Shown here in pieces: positions 1 to 64,000 of a stretch of DNA of 64,000 nucleotides. The notes under the pieces are model-generated. The model was not told the origin of the DNA. It was given only the letters and a program-made list of their open reading frames with translations, and ran no database searches. The DNA comes from Hydrogenobacter hydrogenophilus (GTDB lineage Bacteria; Aquificota; Aquificia; Aquificales; Aquificaceae), in the NCBI RefSeq assembly GCF_900215655.1, contig NZ_OBEN01000001.1:62001-126000 (forward strand), given 5' to 3'. The first letter of the stretch is position 1. Each line of letters opens with the position of its first letter. The position numbers and the translations under genes are program-made.

Positions 1-50
1 CCGACACCCCGGTTTTCAGCCGGGTGCTCTACCAACTGAGCTACCGGGCC
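1..50 (-). tRNA. tRNA-Phe (GAA), 3' part outside the window
   Basis: Read on the minus strand from base 50, the acceptor strand GGCCCGG is followed by a D arm (stem GCTC/GAGC) and an anticodon stem CCCGG/CCGGG. The seven-base loop CTGAAAA gives anticodon GAA, for phenylalanine. The T arm and the 3' acceptor strand lie beyond base 1, so the gene is cut by the window edge. A minus-strand TATAAT (68 to 63) sits at the right distance to start transcription just before the tRNA. Confidence 0.93.
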
Positions 51-62
51 TTATAAGAAAAC

Positions 63-70
63 ATTATAAT
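63..70. promoter_or_regulatory. Palindromic -10 element shared by murB and tRNA-Phe
   Basis: The eight bases ATTATAAT are their own reverse complement, so they provide TATAAT on the plus strand (65-70, towards murB) and on the minus strand (68-63, towards tRNA-Phe). The tRNA starts 13 bases beyond the minus -10 and murB starts 15 bases beyond the plus -10. No clear -35 box is visible on the plus side, where it would fall inside the tRNA gene. The promoter role is inferred from position and consensus match. Confidence 0.6.
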
Positions 71-84
71 AGATTTTAAAAAGG

Positions 85-963
85 ATGCGCATAGAAAAGG
101 AAGCAGACCTAACAAACTACACCACTATAAAGATAGGTGGAAAAGCAAGTTTTTTGTGTTTTCCTTCCACCTACGAGGAGGTATATCATGCTATAAGTTT
201 TGCTCAGGATAAGGACCTTCCTGTGTTTTTTCTCGGAAGGGGTTCTAATACCATATTTGGAGACTACAAAGGTGTAGTTATAGTGACGCGAGAGCTCAGA
301 GAAATGAAGGTTAGGCGAGAAGGGGATAAAGTTTATGTGTCTGCAGAGTGCGGGGTGCTCCTTTCACAGCTCATCAAACTTGCAGTAGATATGAACCTAC
401 AGGGTATTTACAGGCTTGCGGGTTTTCCTGCCACCGTAGGTGGTGCTGTTGCTATGAATGCAGGAGCCTTCGGCTGTGAAATATCCCAACACATAAAGAG
501 CCTTTTGGTTATGGCTTGGGACGGCACTATAGAAAGGTTTTCTGCTGAAGAACTTAGCTTTGGATATAGGTCTTCTCCTTTTCCAAAGATGGGTATAGTG
601 CTAAGAGCTGATTTTGAGTTTGACATTGCAGATTTTGATGTAAAAAATGAGTACCAACTTATAAAGGAAAGGCGAAAACGCACACAACCCATAAACATGC
701 CCACTTCAGGCTCTACTTTTAAAAATCCCCCTGGTACTTACGCAGGAGAGCTTCTTGAAAAAGTGGGTATGAAAGGTTATAGGGTAGGTGATACCGCTCT
801 TTCTGACTTGCATGCCAACTTCTTAGTGAACTTAGGAAGAGGTAAATTTACAGAAGTGATTAAGATACTGCAAGAAGCCAAGAAGAGAGTTTACGAAGAA
901 TTTGGCATAGAGCTTGAAGAGGAGGTAAGGCTAATTGAGAGTTGTGGTGCTTATGGGAGGTAA
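85..963 (+). CDS. murB: UDP-N-acetylenolpyruvoylglucosamine reductase
   Basis: MurB is the FAD/NADPH enzyme that reduces UDP-GlcNAc-enolpyruvate to UDP-MurNAc in cytoplasmic peptidoglycan precursor synthesis. The 292-residue protein has the FAD-binding GRGSN motif (about 51-55), YRSSPF (161-166), the catalytic-serine segment SGSTFKNP (208-215) and the C-terminal glutamate cluster EEEVRLIE. Its length fits the short type II MurB enzymes rather than the roughly 340-residue E. coli type. It is the first gene of the murB-ddl-ftsQAZ cluster. The ATG is immediately preceded by AAAAAGG, too close for a normal ribosome-binding site, and no other in-frame start is near. The mRNA leader is therefore probably only a few bases long. 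Confidence 0.96.
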   Translation: MRIEKEADLTNYTTIKIGGKASFLCFPSTYEEVYHAISFAQDKDLPVFFLGRGSNTIFGDYKGVVIVTRELREMKVRREGDKVYVSAECGVLLSQLIKLAVDMNLQGIYRLAGFPATVGGAVAMNAGAFGCEISQHIKSLLVMAWDGTIERFSAEELSFGYRSSPFPKMGIVLRADFEFDIADFDVKNEYQLIKERRKRTQPINMPTSGSTFKNPPGTYAGELLEKVGMKGYRVGDTALSDLHANFLVNLGRGKFTEVIKILQEAKKRVYEEFGIELEEEVRLIESCGAYGR

Positions 964-1801
964 GTCCCAAGAGAGGGAGATCTCCATAAAAACAGGAAAT
1001 GCCATCTTGAAAGCTTTGAGAGAGTTAGGACACGAAGCTATTCCTCTTGACTTAGACGAAACCCTCTGCCAAAAACTCCTTGAGCTAAAACCTGATAAGG
1101 TGTTTATAGCACTTCACGGCACTTACGGAGAGGACGGAAGAGTGCAGGGACTTCTGGATATCCTCGGTATTCCCTACACAGGCTCAGGAGTTCTGGGTAG
1201 CTGTCTTGCCATGGACAAGGAGATAACCAAAAAGATACTTACCTATCACCATATACCAGTACCCAACGGAGTGTGTGTGCGCAGAGGTGAGGAAATAAAC
1301 TGGGACAAGTTCCCAGCCATAGTAAAGCCGGCAGATCAAGGCTCAAGCGTAGGGCTCTATTTAGTAAAGGAAAAAGAGGAGTTAAACTCAGCAATAAGAA
1401 AAATCTTTAACATTTCCCAAAAGGTACTTATAGAGGAGTATATAGAAGGTAGAGACATAACAGTAGGTATACTCAAAGATCAAGCCCTACCACCTTTAGA
1501 AGTGCGCCCAAAAAGAAACATTTATGACTATGAGAGCAAATACACTAAGGGTATGTCTGAGTATATCTTTTTAGAAGACGATGAGCTAATAAAAAAGCTT
1601 CAGGATATAGCTTTAAAAGTGCACAAATACTTGGAGCTCAAAGATATATCAAGGATAGATTTTAGACTTTCAGAAGATGGTACTCCGTATGTGTTAGAAG
1701 CCAATACCATACCCGGTATGACGGAGCTAAGCCTATTTCCTATGATGTGCATGAAAAAAGGCATTGATTTTAAAAGAATGGTACATATGTTATTATTTTA
1801 A
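935..1801 (+). CDS. ddl: D-alanine--D-alanine ligase
   Basis: Ddl joins two D-alanines with ATP for the peptidoglycan stem peptide. The 288-residue ATP-grasp protein shows the N-terminal VVLMGGKSQEREIS motif, the ALHGTYGEDG segment, VKPADQGSSVG (ATP-binding loop) and, near the C-terminus, RIDFRL and LEANTIPGMTELS (metal and substrate site). The start is TTG at 935 inside the end of murB, supported by GGAGG at 920-924 about 10 bases upstream. The first ATG downstream (953) would cut the first strand of the fold. The 29-base overlap with murB suggests translational coupling. Confidence 0.95.
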   Translation: MRVVVLMGGKSQEREISIKTGNAILKALRELGHEAIPLDLDETLCQKLLELKPDKVFIALHGTYGEDGRVQGLLDILGIPYTGSGVLGSCLAMDKEITKKILTYHHIPVPNGVCVRRGEEINWDKFPAIVKPADQGSSVGLYLVKEKEELNSAIRKIFNISQKVLIEEYIEGRDITVGILKDQALPPLEVRPKRNIYDYESKYTKGMSEYIFLEDDELIKKLQDIALKVHKYLELKDISRIDFRLSEDGTPYVLEANTIPGMTELSLFPMMCMKKGIDFKRMVHMLLF

Positions 1802-1804
1802 GCT

Positions 1805-2530
1805 ATGAAAAAAGAGGGGAAGAGCACGGGGAGTAAGTATACTGGGGTAAGCTATGTCTTGGCAATGGTTTGGATCTCCTCCATGGCTCTGGCGGGTTTT
1901 TTCCTGCCTGTTTTTGTGGATACACTACCCTACTTCAAAGTGAAAGCCGTTGAGGTAGAAGGCAATACCACCATACCAACCTATGTATTTTCCGAGGCGG
2001 TAGTGGAACTAAAAAATAACTGGCTTTTCATAAATGAAGGCAGGCTCTTAGATGTTCTTAACACCCTCACGGGTAATTCCGTAGAAGATGTGAGAATAGA
2101 TAGGATTTTTCATAAGGATGGTGTTTTTTTAAGGCTACATGTGAAGGAGAGAACACCTTTTATAACTGTCTTTGAAGGAAAAAAGACTGTTTTTTTCGAT
2201 GATAAAGGCGTACCTTTTTTTTCTAAATACATTACAGAAAAGAAACCTTACATATACACGCACAGTGTAAAACTCGTAAAAGACAACTTTTCTGTATTGA
2301 AAAACTTGGTAGAAGTGTGTGAAAATCATCTACCTTTAAAGGACATTTATTTGAGCGATGTAAGTACTTTTGTTTACACAACTGATGACACCAAAGTACT
2401 TCTTCCTCCTTTAGAGCAAATAGACCAGGACATTTTAAAAAGATTAGAGCGTATCTATAATATAAGTATGAAGGCAAAAGAGATTGACCTAACAACACAA
2501 GGCATGGCAGTAATAAAAGGTGGGGAGTAA
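1805..2530 (+). CDS. ftsQ: Cell division protein FtsQ/DivIB family
   Basis: A 241-residue protein with a short basic N-terminus, one membrane segment (about residues 15-38) and then the start of a POTRA-like domain, PYFKVKAVEVEGNTTIPTYV (about 45-65). Position between ddl and ftsA and the N-in, C-out single-pass topology match FtsQ/DivIB, which links divisome assembly to periplasmic synthases. The sequence is diverged, and the assignment rests on context plus the POTRA signature. It starts 3 bases after ddl and is followed by ftsA after 2 bases. Confidence 0.85.
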   Translation: MKKEGKSTGSKYTGVSYVLAMVWISSMALAGFFLPVFVDTLPYFKVKAVEVEGNTTIPTYVFSEAVVELKNNWLFINEGRLLDVLNTLTGNSVEDVRIDRIFHKDGVFLRLHVKERTPFITVFEGKKTVFFDDKGVPFFSKYITEKKPYIYTHSVKLVKDNFSVLKNLVEVCENHLPLKDIYLSDVSTFVYTTDDTKVLLPPLEQIDQDILKRLERIYNISMKAKEIDLTTQGMAVIKGGE

Positions 2531-2532
2531 TC

Positions 2533-3789
2533 ATGAAACTAATAACTTCCTTGGATATAGGTACCAGTAAGGTTGCCCTGCTTGTAGGTGAAGTGGACAG
2601 TTATGGAGATATACACATAGTGGGTGTGGGAGAGGTGCCATCAAAAGGTATAGACAGGGGATACATAACAAGGTTGGACCTTGCTGTCCATACCATACTG
2701 AGTGCTCTAAAAGAGGCTCAGGAGATGTCTGGTGAGCGCATAGACACTGTTGTTATAGGCATTTCTGGTCCTAACATAAAAAGCCAGAATGAGAAAGATA
2801 CCATAAGTGTATCACCGCAACCCATAGAGATAGACCATCTGCACATAGACAGGCTCATAGAAAGAGCCATAACCAGAGCTAAGGAAGACGGATTTGAGGT
2901 AATAAGCGCCATTCCTAGGAAGTTTGTATTGGACGACCAAGAAGGGGTTATAGACCCAGTGGGACTTTTGGGTTCAAGGCTATCTGCAGAGGTGCATGTA
3001 GTCAAGGTAGGCAGTAGCATGCTGAGAAATCTTGAAAAAGCCATCGCTTCAAGCGGACTTAAGATCGCTAACAGATTTTTATCTTCTATAGCTTCTTCAG
3101 AAGCGGTGCTAACGTTGGAGGAAAAAGAGGAGGGTGTGCTTCTTTTAGACATGGGTGCAGGGCTTACAGATTTTATACTTTACGCTGAAGGTTCACCCAT
3201 TATGACGGGAAGCGTCCCCATGGGAGGCATAAACATAACAAAAGACATAGCACACTTTATGAAGATCACAAGCGAACAGGCAGAGAGGATAAAGATAGAG
3301 CAAGGCTTTGCCATAGCGGACCTTGTGAGCGAAACAGAAAGGATTAAAATAAAACCCAGAGGAGAGGAAAAGGAAACCATGATAAGTAAAAAACAGCTGG
3401 CGGAAGTCATACAGATAAGGCTTGAGGAGATCATGGACAAGGTCTTAGAACTCATGAGCTCACAGGGGATAAAGCTTGACTCGGTAAACGCAGGTGTGGT
3501 GATCACGGGGGGGTGTGCTAAACTTGCTGGTATGAGGGAGTTTCTTGAGAGGTACTTTGACCTTCCTGTAAGGGTGGGATATCCTACTGGTGTGATAGGA
3601 CTAAAGGAGAAGATCCAGGATCCGTCCTTTTCTACAGGTGTAGGTCTTCTCAAGCTTGCTTACGAGGAACAGTTTTCAGGTAAAAAAGACCTATTGCGGA
3701 ATTCTCAAGAAAATAGCGTGGTAAAAGGAAAAGTGGATGTTAGGTCTATTTTCACCAAGATAAAGGATTTTTTTAAGGATGTAATATAG
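2533..3789 (+). CDS. ftsA: Cell division protein FtsA
   Basis: FtsA is the actin-fold ATPase that tethers FtsZ filaments to the membrane. The 418-residue protein begins with the phosphate-1 motif LDIGTSKVALLVGEV, has a phosphate-2 segment GVLLLDMGAGLTDFILY (about 201-217) and the adenosine motif VVITGGCAKLAGM near 320. It ends in an amphipathic helix SIFTKIKDFFKDVI, the expected membrane-targeting sequence. It precedes ftsZ by 13 bases that contain a ribosome-binding site (AGGAGG, 3789-3794). Confidence 0.96.
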   Translation: MKLITSLDIGTSKVALLVGEVDSYGDIHIVGVGEVPSKGIDRGYITRLDLAVHTILSALKEAQEMSGERIDTVVIGISGPNIKSQNEKDTISVSPQPIEIDHLHIDRLIERAITRAKEDGFEVISAIPRKFVLDDQEGVIDPVGLLGSRLSAEVHVVKVGSSMLRNLEKAIASSGLKIANRFLSSIASSEAVLTLEEKEEGVLLLDMGAGLTDFILYAEGSPIMTGSVPMGGINITKDIAHFMKITSEQAERIKIEQGFAIADLVSETERIKIKPRGEEKETMISKKQLAEVIQIRLEEIMDKVLELMSSQGIKLDSVNAGVVITGGCAKLAGMREFLERYFDLPVRVGYPTGVIGLKEKIQDPSFSTGVGLLKLAYEEQFSGKKDLLRNSQENSVVKGKVDVRSIFTKIKDFFKDVI

Positions 3790-3802
3790 GAGGTAAAAAG
3801 AT

Positions 3803-4885
3803 ATGGAAAGCGTTAATCCTACACGTATAAAAGTGTTCGGTGTGGGTGGAGGTGGTTCAAATGCTGTAAACCGTATGTACCTTGATGGAATAGAAGGTGT
3901 GGAACTCTTTGCCATAAATACGGACATACAGCATTTAACCTCACTGAGTGTACCTAACAAAATACAGATAGGAGAAAAAGTCACAAAAGGATTAGGTGCG
4001 GGGGCAAAACCTCAGATAGGAGAACAAGCAGCTCTTGAGGACATAGACAAGATAAGGGAGGTCCTCAGAGGTACAGATATGCTCTTTTTGGCGGTAGGCT
4101 TAGGTGGTGGTACGGGAACGGGTGCAGCACCGGTGATCGCAGAAACTGCCAAGGAGATGGGTATCCTCACCGTTGCGGTGACTACCAAACCCTTCTCTTT
4201 TGAAGGTCCCAAAAGAATGCAGGTCGCTTTAGAAGGCCTTGAAAGACTAAAGGATGTGGTAGATACTTACATAGTCATAAACAACCAGAAACTTGCAGAG
4301 ATGGCAGATAGAAACTTTAGTATAAAAGATGCCTTCAAGATGGTGGACGATGTGCTCTCAAAGGCGGTAAGAGGTATAACCAGTATAGTGGTGACACCTG
4401 CTCTTATAAATGTAGACTTTGCAGATGTGAGAACTGTTATGGAGAAAGGAGGACTTGCCCTTATTGGTATGGGAGAAGGAAAAGGCGATGGCAGAAGAGA
4501 CTATGCCATAGAGCAAGCCATAACAAGTCCTCTCTTAGAAGGCAACAGTGTTGAAGGTGCCAGAAGACTCCTCATCACCCTTTGGGTCAGTGAGGATGTG
4601 CCTTTCAGAGATGTGGAAGAAACCATAGGCAGGATAAGAGAGTCAGCTCACGAAGACGCTCTCATAATATTCGGTGCTGTGCTGGAGGATACAAAAGAAA
4701 ACTTTATGCGCGTTGCGGTGGTTGCAACGGATTTTGAGGATGCACAAACTCACACACACCTTAAGGTGGTTAAAAAACCAGAACCTAAGGAGATAAAGAA
4801 GGTAGTCCCAGAAACCATCATAGAACCAGTACAGCCAGAGATAGAGGACATACCTGCGTATCTAAGAAGAAAGAGAAAGCTATGA
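3803..4885 (+). CDS. ftsZ: Cell division protein FtsZ
   Basis: FtsZ is the tubulin-like GTPase that forms the division ring. The 360-residue protein has GGGGSNAVNRM (16-26) and the tubulin signature GGGTGTGAAP (101-110). Its short linker ends in the conserved tail peptide DIPAYLRRKRKL, which binds FtsA. A good AGGAGG ribosome-binding site lies 9-14 bases before the ATG. The last gene of the cluster overlaps its stop by four bases. Confidence 0.98.
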   Translation: MESVNPTRIKVFGVGGGGSNAVNRMYLDGIEGVELFAINTDIQHLTSLSVPNKIQIGEKVTKGLGAGAKPQIGEQAALEDIDKIREVLRGTDMLFLAVGLGGGTGTGAAPVIAETAKEMGILTVAVTTKPFSFEGPKRMQVALEGLERLKDVVDTYIVINNQKLAEMADRNFSIKDAFKMVDDVLSKAVRGITSIVVTPALINVDFADVRTVMEKGGLALIGMGEGKGDGRRDYAIEQAITSPLLEGNSVEGARRLLITLWVSEDVPFRDVEETIGRIRESAHEDALIIFGAVLEDTKENFMRVAVVATDFEDAQTHTHLKVVKKPEPKEIKKVVPETIIEPVQPEIEDIPAYLRRKRKL

Positions 4886-5154
4886 GAAGAGTAGAGACCA
4901 AAAACAAGGCTCTATCCTTTATCTTGGGTTTAGTTTACGGCTACAAAAACGCTCCAAGCATAGAACTTTTTGTAAAGGACCTAAAAAGCTTTTCTCAGGA
5001 CCTGCATAAAGATGACAGGGTTTATTACCTAAACAGACAGACAGGAGAACTTTTCCCACACTTTTGCGAGAGCATCACGCACGTCTGCGTTATAAGGGAA
5101 GATAAAATTAATAAAAAAGTGGTGTTATTTGTGTATAAAAATAAAGTTAAATAA
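4882..5154 (+). CDS. Small unknown protein translationally coupled to ftsZ
   Basis: A 90-residue, basic, probably soluble protein that I do not recognise. The start overlaps the ftsZ stop as ATGA, the typical coupling arrangement, so it is probably made together with FtsZ. It contains two cysteines (around residues 59 and 66) in a region with two likely beta strands, and it lacks a signal peptide or membrane segment. The gene is followed at once by the promoter of the metal-efflux operon. A role in division is only a guess from position. Confidence 0.75.
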   Translation: MRRVETKNKALSFILGLVYGYKNAPSIELFVKDLKSFSQDLHKDDRVYYLNRQTGELFPHFCESITHVCVIREDKINKKVVLFVYKNKVK

Positions 5155-5159
5155 AAGTA

Positions 5160-5188
5160 TTGACTTTAAATCTCAAGAGCTTTAACAT
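5160..5188 (+). promoter_or_regulatory. Promoter of the copper/silver efflux operon
   Basis: A -35 TTGACT (5160-5165) is separated by 17 bases from TAACAT (5183-5188; four of six matches to TATAAT). Only six bases then remain before the ATG of the first gene, and no Shine-Dalgarno sequence is present. Transcription would begin at or next to the start codon. No obvious operator dyad for a copper sensor was seen in this short gap. Confidence 0.6.
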
Positions 5189-5194
5189 TAGCCT

Positions 5195-6367
5195 ATGCTT
5201 TTACTTCTCCTGCTTTTTGCCTTATCTTGGGGAGGAGAGTTAGATAACTTAATATCTTACGCCCTTGAGAACTCACCAAAAGTAAGGCAATACGAGAGAT
5301 TAAAAGAGAGCATAAGATACAAAGAAAGGTATTCAAAAACTCTTCCTAATCCCACTATCTACGCTGGTTTTAACAACTTACCTTTAAACAAGCCCTACCC
5401 CAACTCAACAGAGCCCATGAGTGGCTTTGTAGTAGGATTCTCTCAAACTTACATTCTGCCTGTAAAAAGAGACCTTGAAGCTTTAATAACAAAAAACAAA
5501 ATGCTTGAGGTGGAAAAAAGTATAGAAGTTATCAAGAGAGAGCTAATAAGAGACATAAAAATTACTTATCTTGAATGGACGTATACCTTTAAAAAGGAAG
5601 AGATTCTTAAGTCCATAGAAAAAGAGCTAAATAACCTAAAAAGGATAGCGGAGGAGAACTACAAGTATCAGAAAGCCAATCTTGCAGATATCCTCTCCGT
5701 AGAAGCAGACAAAATAAAGCTGATGAGAGAAATATCAGACTTGCATTATCAAAGGGAGATATACAAAAATCGCATAGACTACTTAGTGGGTAAAAGCTTT
5801 GAGCTAAAAGGTGAAGAAGTAAATTGGGATACTCCTAACTTTGAAGGAATAGACCTAACCAGAAGCCCGTACCTTAGGGAAAGGTATGCGCAGTTAGAGA
5901 GTCTAAAGTTAGAGCTAAGGAGAAAAAGAGTGGAATACCTGCCAGACATAGAACTTATGGTTGAATACATGGCAAGGCCTTCTTTAAGCGACATGTTTAG
6001 TGTAAGGCTTGGTTTTACGCTTCCTATATACAAGTCAAGCAAGGAAAATATGATGGTTTTGGAAAAGCAGGAAGAGATAAGATCAAAGGAGGAGGAAATA
6101 AGGGAACTACAGCTTGAGCTAAAAAGACAGCTTAAAGACCTCAAAGTAGAATACGAAAAAAACAGAGAACTTTTGGAACTTACACAGAAACTCTTAAAAG
6201 AAAAAAGGAACGAACTTAGGGCTCTGGAGCTTTCTTATAGCTTTGGGAAAGCAGACTTTAGGGACATTCTGAGGCTTTACAGGGAAGTATGGGAGCTGGA
6301 ACTTGGCAGGCTTGAACTGGAACTAAGCTTGAAAAAGCTGATACCTCAGCTGGAGGCACTTCTATGA
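5195..6367 (+). CDS. TolC/CusC-like outer-membrane efflux channel
   Basis: A 390-residue protein with a very short signal peptide (MLLLLLLFALSWG) and the two-fold helical hairpin layout of outer-membrane efflux proteins: long coiled-coil segments around residues 100-180 and 290-370, separated by hydrophobic strands. It should form the outer-membrane and periplasmic tunnel of the tripartite pump whose adaptor and RND pump are encoded downstream. At 390 residues it is shorter than typical CusC/TolC proteins (about 430-490). The next gene starts inside its stop codon (ATGA), so it belongs to the same operon. Confidence 0.88.
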   Translation: MLLLLLLFALSWGGELDNLISYALENSPKVRQYERLKESIRYKERYSKTLPNPTIYAGFNNLPLNKPYPNSTEPMSGFVVGFSQTYILPVKRDLEALITKNKMLEVEKSIEVIKRELIRDIKITYLEWTYTFKKEEILKSIEKELNNLKRIAEENYKYQKANLADILSVEADKIKLMREISDLHYQREIYKNRIDYLVGKSFELKGEEVNWDTPNFEGIDLTRSPYLRERYAQLESLKLELRRKRVEYLPDIELMVEYMARPSLSDMFSVRLGFTLPIYKSSKENMMVLEKQEEIRSKEEEIRELQLELKRQLKDLKVEYEKNRELLELTQKLLKEKRNELRALELSYSFGKADFRDILRLYREVWELELGRLELELSLKKLIPQLEALL

Positions 6368-7731
6368 AAAAGTTTATACCTTTGGTGCTTTTGGCTTTAC
6401 TTGTTGTGCTTGGTGGTGTCTTCTTCTACTTAAATAAGAAAGGAAACAAGGGAGAGATACCTTCAGGATATGTAAAGGTTCTTTCTCTTTCTGAGGAAGG
6501 CAAAAAGATAGACCTTTACGCTCGGGATGGGAAGCTCCAAGTTGGTAAAAACGAACTTTTTATTGTGGTTAAACCTTCAGGAAGTATAGAAAGCCTTTAT
6601 TTTTACATGCCACCCATGCCTGGAATGGGTGAGATGAGAGAAGATGCTTTGCTACAAAAGGTAAAAGAAGGAGTTTACAGAGGACAGGTAAACATAAGTA
6701 TGGCTGGACAGTGGCAGTTAGTGGTTCAAACAGATGGTAAAGTTATAAAAAAGACCCTTTCCATACCTTTGAAAGCCTCAAGCTCCGAAGAAAGTAAGAC
6801 AGAAGGTATAACTATTGACCCGCAAAAGCTTCAGCTTATAGGCATATACACTCAGGAGGTGAGAAAGCAAGAGTTGATGGATAGCTTTAACGCTGTAGGG
6901 TATGTAAGTTATGACCTTTCAAGGGTTTATGAGATAACTCTCAGGAGCGATGGGTGGGTGCTTGATACATTCGGAAGATTTGAAGGAGAGCTTATAAACA
7001 GGGGCACACCCCTTATGAGGGTAGTAAACCCTGATGTGCAGATAGCAAAAGAGGAGCTAAAGCTTGCTAAGGAGCTTGGAAGGAAGGATCTGGAAAAAGC
7101 GGTGCTTGAAAAATTAAACTACCTGAAAGTTGGCGAAGTTATAACATCTCCTTATAGGGGTGTTATTTTAGAAAAGAAGGTCTATGCGGGAGGCTACACC
7201 AAAGCGGGCGATACAGCTTATAAAATTGCTGACATAAGCAGTGTGTGGGTTATTGCAGAGGTACCTCAGGAATACTCAAGCCTTGTAAAAAGGGGCACTC
7301 AGGTGCTTATAAGTCCAGTGGGTAGCGAAGAGAGCTTTACGGGAAGAGTAGACTATATCTTCCCAGAGGCGGACAGACAAGCAAGGACTATAAAGGTACG
7401 AATAAGCATACCAGATAAAGAAACAAAGCTCAAGATAAACCAGTTGGTGGATGTTTACTTTGAAAAGCCTTTGGGAGTTGTGCTCGCGGTGCCTTCATCT
7501 GCTGTTGTAGATACAGGCAAAAGGCAGGTGGTTTTTGTAGAGAAGGAGAGGGGCGTATACGAACCAAGATATATAAGAGTAGGAAGATGCACTCAGGACA
7601 TGTGTGAGGTTCTTGAAGGTCTAAAAGAAGGTGAAAGGGTTGTGGTAAAGGGTAGTTTCCTCTTAGACTCAGAGGCACAGATAAAGGGTCTTTACGGAGA
7701 GGAAGCAAAAAGCCATGAGCATCATCATTAA
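6364..7731 (+). CDS. RND efflux periplasmic adaptor (CusB-like) with Met-rich N-terminal domain
   Basis: The 455-residue protein has an N-terminal membrane anchor (about 5-23) and a YtkA/FixH-like beta domain (about 35-140) that carries a methionine cluster, M82, M85, M88 and M91. It ends with the membrane-fusion core: barrel-sandwich, beta-barrel and membrane-proximal domains (about 165-440). The C-terminus is histidine-rich (SHEHHH). E. coli CusB binds Cu(I)/Ag(I) through N-terminal methionines, so the cluster fits a metal-delivery role. It overlaps the channel gene by four bases and lies in the same operon as a CusA-type pump. Confidence 0.9.
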   Translation: MKKFIPLVLLALLVVLGGVFFYLNKKGNKGEIPSGYVKVLSLSEEGKKIDLYARDGKLQVGKNELFIVVKPSGSIESLYFYMPPMPGMGEMREDALLQKVKEGVYRGQVNISMAGQWQLVVQTDGKVIKKTLSIPLKASSSEESKTEGITIDPQKLQLIGIYTQEVRKQELMDSFNAVGYVSYDLSRVYEITLRSDGWVLDTFGRFEGELINRGTPLMRVVNPDVQIAKEELKLAKELGRKDLEKAVLEKLNYLKVGEVITSPYRGVILEKKVYAGGYTKAGDTAYKIADISSVWVIAEVPQEYSSLVKRGTQVLISPVGSEESFTGRVDYIFPEADRQARTIKVRISIPDKETKLKINQLVDVYFEKPLGVVLAVPSSAVVDTGKRQVVFVEKERGVYEPRYIRVGRCTQDMCEVLEGLKEGERVVVKGSFLLDSEAQIKGLYGEEAKSHEHHH

Positions 7732-7747
7732 AAAGGAGGTGTGCATC

Positions 7748-7942
7748 ATGATAAAGTCTTTAATTGTCGGCGCTCTATATGTATCCTTTGCAGTTGCTTA
7801 TGCGGAGGAAAGCCATCAACATGTTCCTCAAAGTCAGCAAGAACAGTCAATTTCCATGATGCTTATGCACAAAGATGCTGTAAGAAAGGCTCTGGAGAAT
7901 AACCCACAACTTAAAAAGCAGATGGAGGAGGTGTTCAGATGA
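7748..7942 (+). CDS. Small secreted His/Met-containing protein of the copper operon
   Basis: A 64-residue protein: signal peptide of about 20 residues ending in AYA, then a short mature chain with HQH and MMLMH segments and a helical C-terminus. I do not recognise a family. The ATG at 7748 is chosen because AAGGAGGTG lies just upstream; an in-frame ATG at 7715 lies inside the previous gene and would spoil the signal peptide. The next gene overlaps its stop by four bases. Residue content and context suggest periplasmic metal handling, which is inference. Confidence 0.75.
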   Translation: MIKSLIVGALYVSFAVAYAEESHQHVPQSQQEQSISMMLMHKDAVRKALENNPQLKKQMEEVFR

Positions 7943-8481
7943 AGGTGTTAATACTCTTACTTATGTTTCTTTTCTCCTTCTCTCATGAGATCCACCAAGG
8001 CAAAGAAGATGTAGAGTATAGCACTATAACCTATCCGACTATTGTAAAACTGCATCCACCTGCGGTTCACTTTGGGATTGTTTTGCCTTTTACTACTTTG
8101 CTTGTTGGTGCTTATCACGTTTTAAAAGGAAGAAGGTTTGAACCTTTGATTTCTATACTGAGTTTCCTTACGCTATTCTCCTTAACACTTTCCCTTTTAA
8201 CAGGATACTTTATACACGAAAATATAGAAGGCATTATCCCTCAAAAACTAGCCATGGATCTCTTACACCTGCATCAGAAAGTAGGTTTTGTATTGCTCTT
8301 TATTTCTTCTATTGGTTTTTTAACAGCAGTTTTATACCATATGATAAAACGCAAGGTTCTTATGTACCTTTTCTTAATCGTAAACTTAATTCTCTGCATT
8401 GGCGTTTGGTACCAAGGATACTTAGGTGGCAGGTTAGTGTATGAGTATTCAGTGGGAGTACCTGTGGAGGTAAAAAGATGA
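7939..8481 (+). CDS. DUF2231-type integral membrane protein
   Basis: A 180-residue protein with a signal-like N-terminus and four likely membrane helices. The motif LHPPAVHFGIVLPF (about 37-50) at the start of the first helix and GGRLVYEYSVGVPV at the end are characteristic of DUF2231 membrane proteins. The conserved histidines could bind haem or metal, but no function is established. It is joined to its neighbours by ATGA overlaps on both sides, so it is a fixed part of this metal-efflux operon. Confidence 0.82.
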   Translation: MKVLILLLMFLFSFSHEIHQGKEDVEYSTITYPTIVKLHPPAVHFGIVLPFTTLLVGAYHVLKGRRFEPLISILSFLTLFSLTLSLLTGYFIHENIEGIIPQKLAMDLLHLHQKVGFVLLFISSIGFLTAVLYHMIKRKVLMYLFLIVNLILCIGVWYQGYLGGRLVYEYSVGVPVEVKR

Positions 8482-8906
8482 GAACTTTACTTTTGATACT
8501 GCTTAGCCTTTCCTTAGTTTTTGCACAGCCTAAGGAACCACCTAAAGGAACAAGATGCGTGGTGTGTGGTATGGATGTAAATATAGACCCCAGGCTTACC
8601 TCTCAAGTGAAACTCAAGGACGGTATGTACAAGTATGCTGAGTCTCCCAAACACATACTTGAGTATTACCTTGAGAACAAGGATAAAGTAGCGGAGCTTT
8701 GGGTTAAGGATTACGAAAGCGGTAAGTGGATAGATGGCACAAAGGCTTATTATGTGGTGATCAAGGAAGGACCTATGGGATATGACCTTGCCCCCTTTCA
8801 GAGCAAGATAACTGCCCAGAAGTTTGCAAAAAGAGGAAAGATATACCAGCTTAGAGACATAACAAAGGACTTTTTACAGCACCTTGAAATGGGACACATA
8901 CGCTAA
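8478..8906 (+). CDS. NosL-like copper-binding protein
   Basis: A 142-residue exported protein (signal peptide about 1-16) with the NosL-type motif CVVCGMD (C27, C30, M32) and the downstream NosL core ending in AQKFAKRGKIYQLRDI. NosL is a Cu(I) chaperone, lipid-anchored in nitrous-oxide reducers; here no lipobox cysteine is seen. No nos genes lie near it. Instead it sits between DUF2231 and a copper ATPase, which points to periplasmic Cu(I) capture for efflux. Confidence 0.87.
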   Translation: MRTLLLILLSLSLVFAQPKEPPKGTRCVVCGMDVNIDPRLTSQVKLKDGMYKYAESPKHILEYYLENKDKVAELWVKDYESGKWIDGTKAYYVVIKEGPMGYDLAPFQSKITAQKFAKRGKIYQLRDITKDFLQHLEMGHIR

Positions 8907-8923
8907 AAGAGGAGGTGATGAAG

Positions 8924-9037
8924 ATGATGTGGGATATGCACGGAATGGGATGGGGTATGGGCATCTTTTATCTGTTAGCGGTTTTGTTTCTGATCCTTGG
9001 CATACTTGCTTTTGCCAAGTACCTGCTTAAAGGCTGA
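8924..9037 (+). CDS. 37-residue Met/His/Trp-rich single-pass membrane microprotein
   Basis: A short open frame not flagged by length-based gene callers. It starts MMWDMHGMGWGMG, continues as one membrane helix of about 20 residues and ends KYLLKG. GGAGGTG (8911-8917) lies 7 bases before the ATG at 8924; ATG 8918 in the same frame is the other possible start but overlaps the ribosome-binding site. It fits exactly between the nosL-like gene and the copper ATPase, with 3 bases to the latter. Similar MWHGMG-type miniproteins accompany many metal-efflux loci; a Cu(I)/Ag(I) ligand role is inferred. Confidence 0.72.
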   Translation: MMWDMHGMGWGMGIFYLLAVLFLILGILAFAKYLLKG

Positions 9038-9040
9038 AGC

Positions 9041-11032
9041 ATGAAGCACCATCATCACCAACACAAAGCGCACACAGAGCACACAGAACACACAAAAGAT
9101 ATAATGTGGAGGGCTATAATCTCAACTCTTCTGACTGTGCCTGTTCTTCTTTACTCAAAGAGCTTTCAGGAGCTTATAGGTTTCTCCATGCCATCTTTCC
9201 CCGGCAGTGAGTGGATAGTACCTATTTTCTCTACCATAGTGTTTCTTTACGGTGGCACATTTTTCATAAAAGGTATGGTACAAGAGCTTTCTCGTAAAAA
9301 ACCCGGTATGATGACTCTTGTAGGACTTGCCATCTGTGTAGCCTTTATCTACAGCATGTCAACCACTGCCTTCGGCGGTATGGATTTTTTCTGGGAACTT
9401 ACCACACTCATAGTGATCATGCTGTGGGGACATTGGATAGAGATGAGGTCAACTCTTGGTGCAAAGAAGGCTGTGGAGGAAATGGTAAAGCTTATGCCTA
9501 CAAAAGCTAATCTTATAAAAGATTCTCAGATACTTGAAGTTCCTGTATCTGAGCTAAAACCCGGAGACCTACTCCTTGTAAAACCCGGAGAAAAAATACC
9601 CACAGACGGCACCATAGAGGAAGGTGTATCTCATGTGGACGAATCTATGCTTACCGGTGAATCTAAACCAGTAATGAAGAGCGTGGGTGATAAGGTTATA
9701 GGTGGTTCTATAAACATGGAAGGTGCTATAAAAGTTAGGGTTGAAAAGACAGGTGAAGAAACATACTTAAGTCAGGTCATAAAGCTTGTTAAGTCCGCTC
9801 AAGAATCAAAGACAAGACTTCAAGGCGTTGCAGACCAAGGAGCTTTCTATCTCACCGTTATTGCAGTCAGCGTTGGTGTCCTATCCTTTGCTTTTTGGCT
9901 TTACCTGAAAGAAGACTTTCAGTTTGCGGTGGAGAGGGCAGTAACAGTTATGGTTATAGCCTGCCCACATGCTCTTGGTCTTGCAGTACCCCTTGTAGTT
10001 GCCTTTTCTACATCTTACTCTGCAAGGAAAGGCATACTTGTAAAAAATAGGCTGGCCCTTGAAACCTTAAAGGATGTTCATGCGGTTGTGTTTGATAAAA
10101 CGGGAACTCTTACAGAAGGAAAATTTGGAATAACCAACGTATTATCTTCAAAACTTTCCGAGGATGAGCTTTTGAGGTTAACTGCAAGTATTGAAAAAGT
10201 ATCGGAACATGTCATAGCGCGTGCTATAGTGGAAACTGCAAACTCAAAAGGATTAAAGCTTGAGGAAGTTGAGGACTTCAAAGCAGTGCCTGGAAAGGGT
10301 GTGGTAGGTAAGGTAAAGGGTTATCACATAGCAGTAGGTACAACACTACTTATGAAAGATCTGGAAGTAAAAGAAGACGAAGAGCTTCTAAAAAGGATTA
10401 AAGAGCTTGAATCCGAAGGTAAAACAGTAGTTTTAATAGCAATTGATGGCATGCTCTCTGGTGTTATAGCTTTAGCGGACAGAATAAGGGAGGCATCTTA
10501 CTTGGCAGTTGGTGAGTTAAAAAGAATGGGGAAAAAAGTCATCATGATCACGGGCGATTCAGAAGAGACTGCACGTTATGTGGCCAGGGAGCTTGGAATT
10601 GACGAATTTTTCGCAAGGGTACTTCCTCACGAAAAGGTTCAAAAAGTAAAGGATCTTCAATCAACGAGTATGAAGGTTGCTATGGTAGGTGATGGCATAA
10701 ACGACGCTCCTGCACTGATCCAAGCTGATGTGGGTATAGCCATAGGTTCTGGTACCCATATAGCCATAGAAAGTGCGGATATCATACTTGTGAGGAACGA
10801 CCCGCAAGATGTGGTAAGACTCATAAAGCTTTCGGAAGTAAGTACGAGAAAGATATTACAGAACCTCTTTTGGGCAACAGGCTATAATGTGGTTGCCATT
10901 CCCTTGGCTGCTGGAGTTTTTATCCCGTGGGGTATTGTCCTAAAACCAGCAGTAGGAGCGGTTCTCATGGGCGTAAGTACACTCATCGTTGCTATGAACT
11001 CCCTGCTTTTGAGGAGGTCACTGTGGGACTGA
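9041..11032 (+). CDS. copB: Copper-translocating P-type ATPase, CopB type (P1B-3)
   Basis: The 663-residue protein has a histidine-rich N-terminus (HHHHQH plus repeated TEH), eight likely membrane helices, the actuator TGES loop and phosphorylation motif DKTGT (D352). It also has the HP segment [11 protein letters not shown] and the hinge [10 protein letters not shown]. The membrane metal site reads CPH (308-310) rather than CPC, the mark of CopB/P1B-3 pumps, which export Cu(II), Cu(I) or Ag(I). No N-terminal CxxC domain is present; the His tail replaces it. Its 3' end overlaps the RND gene by 10 bases. Confidence 0.95.
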
Positions 11033-14000
11033 TCCTGCGCTACAGGTTTGTGGTCATTGTTTTTCTCGCCTTTATCTTCCTCTATGGTCTTAATTCCATC
11101 AAAAATACCCCTTTGGATGCTCTACCGGATCTTACAGATACGCAGGTCATCATATACTCTGAATGGATGGGACAGGTACCACAGGTGATAGAGGATCAGC
11201 TTACATATCCTCTTGTCTCTTCCATGCTTGGGCTTCCAAAGGTTAAAGCGGTAAGGGGCTACTCTGTTCCTAACTATTCATTAGTTTATGTAATATTTGA
11301 AGACGGTACTGACATATACTGGGCAAGGTCGCGAGTTCTTGAAAAGCTATCTTCCGTGATAAACCAGCTCCCACCTCAGGCAAAGGTTCAATTAGGACCG
11401 GACGCTACGGGTATAGGCTGGGTGTATCAGTACGCTCTGTACTCAGAAAACAGAAGCCTTGATGAACTTTTAAGCCTTCAGAGGTTTTACATAAGGTACG
11501 CTTTGCTTTCTGTTCCCAACGTGGCAGAAGTAGCAGATGTAGGAGGTTTTGAGAAAGAATACAGACTTATCCTAAAACCTGAGCACCTTATGCATTACGG
11601 TGTATCCTTAGAGGATGTCATTAAAGCTATCAAGGGTTCAAACCTTGAAACGGGTGGTAAGTACGTGGAGGTAAACGGCAGGGAGTTTCTCGTCAGGGCA
11701 AGGGGTTATGTAAAAGATAAGCAGGACATAGAAAAAGCAGTGGTTAAAGAGGTAAACGGCATTCCCATAAGAGTAGGAGATCTGGGAAAGGTCATAGAAA
11801 CACCCGCTTTGCGTATGGGGACCGCAGACTTTAACGGTCTTGGCAACACGGTAGGTGGTATTGTGGTTGTACGCTACGGAGCAGATGCTTACAAGACCAT
11901 TCAGGAGGTCAAAAAGAAACTTGAGGAGATCAAAAAAGGGCTTCCTGAAGATGTAAAAATAGTTCCCGTCTACGATAGGTCAGACCTCATACACAAGGCG
12001 GTAAAGCACCTTTGGAGGGTGTTGATAGAAGAATCCATAGTGGTAGTGTTAGTTATAGGTATTTTCCTGCTTAGTATAAGCTTGAGCTTGGTTTTGATAA
12101 TCTTTTTACTGCTTTCTCTTTTTGGCACTTTTATCCTGATGAACCACACGGGTATAAATTCCAACATCATGTCCCTTGGTGGTATAGCCATAGCTATAGG
12201 CACTATGGTGGATGCGGGTATAGTGCTAGTAGAAGCCTTCAGCAGAGAAAGAGAGGAAGGCAAAGACCTAAAAACAGCCATAATAGAATCCTCTTCGGAA
12301 GTAGGAAAACCCATATTTTTTGCGCTTCTGGTGGTTGCTGTTTCATTCCTTCCCATGCTTGCTCTAAAAGGGCAAGCGGGTAAGCTCTTTGGTCCTCTGG
12401 TGCTGACTAAAACTTTTTCCATGCTGGTTGCCTCTTTATTATCCCTTTTAGTTTTTCCTACGCTGCTTTACTACTTGGGTAGAGGTAAGATATGGCCTGA
12501 ACACAAAAATCCCATCGTCAATGCACTTATAAAAGCCTACACACCCCTTTTTAAGGTCTCTATAAAGCTAAGATACCTTATCCTTGTGCTTGTGCTTTTG
12601 TCCTTCCCCCTGACCTACCTGCTCTATAAAAGTATAGGTAGGGAGTTCATGCCAGACCTTAAAGAAGGCACCCTTCTTTACATGCCCATTACCGCACCCG
12701 GCATATCCATACAAGAAGTCCAAAGGCTCTTAACTCTGCAAGACAAGATCATAAAGAGTTTTCCAGAAGTAGATACGGTTTTTGGAAAAGCAGGGAGGGC
12801 AAATACACCCACAGACCCAGCACCCCTCTCCATGATAGAGACCACCATAACCCTAAAACCTGAGAGCCAATGGCGTTCGGGAATGACCTATGAAAGGCTC
12901 ATCTCTGAGCTTGACAAAGCTTTACAGTTCCCCGGTGTTGTAAACAGTTGGACTATGCCTATAAAAGGAAGAATAGACATGATTAGCACAGGCATAAGGA
13001 CCCCTTTGGGTATAAAAGTTTTTGGGAAGGACATAGAAACTTTATCTACCTTAGTGCTTGAACTTGAAAAAGCACTCAGAGGCATGGAAGGTGTAATGAG
13101 TATATACGCGGATAGGCTTACAGGTGCTACTTACTTTGAGATAGTCCCAGATAGAGACAAACTGGCGCTGTACGGTTTGAACTTAGAGGAACTAAGCTCT
13201 GCGGTGGAGAGCTTACTTGCCAACAGCCCCATTTCTGTTTATATCTCTGGAAGAGAGCGCTACGGTATAACCGTTGGTGTTCCAAGAGATTACAGACAAG
13301 ATATAGAGAATTTGATTTTGCCCCTTGGCGACAAACTCGTGCCACTAAGAGCGGTTGCGCAGGTAAAAAGGGTGGAAAGTCCCATGGAAATAAAATCAGA
13401 AAATGGTTTGCTTACCGCTTACATATACATAACTCCAAAGCCATCTGCTGACTTGGAAAAGATAGTCAAAAATGGTGAAAGAAGGATAAAGGAAGGAATA
13501 ACCCTTCCTGCAGGATACTACTATCAGTGGAGCGGACAGTTTGAGTATTACCAAAAAGCCATGGAGGACTTAAAAATAATAGTGCCCCTTGTTTTGCTTC
13601 TGATAGTGGCCCTCGTTTATATGAGTCTCGGTAGAGTATTTGAGACCTTTTTGGTGCTTCTTACCCTTCCGTCTTCTTTGCTGGGTGGCTTTTTGCTCAT
13701 GTACCTTTTGGACTATAAGCTTTCTTTGGCAAGTGTGGCTGGTTTTTTAGCTCTTTTGGGAATTGCAGCAGAAATGGGTATAGTGATGGTGGTTTATATA
13801 ATGAAGTCCTTGGAGGAAAGAAAGGACAGGAGCTTTGAAGAGGCCATATACGAAGGTGCGGTAAAGAGGATAAGACCCAAGGCTATGACTATGATGGCCA
13901 TTGTAGCAGGTTTGTTACCAGCCATATACCTAAAAGGTGTTGGAGCGGAGGTCATATCCCGAATAGCCCTACCCATGTTGGGTGGTGTAGTTTCTGCCTT

Positions 14001-14055
14001 TTTAACAGCACTACTCGTTTTACCAGCGCTTTATAGCCTCAAACACCGCAGTTAG
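11023..14055 (+). CDS. cusA: CusA-type heavy-metal RND efflux pump
   Basis: This 1010-residue inner-membrane proton antiporter has twelve predicted membrane helices and two large periplasmic loops. The start is GTG 11023, preceded by GAGGAGGT (11011-11018); an earlier in-frame ATG would run through the end of copB. TM4 carries the proton-relay aspartate in [13 protein letters not shown] (D397). The periplasmic segment [19 protein letters not shown] (M653) matches the CusA copper/silver methionine site rather than the CzcA zinc/cobalt type. It is the last gene of the operon and shares a TTAG stop overlap with the convergent dehydrogenase. Confidence 0.95.
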
Positions 14056-15080
14056 ATTTTGAGTATAACCTTGCCAAAGTGTTTTGATGCTTCTAAATAC
14101 TCGTGTGCTTCGCGTGCCTGTGAAAGATGAAACACCTTGTCCACTACTGGCTTTAAAAGTCCCCTTTCAAAAAGCTCTGATATCTTCAAAAGGTCAGCAG
14201 ATGGTCCCATGTAAGTGCCTATGAGCTCTATCTCCCTTACGAATAAGTACCTTATATCTATGTTTGCATTGCTTCCTGTGGTAGTCCCAAAGAACACTAA
14301 CTTGCCACCTTTTTTGAGACACTCTATACTTTTTGAGAAAGTTTGTTCTCCCACATGATCCATCACCACATCAACACCCTCTTTGAAAACCTCCCTTACC
14401 CTCTTGGGCACATCTTCCTGATAGTGATTTATCACCAAATCAGCACCCAGATCTTTGCATCTTCTTGCCTTTTCCTCACTTCCTGCGGTAGCTACAACAA
14501 AAGCGCCCATCAATTTAGCTATCTGAATACCTGCCACACCTACACCCGAAGAGCCAGCCCATATGAGCACTTTGCTGTATGGTTTTATCTGTCCCTTCCT
14601 TACAAGAGCGTTCCAAACAGTTAAAAAGGTAAGAGGGTAGCTTGCAGATTCCTCAAAGCTCAAGTTCTTAGGTTTTGGGATAACATTCCTTGCTGGCACT
14701 TTCACATACTCCGCATAGCCACCCTTTGTCTTAAGACCCAGTATATCGTAATACCTACACAAGTTATCCCTACCAGACAGGCACTCATAACAGACACCAC
14801 AGGAGAGACCCGGAGAGACTATCACCTCATCTCCTTCCTTTACGTTTCTTACCAAATTTCCCACCCTTTCCACAACACCACTAACATCCGAACCCAATAT
14901 GTGAGGAAGTTCAGGCTTTATGGCTAAAGCACCCTTTCTAACCCAGATATCAAGATGGTTTAGAGCGGTCGCTTTTACCTTGATGAGCACCTCATCTTCT
15001 CTTATCTCTGGCATTGGGAAATCTTCTACATAATCAAGATGCTCTACTCCCCCAAAGGCTTTGAGTAGTACTGCTTTCAT
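14052..15080 (-). CDS. Zinc-containing MDR-family dehydrogenase / quinone oxidoreductase-like
   Basis: This 342-residue medium-chain dehydrogenase/reductase has an N-terminal GroES-like domain and a Rossmann domain with WAGSSGVGVAG (about 178-188), followed by a cofactor-binding fold. The structural zinc loop CGVCYECLSGRDNLC is present. The usual catalytic zinc cysteine near residue 40 is replaced (ALNHLDIW), as in quinone oxidoreductases, so only the structural zinc is expected. The physiological substrate is unknown. It converges on the RND gene (4-base stop overlap) and starts 4 bases after the unknown gene upstream, so the two are probably co-transcribed. Confidence 0.85.
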   Translation of the reverse strand: MKAVLLKAFGGVEHLDYVEDFPMPEIREDEVLIKVKATALNHLDIWVRKGALAIKPELPHILGSDVSGVVERVGNLVRNVKEGDEVIVSPGLSCGVCYECLSGRDNLCRYYDILGLKTKGGYAEYVKVPARNVIPKPKNLSFEESASYPLTFLTVWNALVRKGQIKPYSKVLIWAGSSGVGVAGIQIAKLMGAFVVATAGSEEKARRCKDLGADLVINHYQEDVPKRVREVFKEGVDVVMDHVGEQTFSKSIECLKKGGKLVFFGTTTGSNANIDIRYLFVREIELIGTYMGPSADLLKISELFERGLLKPVVDKVFHLSQAREAHEYLEASKHFGKVILKI

Positions 15081-15084
15081 AATG

Positions 15085-15960
15085 TTATTTTACCACACTC
15101 TTTGATTTTTCTTCAAGCAGTTTCTTTAGGCTTTTTGCTATTTCCTTCATTACAGGTTCAAACTTGTCTTTTAGTTCATAAAGAGCGCCATAGAGCTCAT
15201 CAGAGGATACCTCCCAGGTGCTTATGAGCTTGTTTTTAAGCTGTGTCATCTTAAAGATGTCCATGTAGTAATCCTGAGGTATAACGCCTATCTCCACAAG
15301 TTTAGAGAGGCAGTCATCTCCGAACTTTTTAACACCAAACTTAGGGGCAAGATGTTTGCATATGTCAAAGAGGCTATCGTAAGCAACCTGATAAAAATAC
15401 TTGACTCTATCGTAATACATGGGCTTTTCCCTGAATTCCTGTATACCCTGAGATAAGACAAATTCTATTTTCTTCACAGAGTCCTTTATGTGCTTTGCCT
15501 TTTCGTTAAGGAGGTCAAAGTCTATAAGAAGATAATTACCAGTAGTCTTTTTTATGTAGTCTACTACAGCCTGAGCGTAATTTTTAAACACAACTAGGTT
15601 TTCTTTCAAAAAGTCGTAAAGTTCTTCTGGCGATACAGTGTCTTTTAGGTCTCTATACTTGAAGTAAAACTCGGTGAACTTCTCAAGTGTCTGTATGTCT
15701 TGCATACCTATGTGCTGAGCTAATTTGACGAGACAGTCTTTAGATGTAGTTTTAAGTCCATAGAGGGTAGAAAGGTGTCTACAGGGCCTCATACAACTCT
15801 CAAAGGCTAAGTTAAAGTCCACGCGCACCTTATCAAGGACGAGCTTATTACTCACAAACTCTTCCTTTGGGAGGGAGAGGTTCTTTTTAAGGTCTACATA
15901 TGCCTTTTCAAGGTTTTGAAAGCTCTCTAATATGAGGCTTATTTTAGGGCTCTTTTTCAT
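15085..15960 (-). CDS. Tandem HepT-like (DUF86) helical protein, predicted inactive
   Basis: A 291-residue, all-helical soluble protein. Residues about 7-137 and 150-284 appear to be two copies of one module: a basic helix pair, a segment of the type AFESCMRPCRHL or AYDSLFDICKHL, a short glycine turn, DCLVKLAQHIG or DCLSKLVEIGV, then a final helix pair ending SPEELYDFL or SSDELYGAL. This layout matches the HepT/DUF86 fold. The HepT toxin motif (RN..VH type) is degenerate in both halves (KYRDLKD and KNKLIS), and no MNT nucleotidyltransferase partner is adjacent. Family assignment is by eye; function unknown. Confidence 0.6.
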   Translation of the reverse strand: MKKSPKISLILESFQNLEKAYVDLKKNLSLPKEEFVSNKLVLDKVRVDFNLAFESCMRPCRHLSTLYGLKTTSKDCLVKLAQHIGMQDIQTLEKFTEFYFKYRDLKDTVSPEELYDFLKENLVVFKNYAQAVVDYIKKTTGNYLLIDFDLLNEKAKHIKDSVKKIEFVLSQGIQEFREKPMYYDRVKYFYQVAYDSLFDICKHLAPKFGVKKFGDDCLSKLVEIGVIPQDYYMDIFKMTQLKNKLISTWEVSSDELYGALYELKDKFEPVMKEIAKSLKKLLEEKSKSVVK

Positions 15961-15964
15961 GATT

Positions 15965-15970
15965 TATAAT
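15965..15970 (+). promoter_or_regulatory. -10 box for gpsA in a 24-base divergent promoter gap
   Basis: TATAAT lies 14 bases before the gpsA ATG. On the opposite strand the overlapping TATATT (15973-15968) ends 7 bases before the ATG of the HepT-like gene. Both genes therefore start within a 24-base gap, without Shine-Dalgarno sequences. No -35 match was convincing. Confidence 0.5.
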
Positions 15971-15984
15971 ATACGCTAAGTTCT

Positions 15985-16965
15985 ATGAAAGTCTCTGTGC
16001 TTGGCGGTGGTAGGTGGGGCACTGCACTTGCTACGCATTTAGGAAGGTTAGGCCACGAAGTTTTAGTTTACGAAAGAAATGAGGATGTAGTAAAAAAGAT
16101 CAACGAAGGCAGGCATCCTTACATACAGGATATAACACTCAGCAATGTATCAGCTACGCAGAATTTAAAAGATGCGGAAAGCCATTCAGATTACTTGGTA
16201 ATAGCTCTTCCTGTGCAGGCAATTAGAGAAGTCATCAAGCACATAGACCTTTCAAAAAAGGTGGTTATATCCGCATCAAAGGGCTTAGAGGTAGGCACTT
16301 ACAAAAGGGTGTCCCAAATAGTTAAAGAGATTCACAGTTCTGCTGTGGTATTTTCTCTTTCTGGACCTTCCTTTGCGTCAGAAGTGTCAAAGGGCCTGCC
16401 TACCGCTTTGGTGCTGGCAGGTGAGGAGTTAGAGGAGCTAAGAAGGGTAAGAGACATATTCTTTTCTGAAAACTTTAGAGTTTATCTCTCTACAGACATT
16501 ATAGGTGTGGAGCTTGGTGGAGCGTTAAAAAACGTAATTGCCATAGCGTGCGGTATATCTGATGGACTAGGCTATGGTGAAAACGCAAGGGCAAGTCTTA
16601 TAACAAGAGGTCTTGCGGAGATGGTAAGAATAGGCATAAGCTTAGGGGCAAAAAGGGAGACTTTTTATGGGCTTTCTGGTATGGGGGATCTCTTTCTCAC
16701 TGCAAGTTCAAGCCAATCAAGGAACAGAACTTTTGGTTTTTTGCTAAGTAAAGGATTAAAACCAGAAGATGCCTTCAGAGAGATAGGACAGGTGGTAGAA
16801 GGTGCGCATACTGTAAAAGCGGTAAAAAAACTTTCAGGAGAACTAGATATATACACTCCCATATGCTTGGCGGTTTATCAGGTAGTGGTTGAAGGTCAGG
16901 ACCTTTATAAGATAGTAAGATCCCTCCTTTTGAGGCCTCCAAAAGAAGAGTTTGAAAACCTTTAG
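15985..16965 (+). CDS. gpsA: Glycerol-3-phosphate dehydrogenase [NAD(P)+]
   Basis: GpsA reduces dihydroxyacetone phosphate to sn-glycerol-3-phosphate for phospholipid synthesis. The 326-residue protein has the N-terminal nucleotide motif [13 protein letters not shown], the SASKGLE segment, SGPSFASEV (about 133-141), the catalytic-lysine region [14 protein letters not shown] (about 179-192) and [11 protein letters not shown]. Length is normal. It shares a TTAG stop overlap with the convergent endonuclease V gene. Confidence 0.96.
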
Positions 16966-17615
16966 GATAATTTTTTTCTGACTTTTTGCAAGAGGTTGTG
17001 AGCGAGTCTTGTAGGTTCTGGTATTCGGTAAATGGAGGTTTTAAGCACAAGCTCAATAGCGGTCTTTAGGCTTATCCTGTGTCCTACAGACACATAGATG
17101 GGTTCTGTATCATCCCTTGTCCTGAGGACCGCACCCAAAATGTTCCCTCTGTATGTCAGGTAAGACCAACTTCCCCTTTTTGTAGATGGCTCCTTGTAGT
17201 ATCCAAAAAGCTTAGTCTTTGCAACACCAACACTTACGCTCTGCGTGATCACACCAAAGTGTGAAGCTATACCGCATCCTCTTGGATGAGCTACACCTTG
17301 TCCATCTATAAAGTAAACATCAGGTTTCTTTTTCGCCCTTTGGTGTAAACTCAGCATCAGGGGAAGCTCCCTAAAAGCTAAAAAGGTGGGTATGTAAGGG
17401 AAATCCACTATACCCTCAACCACATCTTCATAAATGGGTTTTAGTGTGTTTATGTCTATCACTACCAAGCTTGCCCAAGCCTTTGTAGGGTTATTCCTTA
17501 TATCTTGAAAAGTGAGGTCTATGCCTCCTACCGTGCGAATTTCCTGAAAGTCATCTTTCTGCACTACCTTTTTTGCACACTCTTGCTGAATCCTCTTTAG
17601 TTCTTCAAGGTCCAT
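16962..17615 (-). CDS. nfi: Endonuclease V (deoxyinosine 3'-endonuclease)
   Basis: Nfi nicks DNA one base 3' of hypoxanthine, repairing deaminated adenine, which is a heat-driven lesion. The protein of about 217 residues shows the metal-binding aspartate in VGGIDLTF, the lesion-binding [13 protein letters not shown] segment and the second catalytic patch [23 protein letters not shown]. The ATG at 17615 overlaps the stop of the preceding gene as TGATG; a GTG three bases earlier is also possible. Confidence 0.95.
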
Positions 17616-17986
17616 CACTTGCTTTGGTTTCCCTCAAGCAGTTCTTTCAAAGGTGGGATATTTTTAGGTATCTGTGGCTGTTGCTTATCAGCGCTTGACC
17701 TTCTTGAAAACTTAAATTCTTCTACTTTGACCTTCCCATCTTCCCTTATGTACATCTTACCCTTTCTTATGTCCAATATGCTGTGAAAAGGTTCTCGCTT
17801 CAGCTTCCCACCATCTTCGTAAAATACATAACCTTTATGTCCCACCTTCACATAGCCTACAATCTCTTTCTGCTGTCCTTTTGTGCTTTTTGAAAGACTT
17901 GGAAAAACATCTTTCTTCATTATACTTTCCACCTCATCTGCCAAAGAAAAACCTATTAAAGAAAGAACCAACAGAAAAAGACGCAC
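17615..17986 (-). CDS. Small exported protein of unknown function
   Basis: A 123-residue protein with a clear signal peptide ([16 protein letters not shown]) and a basic mature part containing two beta-rich repeats ([19 protein letters not shown] and [16 protein letters not shown]). A proline- and glutamine-rich tail follows. I do not recognise the family. The start is taken as GTG 17986, placed 7 bases after a good promoter (TTGACA, 17 bases, CATAAT). An ATG at 18016 in the same frame would overlap that promoter. It is coupled to nfi by a one-base stop/start overlap. Confidence 0.7.
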
Positions 17987-17992
17987 ACTACT

Positions 17993-18021
17993 ATTATGCT
18001 CTGTTTTACAAAGCATGTCAA
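17993..18021 (-). promoter_or_regulatory. Promoter for the small exported protein / nfi operon
   Basis: On the minus strand, TTGACA (18021-18016) is followed after exactly 17 bases by CATAAT (17998-17993). Six bases later comes the GTG start, so the transcript would be leaderless or nearly so. It interleaves with the plus-strand dapF promoter, whose -10 is at 18038-18043. Confidence 0.65.
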
Positions 18022-18037
18022 CTTTTAGATTCTCAAA

Positions 18038-18043
18038 TATAAT
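18038..18043 (+). promoter_or_regulatory. -10 box of dapF, six bases from its ATG
   Basis: A perfect TATAAT ends six bases before the dapF ATG, leaving no space for a 5' leader or ribosome-binding site. The matching -35 is not obvious; the TGTCAA at 18016-18021 is the reverse strand of the divergent -35. Confidence 0.6.
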
Positions 18044-18049
18044 ATTAGC

Positions 18050-18889
18050 ATGAGGTTTGTTAAGCTTCATGGTTCTGGAAACGACTTTGTTGTGTTTGAT
18101 AACAGACAAGGTGAGGTGTACGATTTTGTGAAAAGCCTAAACTTAAGTTTAAAGGAATTTGTTGTCAAGGTTTGTGCTTTTCATACGGGTGTAGGTGCGG
18201 ACGGACTCATACTCATAGAAAATCCGGAAAACTATGAGAATCACTTCAAATGGCAGTTTTTCAATTCTGACGGTTCTGTGGCAAGTATGTGTGGTAATGG
18301 CTCAAGGTGTGCGGTGCGTTTTGCTTACGAAGAAGGCATAGTGGATAAGCAAGTAAGATTTGAAACCTTAGCGGGGGTTATTCATGCAGAGGTTTTGGAC
18401 GAGGGCAAAAGGGTAAAGGTGCTATTAACAAAGCCTAACGGTTTAAAAGATGTGAGCCTTAGAGTAAGGGGTACAAGTGTGGAAGGAAGTTTTATAAATA
18501 CGGGCGTGCCACATTTTGTCATGCTGGTTGACAACCTTGAGAGCTTTGATGTGATATCTTACGGAAGGGAGATAAGATTTCATCAGGTTTTTGAGCCAGG
18601 CGGAACTAATGTGGACTTTATAAAGGTAAACTCAGAAGACAGCATAAGCATAAGAACCTATGAAAGAGGTGTAGAGAATGAAACCTTAGCCTGCGGAACC
18701 GGTGCAGTAGCCTCAGCCATAGTAGCCTACAAAAGGGGACTTGTTAAGAGAAAACCTGTAGAGGTAAGAACAAAAGGAGGAGATATCCTAAGGATAGACT
18801 TTGACGATGACCTAAGCAGAGTGTTTTTAGAAGGTAGCGTATATAAGGTGTTTGACGGATTTTTGCACAAAGAAGCCTTTTACTATTAA
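18050..18889 (+). CDS. dapF: Diaminopimelate epimerase
   Basis: DapF converts LL- to meso-diaminopimelate for lysine and peptidoglycan, using two cysteines as acid and base without cofactor. Both are present: C81 in SMCGNGSRC and C215 in LACGTGAVAS. The 279-residue length and HGSGNDFVVFDN N-terminus are typical. The 3' end is followed at 2 bases by arsC. Confidence 0.97.
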   Translation: MRFVKLHGSGNDFVVFDNRQGEVYDFVKSLNLSLKEFVVKVCAFHTGVGADGLILIENPENYENHFKWQFFNSDGSVASMCGNGSRCAVRFAYEEGIVDKQVRFETLAGVIHAEVLDEGKRVKVLLTKPNGLKDVSLRVRGTSVEGSFINTGVPHFVMLVDNLESFDVISYGREIRFHQVFEPGGTNVDFIKVNSEDSISIRTYERGVENETLACGTGAVASAIVAYKRGLVKRKPVEVRTKGGDILRIDFDDDLSRVFLEGSVYKVFDGFLHKEAFYY

Positions 18890-18890
18890 A

Positions 18891-19292
18891 ATGAAAATAG
18901 CCTTTATATGCACGGGTAATTCTGCCAGAAGTCAAATGGCAGAAGGATACGCTAAGTATTTTGCAAGACTCTACAGAAAGCAAGTAGAAGTTTATTCTGC
19001 CGGTTCCTTCCCTTCTTCAAGTGTCCACCCTTTAGCCGTTAAGGTAATGCAGGAGGAAGGTATAGACATCTCTTCCCAATACCCAAAAACCATAGAATCC
19101 ATACCTTACAAAGAGCTTGACATGATCATAACCCTTTGTGGAGGTGCATCAGAGAACTGTCCTTATGTACCGGGAACCGTGAGGTATCATTGGGGTCTTG
19201 AGGACCCTGCAAAAGAAGGAACCATTGAAGCTTTCAGAAAGGCAAGAGATCAGATAAAGCAAAAAGTGGAAGACCTTATCAAAAGCCTATAA
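18891..19292 (+). CDS. arsC: Arsenate reductase, thioredoxin-coupled (low-MW phosphatase fold)
   Basis: A 133-residue low-molecular-weight phosphatase-fold protein. The catalytic loop CTGNSARS (C7), the redox pair C83 and C90 in TLCGGASENCP, and WGLEDPA with the general-acid aspartate match the thioredoxin-coupled ArsC class, which reduces arsenate to arsenite. ATG 18891 is used; extending upstream adds 13 residues overlapping dapF with no family support. Directly downstream lies a destroyed arsB, so arsenite export must be provided elsewhere if this enzyme acts in resistance. Confidence 0.92.
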   Translation: MKIAFICTGNSARSQMAEGYAKYFARLYRKQVEVYSAGSFPSSSVHPLAVKVMQEEGIDISSQYPKTIESIPYKELDMIITLCGGASENCPYVPGTVRYHWGLEDPAKEGTIEAFRKARDQIKQKVEDLIKSL

Positions 19293-19295
19293 GTA

Positions 19296-19611
19296 ATGGT
19301 AAAGTTATACACGGTCGTCATATTCTCTGCAACTCTTTCATTAGTCATAACTAAACCTAAAAATTGGGCATAGGATACTCAGCATGGGCTGGAGCCATTG
19401 CTTGCCTTCTGTTAGGACTTGTAGATATTCACGATGTTATTTATATAGCAGGTCTTGTTTGGGATGCTACCTTACATTTATTTCCATAGTTCTTGATAAA
19501 GCAGGATTTTTTGAATGGTGTGCTATCCAAGCTATAAAGGCAGGCTTTATACTAACTCTTCCTGTACTTCTCTTTACACTCATAGCCTTGTACTTAGTTT
19601 TTGTAATATGA
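19296..19611 (+). pseudogene. Remnant of an arsB arsenite efflux pump
   Basis: Three frames together read as the two ends of an ArsB permease. The first frame (from ATG 19296) gives a first membrane helix and ...TKPKNWA before a stop at 19371. A second frame continues IGYSAWAGAIACLLLGLVD and GLVWDATL. A third gives TFISIVLDKAGFFEW followed directly by GFILTLPVLLFTLIALYLV, which resembles the last helix of ArsB. About 300 central residues of the usual 430 are missing, with two frameshifts. Position just after arsC supports the identity. The stop overlaps the next gene's ATG. Confidence 0.85.
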
Positions 19612-20651
19612 AGATACTTTGGCTTAACGGAAACCCTAACCCTAAGTTTGGGGGTACGGAAATACACACCTTGCAGATGGTAAGAGAGCTAACAAAAGAA
19701 GGTATACAAGTCCTTTTGGTTTGCGCTAAGAACTCTTATGTAGATAGGCACGCCAGCAGTGTAAAAAAGTATCACATTAGCTTTCCCAACAGTTTAGCTC
19801 TTTTAAGCACAATAAAACTCATAAGCTTGATAAATAGAGAAAAACCAGACCTTTTGATTGCTAACAACGGAAAAGAGTATCCAAACGCGCTTTTGGCTGG
19901 AAAGCTTGGTGGTATAAAGGTGGTCTTTTTCAGACATATGGAAAGGATGAAGCAGCGGTTTGTAAGAAAACTTGTGTTTCCTCATGTGGATCTGTTTCTT
20001 GCAGTAAGCGAGCATGTAAAAGAAAATCTCGTAAAAGAAGGTGTTGCGGAAAGTAAAATAAGAGTAGTTTATAACTTAGTTGATGAGGAAAGGTTTTCTT
20101 ACATCAAAAAGCAAGAACACATTGTGGAACTCCTCTTTGTAGGAAAGCTTGATGAAGGGAAAGGGGTAATGGATTTTTTAAAAGCCGTTAAGGAGCTTAC
20201 AAAAGCTGGTTTTAATCTCAAAGCGTGGGTTGTAGGTGATGGCAAGATAAAAAAGACTGTAGATTCATACATAGCGCACAATGGCTTGAGTGAAAAGGTT
20301 AAGGCTGTTGGATACACCCCCCAAGTTGAGGACTACTATAAAAGGGCACATATATGTGTGATACCATCAAGAGAAACAGAAGCTTTTCCAAGAGTTGCCA
20401 TAGAAGCTCTTGCTTGCGGATGTGCCTTAGTGGTTTCAGATGTGGGTGGCACCAAAGAAGCTGTAGAAGAAGGCTACAACGGTTTTGTGTTCCGTGCTGG
20501 GGACACAAAGGAATTGATTGATAAGCTCAAAAGGGCAATAAGAGAATGGGAAAAACTATCTGAAAACTCAAGGGCTCTCTACGAAAGAAAGTTCTCAAAG
20601 TCTGCGGTAATGAAAAGTTTTCTTTCCGCCTTGGATACTCTTACACATTAA
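19608..20651 (+). CDS. Family 4-type glycosyltransferase
   Basis: A 347-residue GT-B glycosyltransferase. The N-terminal domain begins [20 protein letters not shown]. The C-terminal domain has [20 protein letters not shown] and the donor-binding segment [20 protein letters not shown], with the E-x7-E motif of retaining GT4 enzymes. Acceptor and sugar are unknown; lipopolysaccharide or surface glycan assembly is likely. The ATG at 19608 overlaps the stop of the arsB remnant. It converges on ychF with an 11-base tail overlap. Confidence 0.88.
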
Positions 20652-21741
20652 ATCTAAAGTAAATTATATCGCCGTCTTTTACTTGGTAATCTTTACCTTC
20701 AAGCCTTACAAGACCAAGTTCCTTCGCCTTGCTCATAGAACCTACCTTTATATAATCTTCGTAGTTTATTACCTCAGCAGCTATAAAGCCTCTCTCAAAG
20801 TCCGAGTGGATCTTTCCACCAGCCTGGGGCGCTTTTGTTCCCTTCTTTATCGTCCATGCCCTTGTCTCTTTCTCACCAGCAGTAAAGAAGGTTATAAGGT
20901 CAAGCAGTGCATAACTTTCCCTGACTAACTTGTTCAGACCTGGCTCATCAAGTCCGTAAGCGTTAAGCATCTGCAGTTTTTCTTCCTCAGGGAGCTCTAC
21001 AAGTTCAGCTTCAAGCTTGGCACATATGACAAGCGCAGGCGCTTTCTCCTTTTGAGCGTAATCTATCACCTGTTTTACATACGCATTTCCACTCAGACCC
21101 TCTTCATCCACATTTGCTACATACAGCACAGGCTTGGTAGTGAGCAGGAAAAGGGTTTTCTTAGTGTATTCTAAGAGATCTTCTGGAAGTTCAGTGTGTT
21201 TTCTGATAGGTTCTAAATTTTCAAGGATCTCTTTTAACCGCAGGAGTTTTTCAAGCTCCTCTTTGGCTTTTTTGTCCCCAAGTTTTGCGGGTTTTTCCAC
21301 CTTTTCTATCCTTTTGCTGACGGTCTCTAAGTCTTTGGCTATGAGCTCCAAGTCTATTATCTGCGCATCCCGTATTGGGTCTACGCTACCTTCCACATGA
21401 ACTATGTCCGGGTTTTCAAAGCATCTTAGTACCATAGCTATAGCGTCCACCTCTCTTATGTGAGCCAAAAACTGATTGCCAAGACCCTCACCTTTACTAG
21501 CATTACGCACAAGCCCCGCTATGTCCACAAACTCAATAAATGTGGGCGTTACCTTCTTAGACTTTTCCATCTTTGCTATTTGGTAGAGCCTTTCATCAGG
21601 CACTGCTACCACTCCCACATTGGGTTCTATGGTACAGAAAGGGTAGTTAGCTGCTTGGGCTTTGGCGGATTGAGTGATAGCGTTAAAAAGCGTGGACTTG
21701 CCTACGTTAGGTAATCCTACAATACCTACACTTAAACCCAT
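20641..21741 (-). CDS. ychF: Ribosome-associated ATPase/GTPase YchF (OLA1 family)
   Basis: The 366-residue protein has the P-loop GLPNVGKST (about 8-16), a G2-like [23 protein letters not shown] (G3, Obg type) and a NVDE motif in place of NKxD, which favours ATP over GTP. It ends in the TGS-like C-terminal domain ([21 protein letters not shown]...). YchF binds ribosomes and modulates stress responses. The gene is divergent from argG with about 30 bases between the start codons. Confidence 0.96.
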
Positions 21742-21758
21742 AAACTCTTAAATATAGT

Positions 21759-21764
21759 TATAAT
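21759..21764 (+). promoter_or_regulatory. -10 box of argG, seven bases from the ATG
   Basis: A perfect TATAAT ends 7 bases before the argG ATG, which places the expected transcription start at or one base before the start codon. No Shine-Dalgarno sequence precedes argG. No good -35 was found. Confidence 0.6.
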
Positions 21765-21771
21765 TTTGTGT

Positions 21772-22977
21772 ATGGCAAAGAGGGTTATCTTAGCTTACTC
21801 TGGTGGATTGGACACCTCCGTAATGGTAAGGTGGCTCACACAAAAGGGATACGAAGTTATCACCTACACCGCAGATGTGGGACAAGGAGAGGAACTAAGC
21901 GATATACCCCAAAAGGCAAGGTCTTCTGGAGCTGTTGATGCTATAGTAGAAGACCTCAAAGAAGAGTTTGCTAAAGATTACTGTCTTCCTACTCTCAGGG
22001 CTTTAGCTCTGTATGAAGGCAAATATCCCCTTAGCGCTTCTCTTTCAAGACCCCTTATATCTAAAAAGCTTATTCAGTACGCAGAGAAGTTTGGTGCGGA
22101 CTACATAGCTCATGGCTCCACGGGAAAAGGCAACGATCAGGTGAGGTTTGAGGTATCCGCGTGGGCTTTGAACCCTAACATTGAGGTGATAGCACCCGTT
22201 AGGGAGTGGGAGTTTAGATCTCGCGAGGAGGAGGTAGAGTACGCCATCAAACACCAAATACCTGTAAAGATAACAAAAGAAAAGCCTTACTCTATAGATA
22301 AGAATCTGTGGGGAGTTTCCATAGAGTGTGGTCCCATAGAGGACCTGCTGGAAGAGCCACCCGAAGATGCCTTTGAATGGACTGTCTCTCCCAAGAAAGC
22401 ACCAGATCAAGAAGAGTATGTGGAAATAACCTTCGAGGAAGGCACACCTGTAGCGGTAAATGGAAAAAGATACGAACTTATAAGCCAGCTTATCCTTGAC
22501 CTGAACGCCATAGGAGGAATGCACGGCGTAGGAAGGATAGACATGGTTGAAAATAGACTGGTAGGTATAAAAAGCAGGGAGGTTTACGAAGCACCTGGTG
22601 CTACGCTTCTTTATACCGCTTACAGAGAACTTTTATCTCTTACTACGGACAGGTTTACCTTCCATTACTTTTTAGGTCATATACCCCACGAGTATGCTAA
22701 ACTGGTGTACGAAGGACTTTGGTTTTCTCCGCTAAGAGAAGCCTTAGATGCCTTTGTGTTTACAGTAGCAAAGTGTGTTACAGGAAGCATTAAACTAAAG
22801 CTGTATAAAGGTTCCATAGCAGTAGTTTCAAGAAGCTCGCCCAACTCTCTTTATGTGGAAGAGCTTGCCACATATTCCGAAAGGGATACTTTTGACCATA
22901 AGGCTGGTGCTGGCTTCACAAAGGTCTTTGGCTTACCTCTAAAGACCTTAGCGAGAGTTAAAAAGTCATCATGTTAA
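21772..22977 (+). CDS. argG: Argininosuccinate synthase
   Basis: ArgG ligates citrulline and aspartate with ATP in arginine synthesis. The 401-residue protein begins MAKRVILAYSGGLDTSV with the PP-loop SGGLDTS, and has GADYIAHGSTGKGNDQVRFE and the tetramerisation tail. ATG 21772 is chosen because family members start with this segment and because of the adjacent -10 box; a TTG two codons earlier is unlikely. It leads an argG-aroD-trpF operon. Confidence 0.97.
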   Translation: MAKRVILAYSGGLDTSVMVRWLTQKGYEVITYTADVGQGEELSDIPQKARSSGAVDAIVEDLKEEFAKDYCLPTLRALALYEGKYPLSASLSRPLISKKLIQYAEKFGADYIAHGSTGKGNDQVRFEVSAWALNPNIEVIAPVREWEFRSREEEVEYAIKHQIPVKITKEKPYSIDKNLWGVSIECGPIEDLLEEPPEDAFEWTVSPKKAPDQEEYVEITFEEGTPVAVNGKRYELISQLILDLNAIGGMHGVGRIDMVENRLVGIKSREVYEAPGATLLYTAYRELLSLTTDRFTFHYFLGHIPHEYAKLVYEGLWFSPLREALDAFVFTVAKCVTGSIKLKLYKGSIAVVSRSSPNSLYVEELATYSERDTFDHKAGAGFTKVFGLPLKTLARVKKSSC

Positions 22978-23630
22978 TAGCTGTACCACTAACTGACATA
23001 GAATTTGATAAGCGCTTGGAAGAGTGTAAAACCTTAGGAGCGGACATAGTTGAGCTTAGAGTGGACATGTTTGAAAATACACAGGTGGATCATGTTCGCA
23101 AGCTAATACAAAAAGCGCACTCTGCAGGTCTTATGACCATTCTTACCATAAGGAGTGAAGAAGAGGGAGGCAGAAAAGTAGAAAACCGTGAAGGGCTCTT
23201 TCAGGAGTTATCACCCCTTAGTCATTACACGGATGTGGAACTATCTTCACTCAGCATCTTGTCGAAAGTTAGAGATATAGTAAAAGCCCACAACAGAAAG
23301 CTTATAATCTCTTACCACAACTTTTCTGCTACACCACCCAAATGGATACTTAGAGAGGTCTTCAGATCCGCACGGCGATGGGGTGCGGATATAATCAAAA
23401 TTGCTGTCAAAGCCAACTCGTACAAAGATGTAGCAGAACTTTTATGCATAGGAAAGGAGGAAGAAGGAGAAAAAATACTCATCTCCATGGGTAAAATAGG
23501 GAGCATCTCCAGATTAGCTGGGTTCGTGTTTGGATCTGTAATATCCTATGCTTTTATAGACAAACAAGTAGCAGAAGGTCAGATACATCTTGAACAAATG
23601 GTAAAACTTAGGAAGCTCTTTTATGGTTAA
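22971..23630 (+). CDS. aroD: 3-dehydroquinate dehydratase, type I
   Basis: AroD makes 3-dehydroshikimate in the shikimate pathway through a Schiff base. The 219-residue TIM-barrel protein shows ELRVDMF, TIRSEEEGG, the catalytic histidine in ISYHNF, the Schiff-base lysine in IIKIAVKA and the C-terminal SMGKIGSISRLAG. It overlaps argG by 7 bases and trpF by 8. Confidence 0.95.
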   Translation: MLIAVPLTDIEFDKRLEECKTLGADIVELRVDMFENTQVDHVRKLIQKAHSAGLMTILTIRSEEEGGRKVENREGLFQELSPLSHYTDVELSSLSILSKVRDIVKAHNRKLIISYHNFSATPPKWILREVFRSARRWGADIIKIAVKANSYKDVAELLCIGKEEEGEKILISMGKIGSISRLAGFVFGSVISYAFIDKQVAEGQIHLEQMVKLRKLFYG

Positions 23631-24240
23631 AGTTAAGTTCTGTGGACTAAAAAGGCGTGAGGATGTAGAAAAAGCTTTATCTCTGGGTGTTGATTACATA
23701 GGTTTTGTGCTTTACCCAAAAAGCCCTCGGTTTGTAAGTTTTGATGAGCTAAAGGAATTGGTGCATAGCGCTGGCAACAGCATAAAAAAAGTAGGTGTTA
23801 TGGTAAATCCTGAGTATGAGGAAGTGAAAAGAGCCCTTGATACGGGTATAGATTTGGTCCAACTTCACGGAGAAGAGAGTTTTCAGCTTGCAAAAAAGAT
23901 AGGAATAAGCAGAGTTATAAAAGCCTTTAGAGTCAAAGATGACTTACATATAGCCCAAGAGTGGCAATTGGCTTATGCGATCCTTTTGGACACATATTCA
24001 GAGAAAGCTTACGGTGGAACAGGAAAGACTTTTGATTGGAAAATAGCAGAAAAATTTGTAAAGGAGGGATTTCGCGTTTTTCTATCCGGAGGACTAAACC
24101 CAAGTAATGTAATCCACGCAGTAAAAAAGGTAAATCCTTATGCTGTTGATGTTTCCTCTGGTATAGAAGTAAGTCCAGGTGTAAAAGATCACAAAAAAAT
24201 GATTGCGTTTGTAGAAGCCCTCAGGAATAATCTATCTTGA
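23623..24240 (+). CDS. trpF: Phosphoribosylanthranilate isomerase
   Basis: TrpF carries out the Amadori rearrangement in tryptophan synthesis. The 205-residue barrel has KFCGLKRREDVEKAL with the catalytic cysteine, LVQLHGEES, LLDTYSEKAYGGTGKTFDW with the catalytic aspartate, and the phosphate site FLSGGLNPSNV plus AVDVSSGIE. It ends the argG operon and overlaps the convergent GYD gene by 20 bases. Confidence 0.96.
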   Translation: MVKVKFCGLKRREDVEKALSLGVDYIGFVLYPKSPRFVSFDELKELVHSAGNSIKKVGVMVNPEYEEVKRALDTGIDLVQLHGEESFQLAKKIGISRVIKAFRVKDDLHIAQEWQLAYAILLDTYSEKAYGGTGKTFDWKIAEKFVKEGFRVFLSGGLNPSNVIHAVKKVNPYAVDVSSGIEVSPGVKDHKKMIAFVEALRNNLS

Positions 24241-24532
24241 TCTTCTCTATTATACTTTTAAAATCTTTCCACTCTATGGCTGGCCATGTTTCCGTTGTAG
24301 CATGACCAAACGATCTTATTATCATAGCAACTTTTGCTGCCTCCTCATCATCTTTAGCTTCAAAGATGTCAAGGTAATCGTATGGACCAAAAACGACCAA
24401 GTTCATGATCCACCTTACACTAGGGCAGTTCTCTTCAATGAGCTTTTCTGCGTGTTGTTCTATCTCCTTGAGCTTCTCTAAATTTTTTACCGCGTAAGGT
24501 GAGATCTTGGTTAGCATCACATATATACCCAT
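24221..24532 (-). CDS. GYD-domain protein, copy 1
   Basis: A 103-residue ferredoxin-like-fold protein of the GYD family. It starts MGIYVMLTKISPYAVKN and contains the family motif in the form FGPYDYLDIFEAKDDEEAAKVAM. The function of GYD proteins is not known. AAGGAGGGA 7-15 bases upstream of the ATG is a conventional ribosome-binding site. A paralogue lies at 57504, sharing PYD-(Y/F)-(L/V) and the C-terminal T-(W/M)-PAI segment. Confidence 0.85.
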   Translation of the reverse strand: MGIYVMLTKISPYAVKNLEKLKEIEQHAEKLIEENCPSVRWIMNLVVFGPYDYLDIFEAKDDEEAAKVAMIIRSFGHATTETWPAIEWKDFKSIIEKIKIDYS

Positions 24533-24576
24533 CCTTGCTTCCCTCCTTAGATAGTAAAATATAAGCTAAGAGCCTT

Positions 24577-25833
24577 ATGAAAGGAAGGCATATTAAACAT
24601 CTTCTACTTTTCTTCTTAGTTCTTTTGGTGAGCTTTCTCAGAGTAGAAAAGGACAAGGGGTATCTACCAGATGATCTTGGCAGTGGCTCATTGGTTGTGT
24701 CCGTAGAAGGTGTGCCACAAGGAGATGAAAGAGGACTAAAGGTTAAGGTAAAGCTTTTAGGTGGAGACATTCCCGAGTTATACCGTAGAGTAGGATACCT
24801 TACACTTTTTGGTGCAGAGGACCTTCCATCAAGAAGGTTTGAGGTTTTTGGACACGTAAAAGTTCATAACGGAAAAATTTTTATATCATCAAGCTGGAGA
24901 GATGTAAAGAAGATCATCTTGGTGGGAGAAAGTCAAAGAGATAAGCTTATAAAAAGAATGGAAGAAAAGATAAAGGATGCAAATGTTAAGTCTCTTGTAC
25001 TTTCTTATCTTTTTGGTACTGCTCAGGATGTTATGTCTTTTGAATATCAGGCTTCTTTTTGGCGTACAGGCCTTTTGCACCTTTTGGTTGTTTCAGGCTT
25101 TCACCTGACACTTATAGCACTAATACTAAGGTATTTACTGCCTGGTAGGTATGGTTTTTTTCTTGCACTCTTGGGAGTTAGTTGGTACGCTTTTTTTGTG
25201 GTACCTATGGATCCACCCGTCTTGAGAGCTCACCTAATGATTCTCTTTGCCATACTAATAAGGCTCTTGGATAGAAGACCCGATTACCTAAATTTGCTCT
25301 TCTTTTCGGGCTCTGTAATACTTTTCCTTTACCCCGAATATCTAACATCTTACTCCTTTTGGCTATCCTTTAGCGCTACACTTTATCTGATACTGTCTAG
25401 CACGAACATAGAGAGCATAAAAAACTCCCTGCCAGAGCGCCTTTATCCCGTATTTGTATCTTTTTGGGGTAGTTTTTTTGCTTTTTTGGGTACTGCAAGT
25501 ATAGTTTCCACCTTTTCCCTGACAACACCAGCCAGCGTTCTGTTTACACCCATAGTGGGAATTCTCTTTGTACCTTTTACCGCTTACGGAATTTTGGAAC
25601 TTCTAACTTTTTTCAGCCTTCCTTCTTTCCCCCTTGAGTACTTAGGTAAAGCTATACTATCCCTTGTGAGCTTACTGTCTTATATGAGCCTTACGGTAAA
25701 CACACCCCTTTCTGTAAAAGAAGCCATCTTTATAACCCTTTTATCTGCACTTATGCTTTACTTTTTAAAAAATTGGTGGAAACTCCTTGCAGGAGCTCCG
25801 CTTATGCCTTTTTTATTACGATCCTTGTTATGA
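24577..25833 (+). CDS. comEC: ComEC/Rec2-family competence membrane protein, short form
   Basis: ComEC forms the inner-membrane channel for incoming single-stranded DNA in natural transformation. The 418-residue protein has an N-terminal helix, a beta-rich DUF4131-like segment (about 25-105), then the Competence domain with [16 protein letters not shown] (about 167-182) and about nine more membrane helices. The C-terminal metallo-beta-lactamase domain of full-length ComEC (700 or more residues) is absent. Its 3' end overlaps gyrA by 32 bases on the opposite strand. Confidence 0.88.
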
Positions 25834-28081
25834 GGTCCTCACCCACATCCCAGCGAGGCACCTCTTTAAAGGGTATTTGGCTTTCCTCAAGCTTATCGTA
25901 AAAGACCTTTCCTTTCTCGGTCGCTACCATAACTTCTGCACTTTCTTTTATGGGCACCACATCCACGAGCTTACTTTTTGTATGTATCAAAAGGCGCATA
26001 CCCTTAGAACCTCTGCTTTTAACTGGTATATCATCTAGACTTACCTTCCTAACACTTCCCTTTTCTGTTATAAGCACAAGGTATGGATAGTCCTTTAAAG
26101 CCCTTGCTCCTTTGAGTATATCTCCCTCCTCAAGCCTTATACCTATAACACCTTTGGAACCCACTGTGGCAGGAGGAATCTCTTTTATAGGAAACCTGAG
26201 CCATTTGCCTTTCTGAGTGAAGAGCAAAAGATCGCCTTCTTCTGGGGACTGCAAAACTCTGATCACTTGATCTTCCTCTTCAGAAAACTTTATTATGGAC
26301 ATACCTTGAGCTTTGTACTCAAAGTCCACGATAGGTATCTTTTTCACATACCCTAACTTGGTTATCAGAATAATGCGATCACTTGCCTGAGACCTCACAA
26401 AGGCACCTACGATACTTTCCTCCTCTTCTTTAAAAGACACCTTGCTCCCTTGAAGAGCTTGAGAACCCGCTATCCAATAAACCCTACCTTTGTTGGATAC
26501 CATAAATAGTCCTTCATCAAAGGGAACATCTAATACATTAACCACTTCTTCTTCCTGCAACTCTTCAAGGGGCATGATCTTTCCGTTGGAATATATGACT
26601 ACCGTAAGTTGTCCCACTTTCTCCTCTTCAAATCCAAGAACAAAACTCTTTCTTGGGGAAGGAAACTCTCTTGATATCTCCTCCATCTCTTGTACAAACA
26701 CCTTTATTCTCTCTTCCTCACTGCCTATGAGCTTTTTGTAATAATCTATTTTTTGCATAAGTTCTTCCCTTTCTTCCTCAAGCTTTTTGCTTTCAAGAGA
26801 TGTGAGCCTTTGGAGTCTCATGTCAAGCACAGCATAGGCTTGTTTTTCACTAAGGGAGTATTTTTGTATGAGTTTTTCCTTTGCCTGTGCTGTGTCCTGA
26901 GAGCTTCTTATATCTTGTATCACTTGATCCATATGCCTTATAGCGGTGAGTAGTCCTTCCACTATGTGCAGTCTATCTTCTGCCTTTCTTAGGTAATGTT
27001 TGGACCTTCTGAGAATAACCTCAAGCCTGTGTCTTAGGAATTCTTGCAAAAGCCCTTTTATACCTACCTGTTTGGGTTCGTTGTCTATAAGCACTACAAA
27101 GTTTATGGGAAAGTTTTTCCGCAAAGCGGTGTATCTGTAAAGCTTTTCCAATACTTTTTGACCGTCCGCATCTCTTTTTAGCTCTACGACTATCCTTATG
27201 CCTTCTTTGTCAGATTCGTCCCTTATATCGGATATCTCTTTGAGCTTTCCTTCCCTTACGAGCTCTGCCATTCTCTTTATGAGTTCTGCCTTATTTACCT
27301 GATAGGGTATTTCCGTTATGACTATCTGCTGTCTTCCCCCTTGTAGTTTTTCTATGTGAGCCTTTGCCCTTATCCTTACATGTCCCTTTCCTGTGTGATA
27401 GTACTCAATAAGCTCAGAGTAGTTTTCTATGATGCCACCTGTGGGAAAATCTGGACCCTTTATATGTTTCATTATCTCTTCCGTTGATAAGTCTGGATTT
27501 TTTGCAAGCTCTATCAAAGCCTTACAAACTTCTCTGAGGTTATGGGGTGGTATAGAAGTGGCTAATCCTACCGCTATACCTGTAGACCCGTTGCAAAGCA
27601 TGTTGGGAAACTTAGAAGGCAAAACTGATGGCTCTAAGGTAGAACCGTCAAAGTTAGGTACGAAATCAACGGTATCCTCCTCTATGTCTTCAAGGAGTTT
27701 TATGGCTACCTTGGAAAGTTTAGCCTCTGAATACCTCATAGCTGCCGGAGGATCACCGTCTATAGAGCCAAAGTTCCCCTGCCCCTTTATAAGAGGGTAT
27801 CTCATGTTAAAGTCCTGAGCCATCCTAACCAAAGCGTCATAAACAGCCTGATCTCCGTGAGGGTGGTAGTATCCCAAAACTGTCCCTACTATTCTTGCAC
27901 TCTTTACAAAAGGTTTATCCGGTGTTAGGTTCATCTGGTACATGGCATAGAGTATCCTTCTTTGGACAGGTTTTAGCCCATCGCGAGCGTCGGGAATAGC
28001 TCGCCCTACTATGACGGACATAGCATAGTCTATGTAGGACTGCTTTACCTCTTCTTCTATGGGGACTGTTGTGATCTCCAT
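25802..28081 (-). CDS. gyrA: Type IIA topoisomerase subunit A (annotated as DNA gyrase A)
   Basis: This subunit cuts and reseals DNA together with a B subunit. The 759-residue protein has the winged-helix core with catalytic tyrosine Y117 in [10 protein letters not shown], the tower and coiled-coil regions, and a C-terminal beta-pinwheel (about 500-759) of GKxxxxP-type blades. I find no GyrA box (QRRGGRG type) between the first blades, so wrapping and negative supercoiling may be weak or absent and the enzyme may act like topoisomerase IV. It is divergent from uvrA. Its start codon is preceded by three TATAAT boxes and no Shine-Dalgarno sequence. Confidence 0.93.
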
Positions 28082-28088
28082 GGGTAAT

Positions 28089-28107
28089 ATTATAATTATA
28101 CATTATA
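28089..28107 (-). promoter_or_regulatory. Three near-contiguous TATAAT boxes upstream of gyrA
   Basis: On the minus strand, perfect TATAAT hexamers occupy 28107-28102, 28100-28095 and 28094-28089. The last ends seven bases before the gyrA ATG, predicting a leaderless transcript; the others would give leaders of about 7 and 14 bases. The conserved repeat element at 28104-28125 abuts and partly overlaps the first hexamer. Confidence 0.6.
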
Positions 28108-28125
28108 CGCTCAGTAGAGAAATTA
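28104..28125 (-). repeat. Conserved 22/24-base element, copy 1 (gyrA side)
   Basis: The minus-strand sequence matches copies 2 and 3 in its first 14 bases (TAATTTCTCTACTG). It then differs by one base and a two-base deletion before ending in GCGTATA. It faces gyrA and runs directly into the TATAAT cluster. Together with copy 2 it forms outward-facing arms about 120 bases apart. Confidence 0.75.
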
Positions 28126-28198
28126 GTTTAAAGCTAAATTTAGAAACTCAAGGATAAAAGAGGCAAGAGGATAAAGCTCTTTAGTAAAGCTTTGTGCT

Positions 28199-28222
28199 TA
28201 ATTTCTCTACTGGGCGTGTATA
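28199..28222 (+). repeat. Conserved 24-base element, copy 2 (uvrA side)
   Basis: This segment is identical over 24 bases to 34116-34139 and nearly identical to the reverse complement of 28104-28125. It faces uvrA and is followed at once by TAGAAT and TATATT, candidate -10 boxes, about 10-16 bases before the uvrA ATG. The A/T-rich 70 bases between copies 1 and 2 contain no open frame that I can support. Confidence 0.8.
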
Positions 28223-28242
28223 GAATTATATTTTTTTATTTC

Positions 28243-31047
28243 ATGTACACTCACATCGTCATAAGAGGAGCAAGACAGCACAACCTAAAAAATATTAACC
28301 TTGACATACCCAAGAACAAGCTAGTGGTCATAACGGGACCTTCTGGAAGTGGTAAGTCTTCTCTGGCTTTTGACACCATATACGCAGAAGGGCAAAGAAG
28401 GTATGTGGAATCTCTCTCTTCTTACGCACGACAGTTTTTGGGTATGATGGAAAAGCCTGATGTGGATATCATAGAGGGCCTTTCTCCTGCCATAGCTATA
28501 GACCAAAAAACAACTTCCAAAAACCCACGCTCCACCGTAGGCACTGTTACTGAGATCTATGACTACATGAGAGTTCTGTGGGCAAACATAGGAAAACCTC
28601 ACTGTCCCATCTGTAAGAGATTACTTGAAGGTCTTTCTGCTCACGAGATGCTTGAAAAAATATGGGAAAAGTATAGACAAAGGCGTATCACCGTTCTTTC
28701 TCCCGTGGTCAGAGGTAAAAAGGGTGAGTTCAAAGAGCTCATAAAAGAGCTTTACATGAAAGGCTTTTCCAGAGTAAGGGTAGATGGTGAGTACAAAAGG
28801 ATAGAAGATGTGCCACCTTTGGAAAAAAACAGGAAACATAACATAGAGGTGGTTATAGACAGGCTAACTCTTGAAGAAGAAGAAAGAGCAAGGCTTCTTG
28901 GTGCTATAGAGAAAGCCCTTGAGCTATCGAAGGGACTTTTAATAATTGAGGATGTGGATAAAGGAAAAGAGGAGGTTTTCAGCGAAAGGCTCACCTGTCC
29001 AGATCACGGTTTTTCTTTGCAGGAGCTATCCCCAAGGCTCTTTTCTTTTAACTCACCTTATGGTGCTTGTCCCACGTGCAAAGGTTTGGGTGTAAAGTGG
29101 GAGATAGACACCAAGCTTCTTATAGATGAACAAGAGCCAGCAGTAGATGCCTTTAGGATAACCGAATCCTCCTTCTTTAACTACCTTAAGTATCCCATAT
29201 CCAACATACTCAGGCAGCTGGGCTACGATCCCAGAATACCCTTTAAGGACCTTCCTCAGAGCGTAAGGCATCTTCTACTCTATGGAGGTGAGGTAAAGGG
29301 AGCGGTATTTGAAGGAGTGGTCAAGCACCTTGAGAGAAGGTTTATGGAAGAAGATGCGGAAAGAATAAGGGAAGAGATAAATGAGTACATAAAGGAAAAA
29401 CCTTGTCCTACTTGTGGTGGTGCAAGACTGAGAGATGAGGCTCTTTCTGTGCTGGTAATGGGTAAAAACATTTGGGAAGTGTGTAATATGCCTGTATATA
29501 AGACAAAAGAGTTTTTTGAAAACCTAATTGAAAACTTAACGGGTAGGGATTACATAATAGCGGAAAAGCTCATAAAAGAGATCACCGACAGACTTGGCTT
29601 TTTGGTAGATGTGGGGCTTGATTACCTTGACCTCGCAAGGTCTGCGGATACTCTTTCTGGTGGAGAGATGCAAAGGATCAGACTTGCAACCCAGATAGGT
29701 TCCAAACTCACGGGCGTCCTTTATGTGCTTGACGAACCCTCCATAGGATTACACCCAAGGGACACGCAAAAGCTCATAAGAACCTTGAAGCATCTGAGAG
29801 ATCTGGGCAACACGGTCATAGTGGTGGAGCACGATCCAGAGACTATAATGTCTGCTGATTGGATCATAGATATGGGTCCGGGTGCAGGAAAGCATGGGGG
29901 TCAGGTAGTAGCGCAGGGCACAGTAGAGGACATAATGGCTCATCCTCATTCCCTTACGGGTGCTTACCTCTCGGGAAGGCTCACTATAGAAGTCCCTCAA
30001 AAGAGGAGAAGACCCACGGGCAAGTGGATAAGGATAGTGGGGGCAAAAAAGCACAACCTTAAAAACATTACTGTTGAGATACCTTTGGGACTTTTTGTGT
30101 GTATCACTGGCGTATCAGGTAGCGGAAAATCAACACTCATATACGACATCTTGTGGAAGTATGCAAAAGCGGTCTTTTACGAAGGTGAAGGAGAAATAGA
30201 TGGTTTTGAAAGGATAGAGGGGCTTGAACACATTGACAGAGTAATAAACGTAGATCAATCTCCTATAGGAAGGACACCTAGGAGCAATCCTGCCACTTAC
30301 ACCAAGCTTTTTGACCTTATAAGGGATCTCTTTGCAAGCACACCAGAAGCCAAGGCAAGGGGCTATACCGCAGGAAGGTTTTCCTTCAATGTAAAGGGAG
30401 GCAGGTGTGAAGCATGTCAAGGTGAAGGTGTTATAAAAGTCGAAATGCACTTCTTACCACCTGTTTATGTAACCTGCGATGTGTGTAAAGGAAAAAGGTA
30501 TAACAAAGAAACCTTGGACATTCTCTTCAAAGGCAAGAATATAGCGGAAGTGCTTGACATGACAGTGGATGAGGCTTACGAGTTTTTCTACCACCACACA
30601 GCTATAAGAAGGAAGCTTGAACTTTTAAGAGATGTGGGGCTTGGCTACATAAAACTTGGACAGCCTGCAACAACCCTTTCGGGCGGGGAGGCACAGAGAA
30701 TAAAGTTAGCCAGAGAGCTTTCCAAGAAAGACACGGGAAGAACACTTTACCTTCTTGATGAACCCACTACTGGGCTTCACATGGACGATGTGAAAAAGCT
30801 CATCCATGTCCTTCAGAGACTTGTGGAAAAGGGCAATACGGTGGTGGTCATAGAGCACAACATGGATGTGATAAAGTGTGCCGACTGGATAATAGACATG
30901 GGACCAGAAGGTGGTGAAAAGGGCGGTCAGGTGGTAGCTTTTGGCACACCAGAGGAAGTGTCAGAAAACCCAAATTCTTACACAGGCTTGTACCTAAGGA
31001 GTTATCTCTCTCATGTGCCTTCTGGTAGTAGCTCTATGATGAGGTAA
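28243..31047 (+). CDS. uvrA: Excinuclease ABC subunit A
   Basis: UvrA detects DNA damage in nucleotide excision repair. The 934-residue protein has two ABC cassettes: Walker [11 protein letters not shown] and [10 protein letters not shown], signatures LSGGEMQRI and LSGGEAQRI, and Walker [10 protein letters not shown] and LLDEPTTGL. The zinc modules [27 protein letters not shown] and [18 protein letters not shown] are also present. The start [17 protein letters not shown] is typical; an upstream in-frame start has no family support. The 3' end overlaps the ArsA-like gene by 37 bases tail to tail. Confidence 0.97.
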
Positions 31048-32204
31048 TCTCCTTCTATCTTTGCGGAGACAGGATCGTAGTTTCTTAGCTTTCTTGGAAG
31101 CATTATGTGGCTCTTGAAGTTTCTCCATCTTACGGTGATCTCACCGTCAGCTTTTAGGACACTTAGTCCCTCTTTTGTTAAAAAGGGTGCTCTGAGCCTT
31201 ACAAAATACTTATCCTTTTCCTGCAGGAACTCATAAGGCTTTTCCTTGAAAAACGCATGAGATGGGTCTTTATCTCCGTATATGAGATTAGCGAGGATGC
31301 TGAGCTTTTCAAGACCAACCACCTCGTCCTCAAGCATGGGAACGGTAAATATGGGAACAGGAGCAAACAGCGCCTTTATGTCCTCCAGATACTTTCTTTG
31401 CATAGATACCCATTTGTGAAAGGTGTTGCACTCTTCTGCTTCTGTTGGTAGAACTTTATTTACAATAACTGCGTCCACATTTACACCAAAGAGATTGAAG
31501 TATAAAAAAGCTCTCTGGCTCTCTTTGAGCACCATCTTCTCAGGATTTGCAACTAATCTAACAGATGTTATTTCAGGGTCTATAAGTATCTCATCCACAC
31601 CTTTGAGTTTTTCGTAAAAGTTTTCCAAAGCCTGAAAGTAAGAGTCATCGGGTATAGGTACGTCTGTTATCCTTCTTGCCACAGGCCTTGCCACCCTAAA
31701 GATGGTTCTTTCCACATTAAACACTTTCTTCATATACCACTTTAGAACTGTAGGCATGGACACAAAGCGCAAAGACTCACCAGTGGGAGGAAGGTCAAGC
31801 ACAAGCACATCAAACTCTCCTTCTTTGTAATACTTGTTTACATAAAGTAGGCTGGTCACCTCTTCCATACCTGGGAGAATGGCAAGCTCCTCTGATACCA
31901 CTTTGTCAAGCCCCGTTGTGTTAAAAAGAAGCTCCAAAAATCTGTACACATCTCCCCAATACCTGTCTATCTCTTCCTGTATGTCTATCTCCTGAATGTA
32001 AAGTTTGTCATTTATCTTTATGGGGAGGCCCCTTGCCTTAATCTTTTCACTCTCTGGAATGTCAAAGGCATCACCCAAGCTGTGAGCAGGGTCCAAGGAT
32101 ACCACTATGGTCTTATAACCCAGCTGTGAAAGTCTGTAGGCGGTAGATGCAGATATGGTGGTTTTCCCTACACCACCTTTTCCGGAAAATAAAATGACTC
32201 TCAT
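31011..32204 (-). CDS. ArsA/Get3-family ATPase
   Basis: A 397-residue cytoplasmic ATPase with the deviant Walker [10 protein letters not shown] (about 8-16), the switch I segment [13 protein letters not shown], and [16 protein letters not shown] helical client-binding region is followed by a C-terminal beta domain (about 310-397). This single-domain form resembles Get3/ArsA-like proteins rather than a two-domain ArsA. It is not next to the arsC locus, and the only arsB here is a pseudogene, so arsenite transport is unlikely; the client is unknown. ATG 32204 gives the family N-terminus; a TAAAAT ends 8 bases upstream. Confidence 0.88.
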
Positions 32205-32241
32205 AGGTAAATATTTTAGTGTTCCTGTGTGTAGATGGCAA

Positions 32242-32270
32242 TTGAAAATTATTTGCAGATAATATATAAT
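32242..32270 (+). promoter_or_regulatory. Promoter of the cytochrome c peroxidase gene
   Basis: TTGAAA (32242-32247), 17 bases, TATAAT (32265-32270) is the best sigma-70 type match in this part of the window. It is followed by a conventional leader with AAGGAGGTG (32278-32286) before the ATG at 32293, in contrast with the leaderless pattern elsewhere. Confidence 0.75.
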
Positions 32271-32292
32271 GATGTTTAAGGAGGTGAAAGGC

Positions 32293-33363
32293 ATGAGAAA
32301 AAAGGTAGTCATAGCGGTAGCGGGGAGTTTATTCCTTTTGGGTGCAAGTAAGTCCGAGGATGTAAAGCTACTGGAAGAGGCAAAAAGATACTTTCAACCT
32401 CTTCCAAAGGTAGCAGATAGTAAGGAAAATCCCATCACCCCAGAAAAGGTAAGACTCGGAAAGATGCTTTATTACGACCCTAGGCTCTCAAAGAGTGGTT
32501 TAATAAGCTGCAATACCTGTCATAATCTTGCAACCTACGGTGTAGATAACCTACCCACCTCTGTAGGACACAGGTGGCAGATAGGTCCTAGGAATGCTCC
32601 TACTACGCTCAATGCTGCACTTCACATAGCCCAGTTTTGGGACGGAAGAGCAAAGGATGTGGAAGAGCAGGCAAAAGGACCTATACTCAACCCAATAGAG
32701 ATGGCTATGGACTCACCTCAGGAAGTGATCCAAAGGCTTAGCACCATTCCCGAGTATGTAGAACTCTTCAAAAAAGCCTTTCCTAACGATAAAAATGCTC
32801 TAAGCTATGACAATGTAGCAAAAGCTATAGGAGCCTTTGAAAGAACCCTTATAACTCCTTCAAGGTTTGACAAGTTTTTACAGGGAGATGTTAACGCTCT
32901 TACGAAAAAAGAGAAAGAAGGACTAAAAACCTTTATAGAAGTAGGCTGTGCTGGTTGCCACAACGGTCCAGCTTTAGGCGGTAATATGTTTATGAAATTT
33001 GGTGTTGTAGAAGCTTATTGGGAAGCAACGAGAGACTTTGTCACTTTGGATAAACCTACCGTGCCGGTAGATGTGGGAAGGTTTGCGGTAACTCACAAAC
33101 AAGAGGATCTTTATGTTTTTAAAGTTCCTTCTTTGAGAAATGTGTCAAGGACCTATCCTTACTTTCACGACGGTTCCGTTTGGAGCTTAGAAGATGCTGT
33201 GCAGGTTATGGCAAAGGTACAGTTAGGCAAAGAGCTTAATAAAGATCAGGTAGAAAAAATTGTTGCCTTTTTGAAAACCTTAGATGGAGAGATTCCAAAA
33301 GATGCACTGGAAGTGCCTATACTCCCAGCATCAACATCTAAAACGCCAAAACCTGTTAGATAA
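32293..33363 (+). CDS. ccp: Dihaem cytochrome c peroxidase
   Basis: This periplasmic enzyme reduces hydrogen peroxide with electrons from cytochrome c. The 356-residue protein has an N-terminal export signal (about 1-20) and two c-haem sites, CNTCH (C73, C76, H77) and CAGCH (C219, C222, H223). It also has the conserved QFWDGRAKDVEEQAKGP segment and a C-terminal FHDGSVWSLEDAV. It has its own promoter and is followed by an intrinsic terminator, so it is a single-gene unit. Confidence 0.95.
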   Translation: MRKKVVIAVAGSLFLLGASKSEDVKLLEEAKRYFQPLPKVADSKENPITPEKVRLGKMLYYDPRLSKSGLISCNTCHNLATYGVDNLPTSVGHRWQIGPRNAPTTLNAALHIAQFWDGRAKDVEEQAKGPILNPIEMAMDSPQEVIQRLSTIPEYVELFKKAFPNDKNALSYDNVAKAIGAFERTLITPSRFDKFLQGDVNALTKKEKEGLKTFIEVGCAGCHNGPALGGNMFMKFGVVEAYWEATRDFVTLDKPTVPVDVGRFAVTHKQEDLYVFKVPSLRNVSRTYPYFHDGSVWSLEDAVQVMAKVQLGKELNKDQVEKIVAFLKTLDGEIPKDALEVPILPASTSKTPKPVR

Positions 33364-33370
33364 GTTCTTC

Positions 33371-33394
33371 GGTGGCTGTGTGCCACCTTTTTTT
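33371..33394 (+). terminator. Intrinsic terminator after the peroxidase gene
   Basis: A six-pair stem GGTGGC/GCCACC (33371-33376 and 33382-33387) with a five-base loop is followed by seven T residues (33388-33394). It starts eight bases after the peroxidase stop codon. It is the only clear hairpin-plus-T-tract terminator I found in the window. Confidence 0.85.
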
Positions 33395-33399
33395 CATTT

Positions 33400-34038
33400 A
33401 TGATACTCTTAGATAGGTGTATTAGGTACGTATACGAAAGGGTTTATGGTGAGAGGTTTTACAGGTGCAACTGGGATGTGGACCTGAACTTAACGGTAAG
33501 TGATACAACTTTTGTAGTTTGCGATACAGAAACCACGGGTCTTGACATAAAAAAAGATGAGCCTATAGCCATAGGTGCTCTAAAAATAAGAGCTCTTCAC
33601 TTGGATCTCTCCGAAAAATTTTACAGACTGCTAAAACCCAAAAAATTACCAGATAGATCCTCTATTGAAATCCATGGTATAACACCTTCTGACCTTACAT
33701 CTGTTTACACACAGGAAGATGTAGGTAAGGATCTTTTGAATTTTGCAAAGGGTAGTGTGCTGGTAGGCTACTTTTTCCATTTTGACCTTGAGATGATAAG
33801 AAAGCTCCTCAAAGATCTTTGCCCTTCTATATTCTTACCGTATTTTATTGATGTACTTGACCTTTACCCAGGTGAAAAGCCTTCTGATATGGAGAGTATG
33901 CTTTCTGCTCTCGGAATTCCCTTAAGTGCTCGTCATTCTGCTTTAGAGGACGCCTACATGACCGCTCTTATATTCCTCAAACTTATAAAGCCTTATGAAA
34001 AGAAAAAACTCAAGGCTGTTCCACTTAGAGTGCTCTAA
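33400..34038 (+). CDS. DEDDh 3'-5' exonuclease (DNA polymerase III epsilon-like)
   Basis: This 212-residue protein has the exonuclease motifs in order: DTETTGL (Exo I, about 46-52), the HFDLEMIRKL segment (Exo II) and ARHSALEDAYMTA (Exo III with H and D). It has extra residues at both ends relative to the minimal domain. It could be a stand-alone proofreading subunit or a repair exonuclease. The ATG lies six bases after a terminator, so the promoter would have to overlap that terminator, or expression depends on read-through. Confidence 0.88.
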   Translation: MILLDRCIRYVYERVYGERFYRCNWDVDLNLTVSDTTFVVCDTETTGLDIKKDEPIAIGALKIRALHLDLSEKFYRLLKPKKLPDRSSIEIHGITPSDLTSVYTQEDVGKDLLNFAKGSVLVGYFFHFDLEMIRKLLKDLCPSIFLPYFIDVLDLYPGEKPSDMESMLSALGIPLSARHSALEDAYMTALIFLKLIKPYEKKKLKAVPLRVL

Positions 34039-34115
34039 TAAAACTACACAACCTCTATAATCCCCCACGGTGGGCTAAAAACAAGACTTTTTGCTGTCTC
34101 TCTCTTGGCTTTCTC

Positions 34116-34139
34116 TAATTTCTCTACTGGGCGTGTATA
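34116..34139 (+). repeat. Conserved 24-base element, copy 3 (outside the TnpB element)
   Basis: The segment is identical over 24 bases to 28199-28222. It is followed by TATTAT, a possible -10 box, but no gene begins within the distance seen at the gyrA and uvrA copies. It lies 27 bases before the left-end hairpin of the mobile element. The target gene may have been separated from it by the insertion. Confidence 0.78.
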
Positions 34140-34166
34140 TTATTTATAGAAGACCGCTTTCTAAAA

Positions 34167-34187
34167 CCTCGTATCTATGATGCGAGG
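34167..34187 (+). repeat. Left-end hairpin of the TnpB element
   Basis: CCTCGTAT and ATGCGAGG flank a five-base loop, with one G-T pair in the stem. The same structure occurs at the right end (35645-35665) in the same orientation, as expected for subterminal hairpins recognised by TnpA-type transposases. Confidence 0.7.
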
Positions 34188-34331
34188 ATACAGAAAGCCT
34201 GCATTAACAGTTTAAAATTATTTTGCACGTAATATAGTTAAACCATATAACAGTAATGAACATGTGAATTAGTTAAAGTCAAATCAATATAACATGACAT
34301 TGCAAAAATCAATCAGGAGGTATATCGAGGA

Positions 34332-35668
34332 ATGTCAGCAGCTATGAGATGCTTAACGATATCTTTAAGCAACCTTCCTGAGGAATACAAAATCGTTTTA
34401 GGATATCTTACTTATCACTCTGGAAGGCTTTACAATCAAGCGCTATACCTACTCAAGAACAGAGAGGCTAAAAACTAAAGGATAGCCTACACTTAAGAAA
34501 TCTTCAGTCAAGAACCGCTCAGATTGTTTTAGATGAGCTTGTAAGAGCCTACAAAAACGCTTTCAATGGTCATGCTAAGTTCCCCAAGTTCAGACCAAAA
34601 AATAAACCACATAGAACCTTGACCTACGATAGCACTGGCTTTAAGGTGGTGGGAACTAAGATTAGGCTTTCTCTTTCCAAAGAGCTAAGAAACTGGTTAA
34701 AGGAAAAGCACTCTATAGAACTTACATACCTTTGGATTGAAACAGGACTGGAGCTTGACCCAAGATTGATTAAGAATGTCTAGATAGTCCCAAGAGCTAA
34801 AGAATTTGAACTGCATATTATCTATGAAAAACCACAGACGGAAGCAAAAACCATTAAAACTGATAAGGTAATGGTTTTAGACCCAAACTCTTCTAATTTC
34901 TTTGCAGTTGTAATAGAAGGAGTTTCTGAGCCTTATCTGATTGATGGGAAAGGGCTAAAGAGTTTGCTAAGGAAGTATCTAAAGAAGATTGCAGAGCTCC
35001 AGAAGAGGTTAGACGGAGCTAAGAAGAAAGGATTTGAAACGCATCTTTTGGAAGAGAGGCTTTCAAAAACTTGGCTAAAGATAAAGAGATTACTTAAACA
35101 CTACGCACACACAGTATCGAACCTTATTTTGGAACTTGCACTAAAGCATGGAGTTAAGAAAATCTATGTAGGAGATGCGGTAAAGAACAAGAACAAAGAA
35201 AGCAAGCTAAGTAGCATAGTAGATCAGATATGGAAATTGCTTCCACATGGAAAAGTCAAAGAGTGTTTGGAATACAAAGCTAAAGAGTATGGAATAGAAG
35301 TTGAATACATCTCAGAACATTTTACTTCAGGTGTGGATAGTTCCATAGATGGGACTGTTTGCAAAGAAGCTTACACACCTGAAGCAAGAGTAAAGAGAGG
35401 ACTATACAAAACAAAGCTTTTAGGCTATCTAAACGCAGACATTAATGCATGCAGAAACTTTCTCAAGAAGCTTGGAAAGTTTGACCTAATAAGTGGAGTA
35501 GGAAAGCCTGTAAGGTTGAGAGTTTTTTACAAGCTAAAAGGTAGCTCCGCTATCCTGCTATACGGTAGGATAGGTAGGAGTAGGGGCAGTGTGAACCTGC
35601 CTGTGGTGATAAGGGACACCATAAGTGTCCAAACTCACCCAAAGCCTCGGATCTGTGATACGAGGTAG
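34332..35668 (+). pseudogene. tnpB: tnpB, interrupted by a frameshift and an amber codon
   Basis: The intact 5' frame from ATG 34332 reads into a TAA at 34476. The homologous reading resumes one frame over, consistent with loss of one A from the A-run at 34470-34474. That frame meets TAG at 34781 (a CAG to TAG change would explain it), then is open to 35668. RuvC-like motifs remain: VLDPN at 34877, VGDAV (aspartate where most TnpB have glutamate) and NADINACRN. The usual CxxC zinc ribbon is replaced by an EHFTSGVDSS segment, as in one TnpB branch. The last 40 codons run through the candidate omega RNA and may not be real protein. Confidence 0.85.
35550..35665 (+). ncRNA. Candidate omega RNA (TnpB guide RNA scaffold)
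   Basis: Four hairpins follow one another at the 3' end of tnpB: 35550-35558 with 35565-35573 (including one G-U pair), 35585-35589 with 35597-35601, 35614-35619 with 35625-35630, and the element-end hairpin 35645-35665. TnpB guide RNAs are made from this position, overlap the end of tnpB and carry the flanking DNA beyond the right end as guide. Structure and position support the call; expression is not shown. Confidence 0.55.
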
Positions 35669-35677
35669 TTCACAATA

Positions 35678-36742
35678 CTATTTTCTATTGATGTCTCTTA
35701 GAATCTCCTCAAGTAATGCCTGAGCCATCTCTTCTTCACTTACTCTGCGGATGGGTTTTCCTTCTTTAAAAAGCCACGCAAAACCTTTGCCACACGCAAG
35801 TCCTATATCTGCTTCCTTGGCTTCACCTATGGCATTAACCACACAGCCCATTATGGCTACTTTTATAGGTGTTTTTACTTCTTTTAATTTTTCTTCTACC
35901 TCCTTAACCACTTTTGGAAGGTCTACTTCTATCCTTCCGCATGTGGGACACGCTACTATTTCCACACCGCGCCTTCTTAGTCCCAAGGCTCTTAGGATTT
36001 CGTAAGCTGTTTTTATTTCCACCTCCGGGTCATCTGTTAGGGAAACCCTTACCGTATCTCCTATCCCCATGTAAAGGAGGATGCCTATACCTACTGAGGA
36101 CTTTATTATACCCTTTTGCCCCATACCTGCCTCTGTAATGCCTATATGCAGGGGTATGTCCGTTTGCTCTGCAAAAAGTTTGTTGGCTTTGATGTTTTCA
36201 AGCACATCGGAGCCTTTTATGGAAACCTTAAAGTTATAAAAACCCCATTTTTCAAACTTCTCGCTCCAGCGCATGGCACTTTCAAAGAGGGCCTGAGCAC
36301 ACGGGTAGCGGTACTTTTCCAGAAGGTCTTTCTCAAGAGAACCTGAGTTTACGCCTATCCTTATGGCTACATTCTTTACTTTTGCTTCTTGCACTATATC
36401 CCTTACTATCTCTTCCTTCCCTATGTTGCCGGGGTTTATTCTTATACCATGAACCCCCTTCTCCATGGACCTAAAGGCATAAGAAGGCGCAAAGTGTATG
36501 TCCGCTATCACTGGGATAGGAGACTTCTTTACTATCTCTTCAAGGGCATTAAGATCCTCTTCGTGTGGCACAGCAACTCTTATTAGTTCACAGCCTGCAC
36601 GAGCAAGCCTGTTTATCTGATCAAGAGTAGCGGGCACATCGTGCGTTTTGGTAGAAGTCATGGATTGCACCACTATGGGTGCGGAGCCACCTACTGGAAC
36701 CCAACCTACATTTATCTGACGGGTCTTTCGCCTTTGGATCAT
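35678..36742 (-). CDS. ispG: 4-hydroxy-3-methylbut-2-enyl diphosphate synthase
   Basis: IspG is the [4Fe-4S] enzyme converting MEcPP to HMBPP in the MEP isoprenoid pathway. The 354-residue protein has the N-terminal barrel (VQSMTSTKTHDV, GIRINPGNIG) and the cluster-binding cysteines in VACPTCGR and MGCVVNAIGEA. The plain 350-residue form matches most bacteria. Its ATG overlaps the nadA stop by four bases. Confidence 0.97.
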   Translation of the reverse strand: MIQRRKTRQINVGWVPVGGSAPIVVQSMTSTKTHDVPATLDQINRLARAGCELIRVAVPHEEDLNALEEIVKKSPIPVIADIHFAPSYAFRSMEKGVHGIRINPGNIGKEEIVRDIVQEAKVKNVAIRIGVNSGSLEKDLLEKYRYPCAQALFESAMRWSEKFEKWGFYNFKVSIKGSDVLENIKANKLFAEQTDIPLHIGITEAGMGQKGIIKSSVGIGILLYMGIGDTVRVSLTDDPEVEIKTAYEILRALGLRRRGVEIVACPTCGRIEVDLPKVVKEVEEKLKEVKTPIKVAIMGCVVNAIGEAKEADIGLACGKGFAWLFKEGKPIRRVSEEEMAQALLEEILRDINRK

Positions 36743-37692
36743 GACAGCTCTAACATCCTCATAATGGGTCTTTTGGCTTTTTCTATTATATCTTCTGGCA
36801 AAACTACCTCGTTAAGCTCGTTTTTTAGTGTTTCGTAAACCTTAGGCAAGGTTATAGCTTTCATAGTACAACAGTAAACACTACCGCAGTAGTTCATGGA
36901 TTCCGGAAATATGTATTCTTTGTGGGGATTTCTTTTCATAAGAGTGTACTTTAAACCCACCTCCGTTATTACTATGACCCTTTTGGCGTCGCAAGTAGTA
37001 GCGTAGTTAATTATCTGGGAAGTAGAGCCTACAAAATCTGCCATCTGTATCACCTTTGGATGACATTCGGGATGAACTGCAACTTTCGCATCCGGATACA
37101 TGTTCTTTAGCTTTTGGACTTCTTTTGCTGTGAACTCAAAATGTGGTGGGCAAAAACCCTGCCATATCACAAACTCCTTATCTGGCACGTGCCTTTTTAC
37201 CCAGTTTCCAAGAGCTTGGTCTGGTATGAAGATGATCTTTTTGCTTTGAAGTTTCTGAACTATCTTTACTGCGTTGGCGGAAGTCACACAAATATCTGAA
37301 ACCGCTTTTACTTCTGCGCTAGTGTTTACATAAGCTACCACCTCACCATCAGGGTGCTGTTCTTTGAGCTTTAGCACATCTTTTGCAGTTATCATGTCCG
37401 CCATAGGACAGCCAGATTCAGGGTTAGGATGGAGCACCTTTTTATTAGGATTTACAATTTTTGCGGTCTCGCACATAAAACGTACACCGCAGAAAACTAT
37501 TATGTCCGCATCCGTTTGGCTTGCTTTCCTTGAAAGTTCCAAGGAGTCGCCTATGAAGTCCGCTATATCCTGTACCTCAGGTCTTTGGTAGTAGTGAGCC
37601 AATATTACCGCATTTTTCTCCTTTGCAAGGTTCCTTATTTCTTCCTGCAATTCCCTTGTGTCCTTTTCTGTCATCACCTCTAAGGTAAACAT
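36739..37692 (-). CDS. nadA: Quinolinate synthase A
   Basis: NadA condenses iminoaspartate and dihydroxyacetone phosphate to quinolinate for NAD synthesis, using a [4Fe-4S] cluster. The 317-residue protein has AVILAHYYQRPEVQDIADF, GVRFMCETAKI, SGCPMADMI, HPECHP and a late cysteine pair (CCTMK). ATG 37692 is preferred because TATATT ends eight bases before it. ATG 37674, next to GAGGTG, is an alternative. It forms an operon with ispG. Confidence 0.95.
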   Translation of the reverse strand: MFTLEVMTEKDTRELQEEIRNLAKEKNAVILAHYYQRPEVQDIADFIGDSLELSRKASQTDADIIVFCGVRFMCETAKIVNPNKKVLHPNPESGCPMADMITAKDVLKLKEQHPDGEVVAYVNTSAEVKAVSDICVTSANAVKIVQKLQSKKIIFIPDQALGNWVKRHVPDKEFVIWQGFCPPHFEFTAKEVQKLKNMYPDAKVAVHPECHPKVIQMADFVGSTSQIINYATTCDAKRVIVITEVGLKYTLMKRNPHKEYIFPESMNYCGSVYCCTMKAITLPKVYETLKNELNEVVLPEDIIEKAKRPIMRMLELS

Positions 37693-37721
37693 GAGAATTA
37701 AATATATACCTACTGCCGTGT

Positions 37722-37727
37722 TATAAT
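37722..37727 (+). promoter_or_regulatory. -10 box of atpC, seven bases from the ATG
   Basis: A perfect TATAAT ends seven bases before the atpC ATG, and the gap is just AATTTTT, without a Shine-Dalgarno sequence. It lies in the 42-base gap between the divergent atpC and nadA genes. Confidence 0.6.
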
Positions 37728-37734
37728 AATTTTT

Positions 37735-38133
37735 ATGATCAGTGTTGAGATAGTCACACCACAAGGAATAGTCTTTTCAAGACAGGTAAACTCGGTAAAC
37801 ATCCCCACCCAAGAGGGAGAGATAGGTGTTTTAGAAAAGCACATGTACCTAATGACTCTTTTAAAACCCGGTCTTGTTTATTTTGACGGAAACCCAAAGG
37901 ACGGTATAGCTGTCACTTACGGTTTTGTTGACATAACACCACAGAGGGTGATCATTTTAGCGGAAGAAGCTTACACTGTAGGACAGATAGACGCAGGTAG
38001 GGAAAAAGAGCTTTTCGATCAAGCCATTAAGAAATTAGCAACCGCACAGACCCTAGAGGAGATACAAGAGTGGGAAAGGACAAAGGAGCGAGCTAAAACG
38101 CTCCTTGAAATACTTGAAAGATTTGGAAGTTAA
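37735..38133 (+). CDS. atpC: ATP synthase F1 epsilon subunit
   Basis: The 132-residue protein has the N-terminal beta-sandwich (SVEIVTPQGIVFSRQVNSVNIPTQEGEIGVLEKH) and a C-terminal helical hairpin (about 88-132), so it is a full epsilon subunit coupling rotation and able to inhibit ATP hydrolysis. No other ATP synthase gene lies in the window, so it is detached from the main atp operon. The following methyltransferase gene begins inside it. Confidence 0.93.
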   Translation: MISVEIVTPQGIVFSRQVNSVNIPTQEGEIGVLEKHMYLMTLLKPGLVYFDGNPKDGIAVTYGFVDITPQRVIILAEEAYTVGQIDAGREKELFDQAIKKLATAQTLEEIQEWERTKERAKTLLEILERFGS

Positions 38134-38830
38134 GGAATTTACCTTCTTCGGTGGAAAGGTAAGGTTCAGGCAACCAAAAACACACAGACTTTCTGTGGTG
38201 GAGGTACTCTTTATTTCTAACCTAAAGGGCATAAAAAGAAAAAGTAAGGTAGTTGATTTAGGGGCTGGGTTTGGTACGCTATCTATTCTTACATCTCTCA
38301 GGTATGGCTGTGAGGTTTGGGCTTTAGAGAGGGACACTCATATGCTGGAACTTCTGGACTACAATGTGCGTATAAACGGGCTTGAGGATAAAGTGCACAT
38401 AGTGGAGGGAGATGTGCGGTTTGTAGAAAAGTTTATGGAAAAAAACTCTTTTGATGTTGCTCTTTTGAACCCACCTTTCTTTCCTAAGAGTTATGGTTTT
38501 GAGAGTAATAAATTCCATTTTGAAGTGGATACACAGCTTACAGATTTCATAAGAGCTGTTAAGTATTTGCTAAAAGATAACGGAAAATTGAACTTACTTT
38601 ACACTACTTTCAGGTGTGTTGAAGCGATTTTAATTCTACTGAATAACAACATAAACCCATTTTATTTGCGTATTTTCTATCCAAAAATGGATAAAAACGG
38701 TAAATTTTTACATATATATGGTGTCAAGAATCGCAGAGGAAACACAGTTATTGAAAAACCTTTAATAATAAATAAAGACGATGGTGAATATACCAAAGAA
38801 GTTAAAAGTGTCCTTGAGAGCTTCTTGTGA
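38105..38830 (+). CDS. Class I SAM-dependent methyltransferase, TrmN6/YfiC-like
   Basis: The 241-residue protein has a Rossmann core with motif I VVDLGAGFGTLSILTS (about 55-70) and the adenine-N6 type active-site motif NPPFF (about 121-125). This pattern resembles the YfiC/TrmN6 enzymes that modify tRNA adenine. An N-terminal RQPKTHRLSVVEVLF segment precedes the core. The start is uncertain: TTG codons occur at 38105, 38114 and 38123, none with a good ribosome-binding site. It overlaps atpC by up to 29 bases. Confidence 0.78.
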   Translation: MKYLKDLEVKEFTFFGGKVRFRQPKTHRLSVVEVLFISNLKGIKRKSKVVDLGAGFGTLSILTSLRYGCEVWALERDTHMLELLDYNVRINGLEDKVHIVEGDVRFVEKFMEKNSFDVALLNPPFFPKSYGFESNKFHFEVDTQLTDFIRAVKYLLKDNGKLNLLYTTFRCVEAILILLNNNINPFYLRIFYPKMDKNGKFLHIYGVKNRRGNTVIEKPLIINKDDGEYTKEVKSVLESFL

Positions 38831-38836
38831 TATAAT
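38831..38836 (+). promoter_or_regulatory. -10 box of the DUF507 gene
   Basis: TATAAT ends eight bases before the DUF507 ATG and begins directly after the stop codon of the methyltransferase gene. No Shine-Dalgarno sequence follows, which is consistent with a leaderless transcript. Confidence 0.55.
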
Positions 38837-38844
38837 TAACATCT

Positions 38845-39393
38845 ATGAGGTTGCCAGAAAAACTTGTAGAGAGGATAGCAGACAGAATTATAAGAGAGTT
38901 AGGAGAGGAGAGGGTTATAGAGGTAGAAGACCCCTATACATTTAAGAAAAAGATAATTGGGGTTTTTAAAACTGCGGAAGAGGAAGAGAGAATGCTTGAT
39001 GAAAAAACCAGAGAGGTGCTAAAAGAAAAACTTGACCTGCTTGAGGAATCAAGCCTTGATTACAGGACTGCTTATAGAGCGGTAAGAGCCAAGCTTGCAG
39101 AGGAGATGAACATACATACAGGTAGAAGAGAAAGAATGAATCAGATAGCCAACATGATAAAGGATCTCATTATGTCAGAAGATAGCGTGGAAATATACGA
39201 AGAACCCCAATACATAAGAAACAGGATAAGACAGATACTCATGGAAGCAGTAAAAGAAGAGGAAGAAATAGACAGAGAAGTCAGGGAAAGGATAAAGTCA
39301 TACTCCAAAAGGATAGTGGAAGGCACCCCCGAGTGGAATCATCTTTACAGAAGGATTTACGAGGACGCTCTGAAAAGAAGAGGATTGCTTTAA
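38845..39393 (+). CDS. DUF507 family protein
   Basis: A 182-residue, highly charged, helical cytoplasmic protein starting MRLPEKLVERIADRIIREL. It appears to be a duplicated domain: the pattern of RI-(I)-x-EL, a beta turn and long E/R-rich helices occurs in residues 1-90 and again in 95-182. DUF507 proteins occur in Aquificota and some other deep branches, and their function is unknown. It shares a TTAA stop overlap with the convergent glcD-like gene. Confidence 0.82.
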   Translation: MRLPEKLVERIADRIIRELGEERVIEVEDPYTFKKKIIGVFKTAEEEERMLDEKTREVLKEKLDLLEESSLDYRTAYRAVRAKLAEEMNIHTGRRERMNQIANMIKDLIMSEDSVEIYEEPQYIRNRIRQILMEAVKEEEEIDREVRERIKSYSKRIVEGTPEWNHLYRRIYEDALKRRGLL

Positions 39394-40787
39394 TTTTCCG
39401 AAAACAACTTACCTGGGTTAAACAGATTCTTTGGGTCAAAAACCATCTTTATACCCTTCATCACCTCTATTCCCACATCACCCAATTGCCACCTTAGAAA
39501 CTTCCTTTTGGTAAGTCCAACGCCGTGCTCTCCTGTTATAGAACCGTTATAACGCAAAGCCAGTTCAAACACCTCATCTACCGCCCTTTCTGCCCTTTCC
39601 TCCTCCTCTCTGTTTTTCTTATCATAAAGGAGATTCACATGAAGGTTTCCATCACCAATGTGTCCAAAGATCACCATAAGAAGGTCATACTTTTTGGCTA
39701 TTTCTCTGAGCTTAGGAATAGCCTCAGAGAGATAAATCCTTGGGAATACTATGTCTTCGTTTATCTTGCCCGTTCTGAGATTAGCAAGAGCAGGTCCAAG
39801 GTTTTTGCGTGCCATCCACAGCTTTTCCGCCTGAGCCTCATCTTGCGCTATTTGAACTCTTAGTCCCATGCTCGTAAGAAGCTTTTCAACCGTATTTAGA
39901 TCCTCTTTTACGCCTTCAACAGAACCGTCTATTTCTATAAGCAAAAGTGCAGATACATCTTTGGGAAGACCTACAGGTTTGTGAGCTTCTACCGCCCTTA
40001 TAGCATCTGCATCCATAAACTCAAGAGCGGATGGAAAGACGCCAGAAGTCATTATCTTAGTGACCGCTTTTCCTACATCTTCAAGCCTTTCAAAGAGAAC
40101 AAGTGCTGTTGCTCTTGCCTTGGGTTTGGGAATTAGTTTCAGAGTTGCAGAAGTTATAAGTCCCAAAGTGCCTTCTGAACCTACAAAAAATTTAGTTATG
40201 TCGTATCCTGCCACATCTTTTATGACTGGATTGCCCGTTTTTAACACCTTACCTTCTTTTATAACTGCGGTTAGCCCAAGCACATACTCCCTTGTGACAC
40301 CGTATTTGAGACATCTTGGACCACCTGCATTCTCCGCTATATTTCCACCTATAGTGGAGTACTTAAAGGAAGAGGGGTCTGGTGGATAAAAAAGTCCAAG
40401 TTTTTCCACATACTGTTGTAGTTCGTAGGTTATAACACCCGGTTCTACCACAACTGTAGCGTTGTCCACATCTACACTGAATTTCTTCATCTTTTCAAAG
40501 GAGACAACAACACCTTTTTCTAAAGTAGGCACAGCACCACCCGTAAGTCCAGAACCCGCACCTCTTGGGAATATAGGCACCTCTTCTTGATAACATATTT
40601 CCACGAGCTTTTGTACGTCTTCTTGAGATTCGGGAAATATAACCGCTGACGGCACAGCCCTTTCCACAGGTATAGGTGTGGCATCATAAGAGTAGAGCTT
40701 TCTCTCTACGATGGAAGTGATAACTTTGTTTTTGCCTAAAACTTCCACGAGCTTATCAATGGGTTTTTTCTTCAGCAGTCCCAACAT
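39390..40787 (-). CDS. glcD: FAD-linked oxidase, GlcD / D-lactate dehydrogenase type
   Basis: The 465-residue flavoprotein has a PCMH-type FAD domain (IFPRGAGSGLTGGAVP, STIGGNIAENAGGPRCLKYG, VAGYDITKFFVGSEGTLG). The C-terminal FAD-oxidase domain shows FGHIGDGNLHVNLL and a final ITGEHGVGLTKRKFL. The substrate is glycolate or D-lactate by family, and glcE/F partners are not adjacent. The ATG at 40787 gives MLGLLKKKPID; a TATATT ends nine bases upstream. Confidence 0.9.
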   Translation of the reverse strand: MLGLLKKKPIDKLVEVLGKNKVITSIVERKLYSYDATPIPVERAVPSAVIFPESQEDVQKLVEICYQEEVPIFPRGAGSGLTGGAVPTLEKGVVVSFEKMKKFSVDVDNATVVVEPGVITYELQQYVEKLGLFYPPDPSSFKYSTIGGNIAENAGGPRCLKYGVTREYVLGLTAVIKEGKVLKTGNPVIKDVAGYDITKFFVGSEGTLGLITSATLKLIPKPKARATALVLFERLEDVGKAVTKIMTSGVFPSALEFMDADAIRAVEAHKPVGLPKDVSALLLIEIDGSVEGVKEDLNTVEKLLTSMGLRVQIAQDEAQAEKLWMARKNLGPALANLRTGKINEDIVFPRIYLSEAIPKLREIAKKYDLLMVIFGHIGDGNLHVNLLYDKKNREEEERAERAVDEVFELALRYNGSITGEHGVGLTKRKFLRWQLGDVGIEVMKGIKMVFDPKNLFNPGKLFSEN

Positions 40788-40819
40788 GATTTTGTAAATA
40801 TAAATAAAGGAATAAAACC

Positions 40820-40849
40820 TTGCAATGATGTAAAACATTCCTCTATAAT
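40820..40849 (+). promoter_or_regulatory. Promoter of the SurA-like surface operon
   Basis: TTGCAA (40820-40825) and TATAAT (40844-40849) are 18 bases apart. The -10 ends eight bases before the ATG, again with no ribosome-binding site. It lies in the 70-base gap between the divergent glcD-like gene and the operon. Confidence 0.6.
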
Positions 40850-40857
40850 TTCATATC

Positions 40858-41688
40858 ATGCTCCAGAAAGTCCTTTTTCTATTACTTGTGGTGCTTAGTC
40901 TTTCCTATGGCAGTGTAGTTGCCAAAATAAACTCAAAAGTGATAACTAAGGAAGAGCTCACTAACGCTTTTAATGCATACTGGCGTGAGATAATACATCT
41001 ACCTATAGCCCAAGCCACAAAAAAGGACATGAGAGAATTTCTCATAGAGTATGTAAGAAGCCAGATAATACAGCAAGAAGCTAAAAAGATGGGTATAAGT
41101 GTTAAAGAAAGCGAGTTAAGAGAATATATACAGAAAAACATTGGAAGTGAAAAACTAAGCGAAGCGGTAAAAGAATTAGTAAAAACGGAAATAATTACCA
41201 ACAAGATCATAGACAGGATAGCCAAAGACATAGAGGTAAATGACAAGCAGGTAATAGCCTATTACTATCTGAACCTGAGAGACTTCAAACTACCCGCTCA
41301 GGTTTTAGTAAAAAGATTTTTGGTAGATGATCTGGACACAGCTAACGAAGTGTATTACCGCCTGTCAGCAGGAAAAAGTGTGGAAAACTTAAAGTCCGTC
41401 AGAGAGGGAGAGCCCATGTGGTACTCTATACAGACCCTGCCCGAGATAGTAAAGGAGCAGTTATACCCGTACGAAATAGGCAAGGTTTCAAAGCCCATAG
41501 ATACTGGTGCAGGGTATCTTATACTCAAGATAGTGGACAAAAGAGGAGGTGGCATCATGCCCCTTGAATCTGCAAAGCCCTTGGTAAGAGAAAGACTTTT
41601 AAAGGAAAAAAGACAGGAGGTTTTTAGAGAATGGTTTCAAAGAGTATCAAAGGACTATCGTGTGGAGTTCTTCTTCTGGCAGTTATAG
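40858..41688 (+). CDS. Periplasmic SurA/PpiC-type peptidyl-prolyl isomerase
   Basis: The 276-residue exported protein has a signal peptide (about 1-18), a SurA-like N-terminal chaperone region (about 19-135) with VVAKINSKVITKEEL, and one parvulin-like domain (about 138-235) including QVLVKRFLVDDLDTANEVYYRLSAGKS. It probably assists folding of outer-membrane proteins. The next gene starts inside it with a 58-base overlap, suggesting coupled expression. Confidence 0.85.
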   Translation: MLQKVLFLLLVVLSLSYGSVVAKINSKVITKEELTNAFNAYWREIIHLPIAQATKKDMREFLIEYVRSQIIQQEAKKMGISVKESELREYIQKNIGSEKLSEAVKELVKTEIITNKIIDRIAKDIEVNDKQVIAYYYLNLRDFKLPAQVLVKRFLVDDLDTANEVYYRLSAGKSVENLKSVREGEPMWYSIQTLPEIVKEQLYPYEIGKVSKPIDTGAGYLILKIVDKRGGGIMPLESAKPLVRERLLKEKRQEVFREWFQRVSKDYRVEFFFWQL

Positions 41689-42503
41689 TGCTCGGCGCCT
41701 TTGCACAGAAGCTTGTTGATAGAGTGGTAGCGTCAGTAAACGGTGAACCCATACTTGAAAGTGATGTAAAATTAGGTGAGCTTTTTTACGGCACCAAGGA
41801 TAGAAAACAGGTAATAGATAAGCTCATTGACACATACCTTATTGCTCAGTTTTTAGAAAGCAAAGGAGGACAGGTGCCTCAAGAATACATAAATAAGGCG
41901 CTTTCTGACATAGCCAAGGCTAACAACACTGATATAGAAGGGCTTGCGAAAGAGCTTGCCAGAGAAGGTCTCACCGTTGAGGACCTAAGGAGGTTTCTTG
42001 AAAAGGAAATCTTAGCCACTCAGGGGCTAAACTTTTATCTTTCTAAGGAAATCAAAGTTTCCCAACTTGATGTGGAACTTGAAAAACTCAAAAAAGGTCA
42101 GGTAAAGCTAAAAAGGGATATAGACCTCGTGGTATTGGATAAAAAGGATGGCGATAAACTCCTCAAATTGATGGAGCAAAAAAAGACTCTTCCAGAAATA
42201 GCCAAGGCTCTATCCACTAATGTGGAGAGCGTCAGTGTAGAAAAGGGTGATCTCGTTGAGCCTCTTGATAAAGAAGTATGGAAGGCAAGTATAGGCAGTT
42301 TGGTAGTAGCGGAGGATGACCAGCACATCTACTTGGCACAGATAAAAGACCAAAAGGAAACCTACAGCGGTGTATCCGAAGAACAGCTAAGAGAGCAGAT
42401 CTTTCTCAAAAAGCTTGAGGAAAGAAGAGAAGAGCTCATTAGCAGCCTGAAAAAAAAGAGTTTTGTAAAAATCCTTCCAGATGCGTATTCTATCGGTAGT
42501 TGA
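41631..42503 (+). CDS. Second SurA-like periplasmic chaperone
   Basis: The 290-residue protein has an export signal (about 1-25) and a SurA N-terminal domain beginning KLVDRVVASVNGEPILESDV, the hallmark of SurA. The rest (about 135-260) resembles a degenerate parvulin domain, without obvious catalytic residues. It overlaps both neighbours (58 and 23 bases). Two consecutive SurA-type genes suggest divided labour in outer-membrane protein transit. Confidence 0.84.
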   Translation: MVSKSIKGLSCGVLLLAVIVLGAFAQKLVDRVVASVNGEPILESDVKLGELFYGTKDRKQVIDKLIDTYLIAQFLESKGGQVPQEYINKALSDIAKANNTDIEGLAKELAREGLTVEDLRRFLEKEILATQGLNFYLSKEIKVSQLDVELEKLKKGQVKLKRDIDLVVLDKKDGDKLLKLMEQKKTLPEIAKALSTNVESVSVEKGDLVEPLDKEVWKASIGSLVVAEDDQHIYLAQIKDQKETYSGVSEEQLREQIFLKKLEERREELISSLKKKSFVKILPDAYSIGS

Positions 42504-43575
42504 CGGTATAGGGTGGGGTGGAACAAAAGAGCAAGTGTATCTCTTGGCGAGAGAGCTCTCAAAAAGAGCAATAGAAACTCACATGGCTCTGTCTTTTGAA
42601 TACACCCAAATGGTAGAAAAGTTGAAGGAATACGGTATTAAGTTTCACTTTTTTGAGCGTCATCACAAGCTTGCAAGGTACAGTCCCGCAAACTACTACA
42701 GGCTTTGGAAAGTAATAAAGGAAAACGCATTTCATGTAGTGTTGGCTAACTCCCCTCATGCCTTTGACTATGTAAGATTAGTCTATCCCTTTTTAGATAA
42801 AAAGCCCAAGCTGGTGGTAGTCAAAAGGTCCGCAAGAGTACCCAACAGAATGTCCCTTAGGTTCAAGTATGCTTATGCCCATATGGTGGTGGCGGTCTCT
42901 CCTGCTGTTAAAGAAAACTTGGTTAAGGCGGGCTTTCCTGAGCAAAAGGTGTGCGTAATAGAAAGTGGTATAGATACACAGCGCTTTAGACCCGACTCAC
43001 TCCTTGGCATACAGACAAGAGAGAAACTCCACATACCTTTGGATGCTAAGGTGTTTATCAATGTTGCCAACTGGAATCCTGAAGTAAAGGCACAGGATAA
43101 GCTCATAGAAACTTTTTCCAAGCTTTCTTGTAGAAACTGCTACCTCATACTTGTGGGTATAGATACAGACCAGTATGCTCCCAAGCTTGCGCAAAAGTAT
43201 GGAATAAAGGACAAAGTTTTGGCTCTTGGTTTTAGAGAAGATGTGGAAGCACTTTTGAACGCTTCGGATTTTTTTGTGTTATCCTCTTACCTTGAGGGCA
43301 TATCCAACGCACTTTTGCAAGCCATGGCTTGTGGTAAGGTGGTCATATCCACAAACGCAGGAGGAATAGGACAGGTGATAAAAGACGGAGAGAACGGTTT
43401 TTTAGTTGACGTAGGAGACTTTGATCACCTTCTTAAAAAAATGCAAAGGGCTATTGAACTTTCCGACGAGGAAATAAAAAAACTTTCTACACTCGCCGTA
43501 AAAACCGCAGAAAACTTTTCTATCAGCACAACAGCAAGCAAGTATCAAGACCTTTTTGAGAGGCTTTTGTCTTGA
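42481..43575 (+). CDS. Family 4-type glycosyltransferase
   Basis: The 364-residue GT-B enzyme begins MRILSVVDGIGWGGTKEQVY. It has the phosphate-binding region INVANWNPEVKAQDKLIE and the donor site SSYLEGISNALLQAMACGKVV, with the E-x7-E pattern partly altered (E...A). It likely transfers a sugar in lipopolysaccharide or capsule assembly. It overlaps the SurA-like gene by 23 bases and the deacetylase gene by four. Confidence 0.87.
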   Translation: MRILSVVDGIGWGGTKEQVYLLARELSKRAIETHMALSFEYTQMVEKLKEYGIKFHFFERHHKLARYSPANYYRLWKVIKENAFHVVLANSPHAFDYVRLVYPFLDKKPKLVVVKRSARVPNRMSLRFKYAYAHMVVAVSPAVKENLVKAGFPEQKVCVIESGIDTQRFRPDSLLGIQTREKLHIPLDAKVFINVANWNPEVKAQDKLIETFSKLSCRNCYLILVGIDTDQYAPKLAQKYGIKDKVLALGFREDVEALLNASDFFVLSSYLEGISNALLQAMACGKVVISTNAGGIGQVIKDGENGFLVDVGDFDHLLKKMQRAIELSDEEIKKLSTLAVKTAENFSISTTASKYQDLFERLLS

Positions 43576-44624
43576 TATTGGTTCTTGTGTATCATAAAGT
43601 GATAAAGTATCCCACCTTTGATTTGTGGTGGAAAACCTTTGATTTACAATGTTCTATACTCAAAAAGCATTTTAAGGTCATCACCTTAGACCAAGTGGTA
43701 GAAGCATTAAGCAGTGGAAAACTTCCCAAAGAACCAAGCGTCGCCATAACCTTTGATGATGGTTATGCAGATAACTATATATACGCTTATCCTATTTTGA
43801 AAAAGCACCGCCTGAAAGCCACACTTTTTGTTGCCTCCTCAAGGATCATTAAAGAGTCTGGTAAAAGAAAGAACTTAGAAGATTACTGGAAGGGTAAAGT
43901 CTCCTTTAGAGAGCTTTATTCACCCAAGAGCATGTGGCAAGCCAATTACCTATTCCTAAAAGAAGGGAAAGAAGCGGATTTTTTGACGCAGGAGGAACTT
44001 TTGAGCATGATGGATGTTTTTGAGATAGGTTGGCATTCTAAGTATCATACAAAGGACTTTTTTCAAGAAAAGCTCATAGACATCTTTGATGGCAAAAATT
44101 ACCACTGGTCTGTTATTCACGCTTACGGTGAAGAGCCTGTAAAAGGCTTTCCTTTGTTTCCCATGAAGGGCTCTCTTTGCGTACTCAGAGGCAAAGTCAG
44201 AGAGGAGGTGAAGACTTTTGTAAAAAGCTTAGATGACAAATTTTTCCAAAGAAAAAACTGGAAAGAAGAGCTAAGAAAAGAACTTTTGAAGAATTTTGAT
44301 AGTTTTTTAGAGTTTGAAACGCAGGAAGAGAGAACGGAAAGAATAAGAAAGGAAATAGAGGAATCCATCCAAGATCTAAAGAGTATCACAAAAGTAGATG
44401 TGGTTCATTCCGCTTATCCCTTTGGAGATTACGACCCTCTGCTAAAAGAAGAGTTATCCAAGAGATTTGTTTCTGCCTTCACTACAGAAAAAAGGTATAT
44501 AACCCTGCAGGAAGATGTACATCTTCTTCCGAGAATTACCGTCCCAAAAGATATGTGGTCTTTTTTAGCTATCTTAGGAAAGTTTTTAGGAAGTTTTTTA
44601 GTTCGCTCAGGCTTGAGAAGATAA
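43572..44624 (+). CDS. Polysaccharide deacetylase (NodB homology) family protein
   Basis: A 350-residue protein with the carbohydrate esterase 4 motif 1 SVAITFDDGYADNYIYAYPIL (about 57-77), a metal-histidine segment IGWHSKYH near 155, and AYPFGDYDP near 278. A long insertion (about 98-270) interrupts the barrel. No clear signal peptide is seen, so it may act on cytoplasmic lipid-linked sugars, perhaps with the upstream glycosyltransferase. The start is TTG overlapping the previous stop (TTGA). Its 3' end overlaps the HAD gene by 56 bases, the longest such overlap here. Confidence 0.82.
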   Translation: MILVLVYHKVIKYPTFDLWWKTFDLQCSILKKHFKVITLDQVVEALSSGKLPKEPSVAITFDDGYADNYIYAYPILKKHRLKATLFVASSRIIKESGKRKNLEDYWKGKVSFRELYSPKSMWQANYLFLKEGKEADFLTQEELLSMMDVFEIGWHSKYHTKDFFQEKLIDIFDGKNYHWSVIHAYGEEPVKGFPLFPMKGSLCVLRGKVREEVKTFVKSLDDKFFQRKNWKEELRKELLKNFDSFLEFETQEERTERIRKEIEESIQDLKSITKVDVVHSAYPFGDYDPLLKEELSKRFVSAFTTEKRYITLQEDVHLLPRITVPKDMWSFLAILGKFLGSFLVRSGLRR

Positions 44625-45357
44625 AATCAGGCTTAAATTCTGTCTTTGAAAGCTCTTCTTCTTTGTATTTACCCGTAGTCATAAAAACCGTCTTAATGCC
44701 AAGGCTTTTAGCTCCCATAAGGTCCGTGTATATGTCATCGCTTATGAGGTATGTTTCTCCTTCGGGCATGCCTTTTGTAGCATACCCTATAAACTCCGGT
44801 GAGGGCTTACCTAAGTTGGGAACTTCTTGTGAGTAATTGCATGCATGCACTAACATATTTGCCACAGAGCCAGCACCGGGAAAGTAAAGGCCATCGTCAT
44901 CTTTCACTATCCTGCTTAAATTTACGGGTATTATCTTTGCGTTCTGAAGGAATACTGCAGATGTAGCGGTTTTTATCTTTTGAAAGTCTAAAGACTTGTC
45001 CTGCCCTATAACTACCGCATCTGCTTGATGATCATCAACTACCTGAAAGCCCTCTTCCTGTAGGTATGACTTTAAAGAAGGTGTGCCTATCACAAAAAGT
45101 CTGTGGAGTTTTTTGTTTCTTAGATACTCAGGTAGCACCACTAGAGGAGAAATGAACTTATCTTCTGAGAGGATCACTCCCTTTTGCCTTAGGTTTTCGA
45201 GCATCTCTTTGGGTGGTCTTGTGGAGTTGTTAGAAACCACCCTAAAGGGTAAAGAGTTTTTCTCAAGGAAATCAAGAAATTCCAGCGCATCAGGAAAAGG
45301 ATTTAGTGCTTTGTCCTTAACCAAAACACCGTCCAGATCCACCAAAAGCCTTATCAT
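44569..45357 (-). CDS. HAD-IIA (NagD-like) phosphatase
   Basis: The 262-residue HAD hydrolase has motif I DLDGVL (8-13), motif II VVSNNSTRPP, and the C-terminal motif IV SDDIYTDLMGAKSLGIKTVF. The large alpha/beta cap of the NagD group lies between. It could be a nucleotide or sugar phosphatase; the substrate is not determinable. It starts within the end of panE (41-base overlap). Confidence 0.88.
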   Translation of the reverse strand: MIRLLVDLDGVLVKDKALNPFPDALEFLDFLEKNSLPFRVVSNNSTRPPKEMLENLRQKGVILSEDKFISPLVVLPEYLRNKKLHRLFVIGTPSLKSYLQEEGFQVVDDHQADAVVIGQDKSLDFQKIKTATSAVFLQNAKIIPVNLSRIVKDDDGLYFPGAGSVANMLVHACNYSQEVPNLGKPSPEFIGYATKGMPEGETYLISDDIYTDLMGAKSLGIKTVFMTTGKYKEEELSKTEFKPDFIFSSLSELKNFLKTFLR

Positions 45358-46264
45358 AGCACACCCCTTTTACCATATTGGTTATTACACTGTTTATAGG
45401 AGTTTCTATGTTAGCCTGCTTTCCCAGCTCCACTATAGCACCATTTAGGGCATCTATCTCTGTCTTTCCCTTCTTTATATCCTCAAGCATGGAAGGATAA
45501 TGGTTAGCAGTTGGTGGCACAAGTTTTTCGTAAAAGTGCCTTTTGTACTCTTCAGAGGATGTGTGGAAGGTCTCTATGCGGTGTGCCTTTAGCACCATAA
45601 ATATCTCGTCTATTATACCGTTAATAATCTCTCTCGTGTATGGATTCTCTACAAGCTGTCCGTAAGTTAATTCAAACAAAGCACCCAAAGGGTTTAGTGC
45701 GCAGTTGTATATGATCTTCTCCCAGAGGTATTTGTAAACTTCTCTATCGTGCCTTGTGGGTATTCCTGCTTTACTGAAGATGTCTGCCAGCGTATTTAAA
45801 AATTCTTCTTTTATATTACCCGAAGGACTGCCTATGACTACAGGGTCAGCGCACACGGTTATCCTTACTCTATCCACGTTCGTTCGCTTGGCTCCAAAGA
45901 TGATCCTTGAGAGGATGACCTTATCATCTCCAAAGAGCTCAACTGCCTTTTCGTAATTACCGTAGCCATTTTGAGCTATCAAAATGTAAGACCCTTTTTC
46001 CACAAAAGAAGATAATCCTTCCAAGGCGCTTTGTGTGTCATAACTTTTTACAGACAGCACTATCACATCTGGTGTGTATTCAACAAGGCTCAGGTCTTCT
46101 ACTGTTATCACTTCTTGTTCAAACTCTCCCCATATACCTTCAACTTTTATTTTGCTTAGGCTTCTTCCGGGTTTTACAAGTCCTACCGCTTTGTATCCTG
46201 CCCTTGAAAGAAAGGACAGAAAGACACTTCCTACTGCACCCACACCTACAACCAAAAACTTCAT
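45317..46264 (-). CDS. panE: Ketopantoate reductase family (2-dehydropantoate 2-reductase)
   Basis: PanE reduces ketopantoate to pantoate with NADPH in pantothenate/CoA synthesis. The 315-residue protein has GVGAVGSVF (nucleotide fold), AQNGYGNYE, the catalytic lysine in EKIIYNCALNPL, and the SMLEDIKKGKTEIDALNG substrate segment. The C-terminal KAFGGSGRCFG lies in the overlap with the HAD gene. Its ATG overlaps the NYN gene stop by four bases. Confidence 0.9.
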   Translation of the reverse strand: MKFLVVGVGAVGSVFLSFLSRAGYKAVGLVKPGRSLSKIKVEGIWGEFEQEVITVEDLSLVEYTPDVIVLSVKSYDTQSALEGLSSFVEKGSYILIAQNGYGNYEKAVELFGDDKVILSRIIFGAKRTNVDRVRITVCADPVVIGSPSGNIKEEFLNTLADIFSKAGIPTRHDREVYKYLWEKIIYNCALNPLGALFELTYGQLVENPYTREIINGIIDEIFMVLKAHRIETFHTSSEEYKRHFYEKLVPPTANHYPSMLEDIKKGKTEIDALNGAIVELGKQANIETPINSVITNMVKGVCYDKAFGGSGRCFG

Positions 46265-46758
46265 TCTTTCTCCTCAAGCTTTATGTAAGGCATTATGTCC
46301 GCAAGGTCTATGTACTTATCACAGGCATTTACGAGTTCCACCGCTGAGCTCTCTTTGGTAGATACGCATATGACCTCTTTGCCAAAATCTCTAAGTACCC
46401 ACACGAGTTTTTCAAAATCGCTGTCTCCTGAACACAGCACAGCAACATCGTAATTGTCTTTGGTAAGTAGCATATCAAGAGCCATATCTACATCAAGGCT
46501 TCCCTTGTAGGTCCCATCCTTTAGCTGTTTTATTGGTTTTTTAACCACCGTTATACCACTAAAGGCAAGGAGTTTTATAAAACTTTCCTGCTTTTCATCA
46601 CCTTCCCTATAAGCCAAGTAAAAGAAGGTGTTGTAAATGGTGTAGTCCTTTTTAAAGTACTCCACAAGCTTTATCAGGTCTATCTTTTGGTGCAGTATGT
46701 TCTTTTGTATAAAGTAGAAGTTAGCGCCGTCTATAAATATGCCCGCCCTTCTGCCCAT
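46261..46758 (-). CDS. NYN domain (LabA/DUF88) protein, putative ribonuclease
   Basis: The 165-residue PIN-like protein has the acidic residues of the NYN active site: IDGANFY (about 9-15), SLDVDMALDML and CSGDSDFEKLV. It probably cleaves RNA with metal ions, with unknown targets. It lies seven bases after grpE and is coupled to panE. Confidence 0.9.
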   Translation of the reverse strand: MGRRAGIFIDGANFYFIQKNILHQKIDLIKLVEYFKKDYTIYNTFFYLAYREGDEKQESFIKLLAFSGITVVKKPIKQLKDGTYKGSLDVDMALDMLLTKDNYDVAVLCSGDSDFEKLVWVLRDFGKEVICVSTKESSAVELVNACDKYIDLADIMPYIKLEEKE

Positions 46759-46765
46759 CTTCCCC

Positions 46766-47320
46766 TTAGGTAATCTCCTCTTCTTGCACAGAAACTACCA
46801 CCTTGGCTGGCCTCAGCACACGCTCATGAAGCATGTAGCCCTTTCTTATTACCTTGATAACTGTGTTGGGTGGAACATCAGGGTTATACTCTTTTTCTAC
46901 AGCTTCTGCAAGGTAAGGGTCAAACTCTTTACCCTCTACCTGTATTTCCCTTATGCCGTACTTTTCAAGTATCCTCTTTAACTCTCTGTATATGAGCTGA
47001 AAGCCTTGTAGTATAGGCGTATGGGACTCAGAAAAACTGTCAAAGGCTCTCTCAAAGTTATCAACAACTTCCAATATCTCGAGGGCAAACTTTTCGTATC
47101 CGTACTTTCTTTGCTCTTCCATGTCTCTGCGGTATCTCTCTTTAAAAAGCTCTAACTCCCTTTGAAGTTCTACATACCTCTGGTTTGCAACCTTAGCAAT
47201 CTGCTCCAGTTTAGAAATCTTTTCCTCAAGCTCCTTGATCTTTTTCTCTTCTTCCTTTAAACCTTCTTTAACCTCTTCAATCTCATTTATCAATGGTTCT
47301 TGATTTTCCTTTTCCTCCAT
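46766..47320 (-). CDS. grpE: Nucleotide exchange factor GrpE
   Basis: GrpE releases ADP from DnaK. The 184-residue protein has a long N-terminal coiled coil (about 5-75), the RRDMEEQRKYGYEKFALEIL region, and a C-terminal beta-wing VIRKGYMLHERVLRPAKVVVS. AGGAGGT lies 12-6 bases before the ATG. It heads a minus-strand operon grpE-NYN-panE-HAD. No dnaK, dnaJ or hrcA is adjacent and no CIRCE operator is visible. Confidence 0.95.
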   Translation of the reverse strand: MEEKENQEPLINEIEEVKEGLKEEEKKIKELEEKISKLEQIAKVANQRYVELQRELELFKERYRRDMEEQRKYGYEKFALEILEVVDNFERAFDSFSESHTPILQGFQLIYRELKRILEKYGIREIQVEGKEFDPYLAEAVEKEYNPDVPPNTVIKVIRKGYMLHERVLRPAKVVVSVQEEEIT

Positions 47321-47362
47321 TTTTTACCTCCTGGAAGGTTTTAATATATATTTAAATCTATC

Positions 47363-48733
47363 ATGAGAACAGTTTTCTCTGCAGAGTTAATAAGGAAGTA
47401 CGACAAGCCCGGACCTAGATACACAAGCTATCCACCTGCTACAGAATTTCATGAAGGGGTAAAGGAAGAGGAATACAAGAAGAAGCTTTTAGAAAGCAAC
47501 GAAAGAGGAAGGGATCTTTCTTTATACTTTCACATTCCTTTCTGCGAAAGTGCCTGCTGGTTCTGTGGTTGTAATGTGATCATATCTCACAGGAAGGATG
47601 TGAGTAGGAGGTATCTTGATTACCTTTTCAGGGAGATGGACACGTTAAAAACTTACATAGACCCTTCAAGGAGAGTGGTTCAGCTACACTGGGGAGGTGG
47701 AACACCCAACTTTTTGACTAATCAAGAGATAAGGGAGCTCTTTAGCAAGATACAAGACACTTTCAACATAGACCCATCTGCGGAGATAAGTGTAGAGATA
47801 GACCCAAGATACCTCTCAGAGGGTCAGTTGGAGACTTTCAGAGAGCTGGGTTTTAACAGGATAAGCATGGGACTTCAGGATCTTGACCCTCAGGTGCAAG
47901 AGGCAATAAATAGAGTTCAGCCAGAGAGTCTTATGAAAGATGTAATGAGGAAGCTAAGAGATTTGGGATTTGAAAGTATAAACATAGACCTCATTTACGG
48001 ACTTCCTTATCAAACGCCTGAGAAGTTTAAAACCACTATAGAGAAAACTATAGCTTTGGACCCAGACCGCGTTGCAGTCTTTAACTTTGCATATGTGCCT
48101 TGGATAAAGCCCCTTCAGAGAAAGATAGACCCTTCCACGCTCCCACCACCGGAGGATAAGCTCTACATACTGGAGATGACCGTAGATATGTTTCAGTCAG
48201 CAGGTTATGTGTTTATAGGCATGGATCACTTTGCTAAGCCTAATGATGAGTTGGCAGTAGCCCAAAGGGAAGGCACTCTGTGGAGAAACTTTCAAGGATA
48301 CACCACCAAAAAGGGAGTGGACCTTATAGGCGTAGGTGCTACTTCCATAGGTATGCTGTATGACGGGTACTTCCAAAATTACAAAACCATAAGGGATTAC
48401 TACATGGCTATAGATGCGGGTAAGCTACCCATTATGAGGGGATACTTGCTAACTTACGAAGACATAATAAGAAGGGAGGTGATCATGGACCTTATGTGCA
48501 ACTTCCAGTGCTCTTTTAAGAAGATAGAAGATATGTTTGGTATAAGTTTTGAGGAGCACTTTGAAAAGGAACTTGAAAAGCTTAAAGCTATGGAATCCGA
48601 CGGTCTTCTTGAAGTAAAAGATAGGAAGATACAGATAAAGCCCGAAGGGAGGCTTCTCATAAGAAACATAGCCATGGTCTTTGATGAACATATCAGAAAC
48701 AAAAAGGAGCTTAGGTTTTCCAGAACCATATGA
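47363..48733 (+). CDS. hemN: Oxygen-independent coproporphyrinogen III oxidase
   Basis: HemN decarboxylates coproporphyrinogen III for haem synthesis with radical SAM chemistry. The 456-residue protein has the cluster motif [10 protein letters not shown] (C61, C65, C68, C70), the [10 protein letters not shown] glycine motif, and the HemN C-terminal domain. The length and YxHIPFC context match true HemN rather than HemW. It is the first gene of a long plus-strand run and overlaps the ABC gene by four bases. Confidence 0.95.
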
Positions 48734-49647
48734 GTAGTCTTCTTGAAGTCATCTCCTTAAGTAAAGTTTATAAGATAAGCAGAGGGCTACTTACACACGC
48801 ATATCATCCTGCTGTAAGAAAAGTAAGCTTTAGTATAAAGGAAAAAGAGGTCTTTGCCTTGGTAGGTGAGAGTGGTTCCGGTAAGACTACCATAGGTAAA
48901 GTGATCCTAAGGCTCGAAAGACCAACAGAAGGTAGCGTAAAGCTAAGGGGTAAAGACATATGGAATATGGGCAAAGAATACACAAAAAAGGTCTCTGCAG
49001 TTTTCCAAGATCCCCTTTCCTCTCTCAATCCTTACATGAAGGTAAGGCAGATAATAGAAGAACCAATGGTGATCCACAAACTCAAGGACAGAAAAAGGAG
49101 AGTGGAAGAAGTGGCTCAAATGGTAAAGCTTCCTATGGAGCTTCTTAATAGAAAACCTCATGAGCTTTCTGGGGGCCAAAGACAGAGAGTTGCCATAGCC
49201 AGAGCGGTATCTCTGTTTCCTGAGCTTATCGTCGCAGATGAGCCAACTGCATCCCTTGATGCTACTGTCAGGAAGGAAATACTTGACCTTTTTGCAGAAC
49301 TAAAGGAGAGAGGGATAAGTACTCTGCTCATAACCCACGATATAAGGGCTGTAGAGAGGATAGCAGATAGATTAGCAGTCATTTACTCAGGTATGCTCAT
49401 GGAAATGGGCACAAAGGAGCAAGTTCTAAAGGACCCAAAGCATCCTTATACTAAGTATCTTTTGGAAAATGTTCCTGTAAAACATCCCAAGGAAAGGAAA
49501 GTGCGCCTACAAGAGGAAAGCGTGCAAGAAGTATTGGACAAAGGTTGCCCCTTTTACTGGCTTTGTAATCAGAGGGTAGAAGCTTGCAAGCAGAGTATAA
49601 AGGAGGAGGTTTTGGATGGAAGGTTCGTCGCTTGTAACCTTTACTGA
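48730..49647 (+). CDS. Oligopeptide/dipeptide-type ABC transporter ATPase (DppF/OppF-like), orphan
   Basis: The 305-residue ATPase has Walker [10 protein letters not shown], signature [10 protein letters not shown], Walker [13 protein letters not shown] and the H-loop THD. The C-terminal oligopeptide-type extension has cysteines in [16 protein letters not shown], possibly a metal cluster as in related proteins. No permease, binding protein or DppD-like partner is adjacent. It overlaps hemN by four bases and the CorC-like gene by 32. Confidence 0.87.
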
Positions 49648-50869
49648 ACTCTCCATACTCTTGTTCCTGCTCTTTTTGTCAGGTTTTTTTGCCTCCTCTG
49701 AAGTGGTCTTTTTTGGTGCAAACAGATACCTTCTTAGAAGGTATTCATCCAAAAAACTCTACAAACTGCTAAATAAACTCCTTTCAAAACCTCGGGAACT
49801 GCTCCTTTCCATTCTTATAGGCAACGAGGTGGTCAATGTCCTTATATCCTCTTACGGGACAAAGCTTTTTGTTGATACTTTTGGAAAGAAAGGTGCCACT
49901 TTTTCTGCCCTTCTTATAAGTTTTCTCATATTCCTGTTTGGAGAGGTGATACCCAAAAACTTAGTTTTACCTTTCACTACAAGGCTTTCGCTCCTTTATG
50001 CTCCAGTTTTTTATGTATTTCACACGGCATTTCTGCCAATAAGAAAACTTTTCCTTGCACAGATTGAGAGGATACTGAGCTTTTTTGAGATTGAGGGAAT
50101 AGAAGAGAAAAGGAAAACAGATCAGGTATTTTGGGAAATATTTGAGATGGGACACTCTGCGGGGCTTTTTAGCGCAGAAGAGAGGGAGGTAGTAGAGAGA
50201 GCCATGTCTTTGGACGATCTTTTGGTTAAAGAAATCATGACACCAAGACCAGACATATTTGCCCTTGATGAAGAGCTTACTGTTGCGGAGGTATTTGAGA
50301 AGATCATTGAGAAAAAGCACTCGCGCATTCCCGTTTTCAAAGAAAGTCTTGACAACATAACGGGTATAGTTTATGTAAAGGACATCATACCTTTTGAAGA
50401 GAATGCAGGTAAAAAACTCAAAGAATTCAAAAGACCTGCTCTTTTTGTTCCAGAAATCTCAAGCATAACTGCACTTTTAAAGGAAATGAGATCAAGTGGT
50501 ATGCAGATAGCCATAGTGGTAGGAGAACACGGAGAGGTTTCTGGGCTTATTACCCTTCACGATGTGCTAAGAAGGCTTTTGGGGAGTCTGCCGGAGGTGT
50601 GGGAAGAAGACACGGTTAGAATATCAAAAGGCATTTACAAAGTTTACGGTTGGGCGGACATAGAGAAGGTGGCAAAAACTGTGGGTTTTAGTCTTCCAGA
50701 AGAGTACGAGTACGATACAGTTGGGGGCTTCGTTATGGCAAACCTCTCAAAAGTGCCGGAGGAAGGTGACGAGTTTGAATACGAAGGGTTTAAGTTTGTG
50801 GTGGACAAAATGGACGGAAACCGAATAGTTAGTCTTTATATAATGGCAACAGAAAGCGAAAAGGTGTAA
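49616..50869 (+). CDS. CorC/HlyC-type transporter-associated protein (CNNM, CBS pair)
   Basis: The 417-residue protein has an N-terminal CNNM (DUF21) membrane domain with three to four helices (about 8-150). A CBS pair follows (about 195-310, with MTPRPDIFAL and HSRIPVFKESLDNITGIVYVKDI), then a CorC_HlyC domain (about 325-410). The family includes magnesium and cobalt efflux-related proteins. AAAGGAGGAGGT precedes the ATG, which lies 32 bases inside the ABC gene. Confidence 0.9.
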   Translation: MEGSSLVTFTELSILLFLLFLSGFFASSEVVFFGANRYLLRRYSSKKLYKLLNKLLSKPRELLLSILIGNEVVNVLISSYGTKLFVDTFGKKGATFSALLISFLIFLFGEVIPKNLVLPFTTRLSLLYAPVFYVFHTAFLPIRKLFLAQIERILSFFEIEGIEEKRKTDQVFWEIFEMGHSAGLFSAEEREVVERAMSLDDLLVKEIMTPRPDIFALDEELTVAEVFEKIIEKKHSRIPVFKESLDNITGIVYVKDIIPFEENAGKKLKEFKRPALFVPEISSITALLKEMRSSGMQIAIVVGEHGEVSGLITLHDVLRRLLGSLPEVWEEDTVRISKGIYKVYGWADIEKVAKTVGFSLPEEYEYDTVGGFVMANLSKVPEEGDEFEYEGFKFVVDKMDGNRIVSLYIMATESEKV

Positions 50870-50880
50870 ATTATTACCTG

Positions 50881-52029
50881 ATGATAAAGGGTGAGTTAAA
50901 GACCACAGTAAAACCAAGGCTGAATCTCTCGCTACTTTTAAGACACAATATAGAGCTTTTAACTAAGAGCTCTGAGGAGCTTCAGCAAGTGCTTGAAGAG
51001 GAGCAAAAGCACAATCCTTACATAACACATGTGTTTAAGCGTATACCAAGGTGGTTTTTCAAAGAAGAGATCCAGCAGAAAGAAGCGGTGGCAAAGGATA
51101 GCATTTTTGAGGAGGTCTCAAGGCAAATAAGCCTTGAGTTTGATGGTATAGACAAAGATATAGCCTTAGAGATACTCTACAGGTGCGATCCTGATGGTTT
51201 TTTCAAAGATGATCCGCAAGATATAGGAAAGCTTTATGGAGTGAGCGCAGAGTATGTGGAAGACATAAGAGAATTTATAATGACAGAGATAGAACCTGTA
51301 GGTATAGCTTCCAAAAACCTTGAGGAGTTCATAAGAGTGCAGTTGCAAGAGATGTATCCGCAGGACATTCAGCTCCAAAAAAGTGTAATGCAAGCCATAA
51401 AAACAGGACATGCAGGCCCTCAGATAAAGGAGATCATCTCCCGCCTTAGGCTAAAACCCTTAGGAAGTGAGCCAGTCCCTCAAAGGACAGGAACAGTAGA
51501 CTTAGTTTTGGAACATGATGGAGAAAACTGGTACATCTTTATTCAGGAGGATTTTATAGATTTTCATATAGAAGAGGATGTACCAACCCAAAACGAGGTG
51601 CAAAAGGAAAAGCTCAGAAGAGCAAAAAACCTAAGGATCATTTTGGAGATGAGAAGGAGACTACTTAGAGAAATAGGTAAATCCATCATTCAAAGGCAGG
51701 AAGATTTCCTTTTGAGAGGAAAACCTCTGAAAGCTCTAACATTAAAGGAGGTGGCACAAAGCGCTGGAGTAAGCATGTCCACAGTTAGCAGGTTGGTAAA
51801 TTCCAAATACGCAAGCACACCAGCGGGGATCTATCCACTTAGATTTTTCTTTGTAAAAGAGAGTAAAAGCGGTATGAGCAAAGAGGAAGTGATGAGAGCC
51901 ATAAAGGAAGTATTGCAGGAAAATATGTCTATAAGCGACAGTAAGGTTGCTAATATGCTAAAAGAAAAGGGCATAAACATAGCAAGAAGAACAGTAGCCA
52001 AGTATAGAAAACTTCTTGGTTTGAGATGA
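50881..52029 (+). CDS. rpoN: RNA polymerase sigma-54 factor
   Basis: Sigma-54 directs transcription that depends on AAA+ activators. The 382-residue protein has a region I helix (residues about 12-48), the core-binding region (about 75-250), the helix-turn-helix LTLKEVAQSAGVSMSTVSRLVNS, and the RpoN box ARRTVAKYR (368-376). The acidic region II is short, making it smaller than the 430-480 residues common in proteobacteria. It overlaps pepP by four bases. Confidence 0.95.
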   Translation: MIKGELKTTVKPRLNLSLLLRHNIELLTKSSEELQQVLEEEQKHNPYITHVFKRIPRWFFKEEIQQKEAVAKDSIFEEVSRQISLEFDGIDKDIALEILYRCDPDGFFKDDPQDIGKLYGVSAEYVEDIREFIMTEIEPVGIASKNLEEFIRVQLQEMYPQDIQLQKSVMQAIKTGHAGPQIKEIISRLRLKPLGSEPVPQRTGTVDLVLEHDGENWYIFIQEDFIDFHIEEDVPTQNEVQKEKLRRAKNLRIILEMRRRLLREIGKSIIQRQEDFLLRGKPLKALTLKEVAQSAGVSMSTVSRLVNSKYASTPAGIYPLRFFFVKESKSGMSKEEVMRAIKEVLQENMSISDSKVANMLKEKGINIARRTVAKYRKLLGLR

Positions 52030-53090
52030 AGCTAAGGCAGGTAAAAGAGCTTATCAAAAAAAGTGAACTTGATGCCTTTTTGGTGAGTTCTCCGTCCAAT
52101 GTCTTTTATCTTACTGGTTTTAAGTCAACGCATGCTTATCTTGTAATCACTCCAGATAGTCATCATCTTCTCACTGACGGAAGGTATTACGAGAGGGCAA
52201 AAAGGGAAATAACCCATTGGGATGTGAGACTTATAGAGGGTAGTGCAGTAAAGTACATAAAAAGCTTTCTCAGAGACCTTGGGGTCCGAAGGGTGGGATA
52301 CGAAAAGGATAAAGTGAGTTGTGAGTTTAAGCAGGCGCTAAAGACAAAAGGCATAAAGTGGGTAGGACTATCTGGGTTTCTTTCTTACCTTAGAGCCATA
52401 AAGAGCCCAGAAGAGATAAACACAATGAGAGAGGGTGTCAAAAAGAGCGACAGCATATACAGAAAGCTCTTGGAGTTTATAAAGCCTGGTATGACGGAGA
52501 TGGATCTTAGGGCTCTTATAGTTCAGGAAATATTCAAGGTGGGTGCGAGCGGAGAGAGTTTTCCTACCATAGTTGCATCTGGTGAGCATTCTGCGATTCC
52601 TCACTGGGAAACGTCCTACAACAAAATAGAAGTAGGTAAAAACCTTCTCGTAGACATGGGACTTATATGGAAAGGATACTGCACTGACTTTACAAGAACC
52701 ATCTTTATAGGTAAGGCAGACGAGGAGTTTAAAAAAGTATATCAGATCGTAAAGGATGCTCATCTTTTTGCTCTTGAAAAAGTAAAGGTGGGCAACACCT
52801 TAGGTGATGTGGACAGAACTGCGAGGAAGTACATAGAAAAGAAAGGTTATGGGAAACTCTTTAACCACTCTACAGGACACGGTGTGGGCATTGACATACA
52901 CGAGTATCCAAGGGTTTACTATAAGGGAAAAGACAGCAAAAAAACCATAGAGGAGGGCATGGTTTTTACTATAGAGCCAGGCATATATGTACCGGGAAAG
53001 TTTGGTGTCAGGCTTGAAAACATAGTAGCGGTTGAGAAAGGTATAGGTCAACCCCTTTCAGAAATAAGCCTTGACTTGATAGAGCTATAA
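52026..53090 (+). CDS. pepP: Xaa-Pro aminopeptidase (M24 family)
   Basis: The 354-residue dinuclear-metal peptidase has the creatinase-like N-terminal domain (about 1-125) and the pita-bread catalytic domain with metal ligands in DMGLIWKGYCTDFTRT, HSTGHGVGIDIHE, FTIEPGIY and GVRLENIV. It removes N-terminal residues before proline. Its last bases carry the -35 box and spacer of the following tRNA promoter. Confidence 0.94.
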   Translation: MKLRQVKELIKKSELDAFLVSSPSNVFYLTGFKSTHAYLVITPDSHHLLTDGRYYERAKREITHWDVRLIEGSAVKYIKSFLRDLGVRRVGYEKDKVSCEFKQALKTKGIKWVGLSGFLSYLRAIKSPEEINTMREGVKKSDSIYRKLLEFIKPGMTEMDLRALIVQEIFKVGASGESFPTIVASGEHSAIPHWETSYNKIEVGKNLLVDMGLIWKGYCTDFTRTIFIGKADEEFKKVYQIVKDAHLFALEKVKVGNTLGDVDRTARKYIEKKGYGKLFNHSTGHGVGIDIHEYPRVYYKGKDSKKTIEEGMVFTIEPGIYVPGKFGVRLENIVAVEKGIGQPLSEISLDLIEL

Positions 53091-53099
53091 ACTTATAAT
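53071..53099 (+). promoter_or_regulatory. Promoter of tRNA-fMet / tRNA-Ser / carA
   Basis: TTGACT (53071-53076), 17 bases, TATAAT (53094-53099) is a near-consensus promoter. The -35 and most of the spacer lie inside the end of pepP. The initiator tRNA begins 15 bases after the -10. Confidence 0.78.
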
Positions 53100-53113
53100 A
53101 ATTTAAGACATTA

Positions 53114-53187
<74 letters not shown>

Positions 53188-53201
53188 CTTGATAAAAGGC
53201 A

Positions 53202-53291
53202 GGAGAGGTGGCCGAGAGGCCGAAGGCGGCTCCCTGCTAAGGAGTTGTAGGGTTAAAAGCCCTACCGCGGGTTCGAATCCCGCCCTCTCCG
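53202..53291 (+). tRNA. tRNA-Ser (GCT)
   Basis: A 90-base class II tRNA. The acceptor is GGAGAGG/CCTCTCC, the anticodon loop CTGCTAA has GCT, and the long variable arm TGTAGGG...CCCTAC is typical for serine. T stem GCGGG/CCCGC follows. It lies 14 bases after tRNA-fMet and only 12 bases before the carA ATG. CCA is not encoded. Confidence 0.97.
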
Positions 53292-53303
53292 TTGGGAAGA
53301 GCT

Positions 53304-54419
53304 ATGAAAAGAGCCATTCTTGCCCTTGAAGACGGGACATACTTTGTAGGATACTCCTTCGGTGCGGAGGGAGAAGCAGAAGGAGAAGTAGTTTTCAACA
53401 CATCAATGACAGGCTATCAGGAGATACTCACAGACCCATCTTACAAAGGCCAGATAGTAATCATGACCTACACGCAGATAGGCAACTGTGGGGTAAACGA
53501 CGAAGATATAGAATCGGAAAAAGTTCAAGTAAACGGCTTTGTAATAAGAGAGCTTTCCACTTTCTACAGCAATTGGAGAGCTAAAAAGAGCCTTGATGAG
53601 TATCTAAAAGAGAACGGTGTGGTGGGAATTCAAAGTATAGACACGAGGGCTCTTGTTAAGAGGATCAGGGAAAAGGGTGTTGTAAGAGGTGTAATATCTA
53701 CAAAAGAAGAGGACCCAAGAAAGTTGGTGCGTAGAGCAAGAAACATCAAGGACATCTCGGAGCAGGACCTGGTGGAGAAAGTGGCAACAAAAGAAGTTTA
53801 TTATTGGAACGAAGGGGATTGGAATCTATATAAAGGCTATATAAGAGGGGATTCAGAAAAACCCATTATAGCGGTAGTGGATTTTGGAGTAAAGCGAAAT
53901 ATACTCCGAAGGCTTGTCAGCGAAGGTGCAAAGGTAATAGTTTTGCCTCCCTATGGTGCTCGCGAACTTATAAGAAAAATAGACCCAGATGCTATACTCC
54001 TTAGCAACGGTCCTGGAGACCCTGCAAAGGTGTTGGACGGCATAAGGCTTGTAAGGGAGTTTATGGAGGAAAAACCCATAATGGGTATATGCCTTGGACA
54101 CCAGATAATAGGGATTGCTCTTGGAGGTAAAACATACAAGCTCAAGTTTGGACATCACGGAGGAAACCATCCTGTAAAAGACCTAAGAGACGGACACATA
54201 GAGATAACCTCACAGAATCACAACTTTGCGGTGGACCCAGAAAGCCTAAAAGATGTGGAGATCACCCACATAAATCTGTTGGACAATACCTTGGAAGGTT
54301 TTAGGCACAAGTACTTACCCATATACTGTGTGCAGTATCATCCGGAAGCTTCTCCTGGACCCCATGATGCAAAGAACATTTTCAAAGAATTCATCCAACT
54401 ATGTTATGCGAGAGCTTAA
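53304..54419 (+). CDS. carA: Carbamoyl-phosphate synthase small subunit
   Basis: CarA is the glutaminase subunit supplying ammonia for carbamoyl phosphate (arginine and pyrimidines). The 371-residue protein starts MKRAILALEDGTYF. It has FNTSMTGYQEILTDPSY and the class I amidotransferase domain with catalytic cysteine in GICLGHQIIG, HHGGNHPV, and the histidine-glutamate pair in YCVQYHPEASPGP. ATG 53304 is preferred to TTG 53292 because GGGAAGAG lies between them. It is likely transcribed together with the two tRNAs. Confidence 0.96.
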   Translation: MKRAILALEDGTYFVGYSFGAEGEAEGEVVFNTSMTGYQEILTDPSYKGQIVIMTYTQIGNCGVNDEDIESEKVQVNGFVIRELSTFYSNWRAKKSLDEYLKENGVVGIQSIDTRALVKRIREKGVVRGVISTKEEDPRKLVRRARNIKDISEQDLVEKVATKEVYYWNEGDWNLYKGYIRGDSEKPIIAVVDFGVKRNILRRLVSEGAKVIVLPPYGARELIRKIDPDAILLSNGPGDPAKVLDGIRLVREFMEEKPIMGICLGHQIIGIALGGKTYKLKFGHHGGNHPVKDLRDGHIEITSQNHNFAVDPESLKDVEITHINLLDNTLEGFRHKYLPIYCVQYHPEASPGPHDAKNIFKEFIQLCYARA

Positions 54420-56118
54420 AAAGGAAAACTCAAAGATCCTATTCCTCTCCTCTTTAATCTTTATAGGTTTTTTTGTGCTCTTCTTAAGAATAGCTTACCT
54501 TCAGCTCGTAGGAAGGACAGAGTACGTAAAAAGGATAGCGGAAAAGTTTCCAAAGGTCGCGCTCGTAGACATACCCACTTACAGAGGCTCAATAAAAGAC
54601 AGGAATGGCAACGACCTTGCCATGAGCATTCCCACCATATCTGTTTATGCCTTTCCTAAGTATGTCCAAAACAAAGAGGAACTTGCAAGCAGACTTTCCG
54701 CTCCAACAGGTGTGCCTGAAAGGAAGATATTAGAGCAGTTAAATTCAGGGAAAAAATTCGTATGGCTTGCCAAAAAGGTGGATAAAAGTCTTCTACCTTA
54801 CATAAAGGGTGTTATAAAGGATACGGAAAACTCTAAGTATGTGGGAATTCAGGAAGACTTCAAAAGGTTTTATCCGCACGGCTCTTTAGCAAGCAACCTT
54901 ATAGGTTTTTCTGGAGATGACGGCACAGGACTTGAAGGGCTTGAGTACATGCTTAATTCTTTTCTCAATGAAAAGAAACAAAAGATACCTTTTCTTTTCT
55001 CTCCAGAAGGTAGTTTGGCTCTAGAGCCATCTTCCTATGTGGAAGCTTTAAAGTCAAAAACTGTTTACACTACTATAGATTTGGGAGTTCAAAGTATACT
55101 TGAGGACATAAGGGATAAGATAGTCAAGGATTGGAAGCCTAAAAAAGTTGCCATACTTGTTATGGATGCCAAAAGTGGAGACATACTGGGTATGGCCACT
55201 TACCCGTATTATGACCCTAACAATTACGGTAAGTACAAGCCTTGGGAAAGAAGAAACTTTGTAATTACAGATATTTTTGAACCCGGATCCGTGATGAAAC
55301 CCTTCTTCATAGGTATGGCTCTGGACAAAGGCTACATATCTGAGAAATACACCGTAGATGGTGAGCATGGAAAAACTGAGGTTTACGGTAGGACAGTAAG
55401 GGATGTGCATCCCTACGGTAGGCTCACCTTGGATCAAGTGCTTGTAAAGTCTTCCAATGTGGGAACTGTTAAGATAGCTAAGTTTCTTTCAAGAAAAGAC
55501 GTAGAGGAACTTATGCAGAAGATACACTTCAAAGACAGCTTTGGAATACTTCCGGGAGAAACAAAACCAAGGCTACCAGACTACAGATACCCAGCAAACA
55601 TACTTTATTCAAGTATAGGACAGGGTTTGTCTGCCAACCTGCTTAACTTGTGCAGTGCTTTCTCTCTTCTCGCCACAGGTTACATGCCAAAGCCTAAAAT
55701 AATCCTATATACAGAAGATGAGGAAGGAAAAAAGAATTACTACGAGAGCCAGATCCTAAGGCAGGGGCTTTTTTCACAGAGGGTTATGAACTGGCTACAC
55801 AAAAACCTCATAAGGGTAGTGGAAGAAGGTACCGCCAAGCTGGCAAGGTCAGACTACTTTACCATAGCGGGCAAGACAGGAACTTCTCAGAAATTTGACT
55901 TCAGAGTGGGTAAGTACTCAAGGGATAAGGTGGTAGCTTACTTTGTGGGCTACTTTCCGGCAACAGACCCAAGATTCGTAGCTGGCATATCCGTTGATGA
56001 ACCAAAGGGGTTAGCCTACGGAGGCACAGCTGCAGCACCCTACTTTAAAGAGATGGTGGAGAGAGTATCCGCTTACTACAGACTAAAACCCGACAAGCTC
56101 AGCAAGAGCACGCCTTAA
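54406..56118 (+). CDS. ftsI: Peptidoglycan transpeptidase, FtsI / class B penicillin-binding protein
   Basis: This septal transpeptidase cross-links peptidoglycan. The 571-residue protein has a short cytoplasmic tail, one membrane helix (about 11-33), the PBP dimer domain (about 55-220), and the transpeptidase domain with SxxK at S295-VM-K298, SSN (349-351) and KTGT (490-493). No PASTA domains are present. ATG 54406 lies inside the end of carA (14-base overlap). It is far from the murB-ftsZ cluster, so the division genes are split. Confidence 0.94.
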   Translation: MRELKKENSKILFLSSLIFIGFFVLFLRIAYLQLVGRTEYVKRIAEKFPKVALVDIPTYRGSIKDRNGNDLAMSIPTISVYAFPKYVQNKEELASRLSAPTGVPERKILEQLNSGKKFVWLAKKVDKSLLPYIKGVIKDTENSKYVGIQEDFKRFYPHGSLASNLIGFSGDDGTGLEGLEYMLNSFLNEKKQKIPFLFSPEGSLALEPSSYVEALKSKTVYTTIDLGVQSILEDIRDKIVKDWKPKKVAILVMDAKSGDILGMATYPYYDPNNYGKYKPWERRNFVITDIFEPGSVMKPFFIGMALDKGYISEKYTVDGEHGKTEVYGRTVRDVHPYGRLTLDQVLVKSSNVGTVKIAKFLSRKDVEELMQKIHFKDSFGILPGETKPRLPDYRYPANILYSSIGQGLSANLLNLCSAFSLLATGYMPKPKIILYTEDEEGKKNYYESQILRQGLFSQRVMNWLHKNLIRVVEEGTAKLARSDYFTIAGKTGTSQKFDFRVGKYSRDKVVAYFVGYFPATDPRFVAGISVDEPKGLAYGGTAAAPYFKEMVERVSAYYRLKPDKLSKSTP

Positions 56119-56736
56119 GTCTTCAGGGAGGAGCAAACCATCTATCTTAGGAAGTTCCAAAGGTTTAATTCCTGTAAGTTCTTGCACTATCCTTGCGTTA
56201 GTCCTTTCGGATACATCTTTGCCTTCAAACCCGTTCATCACTATACCCTTAATAGTTAGACCCATACTCTTTGCGTAAAAGTAGGTTAAAAAGGTGTGGT
56301 TTATTGTTCCCAAAGTAGCCCTTGCTACTACTAAGATGGGTAAATTCCAATCCTTAGCAAGCCTTGCATAGTCATAATCTCTCTTTATGGGTACTGCGAT
56401 GCCTCCCGCTCCTTCTACTATAACAAACTCGTACTTTTTTAGCATGTTTTCAAAGTGATGCTTTAGATCCTCCAAAGAAAAATCCTTACCCTCTTCCAAA
56501 ATACCCGCATAAGGTGATAAAGGAAGAGAAAAAACAACAGGCACCGCTTCTTTTATGTCTTGCTCAGTTATGCTAACAAGAAGGCTTCCGTCTGCCGGGA
56601 AGTCTTTTACATCTGTCTCTACAGGCTTTAAGTAGCCTACCTTTACTCCTGCCTCTTTAAGAGCGTAAGCTAAGTTGTAAGCCACAAAGGTTTTACCTAC
56701 GCCCGTATCTGTAGCTGTGATAAGCACAGCTCTCAT
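56083..56736 (-). CDS. bioD: Dethiobiotin synthetase
   Basis: BioD closes the ureido ring of biotin precursors with ATP and carbon dioxide. The 217-residue protein has the P-loop TATDTGVGKTFVA, the KPVETDV segment with the catalytic lysine, and EGAGGIAVPI. It overlaps ftsI by 36 bases tail to tail, and its ATG overlaps the cysteine-cluster gene by four bases. Confidence 0.95.
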   Translation of the reverse strand: MRAVLITATDTGVGKTFVAYNLAYALKEAGVKVGYLKPVETDVKDFPADGSLLVSITEQDIKEAVPVVFSLPLSPYAGILEEGKDFSLEDLKHHFENMLKKYEFVIVEGAGGIAVPIKRDYDYARLAKDWNLPILVVARATLGTINHTFLTYFYAKSMGLTIKGIVMNGFEGKDVSERTNARIVQELTGIKPLELPKIDGLLLPEDLRRALAELVGF

Positions 56737-57431
56737 AAGTTCAACCTCCTGATGAGTTTTTCCCAGTTTTGAAGGGAGTTCAAATGTGCGTATATTATCC
56801 GCAGATAGCCTTTTGATGAAAACTCCTTTAATACATCTTTTGGAAGTTCCAAGAGCTTATCTTCATCTACTGCGTTGAAAGAGATCTCCACCTTTTCAAA
56901 TACGAGCTTATACCCTACCACCAGATCCCTTTCAAAAAGCGTTTTCAAAAACTCTTCTGTCTGAGCCTTTGCTTTTTCAAGCTTAAGAGCGTATACAAAA
57001 AAATCCTTCTCAAAATCTGGGTTTATGTGATCTCCATCAAAGATCTTCTTCCCTTTCTCTGTAGAAAAACCTGGGCATGTTAGGTCCATGGCTAAACACC
57101 CTTGACTTATAAAGAAAGGGTACTGCTTGCAAGTATAAGGTTTTTCATCTTCCAATGTACAACCTTTCCCCTCCCTTAGATAAACGCATCCCCTTTTGTC
57201 CTCTCTGAGCCTTAGATAAGCACACAAAAGAGGGTTTTCGTTGCCCTGCTGATCTACTTCTACTGTTATAACCACAGGAAAGTACTTGGAAAGCCTTGGA
57301 ACCTCATCCAACGCTATAAAAGTTCGATCGGGTATAAAACAACAGCTTGAAGGACATAGAGACTTTAAGCATTCCCATTTCAAGTTTTTGTCCTTTTCCG
57401 GATCCATTTGGCGTACGTGGGAAAAAAGCAT
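56733..57431 (-). CDS. YkgJ-type cysteine-cluster protein
   Basis: The 232-residue protein has the N-terminal CLKSLCPSSCC (about 21-31) and the later GCVYLREGKGCTLEDEKPYTCKQYPFF (about 81-107, key cysteines at its start, middle and end) typical of the YkgJ family. These proteins probably bind zinc or an iron-sulfur cluster. The C-terminal half (about 140-232) is helical and unassigned. The start MLFSHVRQ is supported by TATAAT (57445-57440) ending eight bases upstream. Confidence 0.87.
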   Translation of the reverse strand: MLFSHVRQMDPEKDKNLKWECLKSLCPSSCCFIPDRTFIALDEVPRLSKYFPVVITVEVDQQGNENPLLCAYLRLREDKRGCVYLREGKGCTLEDEKPYTCKQYPFFISQGCLAMDLTCPGFSTEKGKKIFDGDHINPDFEKDFFVYALKLEKAKAQTEEFLKTLFERDLVVGYKLVFEKVEISFNAVDEDKLLELPKDVLKEFSSKGYLRIIYAHLNSLQNWEKLIRRLNL

Positions 57432-57452
57432 GAGAAAAGATTATAAAAAATT

Positions 57453-57480
57453 TTGACTTTTTCCTTGCAAGAGCTAAAAT
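57453..57480 (+). promoter_or_regulatory. Promoter of the second GYD gene / metF operon
   Basis: TTGACT (57453-57458), 16 bases, TAAAAT (57475-57480). A ribosome-binding site GGGAGGT (57491-57497) follows, so this unit has a conventional short leader. Confidence 0.65.
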
Positions 57481-57503
57481 ATTTACTTTAGGGAGGTTTA
57501 AAA

Positions 57504-57803
57504 ATGGCACTTTTTGTGATGCTTACTACACTAACGGATGAAGGAATGAAAACACTCAAACACAGGCCGGAAAGGATAAAGGAAGTAGATAGAGAGGTGA
57601 TGGAACGCTTTGGCGTAAAGCTAATAGCCCAGTATGCGGTTATGGGTCCTTACGATTTTGTAAACATCTTAGAGGCACCAGACAACGATACTATCGTCAA
57701 GATGGCTATTGAACTTGGCTCAAGGGGTACTATAAGGACCCTCACCATGCCTGCCATTGATGTGGAACAGCTCATAAAGGATCTGCAAGAGCTAAACAAG
57801 TGA
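57504..57803 (+). CDS. GYD-domain protein, copy 2
   Basis: A 99-residue GYD-family protein starting MALFVMLTTLTDEGMKTLKHRPERI with the motif MGPYDFVNILEAPDNDTIVKMAIELGSRGTIRTLTMPA. It resembles the protein encoded at 24221-24532 but is closer to the family consensus. Biochemical function is unknown. It leads an operon with an unknown gene and metF; the next ATG overlaps its stop by no bases but follows at once. Confidence 0.87.
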   Translation: MALFVMLTTLTDEGMKTLKHRPERIKEVDREVMERFGVKLIAQYAVMGPYDFVNILEAPDNDTIVKMAIELGSRGTIRTLTMPAIDVEQLIKDLQELNK

Positions 57804-58151
57804 ATGCAAGATACTCTTAAAACCTTCTACAAGGTGATAACGGACTATACGGATCTCAGGTGGGCGAAAACCAGAGATGATCTCATAAGCAAGATAATAA
57901 AAGTTCTTAGGGCTTTTTCGGAAGGCAGAGACATACAGGATGTTCTTGCTGAAAGGAGCTTATCTGCGGAAGTAGAAAACTCCTTAAGCTACCTTTATGA
58001 ATTTTCGCAAAAGAATAGAGAAGAACTTGACAAACTTATAAGCGCTTTGGGTATTTTTGTTAAGTCTCCAGCACCGTGTAAGATGACTATAATAAGACTT
58101 GCGGAGGTTTTGCTTGAAGATAGGAGAGATACTAAGGTCAGGGACTTTTAG
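57804..58151 (+). CDS. Unknown helical protein between GYD and metF genes
   Basis: A 115-residue protein, helical and without signal peptide or membrane segments, that I do not recognise. It begins directly after the GYD stop codon (TGA then ATG) and its 3' end overlaps metF by 38 bases, so the three genes must be expressed together. The region around residues 60-105 looks like two amphipathic helices. Confidence 0.8.
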
Positions 58152-59004
58152 TGTGTCCTTTGAGTTTTTTCCACCTAAGACAGAGGAGGGAGAAAGAGAG
58201 CTTTTTGAAACTATACGAAATCTTGAACATATATCACCCACCTTTGTTTCCGTCACTTACGGAGCTGGAGGAAGCACAAGGGACAGAACCAAAAGAGTAG
58301 TAGAAAAAATACACAGGGAGACAAATCTAACAGTCATGGCACACCTCACATGCATAGCCCACTCAAAGCAAGAGATTTTGAATATATTAGAGGAATACAG
58401 AAATATAGGTATAGAAAACATATTAGCTTTAAGGGGGGATATGCCTAAAAACCTTGAACCGCCTGCAGATGCGTGCAAGTATGCTTATGAGTTGGTGATG
58501 CTCATAAGAGAAAACTTCAAAGAAGCCTTTTCTATAGGTGTAGCCTCTTATCCTGAGGGGCACCCAGAATCTCCCAACATGGAGTGGGAGATAAGGTACT
58601 TTAAGAAAAAGGTGTCTGCGGGTGCTGACTTTTCCATAACTCAGATGTTCTTTGTGAACGAATACTATTACAGGTTTGTTGAGCTTTGTCAAAAAGAAGG
58701 TGTGTACATACCCATAATACCAGGCATCATGCCTATAACCAATTTTAAGCAGGTGAGCAAATTCGCTTCCATGTGCGGTGCTACCATACCTGATGAGCTA
58801 ATCAAAAAGTTAGAGCCTTATGCGGATAACCAAGAAGAGACAACCAAGATAGGAGTGGAGTTTGCCATAAGGCAGTGCGAAGACCTTTTGGAAAACGGCG
58901 TGCCTGGGCTACACTTTTATACGCTCAATAAATCCAAAGCCACAATACAGATATACGAGGCAATAAAGGATCGCATAGAAGCCCTAAGAAAGGTGGAACT
59001 TTAG
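58114..59004 (+). CDS. metF: 5,10-methylenetetrahydrofolate reductase
   Basis: MetF reduces methylene-THF to methyl-THF with FAD for methionine synthesis. The 296-residue barrel protein starts [26 protein letters not shown]. It has [21 protein letters not shown], and [14 protein letters not shown]. The TTG at 58114 is chosen because CGGAGG (58102-58107) lies at the right distance; an earlier in-frame TTG would start before that site. Confidence 0.95.
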
Positions 59005-60413
59005 GGTCCTATCTGTCTGAGGAATGCAGGTATCTCTTCACTTTTTGTCCATCCGCACTCCTCAAGGGCATTGTCAATAGATTCAAGAAGTTTATGGGTT
59101 TTTTCCGCAAGGTATCTGATAAAGTCCTCTCTTCTTCCCTTGAACTGTTCTATTTCTTCCAAACTCACCTCGGGAAAGCGCGAGACTATCCTCTCCTTTA
59201 CTATCTTCCATGCGGTTGGATTGGAATAAAGGTTAAACTCTTTAGCTCTTACCGTTTCCTTTACAGCAAGGCTTTTGAGAAATTCCATCCGTGTAGGTTC
59301 TATGGTGATTATAGCCTCAGCCATAAGTGGATCTACCGTGTAGAATATGCCAAACATCTTACCCAGTATCCTTCTCTGGGTTCTTATGATCACATCAATT
59401 TTGTCCTGTACCTGTTCTTCCACTTTATCGTAGATAAGCTCGTAGTAATTTAGTTGTTCAAGCTCAAGACCTCCTAAGTACCTTATAAAGTTGGCAAGTT
59501 CGTGGTAGCTTGTTTCCCTATCCTCTTGTATTATCTCCTTCTTCACCGCTTTCTCAAGCTCGCCGTAATCTAAGATAACGTCCGTATGTACAGGTGGCAC
59601 TATGTGGTATGTTTCCGATTCCCATCCTGCCTTTCTGAGAATCTGTTCTGCTCCACTATCGTCTATGTTGTACTTCTGCATTAAAAGTTTTTTTAGTCCT
59701 TCTCTGTCTTTTTTGTACTTGTCTAACTCCTCGTCAGGTATATTCACATCAACATAAACAAACTTTTCAACTCCACCCTCCTTTATGAATATGTTCTTTC
59801 TACCCTTTATGTGTCTCTTTATAAAAGCCCAGTCTTCTTCTGTCATGATGGGTTCTGGATGCCATTCTCTTGACATCTCCTCCTCAAGCTCAAGGTAAGG
59901 AACAGATTCATACCAGGTAGCCTTATTGAGTTTAGACTCTATAACTTCTTCCCCTTCACCTGTTTTTTCTTTTACATACTCTATGAACTCCTTCCTCTTG
60001 AACTTGAACCTGTCTATTTCATCAAGAGTAAGTTCAGGAAATAGTATCTTTAGCTTGTAGCGTATGAAGTCCCAGTTTCCAAACAGGTTTTGGGGTTCCA
60101 AAGCCTCATAACCGTAGGGGTTAGTTTTGAGAAAATCAAGATAGTACTTTATAAAAGTCCTTACCCTTGGGTCTGTTAGGGCGAGGATCTTTATAAACTC
60201 AGGGTCATAAAACTCTATAATGCCCAAAAGCCTAGCTATATTTACTTTTTTAATATTGTGAAGGTGGCAAAGCTCTATCCTGTATCTTTTGGGAATACCA
60301 CTTTCTACACAGTACTCATTTAACACATCCATTTCAGATTTGAGCATGCTTCTGAAAAAAGCAAGCTTTTCCTTCTGACTGAGTTTTTCTTTGCTCAAAA
60401 GTAGCTCCAACAT
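59001..60413 (-). CDS. Protein with three CsbD-like modules
   Basis: A 470-residue soluble, acidic, helical protein not assigned to any family. Three segments share one pattern (W, then K, then a turn with L/V-(T/S/P)-x-EE, a K/R-R-rich helix, a kT/Y-G segment, and a final W): residues about 114-167, 195-264 and 402-455. This is the layout of CsbD/YjbJ stress proteins, of which the third and first copies are closest. The N-terminal 110 residues and 280-395 are separate helical regions. ATG 60413 follows AGGAGGTG; a GTG three codons upstream is part of that site. Confidence 0.7.
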
Positions 60414-60499
60414 AGTTCCCACCTCCTGTAATGATGAATATAAAGCAGGGTAGCGTTATTCGCTATTAGAAGTCTTTAAAGGTGCATAAAGAATTGTTA

Positions 60500-61900
60500 T
60501 TAAAAATCAAGGTCGTAGTCATCTTCAGAAAGTTCTTCCAAATCAGGTTCGTAAGTCTCCACACTTTGTGTGCTTGCGGACTCTAGAGGTCTAAAGCTTG
60601 CAGTTTCTTTGATAAAGGCTACCTTTACTATGCCTGTTGGACCTTGCCTTTGTTTTGCTACTATGATCTCCGCTATTCCCTGCTCTTCGGGTGGAGGGGA
60701 CTTCTTATAGTATTCGGGTCTGTGTATAAAGATGATAAGATCCGCATCCTGCTCTATCTGTCCGCTCTCTCTCAGATCCGCAAGCTGTGGTCTTTTGTCG
60801 CTTCTGTGTTCCACCTGACGGGACAGCTGTGCTAAGGCCACTACGGGCACATTGAGTTCCTTTGCCAAAGCTTTTAGGTTTCTGGAGATCTCTGCCACCT
60901 CTTCCTGTCTTGAGGATTTTCGTACTGGGGGTCTTAGGAGCTGAAGGTAGTCTATAAAAGCTACCTCCACACCTTTTTCTTTCTTTAGCTTTCTTGTCTT
61001 TATCCTTAGGTCTGTGGTTGAAAGGGTAGGTGTGTCATCTATGTATATTTCACAGCGAGAAAGTTCAAGAGCTGCTCCTATGAGCTTGTTTCTCTCTTCC
61101 TCTTTTATAAAACCTCTCCTCATGTTCTGAAGAGAAACTCCGGAAAGCATAGAAAGCGCTCTCATGATAAGTTGTTCCTTGCTCATCTCAAGGGAGTATA
61201 TGACTACAGGGACTTTTTCTTCCATAGCCATGTTTATAGCCATGGAAAGCATAAAACTGGATTTACCCATACCTGGTCTTGCAGCCACTATAATAAGGTC
61301 TGAGGGATGAAAGCCTGTGGTTAGTACATCAAGGTCTAAAAAGCCTGTTGCCCTACCTGTGATGAGCTTTTCTTCCTTTCTGTGCTTCTCTATTATGTCT
61401 ATGACTTTACTTACAACTTCCTTTACATGGTAATAGTGGGTTATGGTTTGCTTTTCGGATATCTCAAGAACCTTGTGGGTTATGAAGTCAATGAGTCTGT
61501 TAAAGTCTGGCTCTTCCTTTATGCCTTTAAGAGTGTTTATAGAAAGCTCCATAAGACTTCTAAGTCCTGACTTTTCTTTTACGAGCTTTATGGCTTCTTC
61601 CAGCAGAGCACCTTTTGCCGCCTCGTCAACAAGAGCATAAACAAATGACATGTCTATCCTACCGCTTAGCCCATACCTGTTTATGTATTCTCGCAGAACT
61701 ATATCATCCCAGTCTTTACCTTTATCTTCCCAAAGCTTGTAAAGTAGAGAAAAAAGAAGTCTATGATTTTCCAAGTAAAAATCTTCCTCTCTGAGGTACT
61801 CAAGTACCTGAGGTATAGTTTCTGGATCAAGGATCATGGCTCCCAGTATGGCTCTTTCTGCCAACTCGTCGTGAGGGGGATCTATGTCTAAATATGTCAT
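60500..61900 (-). CDS. dnaB: Replicative DNA helicase
   Basis: DnaB unwinds DNA at the fork as a hexamer. The 466-residue protein has the N-terminal helical domain (PPHDELAERAILGAMILDPE) and a RecA-like domain with Walker A AARPGMGKSSF, Walker B VEVAFIDYLQLL and the C-terminal QIEQDADLIIFIHRPEYY and AKQRQGPTG motifs. No intein is present. A TATAAT (minus strand) ends 11 bases before the ATG. Confidence 0.97.
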   Translation of the reverse strand: MTYLDIDPPHDELAERAILGAMILDPETIPQVLEYLREEDFYLENHRLLFSLLYKLWEDKGKDWDDIVLREYINRYGLSGRIDMSFVYALVDEAAKGALLEEAIKLVKEKSGLRSLMELSINTLKGIKEEPDFNRLIDFITHKVLEISEKQTITHYYHVKEVVSKVIDIIEKHRKEEKLITGRATGFLDLDVLTTGFHPSDLIIVAARPGMGKSSFMLSMAINMAMEEKVPVVIYSLEMSKEQLIMRALSMLSGVSLQNMRRGFIKEEERNKLIGAALELSRCEIYIDDTPTLSTTDLRIKTRKLKKEKGVEVAFIDYLQLLRPPVRKSSRQEEVAEISRNLKALAKELNVPVVALAQLSRQVEHRSDKRPQLADLRESGQIEQDADLIIFIHRPEYYKKSPPPEEQGIAEIIVAKQRQGPTGIVKVAFIKETASFRPLESASTQSVETYEPDLEELSEDDYDLDF

Positions 61901-61913
61901 AGGTGCTGATGAT

Positions 61914-61921
61914 TATAAAAT
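61914..61921 (+). promoter_or_regulatory. -10 region of ubiA
   Basis: TATAAA (61914-61919) or TAAAAT (61916-61921) ends eight or six bases before the ubiA ATG. No Shine-Dalgarno sequence is present. The overlapping minus-strand TATAAT serves dnaB, so both promoters occupy the same 27-base gap. Confidence 0.45.
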
Positions 61922-61927
61922 ATTACC

Positions 61928-62788
61928 ATGAGCCTAAAAGACAAGCTAATAGACTACGCAAATTTAGTGAAGTTTGAACACACGATATTTGCTCTCCCTT
62001 TTGCATTAGCTTCTGTTTTAATACTGTATAAATCCTTCCCAAGCTGGTGGAAGATTTTTTGGATAGTTTTTGCTTTGGTCAGTGCAAGAACTGCGGGAAT
62101 GGCTCTAAACAGACTTATAGACCTACCTATAGACGAAAAAAACCCAAGAACTAAAAACTGGGTGCATGTTTCCGGTAGAGTAAAAAAGCACGAAATAATA
62201 ATTCTTATCATCATATCCTGTGTATTATTTGTATTTTCCGCACTTTTTATAAATTTTTACGCTTTTTTATTGTCTCCTATTGTTATATTTCTCCTCTGGC
62301 TTTACCCTTACTCAAAGCGCTTTACAAACTTTCCGCATCTTGTTCTTGGAGTGATCTACTTTCTCATACCCATAGGTGTGGATATAGCTCTGAACGAAAA
62401 GGTGTCTCTTCTTTCGGTTTTGTTAGGAACTGCCATGGCTTTTTGGGTTGCTGGTTTTGACATACTTTATTCTCTTCAAGACTATGAGTTTGACAAGCAA
62501 CATCACATAAAGTCCGTAGCTGTAAAGTTTGGCATAGAATCCGCTATAGCTCTGTCAAGGCTATTCCATGTTATCACTTTCTTTTCCCTCGTGCTTGTAG
62601 GTCTTATCTCCCCCCAGTTGGGTTATATTTACTTTATAGGTCTTTTGGTTCTTGCGGGCTTTCTTTTCTACGAACATAGCCTTATAAAACCCCATGACCT
62701 TTCCAAGATAAACAAAGCCTTTTTTACTGTTAATGGCTACATAAGTTTGATCTTTTTATTTGTAGTGCTTTTGGATAGACTCTTTTGA
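61928..62788 (+). CDS. ubiA: UbiA-family prenyltransferase
   Basis: The 286-residue membrane protein has about eight helices. The first aspartate-rich motif ALNRLIDLPIDEKNPRT (about 58-74) and the second YSLQDYEFDKQHHIKSV (about 182-198) match UbiA/MenA enzymes that prenylate an aromatic ring in quinone synthesis. The substrate (4-hydroxybenzoate or a naphthoate) cannot be told. The 3' end overlaps the LysR gene by 52 bases. Confidence 0.9.
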   Translation: MSLKDKLIDYANLVKFEHTIFALPFALASVLILYKSFPSWWKIFWIVFALVSARTAGMALNRLIDLPIDEKNPRTKNWVHVSGRVKKHEIIILIIISCVLFVFSALFINFYAFLLSPIVIFLLWLYPYSKRFTNFPHLVLGVIYFLIPIGVDIALNEKVSLLSVLLGTAMAFWVAGFDILYSLQDYEFDKQHHIKSVAVKFGIESAIALSRLFHVITFFSLVLVGLISPQLGYIYFIGLLVLAGFLFYEHSLIKPHDLSKINKAFFTVNGYISLIFLFVVLLDRLF

Positions 62789-63663
62789 AGTATTTGGTCA
62801 ATAAATAATCTTACTGCTGGACTTTGGGGTCTTTTTCTGTCATAAATGAGATAAAAGCTCCTTTTTATAGGTTCCAAGTCTTTAACTCTAATCACCTGCA
62901 GGTCTTTTTTATCTTTTAGTGCGTAAGAAGAGACAAAAGATATCGCTTGAACCTTTTTGAGCAAGGAAAGGATCATATGATTTTTGTCAACTACAGCTAT
63001 GATGTTTAAGTCTCTAATATCTATACCTTTTGTCCTGAGTATGCTCTCTACAAACTTTCTGGTACCAGAAGACTCCTCCCTGAGTATAAAAGGATACTTA
63101 AGAAAGTCGTTAAGGGATAAATTCTTGGGAATGCTTTTGCTACCTACAAAGTGTATGGTATCCTCCCACATTTCAAACACCTCAAGGTCTGGGTTTGTAC
63201 ACCTAAAACCTATAAAACCCATGTCTACACTGCCTTCTTCTACCATATTAAGGATCTTTATGGAATCTTCCACAACTACCTCTACACTGCTGTTAGGGTT
63301 GTTTGCCAGATAGTCTCCTAAGATGTCCGGAAGAAGATATGTTCCTGGAACGGAGCTCGCACCTATCCTTATGTGTCCTTTGTAAGATCCTGATATGAGC
63401 TTTATCTCCTCTAAGGCAAGAAGTTTCAGCTCAAGTATCTTTTTTGCATAGGGGTAAAGTATGTGTGCATTGCTGGTGGGGATGAGCGTTCTACCCTTTC
63501 GGTAAAAGAGCTTTAAACCTATGGATTTTTCAAGCTGGTTTATGTGGAAGCTTATGGTGGACTGGGATAAGTGCAAGCAGTTAACGCTCTTTGCTATGCT
63601 TCCTTTTTCGTACACACAGCAGAAAAGCTCAAGAAGTCTTGTATCCAAGTATATGTTTTTCAT
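62737..63663 (-). CDS. LysR-family transcriptional regulator
   Basis: The 308-residue protein has the N-terminal LysR helix-turn-helix (GSIAKSVNCLHLSQSTISFHINQLEKSIGLKLF region, about 15-50) and a periplasmic-binding-like effector domain (about 90-295). It is closest in style to the CysB/CbbR group, but the effector and targets are unknown. Divergent or neighbouring targets usually include the gene behind the start; the partial UPF0114 gene lies there on the same strand. Confidence 0.9.
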   Translation of the reverse strand: MKNIYLDTRLLELFCCVYEKGSIAKSVNCLHLSQSTISFHINQLEKSIGLKLFYRKGRTLIPTSNAHILYPYAKKILELKLLALEEIKLISGSYKGHIRIGASSVPGTYLLPDILGDYLANNPNSSVEVVVEDSIKILNMVEEGSVDMGFIGFRCTNPDLEVFEMWEDTIHFVGSKSIPKNLSLNDFLKYPFILREESSGTRKFVESILRTKGIDIRDLNIIAVVDKNHMILSLLKKVQAISFVSSYALKDKKDLQVIRVKDLEPIKRSFYLIYDRKRPQSPAVRLFIDQILQKSLSKSTTNKKIKLM

Positions 63664-63725
63664 CGTTTGTAAAATCTAAACTTATGTTCAGAAGGAGACA
63701 ATAAAACGTGTCATACCTTTTTGAA

Positions 63726-64000
63726 TCACTCTTCCTTCACCTTATAGTAGAAAATAAGAACCGCTATGATTACCGCTATGGCTAATGCAAATAGCAAAGT
63801 GTCTATGGGATTCTTCCACTCAACAAGTTTTTTTGTAAAGGTTATTGCCAGTATGAGGATCACTACGCTTGCAAGCTTAGCCTTAAGCTGGTCTATATCT
63901 GTGATCCTGAGCCAATCAGGGACATTGAGCTTTCCTACAAAAAGCTCATAAAGACCTACCGAAAAGATATACAGTATTATGGAAAGAAGGTGGATGTCCA
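63726..64000 (-). CDS. UPF0114 (YqhA-like) membrane protein, 5' end outside the window
   Basis: The last 91 residues are present, reading DIHLLSIILYIFSVGLYELFV, then DWLRITDIDQLKAKLASVVILILAITF and a final membrane helix. This fits the UPF0114/YqhA family of multi-helix inner-membrane proteins. The frame is open to base 64000. It lies 62 bases upstream of the LysR gene on the same strand. Function is unknown. Confidence 0.85.
   Translation of the reverse strand, partial: DIHLLSIILYIFSVGLYELFVGKLNVPDWLRITDIDQLKAKLASVVILILAITFTKKLVEWKNPIDTLLFALAIAVIIAVLIFYYKVKEE

Follow-up and report, generated by a model that had tools for sequence, protein, structure and literature searches.

A predicted omega RNA scaffold at the end of a dead tnpB in Hydrogenobacter hydrogenophilus

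Between an exonuclease-like gene (33400-34038, + strand) and ispG (35678-36742, - strand), the stretch of Hydrogenobacter hydrogenophilus DNA analysed here (64,000 nucleotides, henceforth referred to as the window) carries an IS200/IS605-type element with a broken tnpB, the last bases of which form a series of hairpins. An initial annotation of the sequence proposed that these hairpins are a retained omega RNA, the guide-RNA scaffold of TnpB. The locus raises the question of what this RNA is, and whether it could still guide a nuclease. We conclude that positions 35574-35673, with hairpin 1 from 35550, are very probably the omega RNA (reRNA) scaffold of an IS200/IS605 tnpB element, which stayed structurally intact after tnpB broke and is most likely inactive or orphaned at this locus.

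The ends of the element were set by comparing copies from several genera, with an uncertainty of ~2 nt for the left cut; the DNA search covered 61 genomes and gave matches in 25. TTTATAG or a close variant stands at the left of nearly all copies whose left end could be read, and on the right the copies cease to share identity at 35673 (...GAGGTAGTTCAC). The element comprises the following features:

34143-34147, + strand: TTTAT, putative transposon-adjacent motif (TAM) and insertion target immediately left of the element, from the comparison of copies
34148-35673, + strand: IS200/IS605 element (IS1341-type, tnpB-only), 1526 bp
34167-34187, + strand: left-end subterminal hairpin, CCTCGTATCTATGATGCGAGG, kept in copies and nearly identical in sequence to the right-end hairpin
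34332-35668, + strand: dead tnpB, 78% identical to an intact 454-aa relative (tblastn), its RuvC and TNB parts still recognisable within the ORF at 34871-35668 (Pfam OrfB_IS605 and Cas12f1-like_TNB)
35668-35673, + strand: GTTCAC, conserved right terminus and 3' strand of a predicted pseudoknot, from the alignment and the end of identity among copies

As befits an IS200/IS605 element, subterminal hairpins stand at both ends (34167-34187 and 35645-35665), a fixed short motif lies at the left, the tnpB is of the OrfB_IS605/TNB type (Pfam PF01385 and PF07282) and full relatives have an adjacent tnpA. No orthologous empty site (TTTAT running straight into the right flank) was found in four congeners, in all of which the gene order left of ispG differs. 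Immediately left of the element, at 34116-34139, is a 24-nt exact copy of one arm of an inverted repeat at 28095-28229 (31-nt arms, 81% complementary, 73 nt apart) that lies between gyrA-like and uvrA-like genes; the repeat looks like another small palindromic element, and the copy like a remnant of it.

The description of tnpB as dead was borne out. Comparison with the intact relative by tblastn places a frame change at ~34472, where ~8 codons are missing, and an in-frame TAG at 34781-34783. An intact TnpB of the same family, which had been envisaged elsewhere in the genome as a possible user of the RNA, was not found in its 20 contigs (estimated 99.99% complete): besides the dead copy, the element is represented by a degraded copy on contig C8 and an end fragment on contig C2, and no match to the TnpA family was obtained in this genome. 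The C8 copy (G000:C8 51769-52415; locus L004 1470-2116) has internal deletions and is cut off after stem 1, so that without stems 2-4 its omega RNA is incomplete. The two remaining TnpB ORFs, of 411 and 422 aa, share 21% and 27% identity with the cognate family over the aligned parts and belong to other lineages. Since neither the cognate TnpB nor TnpA was found in the genome, the RNA in the window is most likely a relic, inactive or recently orphaned. The 411-aa TnpB on C2 (L036 1021-2256) is an intact ORF whose right end reads GAAGC-hairpin-TAGTTCAC (~2206-2240), a terminus common to the window element. It has a sub-threshold RAGATH-18 match at L036 2138-2211 (29.2 bits, E 0.046) and may belong to an IS607-type system. 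Some 480 bp upstream of this ORF ends a CRISPR-like array (L036 ~300-540; repeat CTTTCAATTCCACACGGTACATTAGAAAC).

All four consecutive hairpins of the initial annotation are present in 35550-35665, the third being two-tiered, and they end exactly at the right-end hairpin, as had been claimed. Folded as RNA, this segment has a minimum free energy of -46.8 kcal/mol against -32.8 +/- 3.7 for its shuffles (z -3.83), 0 of 200 of which were as stable; folding as DNA gave a z of -4.31. Beyond the four hairpins, GTGAAC at 35591-35596 and GTTCAC at 35668-35673 are predicted to form a pseudoknot of 6 bp, all six pairs of which are available in the window copy. The parts of the RNA, with their pairing across 30 copies, are as follows:

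35550-35573, + strand: hairpin 1, 5' of the core, from folding; a hairpin of differing sequence stands at the same place in nearly all copies
35585-35601, + strand: stem 1 (35585-35589 with 35597-35601), whose loop holds the 5' strand of the pseudoknot; 100% of cells paired, two-sided changes in 2 of 5 pairs
35591-35596, + strand: GTGAAC, 5' strand of the predicted pseudoknot; 99.4% of cells paired, nearly invariant
35605-35639, + strand: stem 2 (35605-35609 with 35635-35639) around stem 3 (35614-35619 with 35625-35630); 99% paired, two-sided changes in 10 of 11 pairs
35645-35665, + strand: right-end subterminal hairpin, the counterpart of stem 4 of the ISDra2 omega RNA; 95% paired, two-sided changes in 6 of 8 pairs

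The main structure count was based on an alignment of these 30 copies from Aquificota (A1), which was used in place of a MAFFT alignment of the core alone (A2) that misplaced stem 3 in some rows. Overall, 95.0% of the cells in A1 were paired and 25 of the 39 pairs showed two-sided changes, a result that 0 of 500 shuffles reached, whereas shifting the register by 1-3 columns reduced pairing to 38.6-47.3%; the counts include related copies, so that events are fewer than cells, and the shifted controls retain this relatedness. The window copy fits the structure completely (39/39 pairs). Hairpin 1 aligns less regularly across copies, yet a stable hairpin is found there in nearly all of them. The predicted pseudoknot hardly varies, and it is conservation and agreement with a solved structure, not covariation, that argue for it. 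Pairing was also counted in 28 copies lacking a tnpB gene (A3), with 98.2% of cells paired, two-sided changes in 13 of 30 pairs and 36-46% pairing in shifted registers; this alignment was fitted to the structure model and so leans towards the structure, and one member (L015) lies near a short N-terminal fragment of tnpB. Because covariation persists in these 28 copies, the fold is not a coding artefact. The covariation anticipated from comparison with other copies of the element is therefore present, and homologous elements do not differ at the right end, which is conserved in the relatives.

The proposal that this RNA is an omega RNA is supported by the covariation, by its position at the right end, by an ISDra2-like order of stems 1-4 and pseudoknot, and by its residence in a TnpB-bearing IS200/IS605 element. 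The structured RNA overlaps the 3' end of tnpB and ends at the right end of the element, the right-end hairpin stops 8 nt short of 35673 and so places a 3' terminal stem within ~10 nt of the would-be guide, and the terminus would pair with an upstream loop. The assignment by anatomy is good, as a prediction from sequence and structure comparison. Of the Rfam models, RAGATH-18 (RF03064) included, none matched 33000-38000 with an E-value up to 1. A promoter and terminator scan near the RNA returned no more than chance, with no convincing promoter and no terminator-like stem followed by a T-run.

Because identity among copies stops at 35673, the guide would start at 35674, and the earlier placement of its start at ~35668 was six bases early.

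35674-35689, + strand: would-be guide (first 16 nt), AATACTATTTTCTATT, four intergenic bases followed by the ispG stop and last codons in antisense, from the element boundary and the ispG ORF (35678-36742, - strand)

The reading of the guide as the 3' end of ispG in antisense consequently holds for its later bases, while the first four are intergenic. For this locus we infer transcription, processing, TnpB binding, the guide role and the TAM. The last six bases of the RNA would fold back into the stem-1 loop to form the pseudoknot, and the next ~16 host bases would serve as guide. A TnpB carrying this RNA would cut the empty donor site (TTTAT and right flank) left by excision, which would read TTTAT+AATACTATT, and repair would restore the element. 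It had been suggested that the RNA targets DNA matching the ispG end beside a suitable motif, and the genome holds no such target: a search for TTTAT plus guide with up to 3 mismatches returned a single match, at the right junction of the element itself, which has TTCAC in place of TTTAT. No site in this chromosome would therefore be cut, and the expected target is the donor site emptied by excision.

In the genomes of several relatives, the same RNA is preceded by intact TnpBs of ~450 aa, and tnpA adjoins tnpB in genomes G012 and G006. These proteins have OrfB_IS605 and TNB domains, and three acidic residues do not vary among them: D195, E340 and, within NAD, D381 (numbered as in the first sequence). 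In a PDB search, a profile built from seven TnpBs matched OrfB/Cas12f chains (best E 9e-8), and a single-sequence PDB search with an intact relative's TnpB gave no match. The AlphaFold model was poor (mean pLDDT 50.7, pTM 0.37), and the protein comparison therefore rests on sequence. In the TnpB family (L008 1501-2862 and relatives, alignment A4), the usual position of the RuvC-II Glu is taken by the G of IYIGDAV, an invariant Glu stands shortly before YTSG, and the usual zinc-finger cysteines are absent. An RNA model (R1) had matches in 44 of 136 Aquificota genomes, the weaker of which, near E = 1e-3, may be chance, and the named records carrying the element include several Aquificales. The QOAS01 records (L153, L155-L157), from a MAG titled Gammaproteobacteria, hold an Aquificales-type element with 82-91% protein identity; the label of this MAG is probably wrong.

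Among the relatives are also elements of ~310-330 bp with no genes (L051, L052, L107-L111, L124 and others), which have TTTAT, both ends and a complete omega RNA, with differing flanks as guide. Since their flanks, and hence their guides, differ, these copies moved as units. Genome G012 holds five open tnpB copies, seven ~310-bp copies without tnpB and a single tnpA, and G024 holds about seven copies, with tnpB not found beyond tail matches and tnpA not found. It is conceivable, if on balance doubtful, that the gene-less elements are mobile guide RNAs, that many guide loci share a single TnpB acting in trans, and that orphans like the copy in the window are reserves by which a newly arriving TnpB could keep them in place. 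No paper on tnpB-less elements carrying an omega RNA was found in a literature search with incomplete coverage of subscription papers.

Other explanations of the hairpins were weighed against an omega RNA scaffold. They could be mere DNA palindromes of the right end, read by TnpA as single-stranded DNA and with no role as RNA; the right-end hairpin is surely a TnpA site and is indeed nearly identical to the left-end hairpin, and the DNA fold is significant as well. However, the left end has only a single hairpin of this kind; stems 1-3 and the predicted pseudoknot are confined to the right end, the stems covary, and the topology is that of a solved omega RNA, which makes this explanation highly improbable. 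Barely credible is the notion that the conservation is that of the TnpB coding tail, with the fold incidental. Intact coding sequences do extend through the region to the right-end hairpin, but copies without tnpB keep the structure with two-sided changes, contradicting this notion, the corresponding protein tail is disordered in ISDra2 (PMC10097598), and the RNA is the more conserved part: against six tnpB-bearing copies the RNA core is 80-83% identical and the coding parts, the catalytic part included, 63-75%. A role in ending transcription, or in stabilising the 3' end of an mRNA, between two convergent genes (the exonuclease-like one and ispG) would suit the position and the strength of the hairpins, but is very unlikely when the scan shows no terminator-like stem with a T-run and the same structure recurs at unrelated insertion sites in many genomes.

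The remaining alternative accepts the scaffold and differs on its present state, holding that the orphan RNA is functional in trans, being expressed and used either by another TnpB of the genome or by an incoming one. The window copy retains every named pair, TAGTTCAC likewise closes the right end of the 411-aa TnpB on C2, and tnpB-less copies of the RNA have multiplied in relatives. Against this stand the low identity of the other TnpBs to the cognate family (21-27%), the weak RAGATH-18 match that may make the C2 protein IS607-type, a genome without a TTTAT-plus-guide target and the lack of a convincing promoter near the RNA, and we consider such activity unlikely. The preferred reading is that of a scaffold which outlived its gene and is most likely inactive or orphaned here.

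Taken together, the RNA that ends the dead tnpB of the window is a genuine, structurally intact omega RNA scaffold belonging to a known kind, and is probably orphaned in this genome. It is compact (a core of ~90 nt), recognisable by covariation across a phylum of thermophiles and outside current Rfam families, and it illustrates that an omega RNA outlives its nuclease. Of greater interest are the gene-less relatives in which the RNA is kept and for which use by a TnpB in trans is possible; they allow a clear test of whether non-autonomous elements gain protection from a TnpB acting in trans. As small nucleases, heat-stable TnpBs that combine a short scaffold with a putative TTTAT motif would also be of practical interest.

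Palindrome-associated or MITE-like non-autonomous IS200/IS605 derivatives are a known kind of element. The ~310-bp relatives resemble them in having both ends and no genes, and differ in retaining the whole omega RNA with covariation. The RAGATH-18-derived reRNAs of IS607-type TnpBs (PMC11061315; RF03064) are likewise TnpB guide RNAs at the right end of an element; unlike them, the window RNA has no Rfam match, the weak RAGATH-18 match of this genome lying at another TnpB. In a survey of 59 orthologs, omega RNAs of 'Derived' TnpBs (RuvC-III NADXN) had conserved 5' stem-loops and a 3' stem-loop (PMC10278001). The window RNA has both kinds of stem-loop and the relatives' TnpBs an NAD-N motif, whereas their RuvC-II is IYIGDAV, without the usual Glu and with an invariant Glu further on. 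TnpB clades with rearranged catalytic residues exist, one member of which is active (PMC10278001), and the window family may, to judge by its motifs, fall in one of them. The closest view of such a fold comes from the cryo-EM structure of the ISDra2 omega RNA of Deinococcus radiodurans, which has stems 1-4 and a pseudoknot pairing -5U to -3C with -103A to -105G in the stem-1 loop (PMC10097598). Compared with ISDra2, the window scaffold is shorter, with the pseudoknot partner at -83 to -78 rather than -106 to -102; it would form six Watson-Crick pseudoknot pairs instead of three and two non-canonical ones; its motif is TTTAT and not TTGAT; and its tnpB is dead. The ISDra2 omega RNA overlaps the 3' end of tnpB and takes its guide from outside the element (PMC10097598, PMC8612924), an arrangement shared by the window RNA, and in both the order is stem 1, stem 2/3, right-end stem 4 and a conserved terminus that pairs, by prediction in the window, with the stem-1 loop.
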